A DNA stretch of 64,000 bases from positions 558,001 through 622,000 of the forward strand of contig NZ_SCNG01000001.1 in NCBI RefSeq assembly GCF_005503555.1. The letters run 5' to 3'. Positions 1-64,000 of the stretch are shown here, piece by piece (position 1 is the first letter of the stretch; every line of letters begins with the position of its first letter). This DNA is from Rudaea sp. 3F27F6 (GTDB taxonomy: Bacteria > Pseudomonadota > Gammaproteobacteria > Xanthomonadales > Rhodanobacteraceae). Position numbers and translations under genes: made by a program. Below the pieces are notes generated by a model. It was not told the DNA's origin. It did no database searches and worked only from the letters and a program-made list of their open reading frames with translations.

Positions 1-1358
1 AGGTATTGCGCGAGCACGCCGTAGCGGTTCATGCGCACGAGCGCGTCGATCGCCGGCGCGCCCTTGCGCAGCAGGCGCGCGAAGGCGGCGTTGACCTCGT
101 CGTCGAACGCGAGGTCGCGGCCGATCCGCGTCAGCGCCTCGTTGATGCGGCTGACCAGATCGGCGCGCAGTCCTTTCACTTCGGGATGCTCGATCCAGAC
201 ACGGAACAGGTCGATCAGCGCGGCCGGACGGCGCAGGAATAAATCGGGCGGATCGCAGTCGAGGCGGCCGCCGAGATTGACGAAGTCGAGACTCAGCCGG
301 CGCGGCTCCGCCGACGCAGAATCTTCGTCGAGCGCCTCCTCGCAGCGCTGCACGAACTGTTCGTTGAGCCGCGCGACGACGATCGCCGCACGAAAGAAAC
401 TCTGCATGAACTGTTCGACGCCGAGGTTTTGTGCATGCTCGTCGCTGTAGCCGAGGCGCCGCGCCAGCTCGCGCTGATAATCGAACAGCAGGCGCTCTTC
501 GGGACGGCCCGCGGCGAGATGCAGCGCATAGCGGATGTGCTGCAGGCGCGCGCGTGCCTGGTCGGCCGCGGTCGCTTCGTCGGCCGACAACATGTCGCAT
601 TCGACCAGCGCGGCGAACGTCGGCGCGGCGAACAGGCGCTGGCCGAACCAGAGGATCAACTGCAGCGCGCGCAGGCCACCCGGACCGTCTTTGAGATTCG
701 GTTCGAGGTTGTAGGCCGTGTCGTTGAACTTGGCGCGGCGCTGCTCTTCTTCCTTGCGCTTGGCAGCGAAATACTGCGCCGGCGGCCAGATCGTTTCGTC
801 GCGCATCAACGCGGCGAACTCCACGGCAAGCACAGGCGCGCCGAGAATCTGCCGCGCATCGAGCAGGCTCGTGTAGATCACCGCGTCGCCCGCGGCGAGT
901 TCGCGGCACTCGACCAGCGTGCGCACGGCGTGGCCCGGCTTGAGGCCGATGTCCCACAGGCAGGTGAAGAACGACTCGACGGCGCGCAACGCGGCCGGCT
1001 CGGGGCACGGCACGGTCAGCACGAGCAGGTCGACGTCGGAATACGGGAACATTTCTTCGCGGCCAAAGCCGCCGACGGCGAACAGGGCCAACGCCTCGCT
1101 TTCGCCGACGCAGGAAGTCCATACATGGGCGACGATGCGCTCGACGGCACGCGAACGCAACCGGATCAGTTCTCCCGTCGCCGCGTCGTAGCGCTCCCTG
1201 TCGATCGCGGCGAACGCCTCGGCGAAACGCCGGTCGGTGTCGCCGAGCAATTGCTTGAGCGACAGGCGCGCCTGCTCGGAGACGCCCGAACGCGGCACGC
1301 TCCTCGGCAGGCGCGGCAGCACGATGGCTAGTTCGGCGGAGTTGCTCGGCGCAGGCAT
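1..1358 (-). CDS. glnD: Bifunctional uridylyltransferase/uridylyl-removing enzyme GlnD (N-terminal part, runs off window)
   Basis: GlnD senses glutamine and adds or removes UMP on PII proteins, so it sets nitrogen status signalling in the cytoplasm. About 452 N-terminal residues are visible with no stop before the window edge. The nucleotidyltransferase signature GGFGREEMFPYSDVDLLVL lies near residues 96-114 with the two metal-binding aspartates (SDVD). The following GlnD-type helical region (LKDGPGGLRALQ) is also clear. The HD and ACT domains must lie outside the window. I chose the ATG at 1356-1358 because the conserved part begins about 90 residues in, as usual. It lies downstream of map on the same strand, but 167 bp with family E repeats separate them, so co-transcription is uncertain. 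Confidence 0.95.
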   Translation of the reverse strand, partial: MPAPSNSAELAIVLPRLPRSVPRSGVSEQARLSLKQLLGDTDRRFAEAFAAIDRERYDAATGELIRLRSRAVERIVAHVWTSCVGESEALALFAVGGFGREEMFPYSDVDLLVLTVPCPEPAALRAVESFFTCLWDIGLKPGHAVRTLVECRELAAGDAVIYTSLLDARQILGAPVLAVEFAALMRDETIWPPAQYFAAKRKEEEQRRAKFNDTAYNLEPNLKDGPGGLRALQLILWFGQRLFAAPTFAALVECDMLSADEATAADQARARLQHIRYALHLAAGRPEERLLFDYQRELARRLGYSDEHAQNLGVEQFMQSFFRAAIVVARLNEQFVQRCEEALDEDSASAEPRRLSLDFVNLGGRLDCDPPDLFLRRPAALIDLFRVWIEHPEVKGLRADLVSRINEALTRIGRDLAFDDEVNAAFARLLRKGAPAIDALVRMNRYGVLAQY

Positions 1359-1377
1359 CGAATCAACGGACCTTTAT

Positions 1378-1516
1378 GGAGAAACCGTTCTCTCGGCGGG
1401 AGAAGGTGCCGGCAGGCGGATAAGGAAAAAACCTTCCGCGTGCACAATACCCTGAAAATTTGTAGCGCCTTTCCTTTATCCGCTCGTTCTGAGCTTCTTC
1501 TCGGCGCGGGAGAAGG
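1378..1516. repeat. Two family E palindromes between glnD and map
   Basis: The 167-bp gap between glnD and map holds two related imperfect palindromes, TTCTCTCGGCGGGAGAAGG near 1388-1406 and CTTCTCGGCGCGGGAGAAGG near 1497-1516. Similar units occur at 3672-3690 and 56147-56170. They look like dispersed intergenic hairpins and not classical terminators, because no T-tract follows. No gene is visible in this gap. Confidence 0.6.
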
Positions 1517-1525
1517 AAAGCGGCA

Positions 1526-2293
1526 TCACGCCGCCTTCGGCCAAGGCGTGAGTATCTCGAAACCGTCGTCGGTGACGGTGACCGTATGCTCCCACTGCGC
1601 CGACAGCGAATGGTCGCGCGTGACCACGGTCCAGCCGTCGGGCAGCAAGCGCGTCTGTGCCTTGCCGGCGTTGACCATCGGCTCGACGGTGAAGGTCATG
1701 CCCTTTTCCAGGCGCAGGCCCTGGCCGCGATGGCCGTAGTGCAGCACCTGCGGGTCCTCGTGGTAGATCTGGCCGATGCCGTGGCCGCAGTATTCGCGCA
1801 CGACCGAGAACCCGGCCGCCTCGACGTGCTTCTGGATCGCATGGCCGATGTCGCCGAGCGTCGCGCCGGGGCGGACCTGGCCGATGCCGAGCATCATCGC
1901 CTCGAAGGTGACCGTGCACAGGCGTTGCGCGCGCACGTCGGGCTTGCCGACGTAGTACATGCGGCTGGTGTCGCCGTGCCAGCCGTCCTTGATCACGGTG
2001 ACGTCGATATTGACGATGTCGCCGTCCTTCAAGATCTTGCCCGGGCTCGGAATTCCATGGCAGATCACGTGGTTGACCGAGGTGCAGATCGTCTTCGGGA
2101 AGCCCTTGTAGCCGACGTTGGCCGGAATCGCCTTCTGCACGTTGACGATATGGTCGTAGCAGATGGCGTCGAGCTCTTCGGTCGTCGCCCCTGGCTTCAC
2201 GTGCGGCACGATCATTTCGAGCACCTCGGCGGCGAGCTTGCCGGCGACGCGCATTTTTTCGATCTGCTCGGGGGTTTTGATGGTAACGGGCAT
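1526..2293 (-). CDS. map: Type I methionine aminopeptidase
   Basis: Removes the initiator methionine from nascent cytosolic proteins. The 255-residue product has the pita-bread fold signatures in order: HVICHGIPS (substrate-binding histidine), DIVNIDVTV and GWHGDTSRMY (metal-binding aspartates), YCGHGIGQIYHEDP (metal-binding histidine), and FTVEPMVN and QWEHTVTVT (metal-binding glutamates). The length matches single-domain bacterial type Ia enzymes. The open frame extends upstream, but I place the start at the ATG at 2291-2293 (MPVTIKTPEQ), where family similarity begins. It is divergent from rpsB, a common arrangement in proteobacteria, and the two share a 296-bp regulatory gap. Confidence 0.96.
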   Translation of the reverse strand: MPVTIKTPEQIEKMRVAGKLAAEVLEMIVPHVKPGATTEELDAICYDHIVNVQKAIPANVGYKGFPKTICTSVNHVICHGIPSPGKILKDGDIVNIDVTVIKDGWHGDTSRMYYVGKPDVRAQRLCTVTFEAMMLGIGQVRPGATLGDIGHAIQKHVEAAGFSVVREYCGHGIGQIYHEDPQVLHYGHRGQGLRLEKGMTFTVEPMVNAGKAQTRLLPDGWTVVTRDHSLSAQWEHTVTVTDDGFEILTPWPKAA

Positions 2294-2320
2294 GGCTTTC
2301 TCGGTCCGATTCGCCGCCGC

Positions 2321-2350
2321 TTGTCCTGAAACGGCGGCACAGGCTATAAT
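2321..2350 (+). promoter_or_regulatory. Predicted sigma-70 promoter of rpsB-tsf
   Basis: TTGTCC at 2321-2326 and a perfect TATAAT at 2345-2350 are separated by 18 bp. Transcription would start near 2357, leaving a leader of about 230 nt before rpsB. It is the best sigma-70 match I see in the window, as expected for a ribosomal protein gene. Confidence 0.7.
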
Positions 2351-2356
2351 TTCAAA

Positions 2357-2589
2357 GTTTCGTGGCTCGCTGCAATACCGCAGCGCTGTTCCGAAATGCG
2401 GGCGCGGGGGCTTATTCCCAAGTCCGCCAGGGCACAGTGCCCAAATCCGCACACGTATCGTTACCGTTGTCGGGGTGCTTCGGTCCCTTCGGGATTCGAG
2501 GTCGCCAACGCTGGATACGTGGAGGTTCAACCCCGGACTTTCATCGCGCCGATGAGCGCGGTGCAGTCCATTGTCGAGAGAAGTATACA
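2357..2589 (+). promoter_or_regulatory. Long structured rpsB leader, candidate S2 autoregulatory RNA
   Basis: The leader has no convincing reading frame of its own but contains several possible hairpins, for example GGTCCCTTCGGGATT near 2487-2501 and CGCGCCGATGAGCGCG near 2545-2560. In gammaproteobacteria ribosomal protein S2 represses its own rpsB-tsf mRNA through a conserved leader. The position, length and structure here are consistent with that mechanism, but I did not fold it or compare it with the known consensus. Confidence 0.45.
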
Positions 2590-3483
2590 ATGCCTCAAGT
2601 CACCATGCGCCAGATGCTCGAAGCCGGCGTGCATTTCGGTCATCAGACCCGCTACTGGAATCCCCGCATGGCGCCGTACATCTTCGGCGCGCGCGGCAAG
2701 ATCCATATCATCAACCTCGAAAAGACCCTGCCGCTGTTCACCGACGCGATGAACTTCCTGTCGGCGATCGCGCAGAAGCGCGGCACCGTGCTGTTCGTCG
2801 GCACCAAGCGCTCGGCGCGCGACACGCTCAAGGAAGAAGCCGCGCGCTGCGGTATGCCCTACATCAGCCAGCGCTGGCTCGGCGGCATGCTGACCAACTT
2901 CCGCACGGTCAAGCAGTCGGTCGCGCGCCTCAAGGAAATCGAAGCGATGTCCACCGACGGCCGCTTCGAGAAGCTGGTCAAGCACGAAGTGCTCGGCCTG
3001 ATCCGCGAGAAGGACAAGCTCGAGAAGTCGCTCGGCGGCATCAAGAACATGAACGCCCTGCCCGACGCGCTATTCGTGATCGACATCGGTCACGAGGACA
3101 TCGCGATCAAGGAAGCGAAGAAGCTCGGCATTCCGGTCGTCGCCGTGGTCGATACCAACTATGACCCGTCCCTGGTCGATTACGCGATCCCGGGCAACGA
3201 CGATGCGATCCGCGCCGTGCAGCTCTACGCGCGCGCCGCCGCCGACGCGGTGCTCGAAGGCAAGGCCGCCGCCCCGGCCTACGTCGCCGCAGCCAAGGAC
3301 GAGTTCGTCGAACTCGACGCCGAAGGCAACCCGGTGACGAAGCGGGCCGACGCGCGCGAGCGCGACGATCGCCGCAAGCCGGGCCCGCGCAAGCCGGCGC
3401 CGAAGAAGGCCCCGGCCGGACGCCGCGGCCCGCCGCCGTCGGCGAAGAAGGCCGACGACGCCGCGCCGGAAACCGCGGAGTAA
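2590..3483 (+). CDS. rpsB: 30S ribosomal protein S2 with long basic C-terminal tail
   Basis: Structural protein of the small ribosomal subunit, needed for S1 binding. The 297-residue sequence carries the S2 signatures [19 protein letters not shown] near the start, [11 protein letters not shown] around residue 95, and [12 protein letters not shown] near 190. The start at 2590 ([10 protein letters not shown]) is chosen although the frame is open much further upstream. About 50 residues beyond the usual end form a Lys/Arg/Pro/Ala-rich tail ([16 protein letters not shown]). This makes the protein clearly longer than the roughly 240-residue E. coli protein. tsf follows in the usual operon order. 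Confidence 0.97.
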
Positions 3484-3754
3484 TCGCCCCGTTCCTCTTC
3501 CCCTCGCCGGGAAGAGGACGCGAAACGCCGGACGAGGGTCGAAATCGACACGCTACGCGATGCCTTGAACGGCGCCGCGTGCGTCCACCGAGGGCAAGGC
3601 AGGGAGGCCGATTGGAAACAACACGGCAGGTTCCTTGCCGCGCCTTTTCCTCATCCGACCCTTAGGGGCGGCTTCTCCCGGCGGGAGAAGGAAAGAATCC
3701 TGTCACGCGCGGTCTTCAAGATCGCGCCCCACATTCAAGCAACCGAGGTACCCC
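3484..3754. repeat. rpsB-tsf spacer with family E palindromes
   Basis: This 271-bp spacer holds a clear palindrome, CTTCTCCCGGCGGGAGAAG at 3672-3690, preceded by CCTCATCCGACCCTTA. A weaker relative (CTTCCCCTCGCCGGGAAGAGG, 3498-3518) lies near the rpsB stop and is followed by CGCCGGACGAGGG. The same pairing of palindrome and GCCGGATGAGGG tail recurs at 56147-56195, so this is a dispersed element. No gene is seen. Confidence 0.6.
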
Positions 3755-4630
3755 ATGGAAATCACCGCAAGCCTGGTCAAGGAACTGCGCGAGCGCACCG
3801 GCGCCGGCATGATGGAGTGCAAGAAGGCACTCACCGAAAACCAGGGCAACATCGACGCCGCGGCCGAGTGGCTGCGCAAGCAGGGTCTCGCCAAGGCCGA
3901 CAAGAAGGCCAGCCGCGTCGCTGCCGAAGGCCGCATCGCGATGGCGCAGAACGGCGGCAAGGCCGTGCTCGTCGAGATCAACTCGGAGACCGATTTCGTC
4001 GCCAAGGACTCGAACTTCATCGCCTACACCGACGCCGTCGCCCAGGCCGCGCTCGCTTCGGGTGCCGCCGACGCCGAGGCGCTCAAGAGCGTCAAGCTCG
4101 CCTCGGGCGAGACGGTCGAGGAAGCCCGCGCCTTGCTGATCGCCAAGGTCGGCGAGAACGTGCAGGTGCGCCGCCTCGTGCGCATCGACAGCGCGAACAA
4201 CGTCGGCGCCTACCTGCACGGCGGCCGCATCGGCGTGCTCGCCGAGGTCAAGGGCGGCGACGCGGAATTCGCGCGTGGCGTGGCGATGCACGTCGCCGCG
4301 ATGAACCCGCCGTACAACAAGGCGGCCGACGTGCCGGCCGATTTCGTCGCCAAGGAAAAGGAAATCGAACTGGCCAAGATGACCGAGAAGGACAAGGCCA
4401 AGCCGGCCGAAATCCTCGAGAAGATCATCGGCGGCAAGATCGCCAAGATCGTCAACGAGAACACGCTGTACGGCCAGCCCTACGTGCTCGACACCGACAA
4501 GACCGTTGAAGCCGCGGCCAAGGCCGCCGGTGCGGACGTGATCGGCTTCCAGCGCCTCGCCGTCGGCGAAGGCATCGAGAAGGTCGTCGAGGACTACGCC
4601 GCCGAAGTGGCGAAGGCCATGAAGGTCTAA
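3755..4630 (+). CDS. tsf: Elongation factor Ts
   Basis: Guanine nucleotide exchange factor that recycles EF-Tu-GDP in translation. The 291-residue protein starts [20 protein letters not shown], the typical N-terminal UBA-like domain, and has the EF-Tu contact motif TDFVAKD near residue 80 ([12 protein letters not shown]). GAGGTA sits 4 bp upstream of the ATG at 3755, which fixes the start inside a longer open frame. It forms the classical rpsB-tsf unit, and a strong terminator lies just downstream. Confidence 0.97.
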
Positions 4631-4660
4631 GCAGTTGGGCCGCACGGCCCGCACTGTTGA

Positions 4661-4690
4661 AAAAAGCCCGCGGACTCCGCGGGCTTTTTT
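4661..4690 (+). terminator. Rho-independent terminator after tsf
   Basis: The stem GCCCGCGG / CCGCGGGC, flanked by an A-run and TTTTTT, begins 31 bp after the tsf stop. It ends the rpsB-tsf transcript and isolates the following sigma-factor gene. Confidence 0.93.
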
Positions 4691-4742
4691 ATTGCGCGCA
4701 TTTCTGTCACCTTTTTCCCCGACCGAGCCACCAGTGCGTACC

Positions 4743-6368
4743 ATGCAAATGACCGCACGCCTGTTCGACTCCCGCAGCGACGACGCCAAGCTCGTCGCGC
4801 AAAGCCTCGCCGGCAGCCGCGACGCGTTCGCGCGTATCGTCGCGCGCTATCAGTCCCTGGTCTGCTCGATCGGCTACAGTGCGACCGGCAATCTGAGCCA
4901 GAGCGAAGACCTGGCCCAGGAAACCTTCATCAGCGCCTGGAAACAACTGCGCGACCTGCGCGACCCAGACAGCCTGCGCGCCTGGCTCTGCGGCATCGCG
5001 CGCAACGTGGCCCAGAACACACGCCGCCGCGACGGCCGCGAGCCGGCACATGCCGCAGACCCGATCGATGCGACCTTCGACGCGGCCGCTGCAGACGCGC
5101 CACCGCACGAGCAGGCGATCAGCGACGAGGAGCAGACGATCCTGTGGCGCTCGATCGCGCATATTCCGCCGCTCTATCGCGAACCGCTCGTGTTGTTTTA
5201 CCGCGAGCAGCAGTCGATCGAGGCAGTCGCCGCCGCGTTGAATCTCAGCGAGGAAGCGGTCAAACAGCGTCTGTCGCGCGGACGCAAGCTGCTGCAGGAA
5301 CAGATCGCGAGCTTCGTCGAAGGCGCACTCGCACGCAGCGCGCCGAACGCCGCATTCACCCTGGCCGTCGTGGCCGCGCTGCCCGGCACGACGACTTCGG
5401 CGGCTGCGGCCGCGGTCGGCGCGACCGCGGCGCAGGGCGGCACCCTGGCCAAGTGGGCCGGGTTCGCCGCGTTGTTCAACGCTTTGTCCGGCCTGCTGCT
5501 CGGCTTCGTCGGCACGTACATCGGCTATCGCCTCGGCGCCGAGGCCGCGCGCACTCCGCGCGAACACGCCCTCCTGCATCGGCAGATGCGCAACATCCTT
5601 CTCGGGCTCGCGTTTTTCCTGCCCGCCTTGTTTGCGTTCACGTTCGCTGGGCCGTTCTGGGCCGAACACCTGTGGCTGTTTCTCGCCGCGGCGGTGGCGC
5701 TGCCGCTGACATTCGCGGCGTGGATCGTGCTCACCGTGCTCGCTTCGGCGCGCGCCGTGACGGCCCTGCGCGAAGCCGAACGCCATGCGTATCCGCAATT
5801 GTTCGCCGATGACGACGCAGGCGCCCGGCGCGATTTCAGCGAGTACCGCAGCCGCGCCACACTGCTCGGTCTGCCTCTTTTGCATATCCAGTTCGGCGTG
5901 CCGCCGCGCGGCGCGGGATCGGCGCGCGGCTGGATCGCGATCGGCCCGGCGCACGCGTTCGGCGTCCTCTACGCGATGGGTGCGACGAGTTGCGGCGGCA
6001 TCAGCGTCGGCGCGATCTCGTTCGGCATCGTCTCGATCGGTTCGGTCAGTTTCGGACTGGTCTCGCTCGCCACGATCGCGCTCGGACTGTTTGCGTTCGG
6101 CGGCATCGCGATCGGCGATTACGCGATCGGCGGTTTCGCCGCGGCGTGGACGGCGGCCGCCGGCGGCCTTGCCGTCGCCTACGACGTCGCCGGCGGCGGC
6201 TTCGCGATTGCTCAACAACATGCCAACGATCTGTTCGCCCGCGACTACTTTCAGCGCCACCAGTTCGATCTGCTCTTCCGCACCGCACTCGGCGCAATCG
6301 TGCTGCTGATGGGCGTGCCCGGAATCGCCTATCTCGTCGCCTTGCGACGACGTCGCCGCGCGGCCTAA
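4743..6368 (+). CDS. ECF-type sigma-70 factor fused to a C-terminal membrane domain with glycine-hydrophobic repeats
   Basis: Residues 1-190 of 541 are a sigma-70 region 2 plus region 4 module. Region 2 has the motif SQSEDLAQETFISAWKQL around residues 52-70. Region 4 is the helix-turn-helix SIEAVAAALNLSEEAVKQRL near 158-177. The rest is not sigma factor: hydrophobic segments lie near 238-262, 283-305, 309-335 and 514-535. Residues about 396-490 are an imperfect repeat of the type GxxSxG (GGISVGAISFGIVSIGSVSF and on). A membrane-anchored sigma factor carrying its own control domain is the natural reading, but function is inferred. No anti-sigma gene is adjacent. I took ATG 4743; a GTG at 4734 is an alternative. 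It sits between tsf and pyrH, which are usually neighbours. Confidence 0.8.
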   Translation: MQMTARLFDSRSDDAKLVAQSLAGSRDAFARIVARYQSLVCSIGYSATGNLSQSEDLAQETFISAWKQLRDLRDPDSLRAWLCGIARNVAQNTRRRDGREPAHAADPIDATFDAAAADAPPHEQAISDEEQTILWRSIAHIPPLYREPLVLFYREQQSIEAVAAALNLSEEAVKQRLSRGRKLLQEQIASFVEGALARSAPNAAFTLAVVAALPGTTTSAAAAAVGATAAQGGTLAKWAGFAALFNALSGLLLGFVGTYIGYRLGAEAARTPREHALLHRQMRNILLGLAFFLPALFAFTFAGPFWAEHLWLFLAAAVALPLTFAAWIVLTVLASARAVTALREAERHAYPQLFADDDAGARRDFSEYRSRATLLGLPLLHIQFGVPPRGAGSARGWIAIGPAHAFGVLYAMGATSCGGISVGAISFGIVSIGSVSFGLVSLATIALGLFAFGGIAIGDYAIGGFAAAWTAAAGGLAVAYDVAGGGFAIAQQHANDLFARDYFQRHQFDLLFRTALGAIVLLMGVPGIAYLVALRRRRRAA

Positions 6369-6443
6369 ACGCCAGCGCTGCCGGCCGCATCTTTACCGCG
6401 GCCTTCTCCCCACTCCCGCCAAAGAGCATTCGCTCTCGAACCC

Positions 6444-7643
6444 ATGCAGCCGACCATCACCGCCCCATCGACACACGAACGCCACTTCGCCCTCGACTAT
6501 CTGCGCGCATTCATCACCGTGCTCGTCGTCGCCCATCATGCCGTGCTCGCCTACCACCCCTACGCGCCGCCGCTCGGCAGTTTCGGTGCCGCCAATATGT
6601 TTTGGGCCGCGTTTCCGGTGGTCGACACGCAGCGCTGGGCCGGCATCGACGTCTTCGTCGGCTTCAACGACACGTTTTTCATGTCGCTGATGTTCCTGCT
6701 TTCGGGACTGTTCGTCTGGCCGAGCCTGCGGCGCAAGGGCGCGGGTTCGTTCCTGCGTGACCGCTGCCTGCGCCTAGGCCTGCCGTTCGTCGTTTCCGCG
6801 CTCGTGCTGGCGCCGCTCGCCTACTATCCCGCGTGGTTGCAGCGTGGCGGCGAGGCGGGCATCGGCGGATTCGCCCAAGCCTGGCTCGCACTCGGCGTCT
6901 GGCCGGCCGGACCGGCCTGGTTTCTCTGGGCCCTGCTCGCGTTCGACGTGCTTGCCGCGCTGTCTTCGCGCATCGCGCCGGGCTGGGCCGAAGCCGCGGG
7001 GCGCGCGTTGGCGTCCCGCTCCCCAGCGGTTTTCTTCGCGTGGCTTGCGGCGATTGCGCTGATCGCCTTCGTTCCGCTCGCGTCGCTTGTCGATCCGTCG
7101 GCATGGTGGAGCTTCGGCCCGTTCTTCTTCCAGACCTGTCGCGTTGGGCTGTACCTGAGCTTCTTCGCCGTCGGCATCGCCGTCGGCGCCTGGGGCATCG
7201 AACGTGGGGTGTTCGCCGCAGGCGGCAATCTCGGGCGACGTTGGATGCTCTGGCTCAACGTGGCGGTCGCGGCCTATTTTGCGCTCGTCGCACTGTTCAT
7301 CACTCTTCTGGTTACCAATGGGAAGCAACAGCCGATCGCCGGACTCTCGACGGCGACCCTGGCCGCGTTCGCGCTATCCTGCACCGCCACATCGATCGCG
7401 TTGCTGGCGATTTTCCTGCGCTTCAAACAACGCCGCTCCGCCGTTCTCGACAGCCTGAGCCGCAACGCCTACGGCATTTACATCGTCCATTACGCCTTCG
7501 TCAGCTGGTTGCAGTTCTCTTTGCTTGGCGCGAGCTGGCCCGGAGCGGCGAAAGGCACGATCGTGTTTCTCGCCGCGCTCGCGCTGAGCTGGCTCACCGT
7601 CGCGACGTTACGTCGCAGCGGTTGGATCGCCCGCGTGATCTGA
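6444..7643 (+). CDS. Acyltransferase family 3 membrane protein
   Basis: A 399-residue polytopic membrane protein of the acyltransferase-3 (OafA/MdoC-like) superfamily, which moves acyl groups onto cell-surface sugars or lipids. Evidence is the family-typical N-terminus FALDYLRAFITVLVVAHHAV, where the second histidine of the HH pair fits the conserved catalytic position, and about ten hydrophobic segments. A late conserved stretch, RNAYGIYIVHYAFVSWLQ, is typical of the last helices. The substrate cannot be read from sequence. It starts 75 bp after the sigma-fusion gene on the same strand, so joint transcription is possible. No strong ribosome-binding site is seen. Confidence 0.8.
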   Translation: MQPTITAPSTHERHFALDYLRAFITVLVVAHHAVLAYHPYAPPLGSFGAANMFWAAFPVVDTQRWAGIDVFVGFNDTFFMSLMFLLSGLFVWPSLRRKGAGSFLRDRCLRLGLPFVVSALVLAPLAYYPAWLQRGGEAGIGGFAQAWLALGVWPAGPAWFLWALLAFDVLAALSSRIAPGWAEAAGRALASRSPAVFFAWLAAIALIAFVPLASLVDPSAWWSFGPFFFQTCRVGLYLSFFAVGIAVGAWGIERGVFAAGGNLGRRWMLWLNVAVAAYFALVALFITLLVTNGKQQPIAGLSTATLAAFALSCTATSIALLAIFLRFKQRRSAVLDSLSRNAYGIYIVHYAFVSWLQFSLLGASWPGAAKGTIVFLAALALSWLTVATLRRSGWIARVI

Positions 7644-7707
7644 CGACGCTCCGCTGCCGAGCGCTCTGGGCTAGAATGCGCGCGTTTGCCCGCCGCAAGG
7701 AACTGCT

Positions 7708-8433
7708 ATGCCCGCCGAGATCAAGTACAAGCGCATCCTCTTGAAACTTTCCGGCGAGGCGCTGATGGGCGAAGCCAACTACGGCATCGACCCGAAAGTA
7801 ATCTACCGCCTCGCGCGCGAGGCGCATGAAGTGCAGCGCGCCGGCGTGCAGATCGGCATGGTCATCGGCGGCGGCAACATCTTCCGTGGCGAAGGCCTCG
7901 CGGCCGCCGGCATGGACCGCGTGACCGGCGACCACATGGGCATGCTCGCCACCGTGATCAACGCGCTGGCGATGCAGGACGCGCTGGAAAAAGTCGGCGC
8001 CGAGGCACGCGTCATGAGCGCGATCAAGATCAACGAGGTCTGCGAGGATTTCATCCGCCGCCGCGCGATCCGCCATCTGGAAAAGGGCCGCATCGCGGTC
8101 TTTGCCGCCGGCACCGGCAATCCGTTCTTCACCACCGACTCGGCCGCGGCACTGCGCGCGATCGAGATCGGCGCCAACCTCGTGCTCAAGGCGACCAAGG
8201 TCGACGGCGTCTATACCGCCGACCCGAAGAAAGATCCGACCGCGACGCGCTACGACCGCCTCACCTACGATCAGGTCATCGAGCGCAAACTTGCGGTGAT
8301 GGACACGGCGGCGATCGCCCTGTGCCGCGACAACAAACTGCCGCTGCGCATCTACGACATGAGCCGCGAAGGCGACCTTATGCGCATCGTGCGCGGCGAA
8401 GCGGTCGGCACCCTCGTCGACACCGGCAGGTAA
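7708..8433 (+). CDS. pyrH: UMP kinase
   Basis: Phosphorylates UMP to UDP with ATP, feeding pyrimidine nucleotide synthesis. The 241-residue protein has the amino-acid-kinase fold motifs [14 protein letters not shown] near the start, [11 protein letters not shown] near residue 55, and the bacterial UMP kinase run [19 protein letters not shown] near residues 132-150. AAGGAA precedes the ATG by 5 bp. A TAGAAT hexamer at 7672-7677 may be a -10 box, though I see no good -35. pyrH-frr-uppS-cdsA-dxr order follows as in relatives. Confidence 0.97.
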
Positions 8434-8516
8434 ACGCCCCGAGGCCGCGGCAAACACGCCGCGCCGAGCGACGCTGATATACTTTGCGGCCTTTCCAAAG
8501 GCCAGCGGAGCCCGTC

Positions 8517-9074
8517 ATGCTCAACAACATCAAATCGGACGCGCAAACGCGCATGACCAAGAGCGTGGATGCGCTCAAGCACGAACTCGTCCGCCTGCGC
8601 ACGGGCCGCGCGAGCACCGCGCTGGTCGACCATCTCAAGGTCAACTACTACGGTTCGGACGTGCCGATCGGCCAGGTCGCCAACATCGCCGTCGCCGACG
8701 CGCGCTCGCTGACAATCACACCGTGGGAAAAGCCCATGGTCGCCGCGGTCGAGAAGGCGATCATCGCCGCCAACCTCGGCTTCACCCCGACCACGGCCGG
8801 CACGGTGATCCGCATCAATATCCCACCCCTCACCCAGGAGCGCCGCAAGGAACTGTCCAAGCACGTTTCGCACGAAGGCGAGAACGCCAAGATCGCGATC
8901 CGCAACGTGCGCCGCGACGCCCTGCACCAGGTCAAGGAACTGCTCAAGGACAAGAAGATCACCGAGGACGAAGAGCGCAAGGCCGAAGAAGACATGCAAA
9001 AACTGACCGACAAGTTCGTCAAGGACGTCGACGGCGTGGTCAAGGCCAAAGAAGACGAATTGATGGCGATGTGA
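8517..9074 (+). CDS. frr: Ribosome recycling factor
   Basis: With EF-G it splits post-termination ribosomes. The 185-residue length is standard. Typical stretches are MTKSVDALKHELVRLRTGRA near the N-terminus, RINIPPLTQERRKEL in the middle, and AIRNVRRDALHQVK followed by a long acidic/basic helix. The frame is open upstream; I use ATG 8517 because AGCGGAG precedes it by 6 bp and the family begins there. It ends 6 bp before a GGGATTC heptad array. Confidence 0.97.
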   Translation: MLNNIKSDAQTRMTKSVDALKHELVRLRTGRASTALVDHLKVNYYGSDVPIGQVANIAVADARSLTITPWEKPMVAAVEKAIIAANLGFTPTTAGTVIRINIPPLTQERRKELSKHVSHEGENAKIAIRNVRRDALHQVKELLKDKKITEDEERKAEEDMQKLTDKFVKDVDGVVKAKEDELMAM

Positions 9075-9077
9075 GAG

Positions 9078-9116
9078 CCGGGATTCGGGATTCGGGATTC
9101 GGGATTCGGGATTCGG
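9078..9116 (+). repeat. Family A tandem array: five GGGATTC heptads
   Basis: Five perfect head-to-tail GGGATTC units (9080-9114) follow the frr stop codon and end in GGAGAGAGCTTAGC. The same heptad occurs eight times at 19828-19883, in inverted form at 20268-20300, and on both sides of 50484-50617. The junction to family B sequence is identical at 9117 and 19886. Confidence 0.9.
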
Positions 9117-9593
9117 AGAGAGCTTAGCTTCGCGCTTTTGATCTCCGCTCGGCTTTTTCGCTCTTCGGGTCCCCGTCAGCCGCGGCGAGGGCATGGCGGA
9201 ACCGCCCGTAAGGGTCGCGCGCAGGATGCGCGCGAGTTCGCGAACGTACATGGATGTCCATCGAGCGAACCCCGGCATGACCTCGCGAACCGCCGCAGGC
9301 GGCGCGGCTCCCGGGGCGGCGTTTCTTTGGTTACTTTCTTGTCGCTGTAGACAAGAAAGTGACCCGCTCGTCCGTAGGACGAGTGGAAGCTTTTGCTCAT
9401 CCTAACTAAAAAAACAAAGTCGCTGGATGACCAGCCCTGCGGCTGTTAAGAGCCCCGCCAAGAGCACGCGGGAATGACAAGCAAAAAAAAGAGCGCGGAC
9501 GTGCTGGATACGTTCGCGCAAGGCGCGCGAAAGTCACCCCGCGGACCCGCATGGTCCGTCGCAGAAATACGAACGGAAGTGGAAAAATCCACA
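9117..9593 (+). repeat. Family B stem-loop repeat (copy B1) plus family F module, frr-uppS gap
   Basis: No gene is supported here. From 9117 to about 9400 runs copy B1 of a long dispersed repeat. It holds a stem-loop at 9329-9364 (GGTTACTTTCTTGTC paired with GACAAGAAAGTGACC) and a second at 9367-9383 (CTCGTCC, loop GTA, GGACGAG). From 9415 to about 9480 a module beginning CAAAGTCGCTGGATGACC is repeated almost exactly at 37405-37468. Short open frames across these repeats recur in every copy and look spurious. Confidence 0.85.
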
Positions 9594-10316
9594 ATGCAGC
9601 AACCCCGCCACATCGCCATCGTCATGGACGGCAACGGCCGCTGGGCGAAGCAGCGCCATCGTCCGCGTACGTTCGGCCACCATGCCGGCCAGAAAGCGGT
9701 GCGCGCGACGATCGAAGCCTGCCTGCACCGTGGCGTCGAAGCCCTGACCCTGTTCGCGTTCTCGTCGGAAAACTGGCAGCGACCCAAGGACGAAGTCGGT
9801 GCGCTGATGGAGTTGTTCCTCAAGGCGCTCGACCGCGAAGTCAACGAACTGCACGGCTACGGCGTGCGCATCCGCTTCATCGGCGAATTGTCCGCTTTCG
9901 CACCAGCGCTGCATGAGCGCATGCAGGCGGCGATGACGAAGACCCGGGAAAACACCAAGCTCGCGCTCAACATCGCGGTCAACTACGGCGGCCGCTGGGA
10001 CATCGCCCAGGCCGCGCGCCGCGCGGCCGAGGCCGCGGTCGGCGGCGAAATCGACGCGGGCCAGATCGACGAGGCACGGCTGGCCGGCTATCTCGCGCTG
10101 GCCGATCTGCCGCCGCTCGATCTGTTCGTCCGCACGGGCGGCGAAAGGCGCGTGAGCAATTTCCTGCTCTGGCAGCTTGCCTACGCGGAACTCTACTTTT
10201 CGGACGCGTTGTGGCCGGACTTCGACGCCGCTCACCTCGACGCCGCGATCGCCGATTTTGCCGGACGCGAGCGGCGTTATGGTAAAACGAGCGCTCAGGT
10301 CACGGGCGAAGACTGA
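9594..10316 (+). CDS. uppS: Undecaprenyl pyrophosphate synthase (cis-prenyltransferase)
   Basis: Condenses eight isopentenyl units onto farnesyl pyrophosphate to give the C55 carrier for peptidoglycan and O-polysaccharides. Family signatures are HIAIVMDGNGRWAKQR with the catalytic aspartate at the N-terminus, LTLFAFSSENWQRP near residue 65, and RTGGERRVSNFLLWQLAYAE near residue 180. I start at ATG 9594, giving 240 residues, because the upstream 40 codons of the open frame are not family-like and run into repeat DNA. A GTG at 9579 is a second possibility. Confidence 0.95.
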   Translation: MQQPRHIAIVMDGNGRWAKQRHRPRTFGHHAGQKAVRATIEACLHRGVEALTLFAFSSENWQRPKDEVGALMELFLKALDREVNELHGYGVRIRFIGELSAFAPALHERMQAAMTKTRENTKLALNIAVNYGGRWDIAQAARRAAEAAVGGEIDAGQIDEARLAGYLALADLPPLDLFVRTGGERRVSNFLLWQLAYAELYFSDALWPDFDAAHLDAAIADFAGRERRYGKTSAQVTGED

Positions 10317-10348
10317 TGCGGATTCACGAGTTGAACCTTGCCACCCCA

Positions 10349-10374
10349 TTCGTGGTGAGGCACCGAACCACGAA
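10349..10374. repeat. Stem-loop in the uppS-cdsA gap
   Basis: TTCGTGGT at 10349-10356 pairs perfectly with ACCACGAA at 10367-10374 around a 10-nt loop. It lies in the 139-bp gap between uppS and cdsA, has no T-tract, and could be an mRNA processing or stability element. No gene is seen in the gap. Confidence 0.45.
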
Positions 10375-10455
10375 CGGCAATCTCGGCGTGGTATTCACCC
10401 TGCGCTACCTCAGGGCGGACGGCGTTGATTTCCGGCTTGGCCAATCGGGGGTTGC

Positions 10456-11271
10456 TTGAAACAACGGATTATCACCGCACTGCTGATCACGCCGTTCGCG
10501 ATCGCCTTGATGCTGTTCGTGCCGACGCCGGCCTTCGTCGCCGTGATCGGCACGCTCTGCGGCATCGGCATGTGGGAATGGACGCGCCTGTCCGGCATGC
10601 GCTCGCGGCCGTGGCGCGCGGTGGCGGTCGCGCTCGGCGTCGGCGCGATGCTGGCGCTGTATTTCACCTCGAACATCGTGCTGTGGTGGGCCTTCATCAT
10701 CCTCGGCTGCCTGGCTTGGATCGGCGCCGTGTTCTGGCTGCGCCAGTTCTCGTTCGCCGCCTCGACCACGCCGGAGCACACGGCGCTCAAGCTCGCCGCG
10801 GGCGCACTCGCCATCTTGCCGGCGTTCGCGGGCCTGATGCGCATTCACCAGACGCAGGCGATTCCGCACACCTGGGCGCTCTACGCGCTGCTTCTGGTCT
10901 GGTGCGCCGACACTTTCGCCTATCTTGCCGGCAGCCGCTGGGGCAAGACCAAACTCGCGCCGCAGATCAGTCCGGGCAAGACCCGCGAGGGACTCTACGG
11001 TGCGCTGATCGGCTCGGGCATCATCGCCGCAATTGGCGGCTGGCTCCTCGACGTGCGCGGCGCGAGCCTGGTTCTGCTCGTGCTCGTCGCCCTGATCAGC
11101 GTGGCGTTCTCGGTGGTCGGCGATCTGTTCGAGAGCATGATCAAGCGTCACGCCGGCGTGAAGGACTCGGGCAATCTGTTCCCCGGCCATGGTGGCGTCT
11201 GCGATCGTCTCGACGGCGTGTTCGCGGCCCTACCGTTCTTTGCCCTCGGCAAAGCCCTGCTGGGACTATGA
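10456..11271 (+). CDS. cdsA: Phosphatidate cytidylyltransferase (CDP-diglyceride synthase)
   Basis: Makes CDP-diacylglycerol from phosphatidate and CTP in the inner membrane, the branch point of phospholipid synthesis. The 271-residue protein is mostly hydrophobic, with about eight helices. It ends in the CdsA signature: WCADTFAYLAGSRWGKTKL near residue 155 and SMIKRHAGVKDSGNLFPGHG then DRLDG near residues 230-255. The start codon is TTG at 10456, just after GGGGGTTGC; no ATG fits the family N-terminus MKQRIITALL. It is followed by dxr, as in many gammaproteobacteria. Confidence 0.95.
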   Translation: MKQRIITALLITPFAIALMLFVPTPAFVAVIGTLCGIGMWEWTRLSGMRSRPWRAVAVALGVGAMLALYFTSNIVLWWAFIILGCLAWIGAVFWLRQFSFAASTTPEHTALKLAAGALAILPAFAGLMRIHQTQAIPHTWALYALLLVWCADTFAYLAGSRWGKTKLAPQISPGKTREGLYGALIGSGIIAAIGGWLLDVRGASLVLLVLVALISVAFSVVGDLFESMIKRHAGVKDSGNLFPGHGGVCDRLDGVFAALPFFALGKALLGL

Positions 11272-11413
11272 GCCTGCTTCCAAATCTACTGCGCTCGACA
11301 TTTCACGCGCGTAGCGTGCTCGGAATCCTCATTTACCCCTCTGTAAACTTCGGTTCTTGCGCTCCGTGCGCGCGCGAACTGTCTTCGCTCGCTACGATTT
11401 GGAAACAGGCTCA

Positions 11414-12592
11414 ATGAGGAACGTCGCGGTACTCGGCGCCACCGGCTCGATCGGTGCGAGCACGCTCGACGTGATCGCGCGCCATCCCGGCCAGTTCCGC
11501 GCCAGCGTGCTCGCCGCGCATCGCAAGGTCGACGAACTCGCCGCCCTGTGCGTGCGCTTCCGCCCCGACCTTGCTGTCATAGCCGACCCAGCACTCGAAA
11601 TCGCCCTGCGCGACCGGATCGTTGCGGCCGGGCTGCAAACCCGGGTCGCAGCAGGCACGCAAGCGCTCAACGAGGCCGCCTCGGGCGAACTCTGCGACAC
11701 CGTGGTCGCCGCGATCGTCGGTGCCGCGGGCCTGGAATCGACGCTCGCCGCGGCGCGCGCGGGCAAGCGCCTGCTGCTCGCCAACAAAGAGTCGGTGGTG
11801 ATGGCCGGCAAACTCCTGCTCGACGCCGTGCATGCGGGCGGCGGCGACCTGATTCCGGTTGATTCCGAGCACAACGCGATTTTCCAATGCCTGCCGGGCG
11901 GGCGGCCCGATCTCGCCGTCGCGGGTGTGCGCCGCATCCTGCTGACTGCCTCGGGCGGCCCGTTCCGCGGCCGCAAGCGCGCGGACCTCGCTGCGATCAC
12001 GCCCGATCAGGCCTGCGCGCATCCGAAGTGGAGCATGGGCCGCAAGATTTCGGTCGATTCGGCCACGCTGATGAACAAGGGCCTCGAGGTCATCGAGGCG
12101 CATTGGCTGTTCGGCGCCGCGCCGGCCGAAATCGAAGTCGTCGTGCATCCGCAAAGCCTTGTGCATTCGCTGGTTGAGTACGCGGACGGGTCGGTGCTCG
12201 CCCAACTCGGCAATCCCGATATGCGCACCGCGCTCGCCCACGCCCTCGCTTGGCCGCAGCGCATCGATGCCGGCGTCGCGCCGCTCGACCTGATCCGCGC
12301 GGGCGCCCTGCAGTTCGAGGCGCCGGACCGCGACACGTTCCGCTGCCTCGACCTCGCCTACCGGGCGCTCGAAGCGGGCGGAACGGCGCCGACCGTGCTC
12401 AATGCGGCCAACGAGGTAGCCGTCGGTGCCTTCCTCGAAGGCAGCCTGCCCTTCCTTGCCATTCCGGAGTTGATCGAGGCCGCTCTCGACGCAATCTCCG
12501 CTGAACCGGTGGACGGAGTGGAGCATCTGCTTCACACTGATTTAACGGCACGCCGAATAGCGCAACGTAAGATGCAGCAAGGCTTTTGTTGA
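11414..12592 (+). CDS. dxr: 1-deoxy-D-xylulose 5-phosphate reductoisomerase
   Basis: Second enzyme of the MEP isoprenoid pathway; converts DXP to MEP with NADPH and feeds the prenyl precursors used by UppS. The 392-residue sequence shows the NADPH-binding start [18 protein letters not shown], then [12 protein letters not shown] near residue 120, the metal-site [13 protein letters not shown] near 150, and [20 protein letters not shown] near 205-225. The ATG at 11414 is preferred over the upstream in-frame ATG because the Rossmann motif should start within a few residues. Confidence 0.96.
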
Positions 12593-12785
12593 ATTTTCGC
12601 CTTTCCCGGCCAGGGACAAGGCCGCAGATGGTGATACAGGGGAAGGTGTTTCCAGGAAGGAAAGCCGCCCGAACGCACAATATTTTCTCGTCCGGCATTG
12701 CCGCTGCCTCGTCCTCGATGGATCGAGCCGCGCAAGCGCCTTTCCGCCCCGATAGTTAGGATCTCCGATCTCGGTTCTCTCGCCC
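12593..12785. other. dxr-rseP spacer, nothing recognised
   Basis: A 193-bp gap between two genes that are usually close. I see no supported reading frame, strong promoter or repeat-family member here. Confidence 0.5.
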
Positions 12786-14135
12786 ATGCAAGAAGTTTTC
12801 GGTTCCATCTTCTGGCTCGCGGTCACGCTCGGCGTGCTCGTGACCTTCCATGAATTCGGCCACTACTGGGTCGCACGGCGCTGCGGTGTGCGCGTGCTGC
12901 GCTTCTCGATCGGCTTCGGCAAACCGATCGCGTCGTTCTACCGCGACGGTACCGAATGGGCGATCGGCGCGATCCCACTCGGCGGCTACGTGAAATTCCT
13001 CGACGAGAACGAGGTCGACGGCGCGGTCGGATCGCAGTCGCTCGAAGGTGCGGTCAACCGCAAGCCGCCGTGGCAGCGCATCGCGATCGCCGCGGCCGGC
13101 CCGGCATTCAATATCCTGTTCACGATCGTCGCATTCTGGGCGATGTTCGTGATCGGCCGGCCGGACTACCAGCCGGTGATCGGCAAGCCGCAGGGCCTCG
13201 CCGCCGAAGCGGGACTGACGGCGGGCGACCGCATCCTTGCCGTCGGCGGCGAAAAGGTCGATTCGATGAGCTCGGCGATGCTCGCCGTGACCCAGGCCGC
13301 GGCCCTGCATCGCGACACGCCGGTCGAAGTCGCGGACAAAAACGGCCAGACCCGCTCGGTCACCCTGGCCCTGAGCAAGCTGCCCCCCGGTGCGCCCGAC
13401 AATCTCGCGGTGTACGAGCGCATCGGCCTCGGCCCGGCGCCGCGGCCGGCCGTAATCGGCCTCGTCGAAGCGGATACGCCTGCGTCCCGCGGCGGCGTCA
13501 AGCTCGGCGACCGCATCCTCAGCCTCAACGGCCAGATCATCGCCGATTCAACCGACGTCTCGCGCCTGCTGGCCGAGGCGGCGCCGAAGAATCCGCAGAT
13601 CTCGCTCGTGGTCGAACGCGACGGCGCCCAAGTCCCGCTGACCGTCACCTCCGAACAGCGCGTGCGCGACGGCGAGACGCGCTGGATGCTCGGCGTCGGC
13701 TGGAAGGAACGCACGCGCGACGCGCTCGAACGCTTCGGCCCGGTTGCCGCGGTCCCGGCCGCCTTCACCGAGACCTGGAAGCAGGCCGCCTCGATGCTCG
13801 GCATGATCAAGAGCATGATTGTCGGCGAGGCGTCGACGAAAAACCTGTCGAGCGTGATTTCCATCGCCCAGGTCGCCAATGCCTCGGCGAACGAGGGACT
13901 GCCGTGGTTCCTGACCTTCCTCGCGGTGATCAGCCTGAGCCTCGGCATCCTCAATCTGCTGCCGATTCCGATCCTCGACGGCGGGCATATCGTCATGTGC
14001 CTGGCCGAGTGGATTAAGGGCAGTCCGGTCAGCGAACGTACACTGATCGCCGGCCAATATGTCGGCCTCGCTCTGCTGGTATCCTTGATGAGCTTGGCGT
14101 TCTATAACGACATCGTGCGCCTAGTGACTTCATAA
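12786..14135 (+). CDS. rseP: RIP metalloprotease RseP (site-2 protease)
   Basis: Inner-membrane zinc protease that cleaves anti-sigma factors such as RseA and clears signal-peptide remnants. The 449-residue protein has the HExxH motif in VTFHEFGHYWVARRCGV near residues 19-35. Two PDZ domains follow, starting near residues 125 and 220 (TAGDRILAVGGEKV and KLGDRILSLNGQII). The second active-site motif NLLPIPILDGGH is near residue 400, with C-terminal membrane helices. It precedes bamA, tying envelope stress control to outer-membrane assembly. Confidence 0.96.
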   Translation: MQEVFGSIFWLAVTLGVLVTFHEFGHYWVARRCGVRVLRFSIGFGKPIASFYRDGTEWAIGAIPLGGYVKFLDENEVDGAVGSQSLEGAVNRKPPWQRIAIAAAGPAFNILFTIVAFWAMFVIGRPDYQPVIGKPQGLAAEAGLTAGDRILAVGGEKVDSMSSAMLAVTQAAALHRDTPVEVADKNGQTRSVTLALSKLPPGAPDNLAVYERIGLGPAPRPAVIGLVEADTPASRGGVKLGDRILSLNGQIIADSTDVSRLLAEAAPKNPQISLVVERDGAQVPLTVTSEQRVRDGETRWMLGVGWKERTRDALERFGPVAAVPAAFTETWKQAASMLGMIKSMIVGEASTKNLSSVISIAQVANASANEGLPWFLTFLAVISLSLGILNLLPIPILDGGHIVMCLAEWIKGSPVSERTLIAGQYVGLALLVSLMSLAFYNDIVRLVTS

Positions 14136-14245
14136 AACCGCAGCGAGGGCGGATAATTGCCGGCCCTCGTCCTGCCGGGGACGAAAATCTGCGTTTTCTG
14201 GTCTGTACCCCGGCTCGCCGGTCAATCTCTGTTTTGGAAGTGACG

Positions 14246-16726
14246 ATGAAGCGTATCGCCGCCCTAGTTCTGTTCGCCTGCCTTACCGCCAAAGCCCACG
14301 CCATCGATCCTTTCGTCGCTTCCGACATCCGCATAGACGGATTGCAGCGCATCGCCCCGGGCACCGTGTTCACCTATCTGCCGGTGGAAAAGGGCGACAA
14401 CGTCACCACTGAGCGCGCCCAACAGGCCGTGCGCGCCCTGTACAAGACCGGCTTCTTCACCGACGTGCAGATCGGCCGCCAGGGCAACATCCTCGTCATC
14501 ACGGTGAAGGAGCGCCCGGCGATCTCGAAGATCCAGATCAAGGGCAACAAGGATCTCAAGGAAGAAGACCTGCTCAAGGGCCTGAAGGACATCGGCCTCG
14601 CCGAAGGCGAGCCGTTCGACCGCCTCTCGCTCGACCGCGTGACCCAGGAACTGACCCGCCAGTACTACAACCGCGGCAAGTACAACGTCACGATCAAGCC
14701 GACCGTGATCAACCTCGACCGCAACCGCATCGAGTTGGCGATCAACATCGCCGAGGGCAAGGTCGCCAAGATCAAGAGCATCGAGCTGGTCGGCAACAAG
14801 ACCTATCCGACCGGCGAGATCCGCAGCGATTTCGAGTCGGATACGAGCAACTGGACCTCGTGGTATTCGCGCGACGACCAGTACTCCAAGGAAAAACTGA
14901 CCGGCGACCTGGAGAAGTTGCAGTCGTTCTATCTCGACCGCGGCTATCTCGACTACAGCCTCGATTCGACCGAGGTTTCGATCAGCCCGGACAAGCGCGA
15001 CATGTACCTGACCGCGTCGATGACCGAAGGCCAGGTCTACAAGATTTCCGACATACAGCTTTCCGGCACGCTCGTCGTCAGCGAAGACGAGATGCGCAAG
15101 TTCATCGACTTCAGGCCGGGCGAAGTGTTCTCGCGGCAGAAGGTGCAGAAGGCCTCCGAGCAGATGACCGCGGTGCTCGCGAACATCGGCTACGCCTTCG
15201 CCCAGGTGACGCCGATCCCGACGCCGGACAAGGAAAAGCTCACGGTCGGCATCAACTTCTTCGTCAATCCGGGCAAGCGCGTCTACGTGCGCCGCATCGA
15301 GTTCGCCGGCAACGGCCGCACCGAAGACGAGGTCATGCGCCGCGAAATGCGCCAGCTCGAAGGCGCCTGGTACTCGCAGGCCGCGATCGACCGTTCGAAG
15401 ATCCGTCTGCAGCGCCTCGGCTACTTCAAGAAAGTCGATATCTCGACGCCGCGCGTACCCGGTACGGACGACCAGATCGACATCCGCGTCAAGGTCGAGG
15501 AGACCAACTCGGGAAGCTTCACCTTCGGCGTCGGCTACTCGCAGCTCGACAAGCTGATCCTCTCGGTCGCGGTGTCGGAAAACAACTTCCTCGGCTCGGG
15601 CGACCAGGCCGGCATCAGCGCGTCGAAGAGCTACTACCAGACATCTTACGGGCTCAACTACTATCAGCCCTACCTGACCGACAGCGGCATCGGCCTCGGC
15701 TACACCCTGCGCTACACCAAGAGCGATTTCGGCAACGCCAACATCGCCAACTTCACCAACGACACGGCCTCGTTCGCGGTGAACACGGGCATCCCGATCG
15801 GCGAGAACGACGCGATCAGCCTGTCGCTCGGTGCGAGCAAGACCAAGATCAAGACGTTCTACGACTCCTATTTGTGCGTCAAAGGCGCGAACGGCCAGTG
15901 CTTGGTCGATGCCAACGGCAATCAGATCCTGCAGACCGACCCGAATGGCAATAACTTGCTCTATCGCCAATACTGGTCGCCCGCTCCGATCGTCGATTAC
16001 CTCAACGCAATCGGCCACTACACTTTCCACCAGTTCACGCTGTCGGCCGGCTGGACGCACGATACGCGCAACAAATACTTCAACCCGACCCACGGCTCGA
16101 TCCAGTCGCTCGGTATTGAAGTCGCGCTGCCCGGTTCGACCGCCGAGTACTGGAAGATCAACTACCGCTACCAGCAGTACATTCCGGTCACCCACGGCTT
16201 CGTGCTCGAAGGCACGGTCAACGTCGGCTACGGCGACGCCTACGGCAAGAATTCGAAACTCGGCCTGCCGTTCTTCGAGAACTACTACGCCGGCGGCGTC
16301 TCCGACGTGCGCAACTTCCGCGACAACACGCTCGGCACGAACTATCAGCTCGACAAGAACGGCAACCCGATTCCCGGCACCGGCAACCGCTATTACCTGC
16401 CGAACTGCGGCAACTCGGACTACTGCCTGCAGCCGCTCGGCGGCGCGTTCAAGACGACCGGCTCGCTCGAGCTGATCATCCCGATGCCGTTCATCAAGGA
16501 CGACTCGGCCACGCGCCTGTCCTGGTATGTCGACGTCGGTAACGTCTACCGCAATTTCAGCGATTTCTCCTGGACCGGCACGAACGGCATGCGTGCCTCG
16601 ACCGGCCTCTCGCTGCACTGGCAGGCTCCGGTCGGTCCGATCGTGATCAACCTCGGCCGTCCGATCATCAAGAAGCCGGGCGATATCTCCGAGACGCTGC
16701 AGTTCAACTTCGGCGGCACGTTCTGA
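14246..16726 (+). CDS. bamA: Outer-membrane protein assembly factor BamA
   Basis: Essential Omp85-family beta-barrel that inserts outer-membrane proteins. The 826-residue precursor starts with signal peptide MKRIAALVLFACLTAKAHA, apparently cut before IDPF. Five POTRA domains follow; the first begins with the family-typical FVASDIRIDGLQRIAPGTVF. The C-terminal barrel starts near residue 420 (FTFGVGYSQLDKLILSVAV) and ends in aromatic F, as outer-membrane barrels do. GGAAG lies 5 bp before ATG 14246, and a TTG 12 bp upstream is less likely. Surface loops contain a cysteine pair and Gly/Asn-rich stretches (residues about 545-575). skp follows. Confidence 0.97.
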   Translation: MKRIAALVLFACLTAKAHAIDPFVASDIRIDGLQRIAPGTVFTYLPVEKGDNVTTERAQQAVRALYKTGFFTDVQIGRQGNILVITVKERPAISKIQIKGNKDLKEEDLLKGLKDIGLAEGEPFDRLSLDRVTQELTRQYYNRGKYNVTIKPTVINLDRNRIELAINIAEGKVAKIKSIELVGNKTYPTGEIRSDFESDTSNWTSWYSRDDQYSKEKLTGDLEKLQSFYLDRGYLDYSLDSTEVSISPDKRDMYLTASMTEGQVYKISDIQLSGTLVVSEDEMRKFIDFRPGEVFSRQKVQKASEQMTAVLANIGYAFAQVTPIPTPDKEKLTVGINFFVNPGKRVYVRRIEFAGNGRTEDEVMRREMRQLEGAWYSQAAIDRSKIRLQRLGYFKKVDISTPRVPGTDDQIDIRVKVEETNSGSFTFGVGYSQLDKLILSVAVSENNFLGSGDQAGISASKSYYQTSYGLNYYQPYLTDSGIGLGYTLRYTKSDFGNANIANFTNDTASFAVNTGIPIGENDAISLSLGASKTKIKTFYDSYLCVKGANGQCLVDANGNQILQTDPNGNNLLYRQYWSPAPIVDYLNAIGHYTFHQFTLSAGWTHDTRNKYFNPTHGSIQSLGIEVALPGSTAEYWKINYRYQQYIPVTHGFVLEGTVNVGYGDAYGKNSKLGLPFFENYYAGGVSDVRNFRDNTLGTNYQLDKNGNPIPGTGNRYYLPNCGNSDYCLQPLGGAFKTTGSLELIIPMPFIKDDSATRLSWYVDVGNVYRNFSDFSWTGTNGMRASTGLSLHWQAPVGPIVINLGRPIIKKPGDISETLQFNFGGTF

Positions 16727-16866
16727 TTCCACGGAGCGGATTCGCCCCGCCCCAAGCGGGTGGGGCGACGCAAGGCGCGCTCTCAGGTTAAGATTGGGCA
16801 TCGACTCGTAGCCGATGCCTTGCGGCCTGTCCGCAACGCTCGGTTTTGCAAGCGGGAGCCCGACGC

Positions 16867-17442
16867 GTGATTCAATCTGGCGGTGCGAACGGATTTTGCG
16901 GCAAATATGCGCTGATCGCAGCGCTGACCCTGTCCGCATCCGCCGCCGCGCAGGCGCCATCCGCCGCACCGGCCACGGCGGCCGCGCCGCGCATCGGCTA
17001 TATCGATGTCAGGCGCCTGATCGACACCGCGCCGCAGTTCCTCGAATCCAAGGCGAAGCTGGAACGCGAGTTCGCCAAGCAAAACAGCCAGATCAATGCC
17101 GATGAAACCAAGCTGGGCGCCCTCAAACAACGCTACGAGCGCGACAGCGCGATCATGACCAAGGACAACGCCGAAGCGCTCAAGCGCGAGATCGAAGCGA
17201 CCGAGCGCGACAACAAGCGCCGCCGCGACGAAGCGCGCGCCGAATACAACGAGCGCGCCAAGGCCGAGGCCAACCGCAATCTCGCGATCATCAACGACAC
17301 CGCGATCGAGTACGCGCGTGCGCAAGGCTACGACATGGTCGTCGGCAGCCAGGCCGTGCTTTACGCGAGCCCGCGCGCCGACATCACCGACGCGGTGCTG
17401 CAACGCCTGAAACAGCTCGGCGCGGACAGCGCGAAACCGTGA
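16867..17442 (+). CDS. skp: Periplasmic OmpH/Skp family chaperone
   Basis: Trimeric chaperone that carries unfolded outer-membrane proteins to BamA. The product (191 residues from the GTG at 16867) begins with a signal peptide ending near SASAAAQA. The Skp core follows: RIGYIDVRRLIDTAPQFLES, a charged coiled-coil arm of about 80 residues, and the C-terminal DMVVGSQAVLYASPRADITD. GCGGGAG lies about 8 bp before this GTG. An upstream TTG at 16846 would add seven residues. Its stop overlaps the lpxD start as GTGA, indicating translational coupling. Confidence 0.92.
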   Translation: MIQSGGANGFCGKYALIAALTLSASAAAQAPSAAPATAAAPRIGYIDVRRLIDTAPQFLESKAKLEREFAKQNSQINADETKLGALKQRYERDSAIMTKDNAEALKREIEATERDNKRRRDEARAEYNERAKAEANRNLAIINDTAIEYARAQGYDMVVGSQAVLYASPRADITDAVLQRLKQLGADSAKP

Positions 17443-18470
17443 ACGACCCCAAGGCAAACTACACGCTGGCGGACCTCGCCCGGCGTTTCGCGCTGGACCT
17501 GCGCGGCGACGGCGGCGTGTGCATCGACGGCGTGGCCAGCCTGGCGACGGCGCAGGAAACCCAACTCGGCTTCCTTGCCAACCCGCGCTACCGCGGCGAA
17601 CTCAAGACGACCCAGGCCGCCGCGATCGTCTTGCGCGCTGAAGAAGCAGAGCATTTCCCGCGCGCGGCGCTGGTCGCCAAAGACCCTTACGTCGCGTTCG
17701 CAAAGATCGCCGCATTGTTCGAGCACAAGGCGGCGGACGTGCCCGGCGTGCACCCGAGCGCGGTGATCGCCGCCGACGCGCAGATCGCCGCGAGCGCGAG
17801 TATCGGGCCGTTCTGCGTCGTCGAAGCGGGCGCCAGCGTCGGCGACGGTGCCCAGCTCGGCCCGCACTGTCACGTCGGTACGGATTGCCACGTCGGCGCG
17901 CAGTCGCGCCTGGTCGCGCGCGTCACCCTGGTCACGCGCGTGCGCCTCGGCCAACGCGTGCTCGTGCACACGGGCGCAGTGCTCGGCGCCGACGGCTTCG
18001 GCCTCGCCGTCGACAAGGATCACTGGATCAAGGTGCCGCAGCTCGGCGGCGTGGTTATCGGCGACGACTGCGAAATCGGCGCGAACACCACGATCGACCG
18101 CGGCGCGCTCGAAGACACCGTGCTCGAAGAAGACGTGCGCCTCGACAACCAGATCCAGATCGCGCACAACGTGCGCATCGGCGCGCATACCGCGATGGCC
18201 GGCTGCTCGGCGGTCGCCGGCAGCGCCAAGATCGGCCGCTGGTGCCTGATCGGCGGCGGCGCCGGCGTGCTCGGCCATCTTGAGATCGCCGACAAGGTGA
18301 CGATCACCTCGATGGCGCTCGTCACCCACTCGATCCACGAGCCCGGGGAGTATTCCTCAGGCACCCCGATCCAGGATAATCGCGCCTGGCGCCGCAATGC
18401 CGCGCGCTTCAAACACTTGGATGAATTGACCCGGCGCGTACAGGCGCTGGAGAAGGATGCACCCCGATGA
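17439..18470 (+). CDS. lpxD: UDP-3-O-(3-hydroxyacyl)glucosamine N-acyltransferase
   Basis: Third step of lipid A synthesis; adds the N-linked hydroxyacyl chain. The 343-residue protein has the LpxD-specific N-terminal uridine-binding domain (to about residue 100). A left-handed beta-helix of hexapeptide repeats follows (residues about 105-300), with the catalytic histidine in QIQIAHNVRIG near 240. The C-terminal helix RRNAARFKHLDELTRRVQAL is also present. It starts with GTG overlapping the skp stop by 4 bp and ends overlapping the fabZ start by 4 bp, so skp-lpxD-fabZ are tightly coupled. Confidence 0.96.
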   Translation: MNDPKANYTLADLARRFALDLRGDGGVCIDGVASLATAQETQLGFLANPRYRGELKTTQAAAIVLRAEEAEHFPRAALVAKDPYVAFAKIAALFEHKAADVPGVHPSAVIAADAQIAASASIGPFCVVEAGASVGDGAQLGPHCHVGTDCHVGAQSRLVARVTLVTRVRLGQRVLVHTGAVLGADGFGLAVDKDHWIKVPQLGGVVIGDDCEIGANTTIDRGALEDTVLEEDVRLDNQIQIAHNVRIGAHTAMAGCSAVAGSAKIGRWCLIGGGAGVLGHLEIADKVTITSMALVTHSIHEPGEYSSGTPIQDNRAWRRNAARFKHLDELTRRVQALEKDAPR

Positions 18471-18934
18471 ACGATACGAAAGCCCTGCCCGCCCTGCCGA
18501 TCGAAGCGCACGACATCGCCAAGATGCTGCCGCATCGCTATCCGTTCCTGCTCGTCGACCGCGTGCTCGCGTTCGAAGCAGGTAAAACGCTGACGGCACT
18601 CAAGAACGTGACCATCAACGAGCCGTTCTTCCAGGGCCACTTCCCCGGCTATCCGGTGATGCCCGGCGTGCTCATCATTGAAGCGCTCGCACAGGCTTCC
18701 GGCGTGCTCGTGCACCTCACCTCGACCTACGCGCCCGGCGCGCACCCGCTCTACTTCCTGGTCAAGGTCGACAAGGCCAAGTTCACCCAGATCGTCAAGC
18801 CGGGCGACCAGCTCGTGCTCGACATCGAACTGAAGCGCATGATCCGCAGCATGGCGATCTTCCACGGACGCGCGAGCGTCGGCGGCAAGGTCGTCGCCGA
18901 GGCCGAAATGATGTGCGCCGAAAAGGCCGACTGA
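18467..18934 (+). CDS. fabZ: 3-hydroxyacyl-[acyl-carrier-protein] dehydratase FabZ
   Basis: Dehydrates 3-hydroxyacyl-ACP in fatty acid synthesis; it competes with LpxA for the same pool. The 155-residue hotdog-fold protein has [18 protein letters not shown] and the active-site [20 protein letters not shown], with the catalytic His near residue 61 and the Glu in LIIEALAQ. The ATG lies inside the lpxD stop (ATGA). A 106-bp gap with a family D inverted repeat separates it from lpxA, where relatives usually show close spacing. Confidence 0.96.
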
Positions 18935-18949
18935 AGAAGAGCAGTTCGA

Positions 18950-19014
18950 CCGCGGATTGCACGGATCAACACGCACAGAGCAAAAAAATTCGCTTTGATC
19001 CGTGTAATCCGTGG
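18950..19014. repeat. Family D inverted repeat (copy D1) between fabZ and lpxA
   Basis: CCGCGGATTGCACGGATCAA on the left pairs with TTGATCCGTGTAATCCGTGG on the right around an AT-richer centre. Copy D2 lies at 47779-47879; both are followed by the shared flank AAATCTTTTGC. The element fills most of the fabZ-lpxA gap. Confidence 0.75.
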
Positions 19015-19040
19015 TCCAAATCTTTTGCTTTTGTTCTGGA

Positions 19041-19823
19041 ATGACTAACCGGATGATCCATCCCACAGCGCAAATCGATTCCTCGGCGAAACTCGGCGCG
19101 AATGTCGGGGTCGGCGCCTACAGCGTGATCGGTGCCGAGGTCGAAATCGGCGACGGCACCCAGATCGCGCCGCACGTCGTGATCCAGGGCCCGACGCGCA
19201 TCGGCCGCAACAACCGCATCGCCTCGTTCGCCTCGGTCGGCGGCGACCCGCAGGACAAGAAATACCACGGCGAGCGCAGCGAACTCGTCATCGGCGACGA
19301 CAACCTGATCCGCGAGTTCGTCACCATCAACCGCGGCACCGGCGACGGCGGCGGCGCCACACGCATCGGCGACGGCAACTGGATCATGGCTTACGTGCAC
19401 ATCGCGCACGACTGCCTGGTCGGCAACCACACGGTGTTCTCGAACAATGCCACCCTGGCCGGCCACGTCGAGATCGGCGATCACGTGATCCTGTCCGGCT
19501 TCGCCGGTGTACACCAATTTTGCCGCGTCGGCGCGCACGCTTTCGTCGGCATGAACTGCTTCGTCAACGGTGACGTGCCCCCATTCGTGATGATGGCGAC
19601 CGAGTACGGCCGCCCGCGCGGCATCAACGCCGAAGGCCTCAAGCGCCGCGGCTTCTCTGCCGAGCGCATCGCCGCGATCAAGCGCGCCTACCGCGCGCTG
19701 TACGTGTCCAAGTCGCCGCTCGAAGAAGCCCGCGCCGCACTCGCCAGCGCAGCCGAATCGGAACCCGACGTGCGCACGATGCTCGACTTTATCGAGCGCG
19801 GACAAAGGCCGCTGGCGCGGTAG
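19041..19823 (+). CDS. lpxA: UDP-N-acetylglucosamine acyltransferase
   Basis: First step of lipid A synthesis; transfers a 3-hydroxyacyl chain from ACP to UDP-GlcNAc. The 260-residue beta-helix protein begins [13 protein letters not shown]. It has the catalytic region [18 protein letters not shown] near residue 120, the typical [15 protein letters not shown] near 155, and a helical C-terminus. ATG 19041 and the second ATG at 19053 are both possible; neither has a strong ribosome-binding site, and the further upstream frame runs into the family D repeat. The next 436 bp before lpxB are mostly repeat DNA. Confidence 0.95.
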
Positions 19824-19825
19824 GG

Positions 19826-19885
19826 CCGGGATTCGGGATTCGGGATTCGGGATTCGGGATTCGGGATTCGGGATTCGGGATTCGG
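19826..19885 (+). repeat. Family A tandem array: eight GGGATTC heptads
   Basis: Eight perfect GGGATTC units (19828-19883) start five bases after the lpxA stop and lead directly into family B copy B2. Compared with five units at 9080-9114, the copy number differs, so the array is probably length-variable. Confidence 0.92.
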
Positions 19886-20259
19886 AGAGAGCTTAGCTTT
19901 GCGCTTTTGATCTCTGCTCGGCTTTTTTGCTCTTCGAGTCCCCGTCAGCTGCGGCGAGGGTATGACGGAATCGCCCGGAGGGGTGCGCGCAGGATGCGCG
20001 CGAGTTCGCGAATGGACACGGATGTCCATCAAGCGAACCCCGGCATGACCTCGCGGACTCGCAGCGAAGCTGCGAGCGCGGCTTCCGGGGTGTGTTCTCT
20101 TTGGTTACTTTCTCTTGCACAAGCAAGAGAAAGTAACCCGCGCGCCGGATGCGCGCGGAAAAGCGCATGGACGCGGTCGGAAAAACCGAAGGCAAGGAGC
20201 CGGATGACGAGCCTTTCGCCTGCCAAGAATCCCGCCTCCGCGGAAGCGACCCTGCTCTT
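19886..20259 (+). repeat. Family B repeat (copy B2) in the lpxA-lpxB gap
   Basis: From GAGAGAGCTTAGC onward this copy parallels 9117-9383. Its first stem-loop at 20103-20138 is a perfect 16-bp stem (GGTTACTTTCTCTTGC with GCAAGAGAAAGTAACC). The second at 20139-20157 is CGCGCGC, loop CGGAT, GCGCGCG. It is followed by inverted family A heptads at 20268-20300, so the whole unit is bracketed by A repeats in opposite orientation. No gene is supported. Confidence 0.85.
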
Positions 20260-21534
20260 ATGCCTTCAGCCGAATCCCCAATCCCAAATCCCCAATCCCG
20301 GCTCTTCATCCTCGTCGCCGGCGAAGCCTCGGGCGACTTGCTCGGCGCCGATCTGATCGAAGGACTCAAGCGGCGATTCCCCGGCGCGCGCTTCGCCGGC
20401 ATCGGCGGCCCACGCATGGGCGAGGCGGGCATGGAGATCTGGCATCCACTCGAACGCCTCTCGATCATGGGGCTTGTCGAAGTGCTGAAGCATCTGCCCG
20501 CGCTGCTCGCGCTGCGCCGCGACGTGTTCCGGCGCACGCTGCAGGAAAAGCCAGACGTCTTCATCGGCATCGACGCACCGGACTTCAACCTGGGCCTCGA
20601 ACGCCGCCTGAAAAAAGCCGGCATCCGCACCGCGCACTACGTGAGCCCGTCGATCTGGGCCTGGCGCGAGAATCGTGCCGAAAAAATCGGCCGCTGCGCC
20701 GACCGCGTGCTCTGCCTGTTTCCGATGGAACCGCCCATCTACGCGCGCCACCGCGTCGACGCGCGCTTCGTCGGCCATCCGCTCGCCGACGCGTTCGCGC
20801 TGCATCCCGACAAGCTCGCAGCGCGACGCACTCTCGGCATCGCCGACGACGCGCTCGTGCTCGCCGTATTGCCCGGCAGCCGGCTCGGCGAAATCGCGCG
20901 GCTCGGCCGCGATTTTCTCGATGCCGCGACGCTGCTGCGCAAGGAATTTCCCGAACTGCAGGTCGTGATTCCGGCGGCGAATGCCGGCTGCGAGCAAGCG
21001 ATCCGCGCGCTGGCCCAGGAAGCGGACTCCACGATTGCAGACACGCAAACGCCGCCGCACAACCCTGCACGATGGCTGCATATTCTGCCGCCTCGCAGCA
21101 GGACTGCTCCCGATTCCAGCGCACGGTCCGAAGCGCGAACCGCGAGTTACGAATCCCATCTCTGCATGCTTGCCGCCAACGCGATCCTTCTGGCCTCGGG
21201 CACCGCGGCACTCGAAGCGATGCTGGCCAAGCGGCCGATGGCCGTCGCCTATCGCATTGCGCCGATGACCTACCGCATCGTGAAGACCCTGGGCCTGCTG
21301 CGCACCGACGTCTATTCACTGCCGAACATCCTCGCCGGCCGCCGCGTCGTGCCCGAACTGATGCAGCACGACTGCACCCCGGCCGCGCTCGCCGCAACGC
21401 TCGCGCCGATGTTGCGCGCGCGCGCGCTGCCCGACGACACCCTGCGCGAATTTGTACGCATCCACGAGTCGCTGCGCGGCGACGCGGAGCACAATGCCGC
21501 CGCCGCGATCGCCGGGATGCTCGGCAATCCTTAG
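20260..21534 (+). CDS. lpxB: Lipid-A-disaccharide synthase with repeat-derived N-terminus and an unusual linker
   Basis: Joins UDP-2,3-diacylglucosamine and lipid X into the lipid A disaccharide at the inner membrane. Family motifs: LFILVAGEASGDLLGADLIE near the start, FAGIGGPRMGEAGME, SPSIWAWRENRAEKI near residue 130, VLPGSRLGEI near 210, and LLASGTAALEAML near 315. From ATG 20260 it has 424 residues, longer than the 382 of E. coli. The first codons (PSAESPIPNPQSR) are encoded by inverted family A heptads. A Ser/Arg/Pro-rich stretch near residues 255-300 replaces the short linker seen in relatives. The start is uncertain: GGAAG is 13 bp upstream, and an in-frame ATG at 20149 lies inside repeat B2. 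Confidence 0.92.
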   Translation: MPSAESPIPNPQSRLFILVAGEASGDLLGADLIEGLKRRFPGARFAGIGGPRMGEAGMEIWHPLERLSIMGLVEVLKHLPALLALRRDVFRRTLQEKPDVFIGIDAPDFNLGLERRLKKAGIRTAHYVSPSIWAWRENRAEKIGRCADRVLCLFPMEPPIYARHRVDARFVGHPLADAFALHPDKLAARRTLGIADDALVLAVLPGSRLGEIARLGRDFLDAATLLRKEFPELQVVIPAANAGCEQAIRALAQEADSTIADTQTPPHNPARWLHILPPRSRTAPDSSARSEARTASYESHLCMLAANAILLASGTAALEAMLAKRPMAVAYRIAPMTYRIVKTLGLLRTDVYSLPNILAGRRVVPELMQHDCTPAALAATLAPMLRARALPDDTLREFVRIHESLRGDAEHNAAAAIAGMLGNP

Positions 21535-21675
21535 CGGGACGTTTTCGCGAAGGCGGCAAAGTGACCGCGACGAGCCGTCACGGCATTCGCAAAAATCTGA
21601 ACCTTCACTCACCGCTATCGCGCCGCAGCAACGCCCGTCGTTGACGAGGCCACGCCCTGCCCGTAACGTTGCGCG

Positions 21676-23481
21676 GTGCCGACACCCGTCCTCATCGCGA
21701 TGCCCGGATTTGCGTCGCTTCCGCGTCGAAGCAAACTGCTCTTTCTCGTCGTCCTCGCCGCATTCGCTGCTCTGATCGTTTTCGGTCCGCTGCTCGAAGC
21801 GACCTGGATCGAGCGCGCGTTTTCCTCGACCTTGATCATCGCTTTTGTCGTTCTGATCGCGTTCCTCACGCGGCGCTGGCTGTTCGCGTTCGCGCTGCCG
21901 ACCGTGATCTTCGGCGGCCTGCTGATCGCCAGCGTGATGAAGTTCCGTTATCTGACGACGCCGCTGATGGCGCCCGATCTGGTCTACTTCGTCAACCGCG
22001 ATCTTGCCGACGTCGCCCTGCACTATCCGCCGATCCTCATCGCGATCCTCATTGCGGCCGTCGCCATTCCTCTGCTGCTGATCCTCGCCTGGCGCTGGAG
22101 CCCGTCCGCCTTTCTCACCCGCTACGCGTCGCCGCGCCGCCACTACGCGCGCATCGGCGGCGCGTTCGCCGCACTCGGCGTGCTCGCCCTCGCCCTGTGG
22201 CCGCACGGCCCGTTCGCAGCGGTGTTCGAGAAAGGCATGTGGCAGGCGATGAACGACAAGAGCTACCTCACCGACTTTGTAACGTCGTTCTACCAGACCC
22301 AGGTCGTGATCCCGCCGTTCGCTACCGACGAGGAAAGCGGCCTGGTCTGGACTCAGGGCATCGCGGAAAACCCGCCCGCCTGCGCGTCGCCCGCGTGCCG
22401 GCCCGAGGCGACGAAGCTCAAGGACGGCCAGGAACATCCCGACGTCGTCGCCGTGCTCGAAGAAAGCACGTACGACCCGACCATGCTCAAGGTCTGCACG
22501 CGCGCCGACGTGTGCAAGCGCAAGATGTTCGTGCCCGACGGACGCACGCGCGCACACGGCCTGCTCACGGTCCACGTCTGGGGCGGCGGCACCTGGACCA
22601 GCGAGTTTTCGCTGATGACCGGGCTGAATCACCTCAGCTTCGGCGACGCGGGACTCTACGCGCCATACAACCTCGCGCCGCGCGTCAACTTCACCTTACC
22701 GCGCGTGCTGCACGAGGCCGGCTACCGCGTCATCGCGATCTATCCGATGTCGGGCGATTTCATCAACGCGCGCAACGCCTACAAGAACTACGGCTTCGAC
22801 GCGTTCTACGACGGCAAGGACTACGGCCTGTCGTGGGAATCGTCCGACAACGATCTGTTCCAGGTGTTCAACCAGATCTACGACAAGGAAAAACAGGTCT
22901 ACGGCAAACAGCCGCTGTTCGTGATGATGCTGACTCTGCGTCAGCACGGCCCGCACATGACGCCGCTGAAGAAACTGCCGCCGCCCTACGACAAGCCGCT
23001 ATTCGCGGGCAAGTTCTCGCCGAAAGGGCTCGATGACTGGATGAACCTCAACCTCGGCAACTATCTGCAGCGCCTCGAAGGCTCCGACATCGCCATGGCC
23101 GCGCTCGAAAAGAAGCTGCTCGATGCCGACCGTCCCGTGTTGCTATTCCACTTCGGCGACCACCAGCCTTCGTTCGACGGCGCGATGCGCGGCCTCGACA
23201 AGAATCCGCCCGACGCGGCCGGCGACGCGAACTTCCTCACCTACTACATGCTCAAGACCAACTACAAACCGACACGCCAGTACGGCGAACGCGAGATGGA
23301 CCTGAGCTTTGCGCCGTCGCTGATCCTCGACCTCGCCGGAGTGAAGAAGGACACCTTTTTCCAAGCCAACGCGCTGATGCGCGAGCGCTGCGACGGTTTT
23401 TATCTCAACTGCGTCAAAAAGCCCGTACTGGACTCGTACCAGAATTACATCTTCTACCAGTTGGGGGCGCTGCACGAATGA
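21676..23481 (+). CDS. LtaS-type membrane sulfatase-fold phosphotransferase (paralog 1)
   Basis: A 601-residue protein with about five N-terminal transmembrane helices (to about residue 180) and a large extracytoplasmic sulfatase/alkaline-phosphatase-fold domain. LtaS-like metal and nucleophile motifs are visible: [12 protein letters not shown] near residue 260 (Glu ligand), [14 protein letters not shown] near 300 (Thr nucleophile), and [11 protein letters not shown] near 495 (Asp-His). Such enzymes move phosphoglycerol or phosphoethanolamine groups onto glycans or lipids; the substrate is unknown. The start is GTG 21676, or ATG 21700. Its stop overlaps rnhB by 4 bp (ATGA). A close paralog follows rnhB at 24072. 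Confidence 0.85.
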
Positions 23482-24065
23482 ACGGGGAGATCTTGGTCGC
23501 AGGCGTCGACGAAGCCGGCCGCGGGCCGCTCGCCGGACCTGTCGTCGTCGCCGCGGTGATTCTCGATCCGGCGCGCCCGATCGTTGGCCTTGCCGATTCG
23601 AAAGTGCTCAGCCCGGCGCGTCGCGAAAAACTCGCGGCGGAGATACGCGTGCGCGCACTCGCCTTCAGCGTCATCGAAGTCGGCGTCGCCGAGATCGACG
23701 CATTGAACATCCTCCAGGCGAGCCTCGTCGGCATGTCGCGCGCCTTGCACGCGCTGACGCCGCAGGCAGTGCTCGCCCTGATCGACGGCAACAAACTGCC
23801 GCGCGACCTGCCCTGTGCGGCCAAGGCGATCGTCGACGGCGACGCGCTCGAACCGGCAATCGGCGCGGCCTCGATTCTTGCCAAGGTCGCCCGCGACGCG
23901 CGCATGCGCGAACTCGACGCGCTGCATCCGGGCTACGGCTTCGCCGTGCACAAAGGCTACCCGACCTCCGCCCATCGCGCCGCACTCGAACGCCTCGGCC
24001 CCTGCGCCGAGCACCGACGCAGCTTCGCGCCGGTCAAGCAGCAGTTGCTGTTCGCGGAAGCCTGA
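23478..24065 (+). CDS. rnhB: Ribonuclease HII
   Basis: Cuts the RNA strand of RNA-DNA hybrids and removes misincorporated ribonucleotides. The 195-residue sequence has the four-acid active site: [18 protein letters not shown] (Asp, Glu), [11 protein letters not shown] (Asp near residue 98), and [13 protein letters not shown] (Asp near 138). lpxB-rnhB is a conserved pair in gammaproteobacteria; here an LtaS-type gene has been placed between them and overlaps the rnhB ATG by 4 bp. A second such gene starts 6 bp after rnhB. Confidence 0.96.
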
Positions 24066-24071
24066 TTCTCC

Positions 24072-25805
24072 ATGCCGGCGGATTTTCGCGGTTTCGACGC
24101 GCGCGGACGGCGCGCGCTCGTCCTCGTTCTCGCTGTGCTCGGCTTCGCCGCGGCGCTCATGCGCGCCACAAGCGAAGAGACCGAGCCCGGTGAAATACTG
24201 TTCATCGCCTGCCTGGTACTCGCGTTTGCATCGGCGCTGATCTTCGCCACGCGACGCATCGTCTTCGGCCTTCTGCTCAGCGCCGGCTTTTTGCTCGCGC
24301 TGCGCACAATCAGCCTGGTCAAGATGCGCTATCTGCAAATGCCACTGTTCGCACCCGACCTGCTCTATTTCAGCAATGGCGACACGCTCGACGTCGTCGC
24401 TCACTATCCTGAAATCTGGCACGCCCTTGTCGTACGCGCGCTGCTCGCCTTCCTCGTGCTCGGCGCCTGCATCGTCTGGGAGAAGCCTCTTTGGAATACG
24501 CTGCGACGGCGTCCGCGCATCGCTCTGCAATGCAGCGGGACCCTGCTAGGCGCGATCCTGCTTTGGGGCCTGTCCGCGCCGGGCGGCCCGTTCAAGCACA
24601 TCCACGCCAAAGACGGCTGGGTCGCGATCAATCCGAACAGTCCGCTGACCAACTTCGTGCTGTCGCTGCATCGCATGCGCGTGAGCGTACCGACGCCCGA
24701 TCCGCAGTGGGCTGATCGCTACAACTGGGGCGAGGCGCCGACAGCCGACGGAACTGCGCTGCCGAACACGAAACGCCACTTGCCCGATATCGTCGTCGTG
24801 CTCGAGGAGAGCACATTCGATCCGGCTATCCTCGCCGACTGCACCATCCCGGAATGCCGCTCCGCCATGTTCGAGGCCGATACGCAGACCACCGCCCACG
24901 GCCCGCTGCGCGTGCATACCTTCGGCGGCGCAACCTGGACCAGCGAATTCACCTTTTTCTCCGGTCTGCCCAATACCCTGTTCGGACCGGGCGGCGCCTA
25001 CGCGCCATTCAACCTCGCCCCGCGCGTACGTTATGCCTTGCCGCTCGTACTCAAACAGCACGGCTATCGCAATATCGCCGTGTATCCGATGCAGGCGAAC
25101 TTCGTCAACGCCCGCCGTGCCTACGGCTACTACGGGTTCGACGCTTTTCACGACTCGAGCGAATTCAACCTGGTCTGGGAAAGCCCCGATCTGGCGATCG
25201 AGCAGGAACTGGAAAAAATATACCGCCGCGAACGCGCATTAACCGACGACCCGCTCTTCGTCATGCTGTTGACCATGCGCCAGCACGGTCCGCACAACGA
25301 TCCGTACGCGAAGCTCGCCAAACCCTTCGATCACGCACTGTTTCCGCAGCTCGACGGCAAATCCAATCTGCATTTGTGCAACTACCTCGCACGCATGACC
25401 GGCTCGCAGGAAGCACTGATGCGCCTGCAGGCCATGCTGTTCGCGGGCGGCCGCCCGGCGATCCTCGCGCATTTCGGCGATCACCAGCCGTCTTTCGACG
25501 GTGCGATCCACGCCCTGCGCAGCAGCGAGATCGCGGAAAAACTCGGCGATGCGCGCGGGCTGACCTACTACATGATGCGCAGCAACGAAACGAATGCACG
25601 GAAGTTTTCCTATCCCGTACTCGACCTTGGCTTTCTCGCCGGCCTGATCCTCGACCAGGCGGACATTCCCAAAGGCCCGTTCTTCACCGCCAACGCCGCA
25701 CTGCGCGAACGCTGCGGCGGCCGCTATCTCGATTGTCCCGACAGGGATCTGCTCGATTCCTATCTGAGTTTCGTCTTCAGCCGCCTGCATTCGATCTCGC
25801 GCTGA
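24072..25805 (+). CDS. LtaS-type membrane sulfatase-fold phosphotransferase (paralog 2)
   Basis: A 577-residue homologue of the protein at 21676 with the same plan: N-terminal helices to about residue 165, then the sulfatase-fold domain. The matching motifs are VVVLEESTFDP, FGGATWTSEFTFFSGL, and [11 protein letters not shown]. Long stretches align with paralog 1, for example the YAPFNLAPRV region and the C-terminal RERCGG...YLDC ending, so the two arose by duplication. The gene starts 6 bp after rnhB and is probably co-transcribed with it. The acceptor is unknown; periplasmic glycans such as osmoregulated glucans are one option. Confidence 0.85.
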   Translation: MPADFRGFDARGRRALVLVLAVLGFAAALMRATSEETEPGEILFIACLVLAFASALIFATRRIVFGLLLSAGFLLALRTISLVKMRYLQMPLFAPDLLYFSNGDTLDVVAHYPEIWHALVVRALLAFLVLGACIVWEKPLWNTLRRRPRIALQCSGTLLGAILLWGLSAPGGPFKHIHAKDGWVAINPNSPLTNFVLSLHRMRVSVPTPDPQWADRYNWGEAPTADGTALPNTKRHLPDIVVVLEESTFDPAILADCTIPECRSAMFEADTQTTAHGPLRVHTFGGATWTSEFTFFSGLPNTLFGPGGAYAPFNLAPRVRYALPLVLKQHGYRNIAVYPMQANFVNARRAYGYYGFDAFHDSSEFNLVWESPDLAIEQELEKIYRRERALTDDPLFVMLLTMRQHGPHNDPYAKLAKPFDHALFPQLDGKSNLHLCNYLARMTGSQEALMRLQAMLFAGGRPAILAHFGDHQPSFDGAIHALRSSEIAEKLGDARGLTYYMMRSNETNARKFSYPVLDLGFLAGLILDQADIPKGPFFTANAALRERCGGRYLDCPDRDLLDSYLSFVFSRLHSISR

Positions 25806-25953
25806 GCCGGCCGCAGCCGCGGCGCACGGGTTACAATTCGCACTCCGCTGGACGCAGATACGCGTTCCGGCGGTGCCGTCGTTTTCTCGCGCCGGCTCCC
25901 GATAGCGAAACCGCATTGCAATCGGGTGCAGGCGCCTCATCTACCAGCTTCCC

Positions 25954-29493
<3,540 letters not shown>

Positions 29494-29602
29494 CCGCCGC
29501 CGCTTCTTGAGCACGCCGCGCAGTCCGCATTCGCAACGCTGCCGCGCGGAACAATATGGGATACTCGCCGCCGGACAGGGACATCATGCACAGGAATACG
29601 CG

Positions 29603-29923
29603 ATGAAAATTGTCGGCATCGAGAATCTCAGCACCGCGCAGATCCGCGACGAAGTCCAGCGCGGCGGCAAGTTCGTCTACTTTCAGTTCTGCATTTCCGT
29701 AATCATCATGACCTTTCGCCGGCCGAGTGAAATTCACTTCGTGCGCTCCGGCGAAAGCGCGGTCACGAAAGGCTTGAGTTACTCGCTGATTTCGTTCTTC
29801 GTCGGATGGTGGGGCATTCCCTGGGGACCGATCTACACTGTCGGCTCGCTGGTCAGCAACTTCCGCGGCGGCAAGGACGTCACCGAACACGTGCTGGCGA
29901 ATCTTCAGCAGCACGCCGTCTGA
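29603..29923 (+). CDS. Small conserved-looking membrane protein, function unknown
   Basis: A 106-residue protein that I do not recognise. It begins MKIVGIENLSTAQIRDEVQR, has one hydrophobic segment near residues 25-40 (FVYFQFCISVIIM) and a second Trp/Gly/Pro-rich one near 60-90 (LISFFVGWWGIPWGPIYTVG), and ends in a soluble tail. AGGA lies 7 bp before ATG 29603; the open frame extends upstream but only through low-quality sequence. It is followed 19 bp later by another unknown gene on the same strand, so the pair may be an operon. Confidence 0.65.
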   Translation: MKIVGIENLSTAQIRDEVQRGGKFVYFQFCISVIIMTFRRPSEIHFVRSGESAVTKGLSYSLISFFVGWWGIPWGPIYTVGSLVSNFRGGKDVTEHVLANLQQHAV

Positions 29924-29942
29924 AGGCGCGACGCGAAATCGA

Positions 29943-30473
29943 GTGGACGCCGCAAGCCAAAACCGTACACCGCACGTGCGTCCGATCGAATCCTGTTCAC
30001 TTCCCGAAGGCGCGCTGCTGAGCGCGTATGCGCGCGCGGATGCCTATACCGACTGCTACACCACCGAAGTCGCCGGCACGATCGCGTGCGCGCGCTACAT
30101 CGAAGCGTTCTACACGACGCCGCTGTTCAAGCTGGAACGGCTGATCCTCAGATTCGCCGTGTCCAAGCCTTCGACCAACGCGCAGGCGCGGCAGTTGGCC
30201 GACGCCCAGATCGACGCGTTCGCCGCATGGCGCGTCGAAGCGCGCACGCACGACCAATTGCTGATGTGCGATCTGTTCGGCAATACGCGCTCCTGGTTCA
30301 TGGCCGCACCGATCCCCGGCGAACCGATGCGCACGTGCCTCTACTTCGGCTCCGCGGTGACCGCGACGGCGATGCGCAGACCGCTGTTCGGCAAGCTGCT
30401 CGGATTTCATATGGCGTATTCCAAAGCGCTGCTCTCCGGCGCTCGGCGCCGGATCGAATCGCGCAGCGGGTAA
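29943..30473 (+). CDS. Hypothetical protein, soluble, function unknown
   Basis: A 176-residue protein without a signal peptide or membrane segment. I recall similar uncharacterised proteobacterial proteins with the core EAFYTTPLFKLERLILRF and a later MCDLFGNTRSWFMAAP, but I cannot name a domain. The start is GTG 29943; a second GTG at 29976 is also possible. The terminal TAA overlaps a TAAAAT hexamer (30471-30476) that could be a -10 box for the GNAT gene downstream, though I see no matching -35. Confidence 0.65.
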   Translation: MDAASQNRTPHVRPIESCSLPEGALLSAYARADAYTDCYTTEVAGTIACARYIEAFYTTPLFKLERLILRFAVSKPSTNAQARQLADAQIDAFAAWRVEARTHDQLLMCDLFGNTRSWFMAAPIPGEPMRTCLYFGSAVTATAMRRPLFGKLLGFHMAYSKALLSGARRRIESRSG

Positions 30474-30510
30474 AATCGCGGGCGCTCGCGCTTTCTCAGA
30501 TTCCTCTGCA

Positions 30511-30975
30511 ATGAACATCGTCTATCGAAAAGCCGTAGCCGACGATACGGCTGCCTGCATTGCCCTGCGCGGCAAGACGCGCGAGAACGCGTTCTCGGCC
30601 GAAGAATTGAAAGCCGTCGGCGTGACCCACGCGAGCTGGCGCGCAGGCATCGACGACGGTTCGTTTCCCGGCTACGTCGCGACGCACGAAGGCGAGCTGG
30701 CCGGCTACTGTTTTGGCGACCGCGGGACAGGCGAGATCCTCGTCCTCGCCCTGCTGCCGGAATACGAGAGCCGCGGCATCGGCAAAACCCTGCTGCGCCT
30801 GATGATCGACGAGTTCAAGAGCGTCGGCTTTGCGCGGCTGTTTTTGAGCTGCTCGTCGAATCCGCGCGTGCGTTCGTACGGCTTCTACCGCCATCTCGGC
30901 TGGCAGCCGACCGGCGAGGTCGACGCGGCGAACGACGAAGTGCTGGAATATTTTCACATCCGCATCGGAGAATGA
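30511..30975 (+). CDS. GNAT family N-acetyltransferase
   Basis: A 154-residue acetyl-CoA-dependent transferase of the GNAT fold. The acetyl-CoA-binding motif A is visible as EILVLALLPEYESRGIGKTL near residues 75-95 (the RGIGKTLL loop), and motif B as RLFLSCSSNPRVRSYGFYRH then LGW near residues 110-130. The substrate cannot be read. The next gene begins 1 bp after the stop, and its ribosome-binding GGAG lies within the last codons here, so the two are translationally linked. Confidence 0.85.
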   Translation: MNIVYRKAVADDTAACIALRGKTRENAFSAEELKAVGVTHASWRAGIDDGSFPGYVATHEGELAGYCFGDRGTGEILVLALLPEYESRGIGKTLLRLMIDEFKSVGFARLFLSCSSNPRVRSYGFYRHLGWQPTGEVDAANDEVLEYFHIRIGE

Positions 30976-30976
30976 A

Positions 30977-31387
30977 ATGAGCGAATCGGCCATTCACGGC
31001 GGCTGCCTCTGCGGAACGGTGACGTTCGAGATCGATCCGCCGTTCCAACGCATGGTTCATTGTCACTGCTCGCGCTGCCGCAAAGGCACGGGCACCGGGC
31101 ATGCGACCAATCTGTTTGCGGCGCCCGGACAAATCCGCTGGCGCTCGGGCGAGGACGCGATCTCGCGCTACGAATTGCCGAGCGCCAAGCGCTTCGGCAA
31201 ATGGTTCTGCGCCCGCTGCGGCAGTCCGCTGCCGCGTGTGACGCGCGACGGCCAAGCGCTGGTCATTCCGGCCGGCTCTCTCGACGACATTCCGCCGATG
31301 GCGCCGACCGACCGCATTTTCTGGGCGTCTCGCGCGCCGTGGAGCTGCGCCGACGGACTGCCGACCCACGGCGAATATCCCGGGTGA
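30977..31387 (+). CDS. GFA/CENP-V family zinc protein
   Basis: A 136-residue member of the Mss4-like GFA fold. Zinc-binding cysteines are in GGCLCGTVTFE near residue 10, HCHCSRCRKGTG near 37-47 and WFCARCGSPL near 75. The family is named after the formaldehyde-activating enzyme, but most members have no proven reaction, and this short protein is only distantly like the true gfa at 33699. It starts 1 bp after the GNAT gene. The 226-bp gap that follows holds a family C-like palindrome at 31494-31516. Confidence 0.85.
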   Translation: MSESAIHGGCLCGTVTFEIDPPFQRMVHCHCSRCRKGTGTGHATNLFAAPGQIRWRSGEDAISRYELPSAKRFGKWFCARCGSPLPRVTRDGQALVIPAGSLDDIPPMAPTDRIFWASRAPWSCADGLPTHGEYPG

Positions 31388-31493
31388 CGCCGGTCAGCCC
31401 GGCGCGTGGTCCGCGTGGATTCACCTCGTTGCACGGCTCGTCGCCCTGTCCCGTTTCCGGCACAGCGGCCGAATTGCTGCAGCGCAGTTTGCG

Positions 31494-31516
31494 CCATTCC
31501 CGCAATAGCGGGAACC
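31494..31516. repeat. Short family C-like palindrome
   Basis: CATTCCCGCAATAGCGGGAA forms a 7-bp stem (TTCCCGC/GCGGGAA) and matches the core of the family C units at 36625 and 36734. It lies in the gap before the AcoR-like regulator gene. Confidence 0.6.
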
Positions 31517-31613
31517 TAGCCGCCACGACGCCGCGCGCGCAGGGGCAACCCGATCCCGCGCGACCGGAGCAAGCGTACGCGGCGCCGTCTCCTCCCCGCA
31601 CGGCCACCGCATC

Positions 31614-33593
<1,980 letters not shown>

Positions 33594-33647
33594 AGTCGAG
33601 TCGTCGCCACAGCGGGCGGCAAAAACGGCGAAGCGAAAATTCGGCGC

Positions 33648-33676
33648 AAAAAAAGGCCGGCATCATGCCGGCCTTT
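33648..33676 (-). terminator. Terminator between the regulator gene and gfa
   Basis: An 11-bp stem (AAAGGCCGGCA / TGCCGGCCTTT, 33652-33676) with loop TCA. On the minus strand it is followed by a run of seven T, so it ends the fghA-frmA-gfa transcript. On the plus strand the T-tract is short (CTTTGCTT), making it at best a weak terminator for the regulator gene. Confidence 0.85.
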
Positions 33677-33698
33677 GCTTCGTCCCGGTTCGGGCAGC

Positions 33699-34271
33699 TC
33701 AGGTCTTGAGTACACCGTTCTGCTTGGCGACGTGGGTCGCGATCGCGTCCATCAGCGGCGGGCTGAGGCAGTCGTAGGTCGGCAGGCCGAGTTCGTTGAG
33801 CCGTGCGCGCACCGCGCCCATGTTCGCCGGGTCAGCGCCCGATTCGATGATCGAGGACACGAACGCGGCGAAGCCCGGCGCCGACCAGCCGCTGTCGGGC
33901 GACAGTTCGGTATGCACGAAATCGAGACCGTAGAACGGATGCCGGGCGTTCTCGATGCGGCCGTACATGTGCACGCCGCAGCCTTTGCACGCGTGACGCT
34001 GGATCGCCGCTTTCTCGTCGACGACCGCGAGCTTGTCGCCATTGTCGACCACGCTGAGTTTGTCCTTCGACACGACGGCGACGACGGAGAACAGCGCGCC
34101 TTCGGGCTTCCAGCACTTGGTGCAGCCGCAGGCGTGATTGTGCGCGGTCTGCGCATCGATCTTCACCTTGACCGGCTTGTCCGCGCAGCGGCAGACCAGG
34201 GTGCCGCCGGCGAAATCCGGCACGGCGGCCTTGATGCCGTTGTCGACGGCGGGATGAATCGCGGTTGCCAT
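33699..34271 (-). CDS. gfa: S-(hydroxymethyl)glutathione synthase (formaldehyde-activating enzyme)
   Basis: Accelerates the condensation of formaldehyde with glutathione, the first step of glutathione-dependent detoxification. The 190-residue protein has Gfa cysteine clusters [13 protein letters not shown] near residue 25, [17 protein letters not shown] near 45 and [13 protein letters not shown] near 95. I chose the ATG at 34269-34271 ([12 protein letters not shown]) because GGGAGGTAGAG lies just before it; the 13 upstream codons of the open frame are not family-like. It is the last gene of the fghA-frmA-gfa operon. Confidence 0.93.
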
Positions 34272-34367
34272 GACTCTACCTCCCGATGTTGTGAGTGGCT
34301 GCTGCGGCATCCCGGCCGGTGCGGATCGCGGCGGCGTGCGCCGCCGCTCCGTTTCCAGAAAACGGAC

Positions 34368-36349
<1,982 letters not shown>

Positions 36350-36381
36350 GATCCTTCGTTGCTTGGATAATCTTGCGGACC

Positions 36382-36398
36382 GCAACGGCACGGCCGTT
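36382..36398 (-). promoter_or_regulatory. Palindrome with GG-N10-GC spacing upstream of fghA
   Basis: AACGG (36384-36388), centre CACGG, CCGTT (36394-36398) is a perfect 5-bp-arm inverted repeat. Read on the minus strand the same bases give GGCCGTGCCGTTGC, i.e. GG at -24, 10 bp, and TTGC at -12, about 33 bp before the fghA ATG. The -24 half is a poor match to TGGCACG. It may be a sigma-54 promoter, an operator, or chance. Confidence 0.3.
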
Positions 36399-36624
36399 CC
36401 TCAAGTCAGGACGAGGATTCTAGGGCGGCTTTGCGGCACGGGGAATGGTGCGCGAAATCTCGGCGTATCGCCGGGCGAATTGTCACGGAAGCGGGACAGA
36501 GGTTACTCCCGTCGTTGGTTGGTGTTCCAGCTTGCGCTGGAGGTGTTGCGTTCGGCCTGTTGTTCCCGCGAAGGCGGGACTCTCGGTAACTGGAGAACTG
36601 GGTCATGCAGAGTTAGTCTTTGCT

Positions 36625-36657
36625 CGTCATTCCCGCGTGCTCTCAGCGGGAATCCAG
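36625..36657 (+). repeat. Family C palindrome
   Basis: CGTCATTCCCGCG on the left and GCGGGAATCCAG on the right, with CTCGTCATTCCC preceded by TTTG. The same ends and orientation occur at 36734-36761, and the same ends bound the GIY-YIG gene at 55022-55421. Confidence 0.85.
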
Positions 36658-36733
36658 TGACTTTGCCTTTGCTTTTCCGTGGGGTCTAGGAGCAGAGCTT
36701 CCACTCGTCCAGCATCTCAGGCTTGCCTTTGCT

Positions 36734-36761
36734 CGTCATTCCCGCGAAAGCGGGAATCCAG
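36734..36761 (+). repeat. Family C palindrome, minimal form
   Basis: A 28-bp unit made of CGTCATTCCCGCG, AAA, GCGGGAATCCAG. The inner stem TTCCCGC/GCGGGAA is perfect. It lies 76 bp from the previous unit in the gene-free island. Confidence 0.85.
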
Positions 36762-36784
36762 CTCTTGCTTTGGTGCTTTTAAGA

Positions 36785-37033
36785 GCCAAGGCTTCCACTC
36801 GTCCTACGGACGAGCGGGTTACTTTCTTTGCTTGCACAAAGAAAGTAACCAAAGAAATGCACCCCGGGAGCCGCGCCGCCTGCGGCGGTTCGCGAGGTCA
36901 TGCCGGGGTTCGCTCGATGGACATCCGTGCCCATTCGCGAACTCGCGCGCATCCTGCGCGCGACCCTGTGGGCGAATCCGTCATGCCCTCGCCGCGGCTG
37001 ACGGGGACCCGAGATCAAAAGACAGATCAAAAG
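36785..37033 (-). repeat. Family B repeat (copy B3, minus orientation)
   Basis: Minus-strand copy of the sequence at 9117-9400. Its stem-loops are at 36817-36850 (GGTTACTTTCTTTG with CAAAGAAAGTAACC) and 36798-36814 (CTCGTCC, TAC, GGACGAG). The stems differ in sequence from the other copies but keep pairing. Confidence 0.85.
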
Positions 37034-37235
37034 CCGCCGTCTACGAAGGTCGTTCTTGCTTCGGCGCGCACGATGCGCGCTGCTCCGGCTTTTCCGGGTC
37101 CCCATTACATTGCGGCGGCAGCGGTCGATAAGGCCCGCAGGGTCGGCGCGATGGATCGCGCCGATTCCGCTATTGCACAGGGATGTGCAATTAGCGGAAC
37201 CCGGCCGCTGACGCGGACCCGGAGCGCAGGATGCG

Positions 37236-37345
37236 CGTAGGGCGCAATGTTCTGGGGCGGCGTTTCTTTGGTTACTTTCTTGTCGCTGTAGACAAGAAAG
37301 TGACCCGCTCGCCCAAAGGGCGAGTGGAAGCCTCTGCTCTTAAAC
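37236..37345 (+). repeat. Family B repeat (copy B4, plus orientation, hairpin end)
   Basis: Contains GGTTACTTTCTTGTC paired with GACAAGAAAGTGACC at 37270-37305 and CTCGCCC, AAA, GGGCGAG at 37308-37324. With B3 it forms a head-to-head pair. Upstream (about 37180-37200) another hairpin, TTGCACA, GGGA, TGTGCAA, replaces the ATGGATGTCCAT arm found in B1. Confidence 0.8.
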
Positions 37346-37365
37346 AAACCAAAGCAAAGCAAAAG

Positions 37366-37392
37366 CTGGATTCCGGCTTCCGCCGGAATGAC
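37366..37392. repeat. Family C variant palindrome
   Basis: CTGGATTCCGGCTTCCGCCGGAATGAC keeps the CTGGATTCC and GGAATGAC ends of family C but has a TTCCGGC/GCCGGAA core. It appears in inverse orientation relative to the units at 36625 and 36734. Confidence 0.75.
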
Positions 37393-37404
37393 AAGCCGAA
37401 GAAG

Positions 37405-37468
37405 CAAAGTCGCTGGATGACCAGCCCTACGGCTGTTGAGAGCCCCGCCAAGAGCATGCGGGGATGAC
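37405..37468 (+). repeat. Family F module, second copy
   Basis: Begins CAAAGTCGCTGGATGACC and ends with AGAGCATGCGGGGATGAC. It is almost identical over about 60 bp to 9415-9480, and in both places it lies downstream of a plus-orientation family B copy. Confidence 0.8.
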
Positions 37469-37561
37469 GGACAGAGAGCCGAAGCAGGGTGAACGCCAAC
37501 CCTCTCCCCATTGAAAATCCAGCCCTCAGAGATCGAAGAACAAAACCACTAAATAGTGACG

Positions 37562-39682
37562 TCAGGGCGCCGTCCACTTCTTCAACCAGGCATTGACCGT
37601 ATCGTGCCAGAGCACACTGTTCTGCGGCTTCAGCACCCAATGGTTCTCGTCGGGAAACGTCAGCAGCTCGCTCGGAATGCCGCGACGTTGCAGTGCGGTG
37701 AAGGCGGCGAGGCCCTGTTCGACCGGAATGCGGAAATCCTTCTCGCTGTGGATCACGAGCATCGGCACGCGCCAGTCTTTGACGTAGTTGACCGGGTTGA
37801 ATTTCTCGTAGTTCTCCGGCTTGTCCCACGGCGTACCCTTGTTCTCCCATTCGGAGAACCAGAGTTCCTCGGTCGAGTAGCCCATCATGCGGTTGTCGAA
37901 CACGCCGTCGTGGTCGACCAGGCACTTCCACGGCTGGTTCCACTTGCCGGCGATCCAGTAAACCATGAAGCCGCCGTACGATGCGCCGAGCGCGCAGGCG
38001 CGGCCGCCGTCGAGAAAAGTATATTTTTCCTGCGCAGCAGCCCAGCCTTTCTGCAGGTCTTCGAGCGGCTTGCCGCCCCAGTCGCCCGAGATCGAATCGG
38101 TGAAGGCCTGGCCGTATCCGGTCGAGCCATGGAAGTTGATCATGACGACGGCAAAGCCCTGGCCCGCATAGGTCTGCGGATTCCAGCGGTAGCTCCAATC
38201 GTTGCCGAACGCGCCCTGCGGACCGCCGTGAATCAGGAACGCGACCGGGTACTTCTTGCTCTTGTCGAAACCAACCGGCTTGACCACGTAGCCCTGTACG
38301 CTGTCGCCGTTCGCGCCTTTGAAGGTGAACGGTTCGAATGCGCCGGTGTCGACGAAGGCCATCTTGGTCGAGTTCTGATTAGTCAGCTCGGCGACTTTGC
38401 CGCCGCGCGCGGCGACGCGGAACAGATCGGCAGGCGTCTTCAGCGTGGCGCGTGAGAACACGATCGTATCGCCCTGCACCGCATAGTCGTGCACCGCGCC
38501 TTCGCCGGCGATCTTGGTCGCCTTGCCCGACGCCACGTCGATCGCAAACAGCGGATGCTCGCCGTTTTCGTCGGCAGTCGCGAACAAGGTTTTGCCGTCG
38601 GCCGAGAGCTTCAAGCCGCCCGCGGAACGGTCCCATTGCGGAGCGATCTCACGCGTCGCGCCGCTCGTCAGGTCCATCGCCATGATGGCGAAGCGGTCAG
38701 CTTCGAAACCCGGACGCTTCATCGCGAGGTAGTACAGCGTCTTGCCGTCGGCGGACGCGACGGGCGCAGTATCCCAGGCGAGATTCGCCTGAGTCAGATT
38801 CTTCGGCGCCGCACTGCCGTCGCTCGGCACCGAGTAGATGTCGAAATTCGTCGACCACGGCTCGCTCGTGCCGGCAATGCGCACGCTGAAGTAGGTGGTC
38901 TTGCCGTCGGCCGAGAAGGCGAACTCGTCGTCGCCGCCGAACGGCTTGGAGGGAACGTCGCCGTCGATGCCCTGGCTCAGCAGCTTCGGTGCGCCGATTT
39001 TTCCGCTCGCATCGACCGGCGCGACGAACAACTGCGAACGGCTTCCGTCGGCCCAAGTGTCCCAGTGACGCACGAAGAGCTTGTCGTAGACGCGCCCGCT
39101 GGCCTTGCTCTTTTCTTTGTCGTCGGTGTGCTTTTTCGTGCACGCAATCGGGTCGGCATCCTTCGCGCATGCCTCTTGGATATCGAGCGCGAGCAGCACC
39201 TGTTTGCCGTCCGCCGAAAACTTGTAGGCGTTGACGTCGAGGGCGAGTTTGCTCGCCTGCACCGCGGGCTGGCGATGATCGAACTCCGCGTGGTAGGGAA
39301 CGCCGAGGACTTTTCCGTCTTTGACGTGGGAGTCGAAAGCACCGGCGACTTCCTGGCGCCAGATCTGGCCTTTGTCCTGGTAGTACACCGCGCTGCCGTC
39401 CGCCGACCAGCGCGGCGTCATCGCATTGACGGAGGCATCGGTCAGCCGCAGGCTTTCCGCCTTCGGGTTGGTCAGGTCGAGCAACCAGATGCCGTTCTTG
39501 CCCTTGTTCTTCTCGTAATCGGTTTCGCGTACCTGGTACGCGACGCGCTTGCCGTCGGGCGAAATCTGCGGATCGCTGACGCGATCGAGCATGACCAGAT
39601 CGTGGATGCCGAACGGATGCGGCACGGAGGCGGATGCCTGTGCACAGAGGAGCAGCGACACGGCCGCGGCCAACACTTTCAT
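37562..39682 (-). CDS. Secreted S9 family dipeptidyl peptidase (DPP5-like)
   Basis: A serine peptidase of the prolyl-oligopeptidase family, exported by signal peptide MKVLAAAVSLLLCAQASAS. Of 706 residues, the N-terminal two thirds form a WD40-like propeller (repeated SPDGK/SADGK motifs). The C-terminal hydrolase has Ser in ALGASYGGFMVYWIAG near residue 566 and His in FPDENHWVLK near 685. The sequence after the nucleophile (DNRMMGYSTEELWF) is like DPP5 enzymes, which release dipeptides in the periplasm. A good GGGAGAGAG precedes the ATG. It follows manC by 79 bp on the same strand. Confidence 0.88.
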   Translation of the reverse strand: MKVLAAAVSLLLCAQASASVPHPFGIHDLVMLDRVSDPQISPDGKRVAYQVRETDYEKNKGKNGIWLLDLTNPKAESLRLTDASVNAMTPRWSADGSAVYYQDKGQIWRQEVAGAFDSHVKDGKVLGVPYHAEFDHRQPAVQASKLALDVNAYKFSADGKQVLLALDIQEACAKDADPIACTKKHTDDKEKSKASGRVYDKLFVRHWDTWADGSRSQLFVAPVDASGKIGAPKLLSQGIDGDVPSKPFGGDDEFAFSADGKTTYFSVRIAGTSEPWSTNFDIYSVPSDGSAAPKNLTQANLAWDTAPVASADGKTLYYLAMKRPGFEADRFAIMAMDLTSGATREIAPQWDRSAGGLKLSADGKTLFATADENGEHPLFAIDVASGKATKIAGEGAVHDYAVQGDTIVFSRATLKTPADLFRVAARGGKVAELTNQNSTKMAFVDTGAFEPFTFKGANGDSVQGYVVKPVGFDKSKKYPVAFLIHGGPQGAFGNDWSYRWNPQTYAGQGFAVVMINFHGSTGYGQAFTDSISGDWGGKPLEDLQKGWAAAQEKYTFLDGGRACALGASYGGFMVYWIAGKWNQPWKCLVDHDGVFDNRMMGYSTEELWFSEWENKGTPWDKPENYEKFNPVNYVKDWRVPMLVIHSEKDFRIPVEQGLAAFTALQRRGIPSELLTFPDENHWVLKPQNSVLWHDTVNAWLKKWTAP

Positions 39683-39761
39683 TTCTCTCTCCCGACGGTA
39701 GTTTTTGTTTTTGCGCGTCGCTCCCGCGTCCGCGGAAGCGACGGATTTCGAATTCGCGAAC

Positions 39762-41216
39762 TTAGGAAGCCTTGGCCGGCACCGGCACGCGGCCGTAGCG
39801 ATCTTCGAGACGCACGATATCGTCCTCGCCGAAATAATCGCCGCACTGCACCTCGATCAGGTGGATATCGGTGTCGGTCGGATTTTCCAGACGATGCAGG
39901 GTCTCGACCGGGATGTAGCAGGACTCGTTGCGGTTGAGCAGGAATTCTTTGTCGCCGACGCGCACCTTGGCCGTGCCCTGGACGACGGTCCAGTGCTCGC
40001 TGCGGCGGTGGTGCAGCTGCAGGCTCAGCACCTGGCCCGGCTTGACCGTAAGGCGCTTGACCTTGCAGTCGCTCTCGTCCTCGAGCACGGTGTAGCTGCC
40101 CCACGGGCGGTGCACGGTCTGGTGATGGCGTACGCTGTGATGGTCGTCGACGCGCAGTTGCTCGACGACCTGCTTGACCTGCTGCACGTGCTCGCGATCG
40201 GAGACGAGCACGGCGTCGCCCGTATCGACGATGACGAGATCCTTCACTCCGACGACGGCGACGATGCGCTTGTCGCTCTGGATGTAGCAATTCTCGCTGC
40301 CGACCACGACGGCCTTGCCGTGCACGCGGTTGCCGGCCGCGTCGGCCTGGGTCGATGACGGAATCTCGCTGACCGCCTTCCACGAACCGACGTCGCTCCA
40401 GTCGAAGCCCGCGGCGACGACCGCACGGCGTTGCGCACGCTCCATCACCGCGTAGTCGATCGAGATATCGGGCTGGGCGAGGAAGCTGTCCTTGTCGTAC
40501 TCGACCGGGCTCTCGTGCGCGCGCGCGCTGGCATGGCAGGCCTGCGCAGCGGCCAGCACGTCGGGGCAGGTCTGCTGCGCCGCTTCGAGCAGGGCGTCGG
40601 CGCGGAAGCAGAACATGCCGGAATTCCACACATAGTCGCCACTGGCGAGATATTCCTTCGCCTTGTCCAGGCTCGGCTTCTCGACGAAGGCTTCGATCTG
40701 CCTCTCCACGCCGTTGCCGATCGCCGCGCCCTGCTTGATGTAGCCGAAACCCGTGTCGGGATGCTGCGGCGGAATGCCGAAGGTGACCAGCCAGCCGTCC
40801 TGCGCGAGCGTCCGCGCACGCGCGACGTCGGCGACGAAGGCATCGACATCGTTGATCAGATGATCGGCGGCGAGGATCAGCAGGCACGCGTCCGCACCGA
40901 AATGCTCGCGCACGTGCAGCGCGGCGAGCACGATCGCCGGTGCGGTGTTGCGCCCGGCCGGTTCGAGCAGGAAGCGCATGCGGTCGATGTTCGCGCCCGG
41001 ATGGCGCGCGTATTCGTCGCGGTTGAGGAAGTAGAAGTCGCGCCCGGTCACGGTGAGCACGTTGCCTTCGCTGGCCACGCGCAGCGCACGCGTCAAGGTC
41101 TTGTAGAGCAGCGATTCGCCGTCGGCCATGCGCATGAACGGCTTCGGATACGCGCTGCGCGACACCGGCCAGAGGCGGGTTCCGGCGCCGCCGGAGAGGA
41201 TTACGGGAATCAACAT
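39762..41216 (-). CDS. manC: Mannose-1-phosphate guanylyltransferase / mannose-6-phosphate isomerase
   Basis: Type II bifunctional enzyme that supplies GDP-mannose for surface polysaccharides. The 484 residues contain the pyrophosphorylase start MLIPVILSGGAGTRLWPVSR, a typical FVEKPSLDKAKEYLASGDYV near residue 155, and a C-terminal cupin isomerase domain. The cupin has HRPWGSYTVLEDE near 362, QLHHRRSEHWTVVQGTAKV near 400, and VQCGDYFGEDDIVRLEDRYG near the end. GGAG lies about 10 bp before the start. It follows rfbD by 73 bp and completes a nucleotide-sugar operon. Confidence 0.95.
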   Translation of the reverse strand: MLIPVILSGGAGTRLWPVSRSAYPKPFMRMADGESLLYKTLTRALRVASEGNVLTVTGRDFYFLNRDEYARHPGANIDRMRFLLEPAGRNTAPAIVLAALHVREHFGADACLLILAADHLINDVDAFVADVARARTLAQDGWLVTFGIPPQHPDTGFGYIKQGAAIGNGVERQIEAFVEKPSLDKAKEYLASGDYVWNSGMFCFRADALLEAAQQTCPDVLAAAQACHASARAHESPVEYDKDSFLAQPDISIDYAVMERAQRRAVVAAGFDWSDVGSWKAVSEIPSSTQADAAGNRVHGKAVVVGSENCYIQSDKRIVAVVGVKDLVIVDTGDAVLVSDREHVQQVKQVVEQLRVDDHHSVRHHQTVHRPWGSYTVLEDESDCKVKRLTVKPGQVLSLQLHHRRSEHWTVVQGTAKVRVGDKEFLLNRNESCYIPVETLHRLENPTDTDIHLIEVQCGDYFGEDDIVRLEDRYGRVPVPAKAS

Positions 41217-41289
41217 CGGTACGTCTCCATTTCGACGGCCGTCGCCGGCCGCACATCTTTTCTCGCGGCATCCCCTGACCGCACTCTTT

Positions 41290-42231
41290 TCACTGGGCGG
41301 CGTGGCCGCCGTTTTCGGCCAGTTCGCCGATCACCGCGTCGAGCCCGGACCGCCAATCCGGCAGAACCACGCCGAAGCGCTCGCGCAGCTTCGAGGTGTC
41401 CAGCACGGAATAGGCCGGGCGCCGCGCCTTGGTCGGAAAATCCGCGCTGCGGATCGCCGCCACCTCTACTTCGCGCGGGATCAGCCCCGCCGCGGCCGCC
41501 CGTGCCACGATCGCCCGGGCGAATCCGCACCACGTCGTCTCCCCGGCCGCAGCCAGGTGATACGCGCCATTGTACCCTGCGCGGCCCGCCGCATCGCCAT
41601 CGGACCAGCGTTTGAGCACGGCGGCGGTGGTCGCCGCGATCAATCGGCTCGAGGTCGGCGCGCCGTGCTGGTCGTCGACCACGGTCAGGCGGTCGCGCTC
41701 GCGCGCCAGGCGCAGCATGGTGCGCAGGAAGTTGCCCCCACGCGCGCCGTAAACCCAGGCCGTGCGCAGGATCAGGTGCGCACAGCCCGCCTCGCGCAGC
41801 GCGGTCTCGCCGGCAAGCTTGCTGCGCCCGTAGACGCCGAGCGGCGCGGTCGCGTCATCCTCGCGATATGGCCGCGCGTCCTGTCCGTCGAACACGTAGT
41901 CGGTCGAATAGTGGACGACGAGCGCCCCGCTGCGCGCGGCCCAGGCGCCGATCTGGGCCAGCGCTTCGCCGTTGATCCGCGCGGCAAGCTCCGCCTCGTC
42001 CTCGGCGCGGTCGACCGCGGTGTACGCGGCCGCATTGACGACGATGTCCCAGGACTCCCCCTGCAGCGCTTGAGCGAGCGAATCCGCGTCGCCGAGGTCG
42101 GCACGCAGGCCATCGATGCCGCCCGGCAGCTTGCCGCCACGCGTCGCCGCGGCGAGCGCGCCGAGCGGCGCGAGTGCGCGCTGCAGTTCGAAACCGACCT
42201 GGCCGTTCGCGCCGAGCAGCAGGATCTTCAT
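41290..42231 (-). CDS. rfbD: dTDP-4-dehydrorhamnose reductase
   Basis: Last step of dTDP-L-rhamnose synthesis, reducing the 4-keto group. The 313-residue SDR protein starts MKILLLGANGQVGFELQRAL (NAD(P)H-binding), has YSTDYVFDGQDARPY near residue 110, and the catalytic Tyr-Lys in GVYGRSKLAGE near 135. Its ATG overlaps the stop of the S9 peptidase gene at 42228 as ATGA, so the reductase is translationally coupled to a peptidase instead of to rfbC as usual. Confidence 0.95.
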   Translation of the reverse strand: MKILLLGANGQVGFELQRALAPLGALAAATRGGKLPGGIDGLRADLGDADSLAQALQGESWDIVVNAAAYTAVDRAEDEAELAARINGEALAQIGAWAARSGALVVHYSTDYVFDGQDARPYREDDATAPLGVYGRSKLAGETALREAGCAHLILRTAWVYGARGGNFLRTMLRLARERDRLTVVDDQHGAPTSSRLIAATTAAVLKRWSDGDAAGRAGYNGAYHLAAAGETTWCGFARAIVARAAAAGLIPREVEVAAIRSADFPTKARRPAYSVLDTSKLRERFGVVLPDWRSGLDAVIGELAENGGHAAQ

Positions 42232-44207
42232 TTTTTCTCCACGGCCTTATTTCCGGAGCCGATATTCTTATCCAGAAAGGCAAGCATTTTCTCGTACAGA
42301 TCAGCGACGTGCTTTTCGTCGTAGAAACCGTGGCCCTCGGTACGCTCGTAAATCCATTCCGGCGGATTGCCGGCCTTTTCGAGCGCGAGGCGCATGCTCT
42401 CGCCCTGCGCCTTCGGCACTCTCTCGTCGGCGCCGCCGACCACGAGCATCACCTTGGCCTTGATCCGGTCCGCATAGCCGACCGGCGAGCGCGCGGCGAG
42501 ATCGGTCGCGTCCTTGCCGAGCACATTGTCCAGATATCCCTCGGACGAGGCCGAACCGATCAGGTCGCTGCGCCGCGACCACAGATTCAGGTCGTAGATG
42601 CCGACGTAACCGATCGCGCAGCGGTACAGGTCCGGCTCCTTGGAGACGCCGCGCAGCGCAGCGTAGCCGCCGTAGCTGGAGCCATAGATGCAGATGCGGC
42701 CGGCATCGGCGATGCCGCGGTCGATCGCCCAGCGCGTCGCGTCGGTCACGTCGTCCTGCATCTTGTTGCCCCACTCGCGATAGCCTGCTTTGATAAATTC
42801 GCCGTCGTAACCGCCCGAACCGCGGAAATTCACTTGCAGCACCGCATAACCGCGCGTGGCGAAAAGCTGCACGTCGGAGTCGTATCCCCACACGTCGAAT
42901 ACTCCGTACGGACCGCCGTGGACCATGACGACCGTGGGCAGATTCTTCGCCTGCTCCTTGCTCGGCGGAAGGGTCAGATAGCCATGCAGATCGAGGCCGT
43001 CGCGCGCCTTCAGGGCGATCGGCTCCATTTGCGCCATCCGGCCCGGCTTGATCCAGGATCTGCGTTCGAGCAGTGCGGTCAGCTTTTTCGTCTCGGTTTC
43101 GTAGAGATAGAACACGCCGGGATCGTCACCGCCGCTCGCGAGCAGGATCGCCTTCTTGCCGTCGCGTGTCGCGTTGATGATCTCCACGTCGACGCCCGGA
43201 AGCTGCTTCATCACCGAAATGAGCGCGGCCGCTTCGGGCGCGTTCTTGTCGAGCAGGGCCGTCGCCGGCCGGCCCGCATGCGTGCGTATCGCGAAAGCAT
43301 CGAGGCCGTCGAACGTCGGCACCAGGTAGCCTTTGGCACCGTCGGCCGACGTCCACAAGGTATCGAGCTTGCGCGTCTTGCTGTTCCATTTGCAGATGCT
43401 GTTTCCGTTCTTGCAATACGCGTAGACCGATTCATTGCCGCGGTCGAACTGGATCGGCGCGAACGCCTCCGCGTTTCCACCGGCGACCTGCGTCCATTCG
43501 CCGTCGGCGGAATCGCGGTAGAACACCTTGCCGATGAAAATCGTGTCGTCGGTACTGCCATAGTACATCCTGATCACGCCCTTGTTGTCGGCGAGAAATT
43601 TCGCACCGCGCAGCGGCGAGCTGGACATGCGCACCTTCTTGCCGTCGCGCAGATCGATCTTGTAGGCGGTCGGATTCACATCGCTGCTGTTGCCCGTGCC
43701 GAGCCACGGATAGGAGGCGATCAGCGCATGCGTGGGATCGTCACGCAGCGGCGAAATCAATTCTCCCGTCGCGCGCTCGCTCGTCACGACCTGGATATTC
43801 GTTCCCGTGGATTGGCGCTCATTGCCTGCGCGCACGCCGAAGATCAGGGCGCTGCCCGTACCGTCCGCTTTCACCGTGTACAGCTCACCGGTGCCTGCCG
43901 GGTTGAGCGCGGTGCCGGAATGGACGGTGACCGAGTACATCACGCGATCGGGAGCGACCCACTCGAAACTGCCGACATCCTCGTTGGTGTTGCGCGGATT
44001 GACGTTCACACCGCTCTTGTCGGCGAGCCGGATCAGACTCAGCACGGTCTTTTCGCCGACGATGCCGGTAACCGCCACATAGTCCCCATCGGGCGAAATC
44101 TTCGCATCTTTGTAGGTAGGGTGCCGCGCCAAGTCCATGACCGGAACTTCCGCGACAACGACACCCGACACCGCGACGAGAAACATCGCCAACCATCCCC
44201 TGTTCAT
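42228..44207 (-). CDS. Secreted S9 family oligopeptidase, paralog 1
   Basis: A 659-residue exported peptidase (signal peptide MNRGWLAMFLVAVSGVVVA). The propeller is followed by the alpha/beta hydrolase with Ser in YGSSYGGYAALRGV near residue 505, Asp in VVGGADERVP near 610 and His in TEGHGFYDEKH near 640. These fit the acylaminoacyl-peptidase-like branch of family S9. Start: ATG 44207 with AAGGGGTG upstream; the long upstream open frame is antisense noise. It overlaps rfbD by 4 bp and is about half identical by eye to the next gene, so the two are tandem duplicates. A role in trimming surface peptides is inference only. Confidence 0.87.
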   Translation of the reverse strand: MNRGWLAMFLVAVSGVVVAEVPVMDLARHPTYKDAKISPDGDYVAVTGIVGEKTVLSLIRLADKSGVNVNPRNTNEDVGSFEWVAPDRVMYSVTVHSGTALNPAGTGELYTVKADGTGSALIFGVRAGNERQSTGTNIQVVTSERATGELISPLRDDPTHALIASYPWLGTGNSSDVNPTAYKIDLRDGKKVRMSSSPLRGAKFLADNKGVIRMYYGSTDDTIFIGKVFYRDSADGEWTQVAGGNAEAFAPIQFDRGNESVYAYCKNGNSICKWNSKTRKLDTLWTSADGAKGYLVPTFDGLDAFAIRTHAGRPATALLDKNAPEAAALISVMKQLPGVDVEIINATRDGKKAILLASGGDDPGVFYLYETETKKLTALLERRSWIKPGRMAQMEPIALKARDGLDLHGYLTLPPSKEQAKNLPTVVMVHGGPYGVFDVWGYDSDVQLFATRGYAVLQVNFRGSGGYDGEFIKAGYREWGNKMQDDVTDATRWAIDRGIADAGRICIYGSSYGGYAALRGVSKEPDLYRCAIGYVGIYDLNLWSRRSDLIGSASSEGYLDNVLGKDATDLAARSPVGYADRIKAKVMLVVGGADERVPKAQGESMRLALEKAGNPPEWIYERTEGHGFYDEKHVADLYEKMLAFLDKNIGSGNKAVEKK

Positions 44208-44295
44208 CACTTTCACCCCTTGCTCCTTTGATTGAAATACCGTTGACCCACTGGAAAACCCGTTTGGCAAAATTGGGCGACGTACCGGACTCCCG

Positions 44296-46254
44296 TCACG
44301 GCGCGTCCTTCGCTTTACCCACACGCGCGCCCGCACCGATATTGCGGTCGAGGAACGCGAGCATCCTCTCGTACATCTCGGTGCGGAATTTCTCGTTGTA
44401 GAAGCCGTGGCCTTCGGTGCGCCGATAGAACCATTCGTGCTCGATCTTGCGTTCGTCGAGCGCCTCGTGCAGGCGCCGTCCCTGATCGGGCGGCACACGC
44501 CGGTCCGCACCGCCCACGATCAGCATGACCTTCGCTTTGAGCTTGTCGAGATGCGTAATCGGCGAGCGTGCCGCAAGATCGTTCTTGTCCTCGCCGAGCA
44601 CTTCGCTCAAATAAGCGCGCCCTTGCTTGCTCTCTTGCACGTCACTGCGCTCGGCGAACGCGTTGAGATCGTAGACACCGGCGCTGCCGATCGCGCAACG
44701 GTAGAGATCCGGCTCTTTCACCGCGCCCTCCAGCGCGGCATAGCCGCCATAGCTGATGCCGTAGATGCAGATGCGGTCGGCATCGGTGATGCCTTCCTTG
44801 ATCGCCCAGCGCGTGGCGTCGGTAACGTCGTCCTGCATCTTGCCGCCCCATTCGCCGACGCCGGCATTGGCAAAGGCGGCGCCGTATCCTTCCGAACCGC
44901 GGAAATTCACCTGCAGTACGGCATAACCACGGCTTGCGAGCACCTGCACGTCGGGATCGAAGCCCCATTCGTCGCGGACGAAATACGGCCCGCCGTGAAC
45001 CAGCACGACGAGCGGCAGGTGCTTCGCTTCGGATTTGCCGGGCGGCCGCGTCAGATAGCCGTGCAGCCGCAAACCGTCGCGCGCGGCGAGTTGGATCGGC
45101 TCCATCGGCGCCATCGCATCCGGGTTGATCCAAGGCATCGCCGAGAGCAGCCTCGAAAGTTGCTTGCTCTCGCTGTCATATAGATAGAATTCGCCCGGGT
45201 TGACGTCGCCGTCGACGAAGACGATGCGTTTGCGACCGTCGCGGGTCGACGCGCCGAGGCTGACGCGCTCTCCCTGGAAACTCCCGTAGAGGTCGATCAG
45301 CATTTTCGCTTCGGGTGCTTTCTTGTCGAGCACGTCGAGCGCAGCTCTTCCGGGCATCCACGTGACCGCGAATACGTCCTTGCGGTCGGTCGTCGGCACG
45401 AGTTGCATCGGACCGGACTCCCTGCCGCTCCAGAGCGTGTTCAACTGGTGCGTGGCCAAATCCCAACGGCAGATGCCGCCGACGCCGTTGGCACCATCGC
45501 ATTCGACATAGACGTTCTTGCCGTCGCGGTCGAAACGCCGCGGCAGGACCGGCTGCTTGTCGCGATTGCGGTCGAAGACGAGCTTCCACTCGGCTGCCGC
45601 ATCGGCGCGATAGTATACTTTTTGCTTCCAGTCGGTGCCGACACCCCAGGAGACGCGCACGTTGCCTTCATTGTCGGCAAGGAATTCGGCGTTGCGCAGA
45701 GGCGCTTTGGCAAGCAGTTCGGTATGGCCGTTGCCAAGGTCGATGCGATGCGCTTCGGCCTGGGTGTCGTAGGATTCACGGCTGCCGTAGCGCACGCGCG
45801 AAATCAGCGCGTGCTTGGGGTCGTCGGGCAAAACAGAAATCAGCTCGCCGACCACATAACCCATGCCGCGCTGACCGCCGTAAAGCAGTTTGTGGTGGTC
45901 GCCATCGGCGTCGACCACATAGAGTTCGCCCGTCGGATACGGTGCCTCGCGCCGCACGCTCTGCTCGCCCGTGGTGTACATCACCTGATGCGGTGCGACC
46001 CACCAGAAGTCGCTCACTTCACTGTCTTCGCTGGCGCTCAGGTTGACGCCCTTCAAATCGCTGACGCGCATCAGCGAGAGCACGGCCTTGCCCTTGATGA
46101 CCGAATTCGCCGCCAGATAGTCGCCATCCGGCGATATCTTCACGCTGCGAAATTGCGCATGGCGCGCAAAGTCGGCCAGCGGCACTTCCGCTGCCGCGGC
46201 CGTGCCGGCGAAAAAGAAAACGAAAAGCCCCCTACCCCATTTCCCCACACGCAT
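44296..46254 (-). CDS. Secreted S9 family oligopeptidase, paralog 2
   Basis: A 652-residue homologue of the gene at 42228. It has an N-terminal hydrophobic signal (GLFVFFFAGTAAAA) and the shared mature start EVPLADFARHAQFRSVKISP. Its propeller is followed by catalytic Ser in YGISYGGYAALEGAV near 498, Asp in VGGADRRVP near 600 and His in TEGHGFYNEKF near 625. It lies 45 bp after rfbC and 88 bp before paralog 1 on the same strand, so both peptidases probably belong to the rfb transcript. No nucleotide-sugar function is visible in it. Confidence 0.87.
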   Translation of the reverse strand: MRVGKWGRGLFVFFFAGTAAAAEVPLADFARHAQFRSVKISPDGDYLAANSVIKGKAVLSLMRVSDLKGVNLSASEDSEVSDFWWVAPHQVMYTTGEQSVRREAPYPTGELYVVDADGDHHKLLYGGQRGMGYVVGELISVLPDDPKHALISRVRYGSRESYDTQAEAHRIDLGNGHTELLAKAPLRNAEFLADNEGNVRVSWGVGTDWKQKVYYRADAAAEWKLVFDRNRDKQPVLPRRFDRDGKNVYVECDGANGVGGICRWDLATHQLNTLWSGRESGPMQLVPTTDRKDVFAVTWMPGRAALDVLDKKAPEAKMLIDLYGSFQGERVSLGASTRDGRKRIVFVDGDVNPGEFYLYDSESKQLSRLLSAMPWINPDAMAPMEPIQLAARDGLRLHGYLTRPPGKSEAKHLPLVVLVHGGPYFVRDEWGFDPDVQVLASRGYAVLQVNFRGSEGYGAAFANAGVGEWGGKMQDDVTDATRWAIKEGITDADRICIYGISYGGYAALEGAVKEPDLYRCAIGSAGVYDLNAFAERSDVQESKQGRAYLSEVLGEDKNDLAARSPITHLDKLKAKVMLIVGGADRRVPPDQGRRLHEALDERKIEHEWFYRRTEGHGFYNEKFRTEMYERMLAFLDRNIGAGARVGKAKDAP

Positions 46255-46299
46255 GCCGCTTCCCCTGGCGATGCCCCGAACGCCGCCGTCCGCTGGGCG

Positions 46300-46863
46300 T
46301 CAAACCGGCGGAGTATAGCCCGGCAACTTTTCCGCGGGCACGTCGCGCAGGAACGGCGCCTTCGCGTCCTTCTCCGAGAGCTGCGGCGCGCTGAGCGGCC
46401 AGTCGATCGCGATGTCGGCGTCGTTCCAGCGGATGCCCGCGTCGGCGGCGCCGTCGTAAAGCGCGGTGCATTGATAGGTGAAGGTGGCGTAGTCCGAAAG
46501 CACGGCGAAGCCGTGGGCGAAGCCTTCCGGTATCCAGAAATGGCGCTTGTTCTCGGCGGTCAGCACGGCCGCGGCCCAGCGACCGAAGGTGGGCGAGCCG
46601 CGGCGCACGTCGACGGCGACGTCGTAGACCTCGCCCTCGACCACGCTGACGAGCTTGCCCTGCGGATTCGGCCACTGATAGTGCAGCCCGCGCAGCACGC
46701 CGCGCGCGGAGCGCGACACGTTGCTCTGCACGAAGCGGCGATCGATGCCGGCATTTTTATACTTTTCCGCGTTGTAGCTTTCGTAGAAATAGCCGCGCGC
46801 GTCGCCGAATACCTGCGGCTCGATGATGAAGCAGCCCGGCAGGTCGGTCTCAATCCATTTCAT
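46300..46863 (-). CDS. rfbC: dTDP-4-dehydrorhamnose 3,5-epimerase
   Basis: Third step of dTDP-L-rhamnose synthesis. The 187-residue cupin has [13 protein letters not shown] near residue 20, [20 protein letters not shown] near 45-64 (catalytic His in HYQ), [18 protein letters not shown] near 78-95, and [14 protein letters not shown] near 113. Its start overlaps the end of rfbA by 14 bp, which indicates tight coupling. It is followed not by rfbD but by two peptidase genes. Confidence 0.96.
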
Positions 46864-47749
46864 TCTTGCGCCCTTGCTTGGCCAACTGCTGCAGATACTG
46901 TCCGTAGCCGTTCTTCGCGAGCGGCGCGGCGAGACGCAACACCTGCTCGGCGTCGATCCAGCCGCTCAGGTAGGCGATCTCCTCGGGGCAGCAGACCTTG
47001 AGGCCCTGGCGGTTCTCGATCGTCTCGATGTAGTTCGAGGCTTCGGTCAGCGACTCGTGCGTGCCCGTGTCGAGCCACGCATAACCTCGTCCGAGCTTCT
47101 CGAGCATCAGCGAGCGGTCGTCGAGATAGCAGCGGTTGAGGTCGGTGATCTCGAGTTCGCCGCGAGGCGACGGTTTCAGCGCGGCGGCGAAATCGCTCGC
47201 CCGACCGTCGTAGAAATACAGGCCGGTCACGGCGTAGTTCGACTTCGGCTGCTTCGGCTTTTCTTCGAGGCCGGAGACCTTGCCGTCGGCGGCGAACTCA
47301 GCCACGCCGTAGCGCTCCGGATCGCGCACCCAGTAACCGAATACGGTCGCACCGTGCTCACGCGCGGCGGCGCGCCGCAGTACTTCGGTGAGGCCGTGGC
47401 CGTAGAAGATGTTGTCACCGAGGATCAAGCAGCTCGGCTTCGCATCGACGAAGTCGCGCCCGATCAGATAAGCCTGAGCGAGTCCGTCCGGCGAAGGCTG
47501 CACCGCGTAGCGGATCGAGATGCCCCACTGCGAACCGTCGCCGAGCAGGCTGCGGAACAGCGCCTGCTCGTGCGGCGTGTTGATCACGAGCACGTCGCGG
47601 ATGCCGGCGAGCATCAGGGTCGACAGCGGATAGTAGATCATCGGCTTGTCGTAGACCGGCAACAGCTGCTTGCTGACCACCTGGGTCAACGGATACAGGC
47701 GCGTGCCCGAGCCACCTGCGAGGATGATGCCTTTTTCCGTTTTTGCCAT
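46850..47749 (-). CDS. rfbA: Glucose-1-phosphate thymidylyltransferase
   Basis: First step of dTDP-rhamnose synthesis; makes dTDP-glucose. The 299-residue protein has the nucleotidyltransferase signature [17 protein letters not shown] at the N-terminus, [20 protein letters not shown] near residue 30, and [11 protein letters not shown] near 110. I place the start at the ATG at 47747-47749 (MAKTEKG). The upstream 150 bp to rfbB mostly hold family D copy D2. Confidence 0.96.
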
Positions 47750-47778
47750 TTTATACAAATCCAGTAAAAGCGCTTTAG

Positions 47779-47879
47779 CCACGGATTACACGGATGAACT
47801 CGGATAGAGCAACTCAAAAACCTTCAAATTTTATCCGCACATATCCGTGTTCTTTGCTCTTCATCCGTGTAATCCGTGT
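47779..47879. repeat. Family D inverted repeat (copy D2) between rfbA and rfbB
   Basis: CCACGGATTACACGGATGAA on the left mirrors TTCATCCGTGTAATCCGTG on the right (about 47779-47798 and 47860-47879), with additional ATATCCGTGT inside. It shares arm sequence and the AAATCTTTTGC flank with copy D1 at 18950. Confidence 0.75.
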
Positions 47880-47899
47880 CGAAATCTTTTGCGTTTCTT

Positions 47900-48952
47900 T
47901 CAACCCGCGCCGAGACGTTCCATGCGATAGCTGCCGTCGAGCACGCGCTGCGCCCAGGTTTCGTTGGCGAGATACCAGTCGACGGTCTTGGCGATGCCGG
48001 TCTCGAAACTCTCCGCGGGCTTCCAGCCGAGTTCGCGCTTGAGCTTGGACGCGTCGATCGCGTAGCGACGGTCGTGGCCGGGACGGTCCTTGACGAAGCC
48101 GATCAGCGACTCGCGTTTGGCGCCGCCTGCCAGCGGCCGGCGCTCATCGAGCAGGGCGCAGATCGTTCTGACCACGTGGATGTTCTCGCGCTCGGCGTCG
48201 CCGCCGACGTTGTAGACCTCGCCGGGCCTGCCCGCGTCGAGCACGCGGCGAATCGCGCTGCAGTGGTCGCCGACGAACAGCCAGTCGCGCACGTTCTTGC
48301 CGTCGCCGTAGACCGGCAGGGTCTCGCCGACGAGCGCCTTGTGGATCATCAGCGGGATCAGTTTTTCCGGAAACTGATACGGGCCGTAGTTGTTCGAACA
48401 GTTCGTCGTCAGCGTCGGCAGTCCGTAGGTGTGGTGGAACGCGCGCACGAGATGGTCCGACGACGCCTTCGACGCGGAGTACGGCGAGTTCGGCGCATAC
48501 GCCGTCGTTTCGCTGAACTTGCCCTCGGCGCCTAGTGAACCGTAGACCTCGTCGGTCGAGACGTGCAGAAAGCGGAACGCCGACTTCTCCGCCTCGCCGA
48601 GCGCGCGCCAATGCTTGATCGTCGCTTCGAGCAGGCCGAGTGTGCCGACGACGTTGGTGTGGACGAAGGCCGCCGGGCCGTCGATCGAACGGTCGACGTG
48701 CGACTCGGCGGCGAAATTCACGATCGCGTCGGGCTTGTGCTCGGCGAGCAGCTTGCCGACGAAATCGCGATCGCCGATGTCGCCCTGGGCAAAGACGTGG
48801 CCCGGATTGCCGTCGAGCGGCGCGAGCGTGTCGAGATTGCCGGCATAGGTCAGCTTGTCGAGATTGATCACGCGATGGCCGTCGCGCACGGCGTCCAATA
48901 CGAAATTGCCGCCGATGAAGCCGGCGCCGCCGGTGACCAGAATGGTTTTCAT
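47900..48952 (-). CDS. rfbB: dTDP-glucose 4,6-dehydratase
   Basis: Second step of dTDP-rhamnose synthesis; NAD-dependent removal of water from dTDP-glucose. The 350-residue extended SDR protein starts [20 protein letters not shown], has the catalytic motif [11 protein letters not shown] near residue 130 and the Tyr-Lys in [16 protein letters not shown] near 158. [18 protein letters not shown] near 185 is typical of RfbB. The frame is open far upstream, but the Rossmann motif fixes the start at 48952. It heads the minus-strand rfb operon and is divergent from the CNNM/CBS gene. Confidence 0.96.
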
Positions 48953-49037
48953 GCCGTGGAATCGTCTCGTTGCGCCGCGGAAGCAAGGCTGGGTCGGACA
49001 TTTTAGCCCAGACCCGCGACCCAACGGCCATTCGCGA

Positions 49038-49058
49038 AGCCAAATACTTGATTTGGCT
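49038..49058. promoter_or_regulatory. Inverted repeat in the rfbB divergent region
   Basis: AGCCAAAT, ACTTG, ATTTGGCT is a perfect 8-bp-arm inverted repeat with AT-rich arms unlike the surrounding GC-rich DNA. It lies 86 bp from the rfbB start and 75 bp from the divergent gene. A GCTAAAATG near 48999-49007 on the minus strand may be the rfbB -10 box. It could be an operator, but no regulator is adjacent. Confidence 0.4.
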
Positions 49059-49132
49059 AAATTTGCAGCAGCGCAACGAAGCGCCGGGCACGGGCCTGCT
49101 ACACTGCGATTCGATTCCCCATCCGCTGCGGA

Positions 49133-50479
49133 ATGATTACCGAAGTCGTCCTGGTCGTTTTCCTGGCCCTGCTCAACGGTTTCTTCGCCTTGAGCGAAAT
49201 GGCGTTGATGACCTCGCGCAAACTGCGCCTCAAACAACTCGCCCAGACCAGCCGGCGCGCCCAGGTTGCGCTCGAACTCGCGCAGCAGCCGGAAAAATTC
49301 CTGTCCACCGTGCAGGTCTTCATCACCCTGCTCGGCATCGGCACCGGTACCGCCCTCGGCGCCACGATCGGCGCGGAAATCGCGCGCTGGCTCAATGCGC
49401 TCGACCTGCCCGGCCTCGCCCAATATGCGTTGCCGCTCGGCGTCGCGCTGAGTATCTCGGGCATCACCTTCGTCAACATGCTGCTCGGTGAGCTGATTCC
49501 GAAACGCCTCGCCCTCGTCGCGCCGGAAAAGTTCGCCACGTCGGTCGCCATCCCGATGCGCGCGCTGACCTGGCTGGCCCTGCCGTTCGCGTTTTCGCTG
49601 AGTTGGATCACGCGCAAACTGCTGCAGTTGTTCCGCGTCGGCCAAGCCAGCGAAGCGCGCGTCAGCGAAGAGGAAATCCGCCTGCTCGTGTCCGAAGGCG
49701 CCGAACAGGGCGTGATCGACTCGGACGAACACAATATGGTCAACCGCGTGCTGCGCCTCGGCGACCGCAGTGTCGATTCACTGATGACGCCGCGCCCGCG
49801 CATCGCCTGGCTCGACGTGACCGCGCCGCTCGCCGAGAATCTCGCGGTGATGCGCGAGTCCTCGCACTCGCGCTACCCGGTCTATCGCGGCAGCGACCAG
49901 GACGTGCTCGGCATCCTCGAAGTGAAAAACCTTATCGAGGTGCTCGAGTTGCGCCAGGGCGGCGAGCCGAAGTTCGATCTGTTCCGCACCTTGGCCAAAC
50001 CGGTCTACGTGCCCGGCGCCGCGCGCGCGCTCGACCTGCTCGAAGATCTGCGCGATGCGGCGACGCCGATGGCCTTTATCGTCGACGAATACGGCGACAT
50101 CGAAGGTCTCGTCACCCTCAACGACCTGCTCGGCGCCGTCGTCGGCAAGGCCGCGCTGCCCGCGATCGAGGCGCGCCCCGGCGACGACGCACCGATCGTC
50201 ACGCGCGATGACGGCAGCTGGCTGATCGACGGGGCGCTCGGCATCGACGATCTGCACGAACTGACCGGCATCGTCACTCTCCCGCACGAAAAAGACGACG
50301 ACTACCGCACCGCGGCCGGCATGGTCATCGCGCAGTTCGGCCGCATTCCGGCCTGCGCGGAACACTTCGATTGGTCGGGTTTCCGCTTCGAAGTCGTCGA
50401 CCTCGACGGCGCACGCATCGACAAGATCCTCATCAGCCGCCTCGGCGAGGCGACGGCGTCTGCGGACGAGACGGGTTGA
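49133..50479 (+). CDS. CNNM/CBS domain membrane protein (HlyC/CorC family)
   Basis: A 448-residue protein with an N-terminal CNNM (DUF21) membrane domain of about four helices ([19 protein letters not shown] near the start, [16 protein letters not shown] near 65, [16 protein letters not shown] near 118). A CBS pair follows (residues about 210-330, [13 protein letters not shown] and [20 protein letters not shown]), then a CorC_HlyC C-terminal domain. Family members are linked to magnesium or other cation efflux; 'hemolysin' in database names is historical. The ATG at 49133 begins just at the first helix. Confidence 0.9.
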
Positions 50480-50483
50480 AGGC

Positions 50484-50617
50484 AGGGATTAGAGATTCGG
50501 GATTGGGGATTCGGCAGAGCCAACGACGTCTTCGCGCTGGCGCAAGAAAAAAGTGCCGGGATGCGGATTTTCCGAATCCCGAATCCCCAATCTCGAATCC
50601 CGGCTCCTCCCTAATCC
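50484..50617. repeat. Family A heptads in inverted arrangement between convergent genes
   Basis: GGGATTAGAGATTCGGGATTGGGGATTCGG (about 50486-50514) faces a long run of CCGAATCCC-type units (about 50572-50617). The arms could pair into a large hairpin between the convergent CNNM gene and trmJ. The right arm supplies the trmJ stop codon and the four preceding codons. Confidence 0.8.
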
Positions 50618-51384
50618 CGGCTTTTAACCATCCTCGCCATTCTCTGCGCATCGTCAAAAATGCCGCGCAGGATACGCACCTCGCGCTGGTCGAGGCTCGC
50701 GTGCTGAAATAGCTTGCGCAGGCGCTGCTCGATCGTCACGGGCGAGCGGCCTTTGTGGAAGTCGATGTCGTTGAGCGTCTGGAACAGATGGCCGAAGAAA
50801 TACTCCATCTGCTCGGCCGTGGCCGGCGGATCGGATTTCGGAGCCGCTTTGTCGATCGGCCGCGCTTCCAACTGCGCCAGTCGAAGCTCGTAAGCCAGCA
50901 CCTGCACGGCCTGAGCCAGGTTGAGCGAGGAATAGCTCGGGTCCGCGGGAATATGCACGGCGGCATGGCAGCGCATCAGTTCCTCGTTCTCCAGGCCGGT
51001 GCGCTCGTTGCCGAACACCACGGCCACCTCTCCCGCCGCCTCGCCCACGCGCGCCGCCGCGTCGCGCGGCGCGATCTCGGGCAGGGACACGCCGCGCCGG
51101 CGCGCGGTGCAGCCGAGCACGAAATTGCAGTCGGCGATCGCCTCGTCCAGGGTCGGCACGACGACGATGTTTTCGAGCACGTCGTCCGCGCCTGCGGCCA
51201 TCGCCGTGGCGTCGGCGTGCGGATACTTGTGCGGCGCGACCAGCACTAGACGGGTGAAACCCATCGTGCGGATCGCGCGCGCCGCGGCGCCGATATTGCC
51301 GGGATGCGAGGTGCGGACGAGGACGAAACGGATATTTTGCGCGCCGGGCGACGCAGGCTGCGGGTTGGAAACGGGCACGGACAT
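50611..51384 (-). CDS. trmJ: tRNA (cytidine/uridine-2'-O-)-methyltransferase TrmJ
   Basis: SPOUT-class enzyme that methylates the ribose at tRNA position 32. The 257-residue protein has FVLVRTSHPGNIGAAARAIR near residue 21, LVLVAPHKYPHADA near 50, the knot motif VAVVFGNERTGLENEELMRC near 118, and YSSLNLAQAVQVLAYEL near 150. Its final residues VKSRD and the TAG stop are encoded by the edge of a family A repeat, so the repeat has replaced the original 3' end. It is divergent from suhB, a common pairing in gammaproteobacteria. Confidence 0.93.
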   Translation of the reverse strand: MSVPVSNPQPASPGAQNIRFVLVRTSHPGNIGAAARAIRTMGFTRLVLVAPHKYPHADATAMAAGADDVLENIVVVPTLDEAIADCNFVLGCTARRRGVSLPEIAPRDAAARVGEAAGEVAVVFGNERTGLENEELMRCHAAVHIPADPSYSSLNLAQAVQVLAYELRLAQLEARPIDKAAPKSDPPATAEQMEYFFGHLFQTLNDIDFHKGRSPVTIEQRLRKLFQHASLDQREVRILRGIFDDAQRMARMVKSRD

Positions 51385-51568
51385 GAAACCTGATTTTGCT
51401 GTTTTTCGGATGCCGCCATTATGCGCGAAGCGGAATCGCGCGAAGCGCGCCGGCCTCCGGCGGCCGCCTCGGCGCTAGGCCGCAGGCCTCCGGCGTGATA
51501 ATCTACGCGGTCGCGCAGGCCGCTGGCCTGACGTGTGTTCTTTACCAGCCATCGATCGGAGTTCCACC

Positions 51569-52366
51569 ATGCCACGCCCCGCCGTCAATGTCGCGGTCAA
51601 GGCCGCGCGCGCCGCCGGCAATATCATTCTGCGCCATCTCAATCGCGTCGAGGGGCTCAACGTCGAGGAAAAATCGCGCCACGACTACGTCAGCGAAGTC
51701 GACAAGCTGGCCGAGGCCGAGATCATCAAAGAACTGCGCCGCGCCTATCCGGATCACGGTTTTCTCGCCGAGGAATCGGGTCAGAAAGGCAAGACCAACA
51801 AGGTCTGGATCATCGACCCGCTCGACGGCACGCACAATTACCTGCGCGGTTTTCCGCATTTCTGCGTGTCGATCGCTTTCCGCGATCACGGCGACCTCGT
51901 CTACGGCGTGGTCTACGATCCGCTGCGCGACGAAATGTTCACCGCAAGCAAGGGCGACGGCGCCTTCCTCAACGACCGCCGCATCCGCGTCACCCGCCGC
52001 GACAGCCTCAGCGGTGCGCTGCTCAGCACGGGCTTTCCGTATCGCCAGCGCCGTCACCTAGGCGCACAGCTCGACATGACCCGCGCGCTGCTCGGCGAGG
52101 CCGAGGACATCCGCCGCACCGGCTCGGCCGCGCTCGATCTCGCCTATGTCGCCGCCGGACGCCTCGACGGTTATTTCGAGACCGGCCTGTACCCGTGGGA
52201 TATGGCCGCGGGCATCCTGCTCGTACGCGAAGCGGGCGGCCAGTGCAGCGATTTCGCCGGCAACGCCGGCATGCCCGAGAACGGCAACCTGATCGCCGGC
52301 AATCACTTCGTCGCCGCGGCGATGGCCAAAGTGATCTCCGCACACTCTCCGCCGACCCTGCTCTAA
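51569..52366 (+). CDS. suhB: Inositol-1-monophosphatase SuhB
   Basis: Mg-dependent phosphatase of the IMPase family; in E. coli it also joins the ribosomal RNA antitermination complex. The 265-residue protein has the metal-binding motifs FLAEESG near residue 68, IIDPLDGTHNYLRGFPHF near 85, and YPWDMAAGILLVREAGG near 212. GGAG lies 7 bp before ATG 51569; the 12 upstream codons of the open frame are not family-like. Confidence 0.95.
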   Translation: MPRPAVNVAVKAARAAGNIILRHLNRVEGLNVEEKSRHDYVSEVDKLAEAEIIKELRRAYPDHGFLAEESGQKGKTNKVWIIDPLDGTHNYLRGFPHFCVSIAFRDHGDLVYGVVYDPLRDEMFTASKGDGAFLNDRRIRVTRRDSLSGALLSTGFPYRQRRHLGAQLDMTRALLGEAEDIRRTGSAALDLAYVAAGRLDGYFETGLYPWDMAAGILLVREAGGQCSDFAGNAGMPENGNLIAGNHFVAAAMAKVISAHSPPTLL

Positions 52367-52475
52367 CAACCGGCTTTCCACATTCCGCGTATGCGGATAA
52401 GAGACCCGGCGCCAGTCTTTCCGCCGCCGCACGCAAACGCGGCGGCGGCGAATCGATGCGGGATATTGCGCGAGT

Positions 52476-53801
52476 CTAAGACTCGCGCAACGCCGTGGTC
52501 ACCGGCAGACGCGCGGCGCGCAGGGCCGGATAGAGGCCGCCGATAAAACCGATCGCGAGCGCCCACTTGATGCCGGTCCACAGCACCGACGGCGCAACCT
52601 GGAGCTCGAACATCAGCTGCCCCGTGGTGCCCGCGGTCATCGTCGAAGCCGTATAGCCGTTGAACACGAGCCACGCAATCAGGCCGCCGAGCGCGCCGCC
52701 GATCAGGGCGAGCAGCATGGTCTCAAGCATGATCGCAACCACCACAGGCACACCGCGGAAGCCGATCGCGCGCAGGGTGGCGATTTCGCGCGCGCGCGTC
52801 GCGACTGCGGCGAACATGGTGTTGAGTGCGCCGAAGATCGCACCGATCGCCATGATCGTGCCGACGACGTAGCCGATGGCGCTGATCATCTTGGTCGTAC
52901 CTTCGCTCTGCTTGCCGAAGTAGTTCGCGGTCGTGTCGACGTCGACGGTGAGGCGCGGGTCGGAAGTCAGCGCGGCCTTGAACGGCTCGAACGCAGAAGC
53001 GGAGGTCAAACGCACGAACACCGAGCTGCGGCTGTTGCTGCCGTTCGGGCGATAGGTCGAACCGACCACGTCGCCGTCGCCCCACAGTTCGGATTCCATC
53101 GCGTCCTTCGACTCGAAGACGCCGACGACCTTCCAGGTCTGGTTGCCGAGCTTGATATCGTGATCGACGTCGAGCCCTGCGTACTGGCGCTGCGCACCCT
53201 TGCCGACGACGAGTTCGCGCAGACCCGGAGTGAACTTGCGCCCGGCGATGATCTTCGCGTTCGGACGCACCTTCCAGGCCATATCGCCGACGCCGCGCAG
53301 AGTCACGCTGCCGACGTCCTGCTCGGGATCGCCGCCTTTGATCGGCAGATTCGCCGCGACGACGAGTTCGGGCGAAGCGATCGGCTTGCCCGCTTCGTCC
53401 TTGGCGATGCCCGGGGCCTGCTCGATGACCACGGTCGCATCATGGCCGAGTACCGAGGACACCTCGGAGGCCGACGCGCCGCGCATCACGATTGCCGCAT
53501 CTTCGCCGCCGCTGCGGCGCAGGGTTTCGCTGTAGCCGTTCGCCATTGCGAGCATGGCGACGAGCACCCCGACCACGCCGGCGATGCCGACCACGATGAC
53601 CGCCGAGGAACCGAGACGCTGGCCGATCGTGCTGACGCCAATGCCGGTCACCTGCGCCGCTTGCTGGCCGCGCCGGGTCAACAGCATCCACGCGCCGAGC
53701 AGAATCACCAGCGCGATCAAGCCCTGCCACGGCAGGCTGAGGAAAACGAACACGCCGACAAGAACGACGACGAGGGTGAGAAGACCAATCAGGAATTTCA
53801 T
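52476..53801 (-). CDS. ABC transporter permease (MacB/FtsX type), second permease
   Basis: A 441-residue membrane protein: two hydrophobic segments near the N-terminus, a further helix near residues 70-90, a periplasmic MacB-like domain (about 95-310), then three FtsX-type helices. The last part has FAAVATRAREIATLRAIGFRGVPVVV near 335-360, cut here to the characteristic REIATLRAIGF. Such permeases work as dimers with a MacB-like ATPase, and here form a heteropair with the permease at 53812. TGAGGAGA lies before its ATG, 10 bp after the upstream permease's stop. The substrate is unknown. Confidence 0.9.
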   Translation of the reverse strand: MKFLIGLLTLVVVLVGVFVFLSLPWQGLIALVILLGAWMLLTRRGQQAAQVTGIGVSTIGQRLGSSAVIVVGIAGVVGVLVAMLAMANGYSETLRRSGGEDAAIVMRGASASEVSSVLGHDATVVIEQAPGIAKDEAGKPIASPELVVAANLPIKGGDPEQDVGSVTLRGVGDMAWKVRPNAKIIAGRKFTPGLRELVVGKGAQRQYAGLDVDHDIKLGNQTWKVVGVFESKDAMESELWGDGDVVGSTYRPNGSNSRSSVFVRLTSASAFEPFKAALTSDPRLTVDVDTTANYFGKQSEGTTKMISAIGYVVGTIMAIGAIFGALNTMFAAVATRAREIATLRAIGFRGVPVVVAIMLETMLLALIGGALGGLIAWLVFNGYTASTMTAGTTGQLMFELQVAPSVLWTGIKWALAIGFIGGLYPALRAARLPVTTALRES

Positions 53802-53811
53802 ATGTTTCTCC

Positions 53812-54972
53812 TCAGCGTCCGGCCAGTGCGTCGACGATATTCAGGCGCATCGCGCGCAGTGCCGGCAGCGCACCGATGACGACGCCGATCGCCAGTGCGA
53901 GTGCCAGCCCGAGCAGCCAGCTCTTGGGACCTACGGCCGCGCCCGTGATCATGCCGCCGCTCATCTTCGGCAGCGCCGCTCCGATCGCGGTCACCAGCCC
54001 GATGCCGACGATGCCACCGAGCAGCAACAGCAATATCGACTCCGCGAGCACCATGCCGAGCACGCTGCCGTTCGAGAAGCCGATGGTCTTGAGCACGGCG
54101 AGTTCGGAGGTGCGTTCGCGCACCGCCTGCATCATCGTGTTACCGGTCAGCAGAATCAGGGTGAAGAACACCGCGCCCATGATCGAAGTGACGATCAGGC
54201 CGATGTCTGCGAGCTGCTTGATCCAGTTGCGCGTCGCCGCCTGTTCGGTCTGGGTCTTGGTCTCGTGATCGGAATTGGCCGACAGCGCATCGATCGCCTT
54301 GGCCACGCGGTCGGCGTCGTTGACGTCCTTGACCCGGCTGATGTACCAGCCGACCTGACCGCGGTTGTACGGCGTGGTCTCGTCGAAATTCTTCCAGTGC
54401 AGCAGGATCATCTGACTCTGGAAGGCCTTGTCGTTCTCCGACTTCATCACCCCGCGCAGGTTGAAGCTCCAGTTCTTCGAGCCTTCCTTGTTCGGGAATA
54501 TCTGCGACTGCAGCGGAATCTTGTCGCCGATGTTCCAACCGTACTTTTTCACCAGCACCTCGCCGACGAGCACGCCGTTGAGATCTTCGTTGTAGGCTTT
54601 CATCTGCGCGGGATCGACACTGACCTCGGGATAGATGTCGAGATAGTTGTCGCTGACCGCGAAGGTGAATATCTGATTGTGCGGGTCTTGATAGGCGCCG
54701 CCGAACCAGTTCGCGTGAGCGACGTCCTTGACCCCGTCGATCGCGCCGATGCGCGCGAGCAGGGATTGCGGCAGCGGCTGGATGAAGGACAACTTCGCCC
54801 CGGTCTGCAAACGCTCGGCGCCGTTCGCCGACTGCCCCGCTTCCGCGAACGATACGCGCACCGCGTCGAGCAGGCCGAACAACAGAAACGCCGCGATGAT
54901 CGACACCAGGGTCAGGATCGTGCGCGTCTTGCGGCGGAACAGCGCCGCCCAGATGAGATGTAGATATTTCAT
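53812..54972 (-). CDS. ABC transporter permease (MacB/FtsX type), first permease
   Basis: A 386-residue permease starting MKYLHLIWAALFRRKTRTIL (first helix), followed by a periplasmic domain (about residues 40-265) and three C-terminal helices. It has the FtsX-type RERTSELAVLKTIGFSNGSV near 290 and ends with the expected PALRAMRLNIVDAL. The start at 54972 is chosen over the upstream ATG because the first helix begins there. It is separated from its ATPase gene by the 400-bp GIY-YIG unit, though the operon order adaptor-ATPase-permease-permease is otherwise intact. Confidence 0.9.
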   Translation of the reverse strand: MKYLHLIWAALFRRKTRTILTLVSIIAAFLLFGLLDAVRVSFAEAGQSANGAERLQTGAKLSFIQPLPQSLLARIGAIDGVKDVAHANWFGGAYQDPHNQIFTFAVSDNYLDIYPEVSVDPAQMKAYNEDLNGVLVGEVLVKKYGWNIGDKIPLQSQIFPNKEGSKNWSFNLRGVMKSENDKAFQSQMILLHWKNFDETTPYNRGQVGWYISRVKDVNDADRVAKAIDALSANSDHETKTQTEQAATRNWIKQLADIGLIVTSIMGAVFFTLILLTGNTMMQAVRERTSELAVLKTIGFSNGSVLGMVLAESILLLLLGGIVGIGLVTAIGAALPKMSGGMITGAAVGPKSWLLGLALALAIGVVIGALPALRAMRLNIVDALAGR

Positions 54973-55021
54973 GACAGCTTCTCGATACGTTGAAGTCCAG
55001 TCGGACATGGGACGGCAAGCT

Positions 55022-55054
55022 CGTCATTCCCGCACGCTTCTGGCGGGAATCCAG
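55022..55054 (+). repeat. Left inverted repeat of the GIY-YIG unit (family C)
   Basis: A 33-bp unit with ends CGTCATTCCCGC and GGCGGGAATCCAG. Its reverse complement matches 55389-55421 at 32 of 33 positions. It lies 10 bp from the GIY-YIG stop codon. Confidence 0.95.
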
Positions 55055-55064
55055 CGCCTTCTCT

Positions 55065-55367
55065 TTACTCTCCGGCCACGATTTCCGAATACAAATCACG
55101 CCAATACGGATTGCTCTTCTCGATCAAGCGGATTTTCCAATTCCGCTCCCACTTCTTGATTTGCTTCTCGCGCAAAATTGCCTCTTTCATGCCGACGTGA
55201 AGCTCGAAGTAAACGAGCAGGTGCGCCTGATATTCCTTGCTGAATCCTGTGATCACATCATTTCGATGTTGCCAAACTCGCTGCACCAGATCGCTGGTGA
55301 CGCCGACATACAAAGTGCCATTGCGCCGGCTCGCGAGGAGGTAGACAGCAGGCTGCTTTTCCTTCAT
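55065..55367 (-). CDS. GIY-YIG family nuclease, small single-domain protein
   Basis: A 100-residue protein of the YhbQ/UvrC-type GIY-YIG superfamily. Motifs: VYLLASRRNGTLYVGVTSDL near residues 8-27, where VYLL and YVGV stand for GIY and YIG; the catalytic-type Arg in LVQRVWQHRNDV near 27-38; and the family tail AILREKQIKKWERNWKIRLI near 63-82 followed by NPYWRDLY. GIY-YIG enzymes cut DNA with one metal ion. No Shine-Dalgarno sequence is evident. Its location inside inverted repeats, breaking an ABC operon, suggests it is part of a mobile unit and not of the transporter. Confidence 0.93.
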   Translation of the reverse strand: MKEKQPAVYLLASRRNGTLYVGVTSDLVQRVWQHRNDVITGFSKEYQAHLLVYFELHVGMKEAILREKQIKKWERNWKIRLIEKSNPYWRDLYSEIVAGE

Positions 55368-55388
55368 CGCAAAGCAAAACCAAAGTCA

Positions 55389-55421
55389 CTGGATTCCCGC
55401 CAGAAGCGCGCGGGAATGACG
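55389..55421 (-). repeat. Right inverted repeat of the GIY-YIG unit (family C)
   Basis: Mirror copy of 55022-55054 with one mismatch. Both ends show the same CTGGATTCCCGCC outer/inner order, and each is itself a hairpin (TTCCCGCC with GCGGGAA). It lies 8 bp from the ATPase stop codon. Confidence 0.95.
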
Positions 55422-55429
55422 ATCAAAAG

Positions 55430-56119
55430 CTAAGCGTGCTCGGCCTGCTCGACCAGGGTGCCCTTGTCGAGGTGCAGGGTATGGCTCGCGTACTCGGCTG
55501 CCTTCGGGTCATGGGTGACCATGACGATGGTCTTGCCGTGCTGGCGGTTGAGTGTCTGCAGCAAGCCGAGCACGTCCTCGGCGGACTGGCGGTCGAGGTC
55601 GCCGGTCGGTTCGTCGCAGACCAGCAAGGTCGGATCGGACACGATCGCGCGTGCGATCGCGACGCGCTGCTGCTGACCGCCGGACAGCTCGGTCGGCTTG
55701 TGCCCCGCGCGCTCGGCGAGGCCGACGAGCTGCAGCGCGATCGCCGCATTCTTCTTGCGCTGCGCCGCGCCGAGCTTGGTCAGCAGCAACGGCAGTTCGA
55801 CGTTCTTCTGCGCCGACAGCATCGGCAGCAGGTTGTAGAACTGGAAGATGAAGCCAACGTTGGATGCGCGCCACTTCGCCAACGCGCCCTGGTTGAGATT
55901 GTCGATGCGCTGGCTGCCGACGCTGATCTGACCCTGGGTCGGCGAGTCGAGCCCGCCGATCAGATTCAGCAGGGTCGTCTTGCCCGAGCCGGATGGCCCC
56001 ATCAGTGCAAGGAAATCGCCCTGCGCGATGTCCAGATCGATGTGATGCAGCACTTCGACTTTCTGCTTGCCGCGTTCGTAGGTCTTGCTGACATTGCGGA
56101 TTTCGACCAGCGTGCTCAT
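55430..56119 (-). CDS. ABC transporter ATPase (MacB/LolD type)
   Basis: A 229-residue ATP-binding subunit that powers the two permeases downstream. It has Walker [21 protein letters not shown] near residue 35-54, the Q-loop region [17 protein letters not shown] near 85, signature [14 protein letters not shown] near 142, and Walker [19 protein letters not shown] near 163. AGGAGCA precedes the start. The order adaptor, ATPase, permease, permease is that of MacAB-like tripartite or lipoprotein-type exporters. Confidence 0.95.
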
Positions 56120-56146
56120 GCATTGCTCCTGTGCTTTTTGTCTTTA

Positions 56147-56327
56147 CCTTCTCCCGCCGGGAGACAGGTGGCGCGAAGCGCCGGATGAGGGAAAAGCCTC
56201 TGCTCTCGCAACTTCGTTACAAACTGCGGCGCTCTTCCCCAGCGGTTTTTCAGGCACCTTCTCCAAGAAGAAGGGAAGAACGCTCTTTCGACGTTTCAGC
56301 GATGCCGGTTTCGACATCCGCAGACGA
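56147..56327. repeat. Adaptor-ATPase spacer with family E element
   Basis: This 208-bp spacer inside the ABC operon contains CCTTCTCCCGCCGGGAGACA (56148-56167) followed by GCGCGAAGCGCCGGATGAGGG, the same element seen between rpsB and tsf. A looser CCTTCTCCAAGAAGAAGG palindrome near 56259-56276 lies closer to the adaptor gene. No gene is present. Confidence 0.65.
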
Positions 56328-57578
56328 TTATTTCGCCGCTTTGATTTCCACTTTCGCGCCGTCGGCCATGTCCGCGGGCGGCTGCTTGACCACGCGTGTG
56401 CCGGCGGCGATGCCTTCGACGAGGCGCAGGTCGTTGTAAGTCTGTCCCGGCGCCACCGGCTTGGCGCGCACGCGGTCGGCGTCGAGCGCGTACACCGTGT
56501 CCTTGCCCTCGCGCTTGACGATGGCCGAGCCCGGCACCAGCACGCCCTTCGGCGGCGGCGCATTCGCAGTCTTCGGCGCGTCTTCGAAGAACGACACGCG
56601 CGCGCCCATGTCGGGCAGCACGCGCGGGTCCTTCGCGTCGATGCCGATGCGCACTTTCACCGTGGCCTTGCCGCGGTCGGCGGTCGGGATGATCGCGACC
56701 ACATGCGACGGAATCTTCCAGTCCGGATAGGCGTCGAGCACGGTCTGCGCCGGCTGCTTCGGCACGACGCGGGAAATGTACGACTCGTTGACGTCGACTT
56801 CGATCTCAAGCGATTCCATGTCGACGATCGTGCCGACGCCCGTGCGCGTGAAGCCGCCGCCGGCCGACAGCGGCGAGACGATTTCGCCGACCTGCGCGGC
56901 CTTGGCGGTGACCATGCCGGTGAACGGCGCGCGCACCGTGCAGTAATCGAGCTGGACCTGCGCGGCCTGCACGTTGGCCTGCGAAACCTCGACCTGGCGA
57001 CGCTGCGCGGTGACCGCGGCGAACTGCGTGTCGACCTGGGTGCGCGCGAGTTCGAGCGACTGGGTCGAGGCGAGCTTGCGCGCAACGAGATCTTCCGCGC
57101 GCTTCAAATCGCGCTGGTTCTGCCCGAGCTGCGCCTGATACTGGGTCAGTTGCGCCTGCGCGGCGCGCAAACCGGCCTGCGCTTGATCGAGCCCGGCGCG
57201 CCATGCGGTGCTTTCCAGGCGCGCGAGCACCTGGCCTTTCTCGACGCGGTCGCCCTCCTCGATCAGCACCTCGGTCAAGGTGCCGGTGATCTGCGCCGAC
57301 ACGGTCGCCGAGCGGCGCGCGGTCACGTAGCCGGTCGCCTGCAGCACCGAGGTATCGGCACCGCCCGCGCTCGGCGCGACCGCCGTCGCGGCCTCGACCT
57401 CGAACGACTTGGCCCCGTTGAAGAAGAAATACCAGCCTGCGCCGACGGCAGCGATCAGCGCCGCGACGGCGACCGCGGCGATCCACGACCACGGCGAACG
57501 GCCGCCGACATGATCATCGCGATGCTCCTTGCCGATGCGCAATTCATTGAGCAGGTCCGATTTGTCCATGATCCCCAT
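56328..57578 (-). CDS. Periplasmic adaptor (membrane fusion protein) of an ABC exporter
   Basis: A 416-residue HlyD/MacA-like protein. It has a cytoplasmic N-terminus, one anchor helix near residues 30-55 (WIAAVAVAALIAAVGAGWYF), lipoyl-like half motifs (TLTEVLIEEGDRVEKGQVLA near 100 and MVTAKAAQVGEIVSPLSAGG near 215), a Gln/Ala-rich coiled-coil hairpin (about 125-205), and a beta-barrel C-terminal part. It would bridge the permeases to the envelope. ATG 57578 has AAGG 8 bp upstream; ATG 57569 is an alternative. It heads the operon and is divergent from the DUF3052 gene. Confidence 0.92.
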   Translation of the reverse strand: MGIMDKSDLLNELRIGKEHRDDHVGGRSPWSWIAAVAVAALIAAVGAGWYFFFNGAKSFEVEAATAVAPSAGGADTSVLQATGYVTARRSATVSAQITGTLTEVLIEEGDRVEKGQVLARLESTAWRAGLDQAQAGLRAAQAQLTQYQAQLGQNQRDLKRAEDLVARKLASTQSLELARTQVDTQFAAVTAQRRQVEVSQANVQAAQVQLDYCTVRAPFTGMVTAKAAQVGEIVSPLSAGGGFTRTGVGTIVDMESLEIEVDVNESYISRVVPKQPAQTVLDAYPDWKIPSHVVAIIPTADRGKATVKVRIGIDAKDPRVLPDMGARVSFFEDAPKTANAPPPKGVLVPGSAIVKREGKDTVYALDADRVRAKPVAPGQTYNDLRLVEGIAAGTRVVKQPPADMADGAKVEIKAAK

Positions 57579-57759
57579 CGCGATTGCCTTCAACCTCAAA
57601 GTTTGCCATAGACTGCCGCGACGATGATTCGCGCGACAGGGAAAATCCTCACGTATGCGCAATGACAATTGTCAGATTCCCCCGCCCCCAGGCCAGGACT
57701 GAGGCGCAGCGCGCATCCGCCTTCATTGTTTACGACGAACGGACGACCCCGATTTCGAC

Positions 57760-58212
57760 ATGCCCAGACCCGCTGCCCCGACAACCCCGAGCGAGAACGC
57801 TTCGTCCGCATCGACCGCGGGCTATTCAGGCAAACCGCTGTCGCAAAAACTGGGACTGAAAGCCGGGCAGCGCGTGCGCCTCGTCCGCGCCCCGGCCGAC
57901 TATTGGACTTTATGCGGATTCGATGCCGGCGAATTGACTCTGATTGCGCGCAACAACCAGGCTTTCGATTTCGGCCATATCTTCGCCACCGAGCGCGTCG
58001 AACTGGAGCGCGAGCTGCCCGCGCTGACCGCCGCGCTCGACCGCGGCGGCATGCTCTGGGTGTCGTGGCCGAAGAAGGCCTCGAAGGTGCCGACCGACAT
58101 CGGCGAGGACACGCTGCGTGAGCTGATCCTGCCGCTCGGTCTGGTCGATGTGAAGGTCTGCGCGGTGACCGCGGTCTGGTCCGGGCTCAAATTTCTGCGG
58201 CGGCGTGAATAG
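57760..58212 (+). CDS. DUF3052 family protein
   Basis: A 150-residue soluble protein of unknown function, recognised as DUF3052-like by its pattern. The pattern is KPLSQKLGLKAGQRVRLVRA near residue 25, a central FDFGHIFATERVELERELP near 70, GGMLWVSWPKKASKVPTDIG near 95, and DVKVCAVTAVWSGLKFLRRR at the end. The last part resembles a general kinship with small regulatory domains, but I assign no activity. It lies 72 bp upstream of mscL on the same strand. Confidence 0.8.
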   Translation: MPRPAAPTTPSENASSASTAGYSGKPLSQKLGLKAGQRVRLVRAPADYWTLCGFDAGELTLIARNNQAFDFGHIFATERVELERELPALTAALDRGGMLWVSWPKKASKVPTDIGEDTLRELILPLGLVDVKVCAVTAVWSGLKFLRRRE

Positions 58213-58284
58213 GATCACATATCCGCCTTGGTGTAGATTACGTGCGCAGTAGCATCCTCATCCACCCTGCAAGGAGATAGCACC

Positions 58285-58686
58285 ATGAGTCTGGCTACCG
58301 AGTTCAAAGCATTCATCCTGCGCGGCAACGTGGTCGATCTCGCCGTCGGCGTCGTGATCGGCGCGGCGTTCGGCAAGATCGTCACGTCGCTGGTCGACAA
58401 CGTGATCATGCCGCCTATCGGGCTGCTGATCGGCGGCATCGACTTCTCCGCCTGGAAATGGATACTCAAGGCCGCCGGGCCGGACGGCAAGGGCGAGGTC
58501 GCCATGCAGGTCGGCGTCTTTCTCAATACGATCATCCAGTTCCTCATCGTCGCCGCGGCGATCTTCCTCGTCGTCAAGCTGGTCAACCGTATGACCAAGA
58601 AGGCCGAAGAGGCGCCCGCCGCGCCGCCCGAGCCGACGCCGACCGAGAAGCTGCTCACCGAAATCCGCGACGCCTTGAAGAAATAA
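58285..58686 (+). CDS. mscL: Large-conductance mechanosensitive channel
   Basis: Homopentameric inner-membrane channel that opens under membrane tension to release solutes during osmotic downshock. The 133-residue protein has the N-terminal amphipathic start and first helix FILRGNVVDLAVGVVIGAAF, the periplasmic DNVIMPPIGLLIGGIDF, a second helix near residues 73-95, and a charged cytoplasmic bundle. AAGGAGATAG is a strong ribosome-binding site 8 bp upstream. A terminator follows directly. Confidence 0.97.
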   Translation: MSLATEFKAFILRGNVVDLAVGVVIGAAFGKIVTSLVDNVIMPPIGLLIGGIDFSAWKWILKAAGPDGKGEVAMQVGVFLNTIIQFLIVAAAIFLVVKLVNRMTKKAEEAPAAPPEPTPTEKLLTEIRDALKK

Positions 58687-58704
58687 CCCGCATACAGTTT
58701 AATG

Positions 58705-58740
58705 AAGGGCGCAGCTTCACCGCTGCGCCCTTTTGTTTTT
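58705..58740 (+). terminator. Rho-independent terminator after mscL
   Basis: The stem AAGGGCGCAGC / GCTGCGCCCTT with loop TTCACC is followed by TTGTTTTT, starting 19 bp after the mscL stop. Confidence 0.93.
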
Positions 58741-58930
58741 CCGGCAATGGAATCGCGCCCGACCCGCTGGCCACCCGGCCTCGCGGCGAAGTGGCACTAC
58801 AAGACGTCCGGTGGACTTGCCATTCTCCGCGTCGCTGCTCAATTCCATTCACCCGGAACCCGTTTCAGAACGCAGCGCACCTTCGCACGCTGCCGGCCTG
58901 AGCCGGGTTCATGCCAGCCCGGAGTCGATC

Positions 58931-60367
58931 GTGAAACATTTGCTTGCCCTGAGCCTCGCTGCCGCCTGCTGCGCCGCCGCTGCGGCCGCCCCCGCTGAAA
59001 CACGTATTCCCGACGCCGCCGTGCGCACGGCCGAACAGTTGCGCGACCGCGCGCTGAGCGACGATACCGCCTATAAATTCGTCGAGGGCCTGACCACCGA
59101 GATCGGCCCGCGCCTCGCCGCGGGCGACAACGACGCCAAGGCGCGCGACTGGGTCGCGGCGAAGTTCAAGGCGCTCGGCTTCGACAAGGTCTATACCGAA
59201 CCGGTCACCTATCCAAAGTGGGTGCGCCGCCATGAGGCCGGCGCGATCGTCTCGCCGTTTCCGCAGCCGCTCGTGCTCGCCGCGCTCGGCCACAGCTTCC
59301 CGACGCCGCAGGGCGGCCTGACCGCCGAAGTGCTGCGCTTCGAAAGCTTCGACGCGCTCAAGGCCGCCGATCCGGCCAAGGTCAAGGGCAAGATCGTCTA
59401 CATCGGCTTCCGCATGCAGCGCCACAAGGACGGCCACGACTACGGCATGGGCTCGACGGTCCGCGTCGGCGGCCCGCCGCTCGCCGCGTCGAAAGGCGCG
59501 GCCGGCTTCCTGCTGCGCTCGGCCGGCACCGATGCGACCGACCGCATGGCGCACACCGGCGTCACCGGCTTCGCCGACGCCAAGGCCAACGGCATCCCGG
59601 CCGCGGCGTTGTCGAATCCCGACGCCGACCAGCTCGAACGCATCCTCACATACGGCAAGCCGGTCACGGTCAAGCTCGATCTCGATGTCGGTTTCGAGGG
59701 CGACTACACCGGCGCCAACGTCATCGGCGAAGTCACCGGCAAGAAGTATCCCGACCAGGTCGTCGACATCGGCGGCCATCTCGACTCGTGGGATCCGGGT
59801 ACCGGCGCGATCGACGACGCGGCCGGCGTCGCCATCGCCGCGGCCGCCGCGCATCTGATCAAGCAATTGCCGGAGCGCCCCGATCGCACGATCCGCGTGA
59901 TCGCTTTCGCCAACGAGGAGTCCGGTCTCTACGGCGGCAAGGCCTACGCCGAAAAGCACGCCGCCGAAGTCGCCAAGCATGTGCTCGGCAGCGAATCGGA
60001 TTTCGGCGCCGCACCGATCTGGCGCATGCGCGCGAGCGTCAAGCCCGAAGCACGCGCAGCGATCGCGCAGATCGCCGCAGTGCTCAAGCCGATCGGCGTC
60101 GAGTACGACGCGAACAGCCCCGGCAACGGCGGCTCCGATCTGTCCGTGCTGCACCAGAAAGGCATGGCCGCGCTTTCGCTCGGCCAGGACGGCACCCACT
60201 ACTTCGACCTGCACCACACGGCCAACGACACGCTCGACAAAATCGAGCCGAAAGACATCGCGCAGAATGCCGCCGTCTACGCCGTCTACGCTTACCTGGC
60301 CGCGCAGGCCGAAGGCGATTTCGGCTCCAAGCCGGGCGCCTTTGCCAAGGACAAAGACGAGGATTGA
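58931..60367 (+). CDS. Secreted M28 family zinc aminopeptidase
   Basis: A 478-residue exported metallopeptidase. The signal peptide VKHLLALSLAAACCAAAAAA begins at GTG 58931, with GGAG 7 bp upstream. The zinc ligands of family M28 are visible: VVDIGGHLDSWDPGTGAIDD near residue 280 (His, Asp), AFANEESGLYGGKAYAEKH near 327 (catalytic Glu and Glu ligand), and a C-terminal His in YFDLHHTANDT near 430. A PA-like inserted domain lies at about 120-240. It probably cleaves N-terminal residues from peptides in the periplasm. The longer frame back to 58733 runs through the mscL terminator, so it is rejected. Confidence 0.93.
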   Translation: MKHLLALSLAAACCAAAAAAPAETRIPDAAVRTAEQLRDRALSDDTAYKFVEGLTTEIGPRLAAGDNDAKARDWVAAKFKALGFDKVYTEPVTYPKWVRRHEAGAIVSPFPQPLVLAALGHSFPTPQGGLTAEVLRFESFDALKAADPAKVKGKIVYIGFRMQRHKDGHDYGMGSTVRVGGPPLAASKGAAGFLLRSAGTDATDRMAHTGVTGFADAKANGIPAAALSNPDADQLERILTYGKPVTVKLDLDVGFEGDYTGANVIGEVTGKKYPDQVVDIGGHLDSWDPGTGAIDDAAGVAIAAAAAHLIKQLPERPDRTIRVIAFANEESGLYGGKAYAEKHAAEVAKHVLGSESDFGAAPIWRMRASVKPEARAAIAQIAAVLKPIGVEYDANSPGNGGSDLSVLHQKGMAALSLGQDGTHYFDLHHTANDTLDKIEPKDIAQNAAVYAVYAYLAAQAEGDFGSKPGAFAKDKDED

Positions 60368-60438
60368 GTCCCTGACGAACTGCTAGACTCGGACGAGGCG
60401 GCGATGTCTGCGCCGCCTCGTCCGCATAGGGGCATCCG

Positions 60439-60921
60439 ATGAAAACGCTGATCCTCATCTTCGCCGGCCTGATCAGTTTTTCGTCTTCCGCTTTGCAGGC
60501 ACAAACCGTCTACAAATCGACCGGGCCGGGCGGCGCGGTTGTCTTCAGCGATCGGCCGCCGGCAAACGGCAAGATCGAGCAGACGATCAACTTCGAGAAT
60601 CTGCCGAGCAGCCCGCTGCCCAGCGCGGCCGCACAAAAGCTCGAGCGCATGGCTACCCAAGCACCGAAGCCGCTTCCGCGCACACAGTCCGCGGGCGTAA
60701 CTCTGTACACGACGAGCTGGTGCGGCTACTGCAAACGCGCGCGCGCCTATCTTGCCCAGAGAGGCATCGCCTACCAGGACATCGACATCGAAACGCCCGG
60801 CGGTGCCGCGGCATTCGCCCAGGCCGGCGGCCGCGGCGGCGTTCCGCTGATCGTCGCCAACGGCCGCCGTGTGCGCGGATTCAGCACCGCCGCTTACGAT
60901 GCCATCTTCGGCGACCGCTGA
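60439..60921 (+). CDS. Exported glutaredoxin-like protein with DUF4124 domain
   Basis: A 160-residue protein with signal peptide MKTLILIFAGLISFSSSALQ, a DUF4124-type segment (TVYKSTGPGGAVVFSDRPPA near residues 23-42), a linker, and a glutaredoxin domain. The domain has active site TTSWCGYCKRARAYL near 90-105 (CxxC) and cis-Pro in GGVPLIVANGRRV near 133. Glutaredoxins normally act in the cytoplasm with glutathione; export means it would work in the oxidising periplasm with an unknown reductant. AGGGG precedes the ATG. It starts 71 bp after the M28 gene. Confidence 0.88.
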   Translation: MKTLILIFAGLISFSSSALQAQTVYKSTGPGGAVVFSDRPPANGKIEQTINFENLPSSPLPSAAAQKLERMATQAPKPLPRTQSAGVTLYTTSWCGYCKRARAYLAQRGIAYQDIDIETPGGAAAFAQAGGRGGVPLIVANGRRVRGFSTAAYDAIFGDR

Positions 60922-60960
60922 CCCATTCCAACGACGCAGGAACGAGGAGCCGTTTCCGCC

Positions 60961-61398
60961 ATGACGACCGCGACATCCACCTGGTTCTTCTGGGCGCTCG
61001 GCTCGGCGGTCTTCGCCGCACTGACCGCGATCTTCGCCAAGATCGGCATCGAGGGCGTGAACTCCGACCTCGCCACGCTGATCCGCACTGCGGTCATCCT
61101 CGTCGTGCTCGCGGCCTTCGTCGCCGCGACGGGCAAATGGGCCAACCCGCTCGAACTCTCGGCGCGCACCTGGACCTTCCTTGTGCTGTCGGCGCTGGCG
61201 ACAGGTGCGTCGTGGGTCTGCTATTTCCGCGCGCTCAAACTCGGCGATGCGTCGCAGGTCGCGCCGGTCGACAAGCTGAGCCTCGTCCTTGTCGCGGTGT
61301 TCGCGTTCTCCTTTCTCGGCGAGCGGCCGTCGTTGCGCGAATGGTTCGGCATCGCGATGGTCGGCGCGGGCGTCGTGGTGCTCGCGCTGAAACGATAG
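60961..61398 (+). CDS. Half-size EamA (DMT superfamily) membrane protein
   Basis: A 145-residue membrane protein with five hydrophobic helices and one EamA domain: WALGSAVFAALTAIFAKIGI at the N-terminus and VAPVDKLSLVLVAVFAFSFL near 100. Most EamA transporters carry two such repeats in about 290 residues; single-repeat members must pair as dimers. AGGAGC lies about 13 bp upstream. The substrate is unknown. A hairpin GGCGCC/GGCGCC just after the stop lacks a T-tract. Confidence 0.85.
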   Translation: MTTATSTWFFWALGSAVFAALTAIFAKIGIEGVNSDLATLIRTAVILVVLAAFVAATGKWANPLELSARTWTFLVLSALATGASWVCYFRALKLGDASQVAPVDKLSLVLVAVFAFSFLGERPSLREWFGIAMVGAGVVVLALKR

Positions 61399-61604
61399 GC
61401 GCCGAACATTCGGGCGCCGGGTTCCTCGTCGTCGAGTCTCATTTCTATGCGGAACGGCTTCGCATGCGCCGGCATCGGCATGCGATTCGAATGCTAAGAT
61501 CGCAACGACTCTCGCGGTGTCGCCGGCATGCAAAGCCTCTGGCGAAACAGCCACACCGGCGACCCGGGCATTACTTCCGTCAGAAAGACGTATAGGACGC
61601 CACG

Positions 61605-62000
61605 ATGTTCTGGAAATCTTCTCTCGTTCTCGGTGCCGTGCTCAGCATCGCCGCATTTTCTGCAAACGCGCAGCAAAGCGCGGAGTTCGATGCGTGCATG
61701 AAGCGCGCCGACGGAGTTTCCGACGCCATGCTCGGTTGCGGCAAAGCCGAAATCGGCAAGTGGGACCCGCGCCTCAATGCCGCTTATCAAACCCTGCTGC
61801 ACAGACTCAAGGGCGCGGACCGCGCGCAATTGCAGCAAGAGCAGAGAGCCTGGCTCAAACATCATTTGAGCGAAACTCATCGTCTGGCCGCCAATCCCGA
61901 CAATGGCTCCGTCGCCTTTCTCGAATCGCAATCGTTTGAATTGGACGACCTGATCGAGCGAACGCAGGTGCTCGAAAAGCGCGTCGACGCAAAGCCCTGA
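61605..62000 (+). CDS. LprI-like (DUF1311) secreted protein
   Basis: A 131-residue exported protein with signal peptide ending SANAQQ (around residue 23). The DUF1311/LprI N-terminal-type core follows: [20 protein letters not shown] with two cysteines, [15 protein letters not shown], and [19 protein letters not shown]. Some relatives inhibit lysozyme; here that is only a family-level hint. The 206-bp gap upstream shows no gene; a GCTAAGAT near 61491-61498 might be a -10 region. Confidence 0.82.
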
Positions 62001-62150
62001 GCCTTCGTCCCGGTCCGTCTCGCGCCGGTGCGAACGATCCGATCGGCATCGAGAGAACTGCGTTCGAAAATTCTTTCGCCGAAGTTGTCGATCCACGGCA
62101 TTCCCGTTCGACCAATTCACGGCAATCTCGCCAAGCTCGAGGAAACGAAC

Positions 62151-62501
62151 ATGCAATACCTTTTGCTGATCTACGAAAACGAAGCCCGCTACGACAAGAT
62201 GAGCGAAGCCGACCTCGGCAAGGTGCTAGGCGACTACCGCGCCTTCACCGAATCAATCATCCAGGGCGGCCAGTTCAAGGCCGGCGACGCACTGCAACCG
62301 ACGACCACGGCGACGACCGTGCGCGTGCGCGACGGCAAGATCGCGGTCACCGACGGTCCGTTCGCGGAAACGCGCGAGCAGCTCGGCGGCTATTACCTCG
62401 TCGAAGCAAAGGACCTCGACGAAGCCGTTGCGCTCGCCGCGCGCATTCCGAGCTCGTCGGTCGGCAGCATCGAAGTGCGGCCGATCCAGAAATTCGAATA
62501 G
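62151..62501 (+). CDS. YCII/DGPF domain protein partner of ECF42 sigma factor
   Basis: A 116-residue ferredoxin-like-fold protein of the YCII family. It has [20 protein letters not shown] at the start, the hallmark ITVTDGPF-type run [20 protein letters not shown] near residue 63-82, and a C-terminal [20 protein letters not shown] precedes ATG 62151. It is followed 5 bp later by an ECF42-like sigma factor, the standard genomic pairing for this group. The DGPF protein's biochemical role is not established. Confidence 0.9.
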
Positions 62502-62506
62502 GCCGC

Positions 62507-63739
62507 GTGAGCGGACAAATCGAAGCGGTGCTGCAACGGGAAGCGGGTCGCGTGCTTGCCACGCTGATCCGTCTTCTCGGCGACTTCGATCTGGCCGAAG
62601 AGGCGCGCCAGGACGCGTTCGCCGCCGCGATCGAGCAGTGGCCGGCCGGTGGCGTGCCGGCCAATCCGTCGGCATGGCTGGTCCAGGTCGGACGCAACAA
62701 GACGATCGACGCGCTGCGCCGGCGCGCGCATTTCGACACGCGCATCGCGCCGGAATTCTCCGCGGCGACGGCCGCCAACGACGACGAGCGCCTCGACGCC
62801 GCGCACTTCGACGACGACCGCCTGCGCCTGATCTTCACCTGCTGCCATCCGGCGTTGAACATCGAAGCGCAGGTCGCGCTGACTCTGCGCACGGTCTGCG
62901 ATCTCGATACGCAGGCGATCGCGCGCGCCTTCCTCGTCGGTGAAGAGACGATGGCGCAGCGCCTCGTGCGCGCGAAGAAGAAAATCCGCGATGCCGGGAT
63001 CCCCTACGAGACGCCCGCACCGGCCCAACTCGAAGAACGCCTCGCCGGCGTGCTCGCTACGATCTATCTGATCTTCACCGAAGGCTATGCGGCGACCGCG
63101 GGCGATGCGCTGATCCGCCGCGACCTGTGCCGCGAGGCGATCCGCCTCGGCCGCCTGCTCGACGAGTTGTTGCCGCAGCGTTCCGAAGTGCTCGGCCTCA
63201 ACGCGCTGATGCTGCTGCACGATGCGCGCGGCCGCGCACGCACCGATGCGGCCGGCGACATCGTGCTGCTCGAAGAGCAGGATCGCACGCTCTGGAACGG
63301 CGTGCAGATCGATGCCGGCGCCGCCCTGCTCGACCGCGCGCTGCGCACGAAAGACCGCATCGGGCCCTACACCGTACAGGGCGCGATCGCCGCGCTGCAT
63401 GCACGCGCACCGCATCACGGCGACACCGACTGGGCGCAGATCGCCGGTCTCTACGAAGTGCTCGCGCGCCTGCAGCCGACGCCGATGGTCGAACTCAACC
63501 GCATCGCCGCGATCTCGATGGTCGATGGACCGGCGCGCGCGCTCGATCTGCTCGACGCGCTGATCGCGCGCAGCGGCGCCGAGCACAGCCACCTGTTCGC
63601 TTCGACGCGCGCGAATTTCCTGCAGCGGCTGGGCCGCAGTGACGAAGCGCTGCAGCAGTATCGCGATGCACTCGCTGCGGCGAAGCTCGAACCGGAACGG
63701 CGCTGGCTGGCGAAGCAAATCGTCGCGCTCGGCGGCTGA
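62507..63739 (+). CDS. ECF42-group sigma-70 factor with C-terminal TPR-like extension
   Basis: A 410-residue sigma factor. Regions 2 and 4 occupy about residues 1-175 ([20 protein letters not shown] near 27, and [20 protein letters not shown] near 130). The ECF42-specific extension follows: [16 protein letters not shown] near 185, then helical TPR-like repeats with [19 protein letters not shown] near 325. In this group the extension is required for activity in place of a classical anti-sigma factor. The start is GTG 62507, 5 bp after the DGPF gene stop. Confidence 0.92.
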
Positions 63740-63751
63740 GCGCCGCGACGA

Positions 63752-64000
63752 TCAATCCGACAGGCCGAGGGCCTTCGCCGTCTCGGCGGCGAGCGCATAG
63801 CTGTCGCCCTGCGGCCGCGTCGTGTAGCGCTGCTGGCCGCGATTCCACTCCTCGCCGAGCGCGAACCAGTCGATCGGCTTCGCCGTGATGCCGCTGCGCA
63901 GTTCTTCGTCGAGCGCGGCAAAGTATACTTTCCAGCGCTTCATGTAATAGTCGCGCGTCAGACCGGCCCAGTCTTTGTTGCCGTAGTCGTGCAGGTCGGC
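63752..64000 (-). CDS. Probable alpha-N-acetylglucosaminidase, C-terminal end (runs off window)
   Basis: The last 82 residues of a minus-strand gene whose start is beyond the window. The visible text ADLHDYGNKDWAGLTRDYYM then KRWKVYFAALDEEL is strongly like the C-terminal domain of NAGLU-type glycosidases, which end with a Y...WAGL..DYY..RW..F pattern. Such exported enzymes remove terminal GlcNAc from glycans. The partial sequence limits certainty. It is convergent with the ECF42 gene, 12 bp apart. Confidence 0.6.
   Translation of the reverse strand, partial: ADLHDYGNKDWAGLTRDYYMKRWKVYFAALDEELRSGITAKPIDWFALGEEWNRGQQRYTTRPQGDSYALAAETAKALGLSD

Follow-up and report, generated by a model that had tools for sequence, protein, structure and literature searches.

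Members of the GIY-YIG superfamily share conserved Tyr, Gly, Arg, His, Glu and Asn positions with catalytic roles. Slx1 is a branched-DNA nuclease, and the free-standing GIY-YIG homing endonucleases are encoded by small intergenic genes that could spread through cleavage and subsequent repair. Enzymes of the GIY-YIG type hydrolyse DNA; we know of no strand transfer by them.

The CGTC REPs are palindromes present in many copies, with a CGTC tag, a stem of 8-9 bp starting with AT, a loop of 4-5 bp (other lengths in some species) and a CCA tail; their superfamily comprises four families, occurs in several phyla and includes dRS3 of Neisseria and RPE-4 and RPE-6 of Rickettsia conorii (Di Nocera 2013, PMC3733652, in the parts drawn on here). 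In those same parts, the 2013 census states that they 'apparently lack a dedicated transposase' and its authors found no tyrosine transposase gene with CGTC REPs at its flanks (PMC3733652). The GTAG REPs of REPtrons are served by RAYT (TnpA-REP, an HUH tyrosine transposase), which has been shown to recognise the single-stranded hairpin and to cleave at an adjacent CT dinucleotide (PMC8266576). Among the matches listed from the open-access literature, with subscription papers and preprints outside this scope, no earlier report links GIY-YIG proteins with REP-type palindromes; nothing in that literature brings GIY-YIG together with dRS3, and neither 'GIY' nor 'nuclease' occurs in the main text of the RepRanger paper (2025).

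The 400-bp unit and its relatives in the Rudaea genome

In the window (the whole 64,000-nucleotide stretch analysed, from Rudaea sp. 3F27F6), a single GIY-YIG gene of 100 codons lies between two 33-bp palindromes of opposite orientation, which differ by one mismatch and leave spacers of 10 and 21 bp around the ORF. The unit totals 400 bp and parts the ATPase gene of an ABC transporter from its permease gene (Table 1), the true start of the latter probably being a later ATG at 54972. On each of these points, the inverted ends, the dimensions of the unit and its place in the operon, the sequence-only reading was confirmed.

Table 1. Features of the unit and its surroundings, gene-free palindromes of the window, and broken gene copies elsewhere in the Rudaea genome
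Feature	Position	Strand	Remarks
ABC transporter permease gene, downstream	53812..55008	-	ORF; named by inspection
CGTC-tagged REP, permease-side end	55022..55054	+	CGTC tag outward, 8-bp stem ATTCCCGC, 9-nt loop, CCAG tail
GIY-YIG nuclease gene	55065..55367	-	100 aa; Y9, Y20, G22, R30, H34, E67, N86 conserved
CGTC-tagged REP, ATPase-side end	55389..55421	-	32/33 identical to permease-side end, inverted; tag outward
ABC transporter ATPase gene, upstream	55430..56119	-	ORF; named by inspection
Gene-free CGTC REP	36625..36657	+	same core and loop length as window ends; TTTGCT just before
Gene-free CGTC REP	36734..36761	+	same core as window ends; 4-nt loop
Gene-free REP	37366..37393	-	CCGGC core, TGTC tag
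Broken copy or fragment	C14		flanking core CCAGC
Broken copy or fragment	C10:623698		flanking core CCAGC
Broken copy or fragment	C10:445190		flanking core CCGGC

Both ends read CGTC-ATTCCCGC[A/G]CGCTTCTGGCGGGAAT-CCAG, and repeat finding extends the arms of the inverted pair to 40 nt at 93% (55021-55060 / 55383-55422). Each end by itself can form a hairpin of an 8-bp stem and a 9-nt loop, the single-stranded folding of the four 48-nt end strands giving z values of -1.8 to -2.2. An inverted pair of this strength was met at only 1 of 424 and 0 of 601 shifted control positions, which rules out chance pairing of the ends. The unpaired CGTC tag, the stem and the CCAG tail are those of the CGTC REPs; the loop is longer than their 4-5 bp. 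Within the Rudaea genome, 34 of 39 units have the long loop and 4 the short one, in a sample drawn by likeness to the long form. A general REP pattern, restricted to ATTCCNGC stems, gave 62 + 63 matches in this genome (5.7 Mb, 16 contigs), and the same pattern read backward gave 0.

The gene has a GC content of 50.8%, against 64.5% for the window. Its product matches Pfam GIY-YIG (PF01541, E = 1.8e-12), the only domain found, and has neither a transposase domain nor the HUH motif and catalytic tyrosine of a RAYT. The predicted fold is likewise a single GIY-YIG domain (pLDDT 93.9). Its closest match is UPF0213, followed by Slx1 and UvrC, the best of these weak matches having an E of 3e-3 and none passing 0.001. 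An Rfam search of 54500-56500 (E <= 1) gave no known RNA family. Membership of a known defence family was also considered and rejected, as PADLOC yielded one partial match only (E 0.0041). Upstream of the ATPase gene, the intergenic stretch 56140-56290 holds a CTTCTCCCGCCGGGAG-type palindromic sequence, and a similar CCTTCTCCCGATGGGAG is found at the ATPase-permease junction of a congener (G122, L157); these look like a second repeat family.

Gene-free relatives of the ends had been listed at four further places in the window. Three of them were recovered (Table 1), and near 31494 there is a degenerate copy. The stretch 36600-37410 combines two CCCGC palindromes with an inverted CCGGC palindrome and is possibly a composite element or the relic of one. 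A search of the genome with the window protein found four other places. Three of these hold a broken copy or a fragment, set between CGTC-type palindromes whose core is not the CCCGC of the intact window gene: one decayed copy and one fragment with CCAGC, and one fragment with CCGGC. The fourth is an intact gene (34% identity) with no palindromes beside it.

The same CGTC ends also bound gene-free composite elements of about 640-730 bp in the window's genome (G000; contigs C8, C9 and C10, L026-L037). The 12 fetched were alike in all 66 pairs (median identity 86%) and none had a GIY-YIG match inside; thus, they are not simple deletion derivatives of the gene unit. Among 39 distinct CCCGC-core units of this genome, a sample not wholly independent because one composite family contributes many of them as its ends, the hexamer preceding CGTC is TTTGCT (at most one mismatch) in 31, a TTTGCT-like hexamer recurs at tail positions 9-14 in 30, and 26 have it on both sides, against a background of 0.33% per position. 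These hexamers may be a target, or simply a component of the repeat.

Palindromes at homologous genes

The GIY-YIG gene is present in 81 of 147 genomes of the bacterial family, in 18 of 26 genera (E <= 1e-10), and Y9, Y20, G22, R30, H34, E67 and N86 are each kept in 98-99 of 99 full-length proteins. We scored the flanks of 109 family loci (L021, L022, L046-L152) without reference to any motif, by the best inverted match of the 150 bp left of the gene to the 150 bp right of it, with the same measure shifted by 500-600 bp and shuffled flanks as controls. A score of at least 16 was reached at 79 of the 109 loci, as compared with 1 of 424 shifted and 0 of 327 shuffled controls, and a strong pair was wanting at 30. 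Flanks of unlike loci also reached this score with each other (217 of 648 cross-locus pairs) because all flanks belong to one repeat superfamily, which makes the shifted control the fair one. A tag-and-stem finder, which lets in a few doubtful stems (e.g. L056, L067), placed palindromes on both sides at 65 of the 109 loci and on neither side at 10, the nearest tags pointing outward at 37 and inward at 17 and the rest being one-sided or in one direction; a strict pattern found both sides at 44. The expectation that the gene would always be bounded by palindromes in relatives is therefore borne out for the majority of loci, not for all.

These 109 loci are not independent. By flank similarity they fall into merely 28 site clusters (the largest having 30, 20, 13 and 10 members), and the gene thus usually stays put; 20 of the clusters contain at least one member tagged on both sides. 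A sister GIY-YIG group of the same bacterial family gave a flank score of at least 14 at 0 of 30 loci (those read of 42 matches listed, in 39 of 59 genomes), and a general attraction of GIY-YIG genes to REPs is thereby ruled out.

Beyond the family, the gene was detected in 105 of 398 genomes sampled over the phylum, and at least 571 relatives came from a scan of species genomes; among the best 80 are records of Planctomycetes, Nitrospira, Anaerolineae, Elusimicrobia and Bipolaricaulota, many of them metagenome bins. The wider set of 109 loci consists of these best 80 of at least 571 and of one locus each from 29 of the 105 positive genomes, loci common to both lists or already in the family set being retained (L228 and L259 have the same flanks). 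Here 64 loci scored at least 16 (46/80 + 18/29), against 0 of 601 shifted controls, and 45 were without a strong pair. The cores vary (ATACCGAC, ATGCCGGA, ACCCTGAA, ATCCCGAC, ATTGCGAG and others), while GTC before and CCA after the stem are mostly kept. A plasmid collection gave 33 matching records, and 12 of the hits were read. In Azospirillum lipoferum, the gene and paired palindromes lie between sufB and sufC; in two records of Neisseria gonorrhoeae, which are filed as plasmids in spite of their chromosomal size, the gene has CGTC-1-like repeats on both sides with tags inward. Relatives with the gene and no palindromes, which the sequence-only reading had counted against itself, do occur as a minority: among the plasmid-collection loci read, none were found at the gene in Rhizobium K1/93, R. 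tumorigenes and Photobacterium sp. GJ3. On plasmid p1 of Planktothrix agardhii, a GIY-YIG relative (L324) stands between an MmeI-type restriction gene and the DISARM gene drmA, with GTCATTCTGAG-type repeats nearby. As for phage cargo, a search of 50,697 phage records (E <= 1e-5) gave no match, and this origin was rejected.

The palindrome type follows the gene. In seven genomes with several genes, the paralogues are 41-69% identical and their flanking palindromes mostly differ; 21 of the 25 loci score at least 16 and four have no strong pair (one locus, L283, is the same gene as L272 of the wider set). One genome (G545) has five paralogues of 41-55% identity with four stem types. The exceptions are two of its loci (L280, L283) with a TTCCTGC stem in common and a different tag and tail, two loci of G450 (L287, L288) with one palindrome in common, and two of G024 (L048, L075) with CCCGC in common. 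Of the family loci, 60 combine a full-length ORF with tagged palindromes to the left and right of it; a stem type is common to the two sides in 47 of these and in 13 there is none, at most three palindromes per side being compared. On the gene tree, stem type (46 of the 47 loci) requires 12 changes against 29.1 when shuffled, with 0 of 200 shuffles as low, a clustering partly raised by near copies.

In three of 30 genomes counted, nearly all exact palindrome copies sit at the gene: 2 of 3 in G214, 2 of 2 for one core in G545, and 2 of 2, both in one orientation, in G380. TTCCTGC palindromes number 10 in the Rudaea genome and 7 in G200, with no gene of that core among the copies read in either. 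As judged from these sequence comparisons, the pairing of the nuclease family with the palindrome is specific, and the palindrome is mostly a different one for each paralogue.

Insertion sites, repeat number and competing explanations

The sequence-only reading had looked to close relatives for an empty ATPase-permease junction, and such junctions were seen. The junction was readable in 13 of 15 congeners: ATPase stop and permease start are 12 nt apart in six (with ATPases 96-97% identical in three of these), five have gene-free spacers of about 50-160 nt, one (G142) has gene-free CGTC-type palindromes, and in one (G132) the junction is occupied. It is occupied as well in two genomes of another genus (G118 and G024), the ATPase-side palindrome being the only one found in G118. 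G132, G118 and G024 carry, in this same operon, the homologues with the three highest scores (81, 73 and 69% identity). The insert is therefore real, and it is old or was transferred with the operon. The gene element is intergenic and has empty congeners elsewhere too: at the L066 site of G046, the 140 nt that follow the shared upstream gene are free of the insert in all 13 of the congeners read, the right flank not being conserved and G142 carrying gene-free palindromes there. Neither place yielded an exact empty site with a target duplication, and at the ATPase-permease junction none is callable because the congener spacers are too diverged. Two intergenic spaces occupied by the gene element in a different species of the genus contain gene-free palindromes of another core in G142 (L164, L307), which suggests favoured insertion spaces. 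Two Sinorhizobium records both have the gene, with different repeat arrays.

Gene presence goes with repeat number. The median REP count is 25 in the 81 family genomes that carry the gene, 5 of which have no REP of the searched type, and 0.5 in the 66 where no gene was detected, 33 of which have no REP (one-sided p = 2.5e-12 over the 147 genomes), and 0 of 20,000 within-genus permutations in 13 genera did as well. There are exceptions, 13 of the 66 having at least 10 REPs despite no detected gene (e.g. 190 in G134).

We consider, with a probability of about 0.7, that the GIY-YIG nuclease is the cognate partner of the CGTC-tagged REP family in a REPtron-like arrangement, and is tied to the spread or upkeep of these repeats. 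One might argue instead that CGTC REPs spread otherwise and act as recombination sites, the gene being a small cassette that enters between them. Their presence in many intergenic spaces, and the gene-free REPs of G142 at the ATPase-permease junction and at the L066 site, would fit such a landing pad. It is nevertheless improbable, as it does not account for the sister group (0/30), for palindromes that are mostly distinct among paralogues and alike at the two ends, for the exact copies confined almost wholly to the gene in G214, G545 and G380, or for gene presence predicting REP number within genera. A role of RAYT, or of another HUH transposase, spreading CGTC REPs in trans as is thought for GTAG REPs, was left open by Di Nocera et al. 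in the part of their paper concerned (PMC3733652), and Y1_Tnp genes do occur in 97 of the 147 family genomes, that of Rudaea included. Their presence is unrelated to CGTC REP number (p = 0.68, Y1_Tnp being a proxy for RAYT that covers IS200/IS605 transposases too), and the 25 genomes with the GIY-YIG gene and no Y1_Tnp have a median of 39 REPs, none being at zero. Together with the lack of a tyrosine transposase gene between CGTC REPs in the part of the 2013 survey cited above, this disfavours RAYT as the mover, and we hold such a role to be very improbable indeed. The Rudaea genome (G000) has one Y1_Tnp gene, at C13:324627-324956.

A third rival is a host function. A domesticated structure-specific nuclease could trim or resolve REP cruciforms or hairpins, for genome upkeep or for control of its own mRNA, with no spread at all; the nearest folds after UPF0213 are Slx1 and UvrC, the gene is mostly single copy at conserved loci, and the palindromes flank the transcribed region. 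Yet the patchy occurrence (81/147 and 105/398 genomes), the decayed copies with palindromes of their own and the palindromes differing between paralogues fit selfish pairs better, and we regard a pure host function as unlikely.

The view of the nuclease as cognate partner of the repeats retains one half of the earlier reading, that of a nuclease-palindrome unit: the specific pairing and the likeness to REP-RAYT systems stood. The other half, in which the gene moves together with its ends, was not supported as worded, given only 28 site clusters for 109 loci, inward tags at 17 and no palindrome on either side at 10. The 400-bp unit cannot clearly be called a transposon; the gene has few copies and is often at a kept locus, and it is mainly the palindrome that spreads. 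One might speculate that the CGTC hairpin, either as a single strand or as an extruded cruciform, is recognised by the GIY-YIG protein, which then cuts beside the tag, our guess being between TTTGCT and CGTC since the palindromes of the Rudaea genome are bracketed by TTTGCT-like hexamers. Host replication or repair would then copy the palindrome into new intergenic sites, the copying being ascribed to the host because GIY-YIG enzymes are hydrolytic, and the gene would rarely move, kept as a nearly domesticated partner. This detailed cut-and-repair route is tentative and rather doubtful.

Comparison with known systems

The window gene and its homologues are strong candidates for the enzyme, missing so far, by which the CGTC REPs are spread or maintained. 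A broader proposition, to which we give about even odds, is that CGTC REPs and these GIY-YIG genes together constitute a separate class of prokaryotic mobile or selfish DNA, in which a hydrolytic nuclease recognises the hairpin and host replication or repair copies it around the genome, in several phyla, in parallel to but independently of the RAYT-REP systems, the nuclease being the enzyme that the entire CGTC superfamily, with dRS3, has so far lacked. Were cleavage and spread true, this would be a class of its own; it would point to at least two separate origins of hairpin-repeat systems, on nuclease folds unrelated to each other, and would assign a function to genes annotated merely as 'GIY-YIG nuclease family protein'. 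CGTC palindromes of several phyla were without an enzyme in the 2013 census; given a specific nuclease partner, their origin can be put to a direct test with a single small protein plus a short oligonucleotide.

Like the free-standing homing endonucleases, the window gene is small, intergenic and of the GIY-YIG type; unlike them, it is bounded by dispersed palindromes, has no match among the 50,697 phage records and encodes a one-domain protein (100 aa) that lacks a DNA-binding extension. The UPF0213/YhbQ-type small GIY-YIG proteins and Slx1 have the fold and the catalytic residues in common with it, but a sister GIY-YIG group in the same bacteria is without flanking palindromes (0/30). The window ends resemble the CGTC REPs, as the cited parts of the 2013 census describe them, in their tag, 8-bp stem starting with AT, CCA tail and many copies, and differ in having a loop of 9 nt instead of 4-5, and in that no dedicated transposase is described there. 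The likeness to REPtrons lies in a small nuclease gene between inverted tagged hairpins, in matching hairpins dispersed in the genome and in an enzyme gene of low copy number, and at the majority of loci, though not at all, the gene is flanked by its own dispersed palindromes. The nuclease, however, is GIY-YIG and not HUH, the tag is CGTC and not GTAG, covalent strand transfer is not expected of a GIY-YIG enzyme, and Y1_Tnp does not track the CGTC REPs. The architecture is thus a known one, that of the REPtron, whereas the enzyme and the repeat superfamily are not those of REPtrons.
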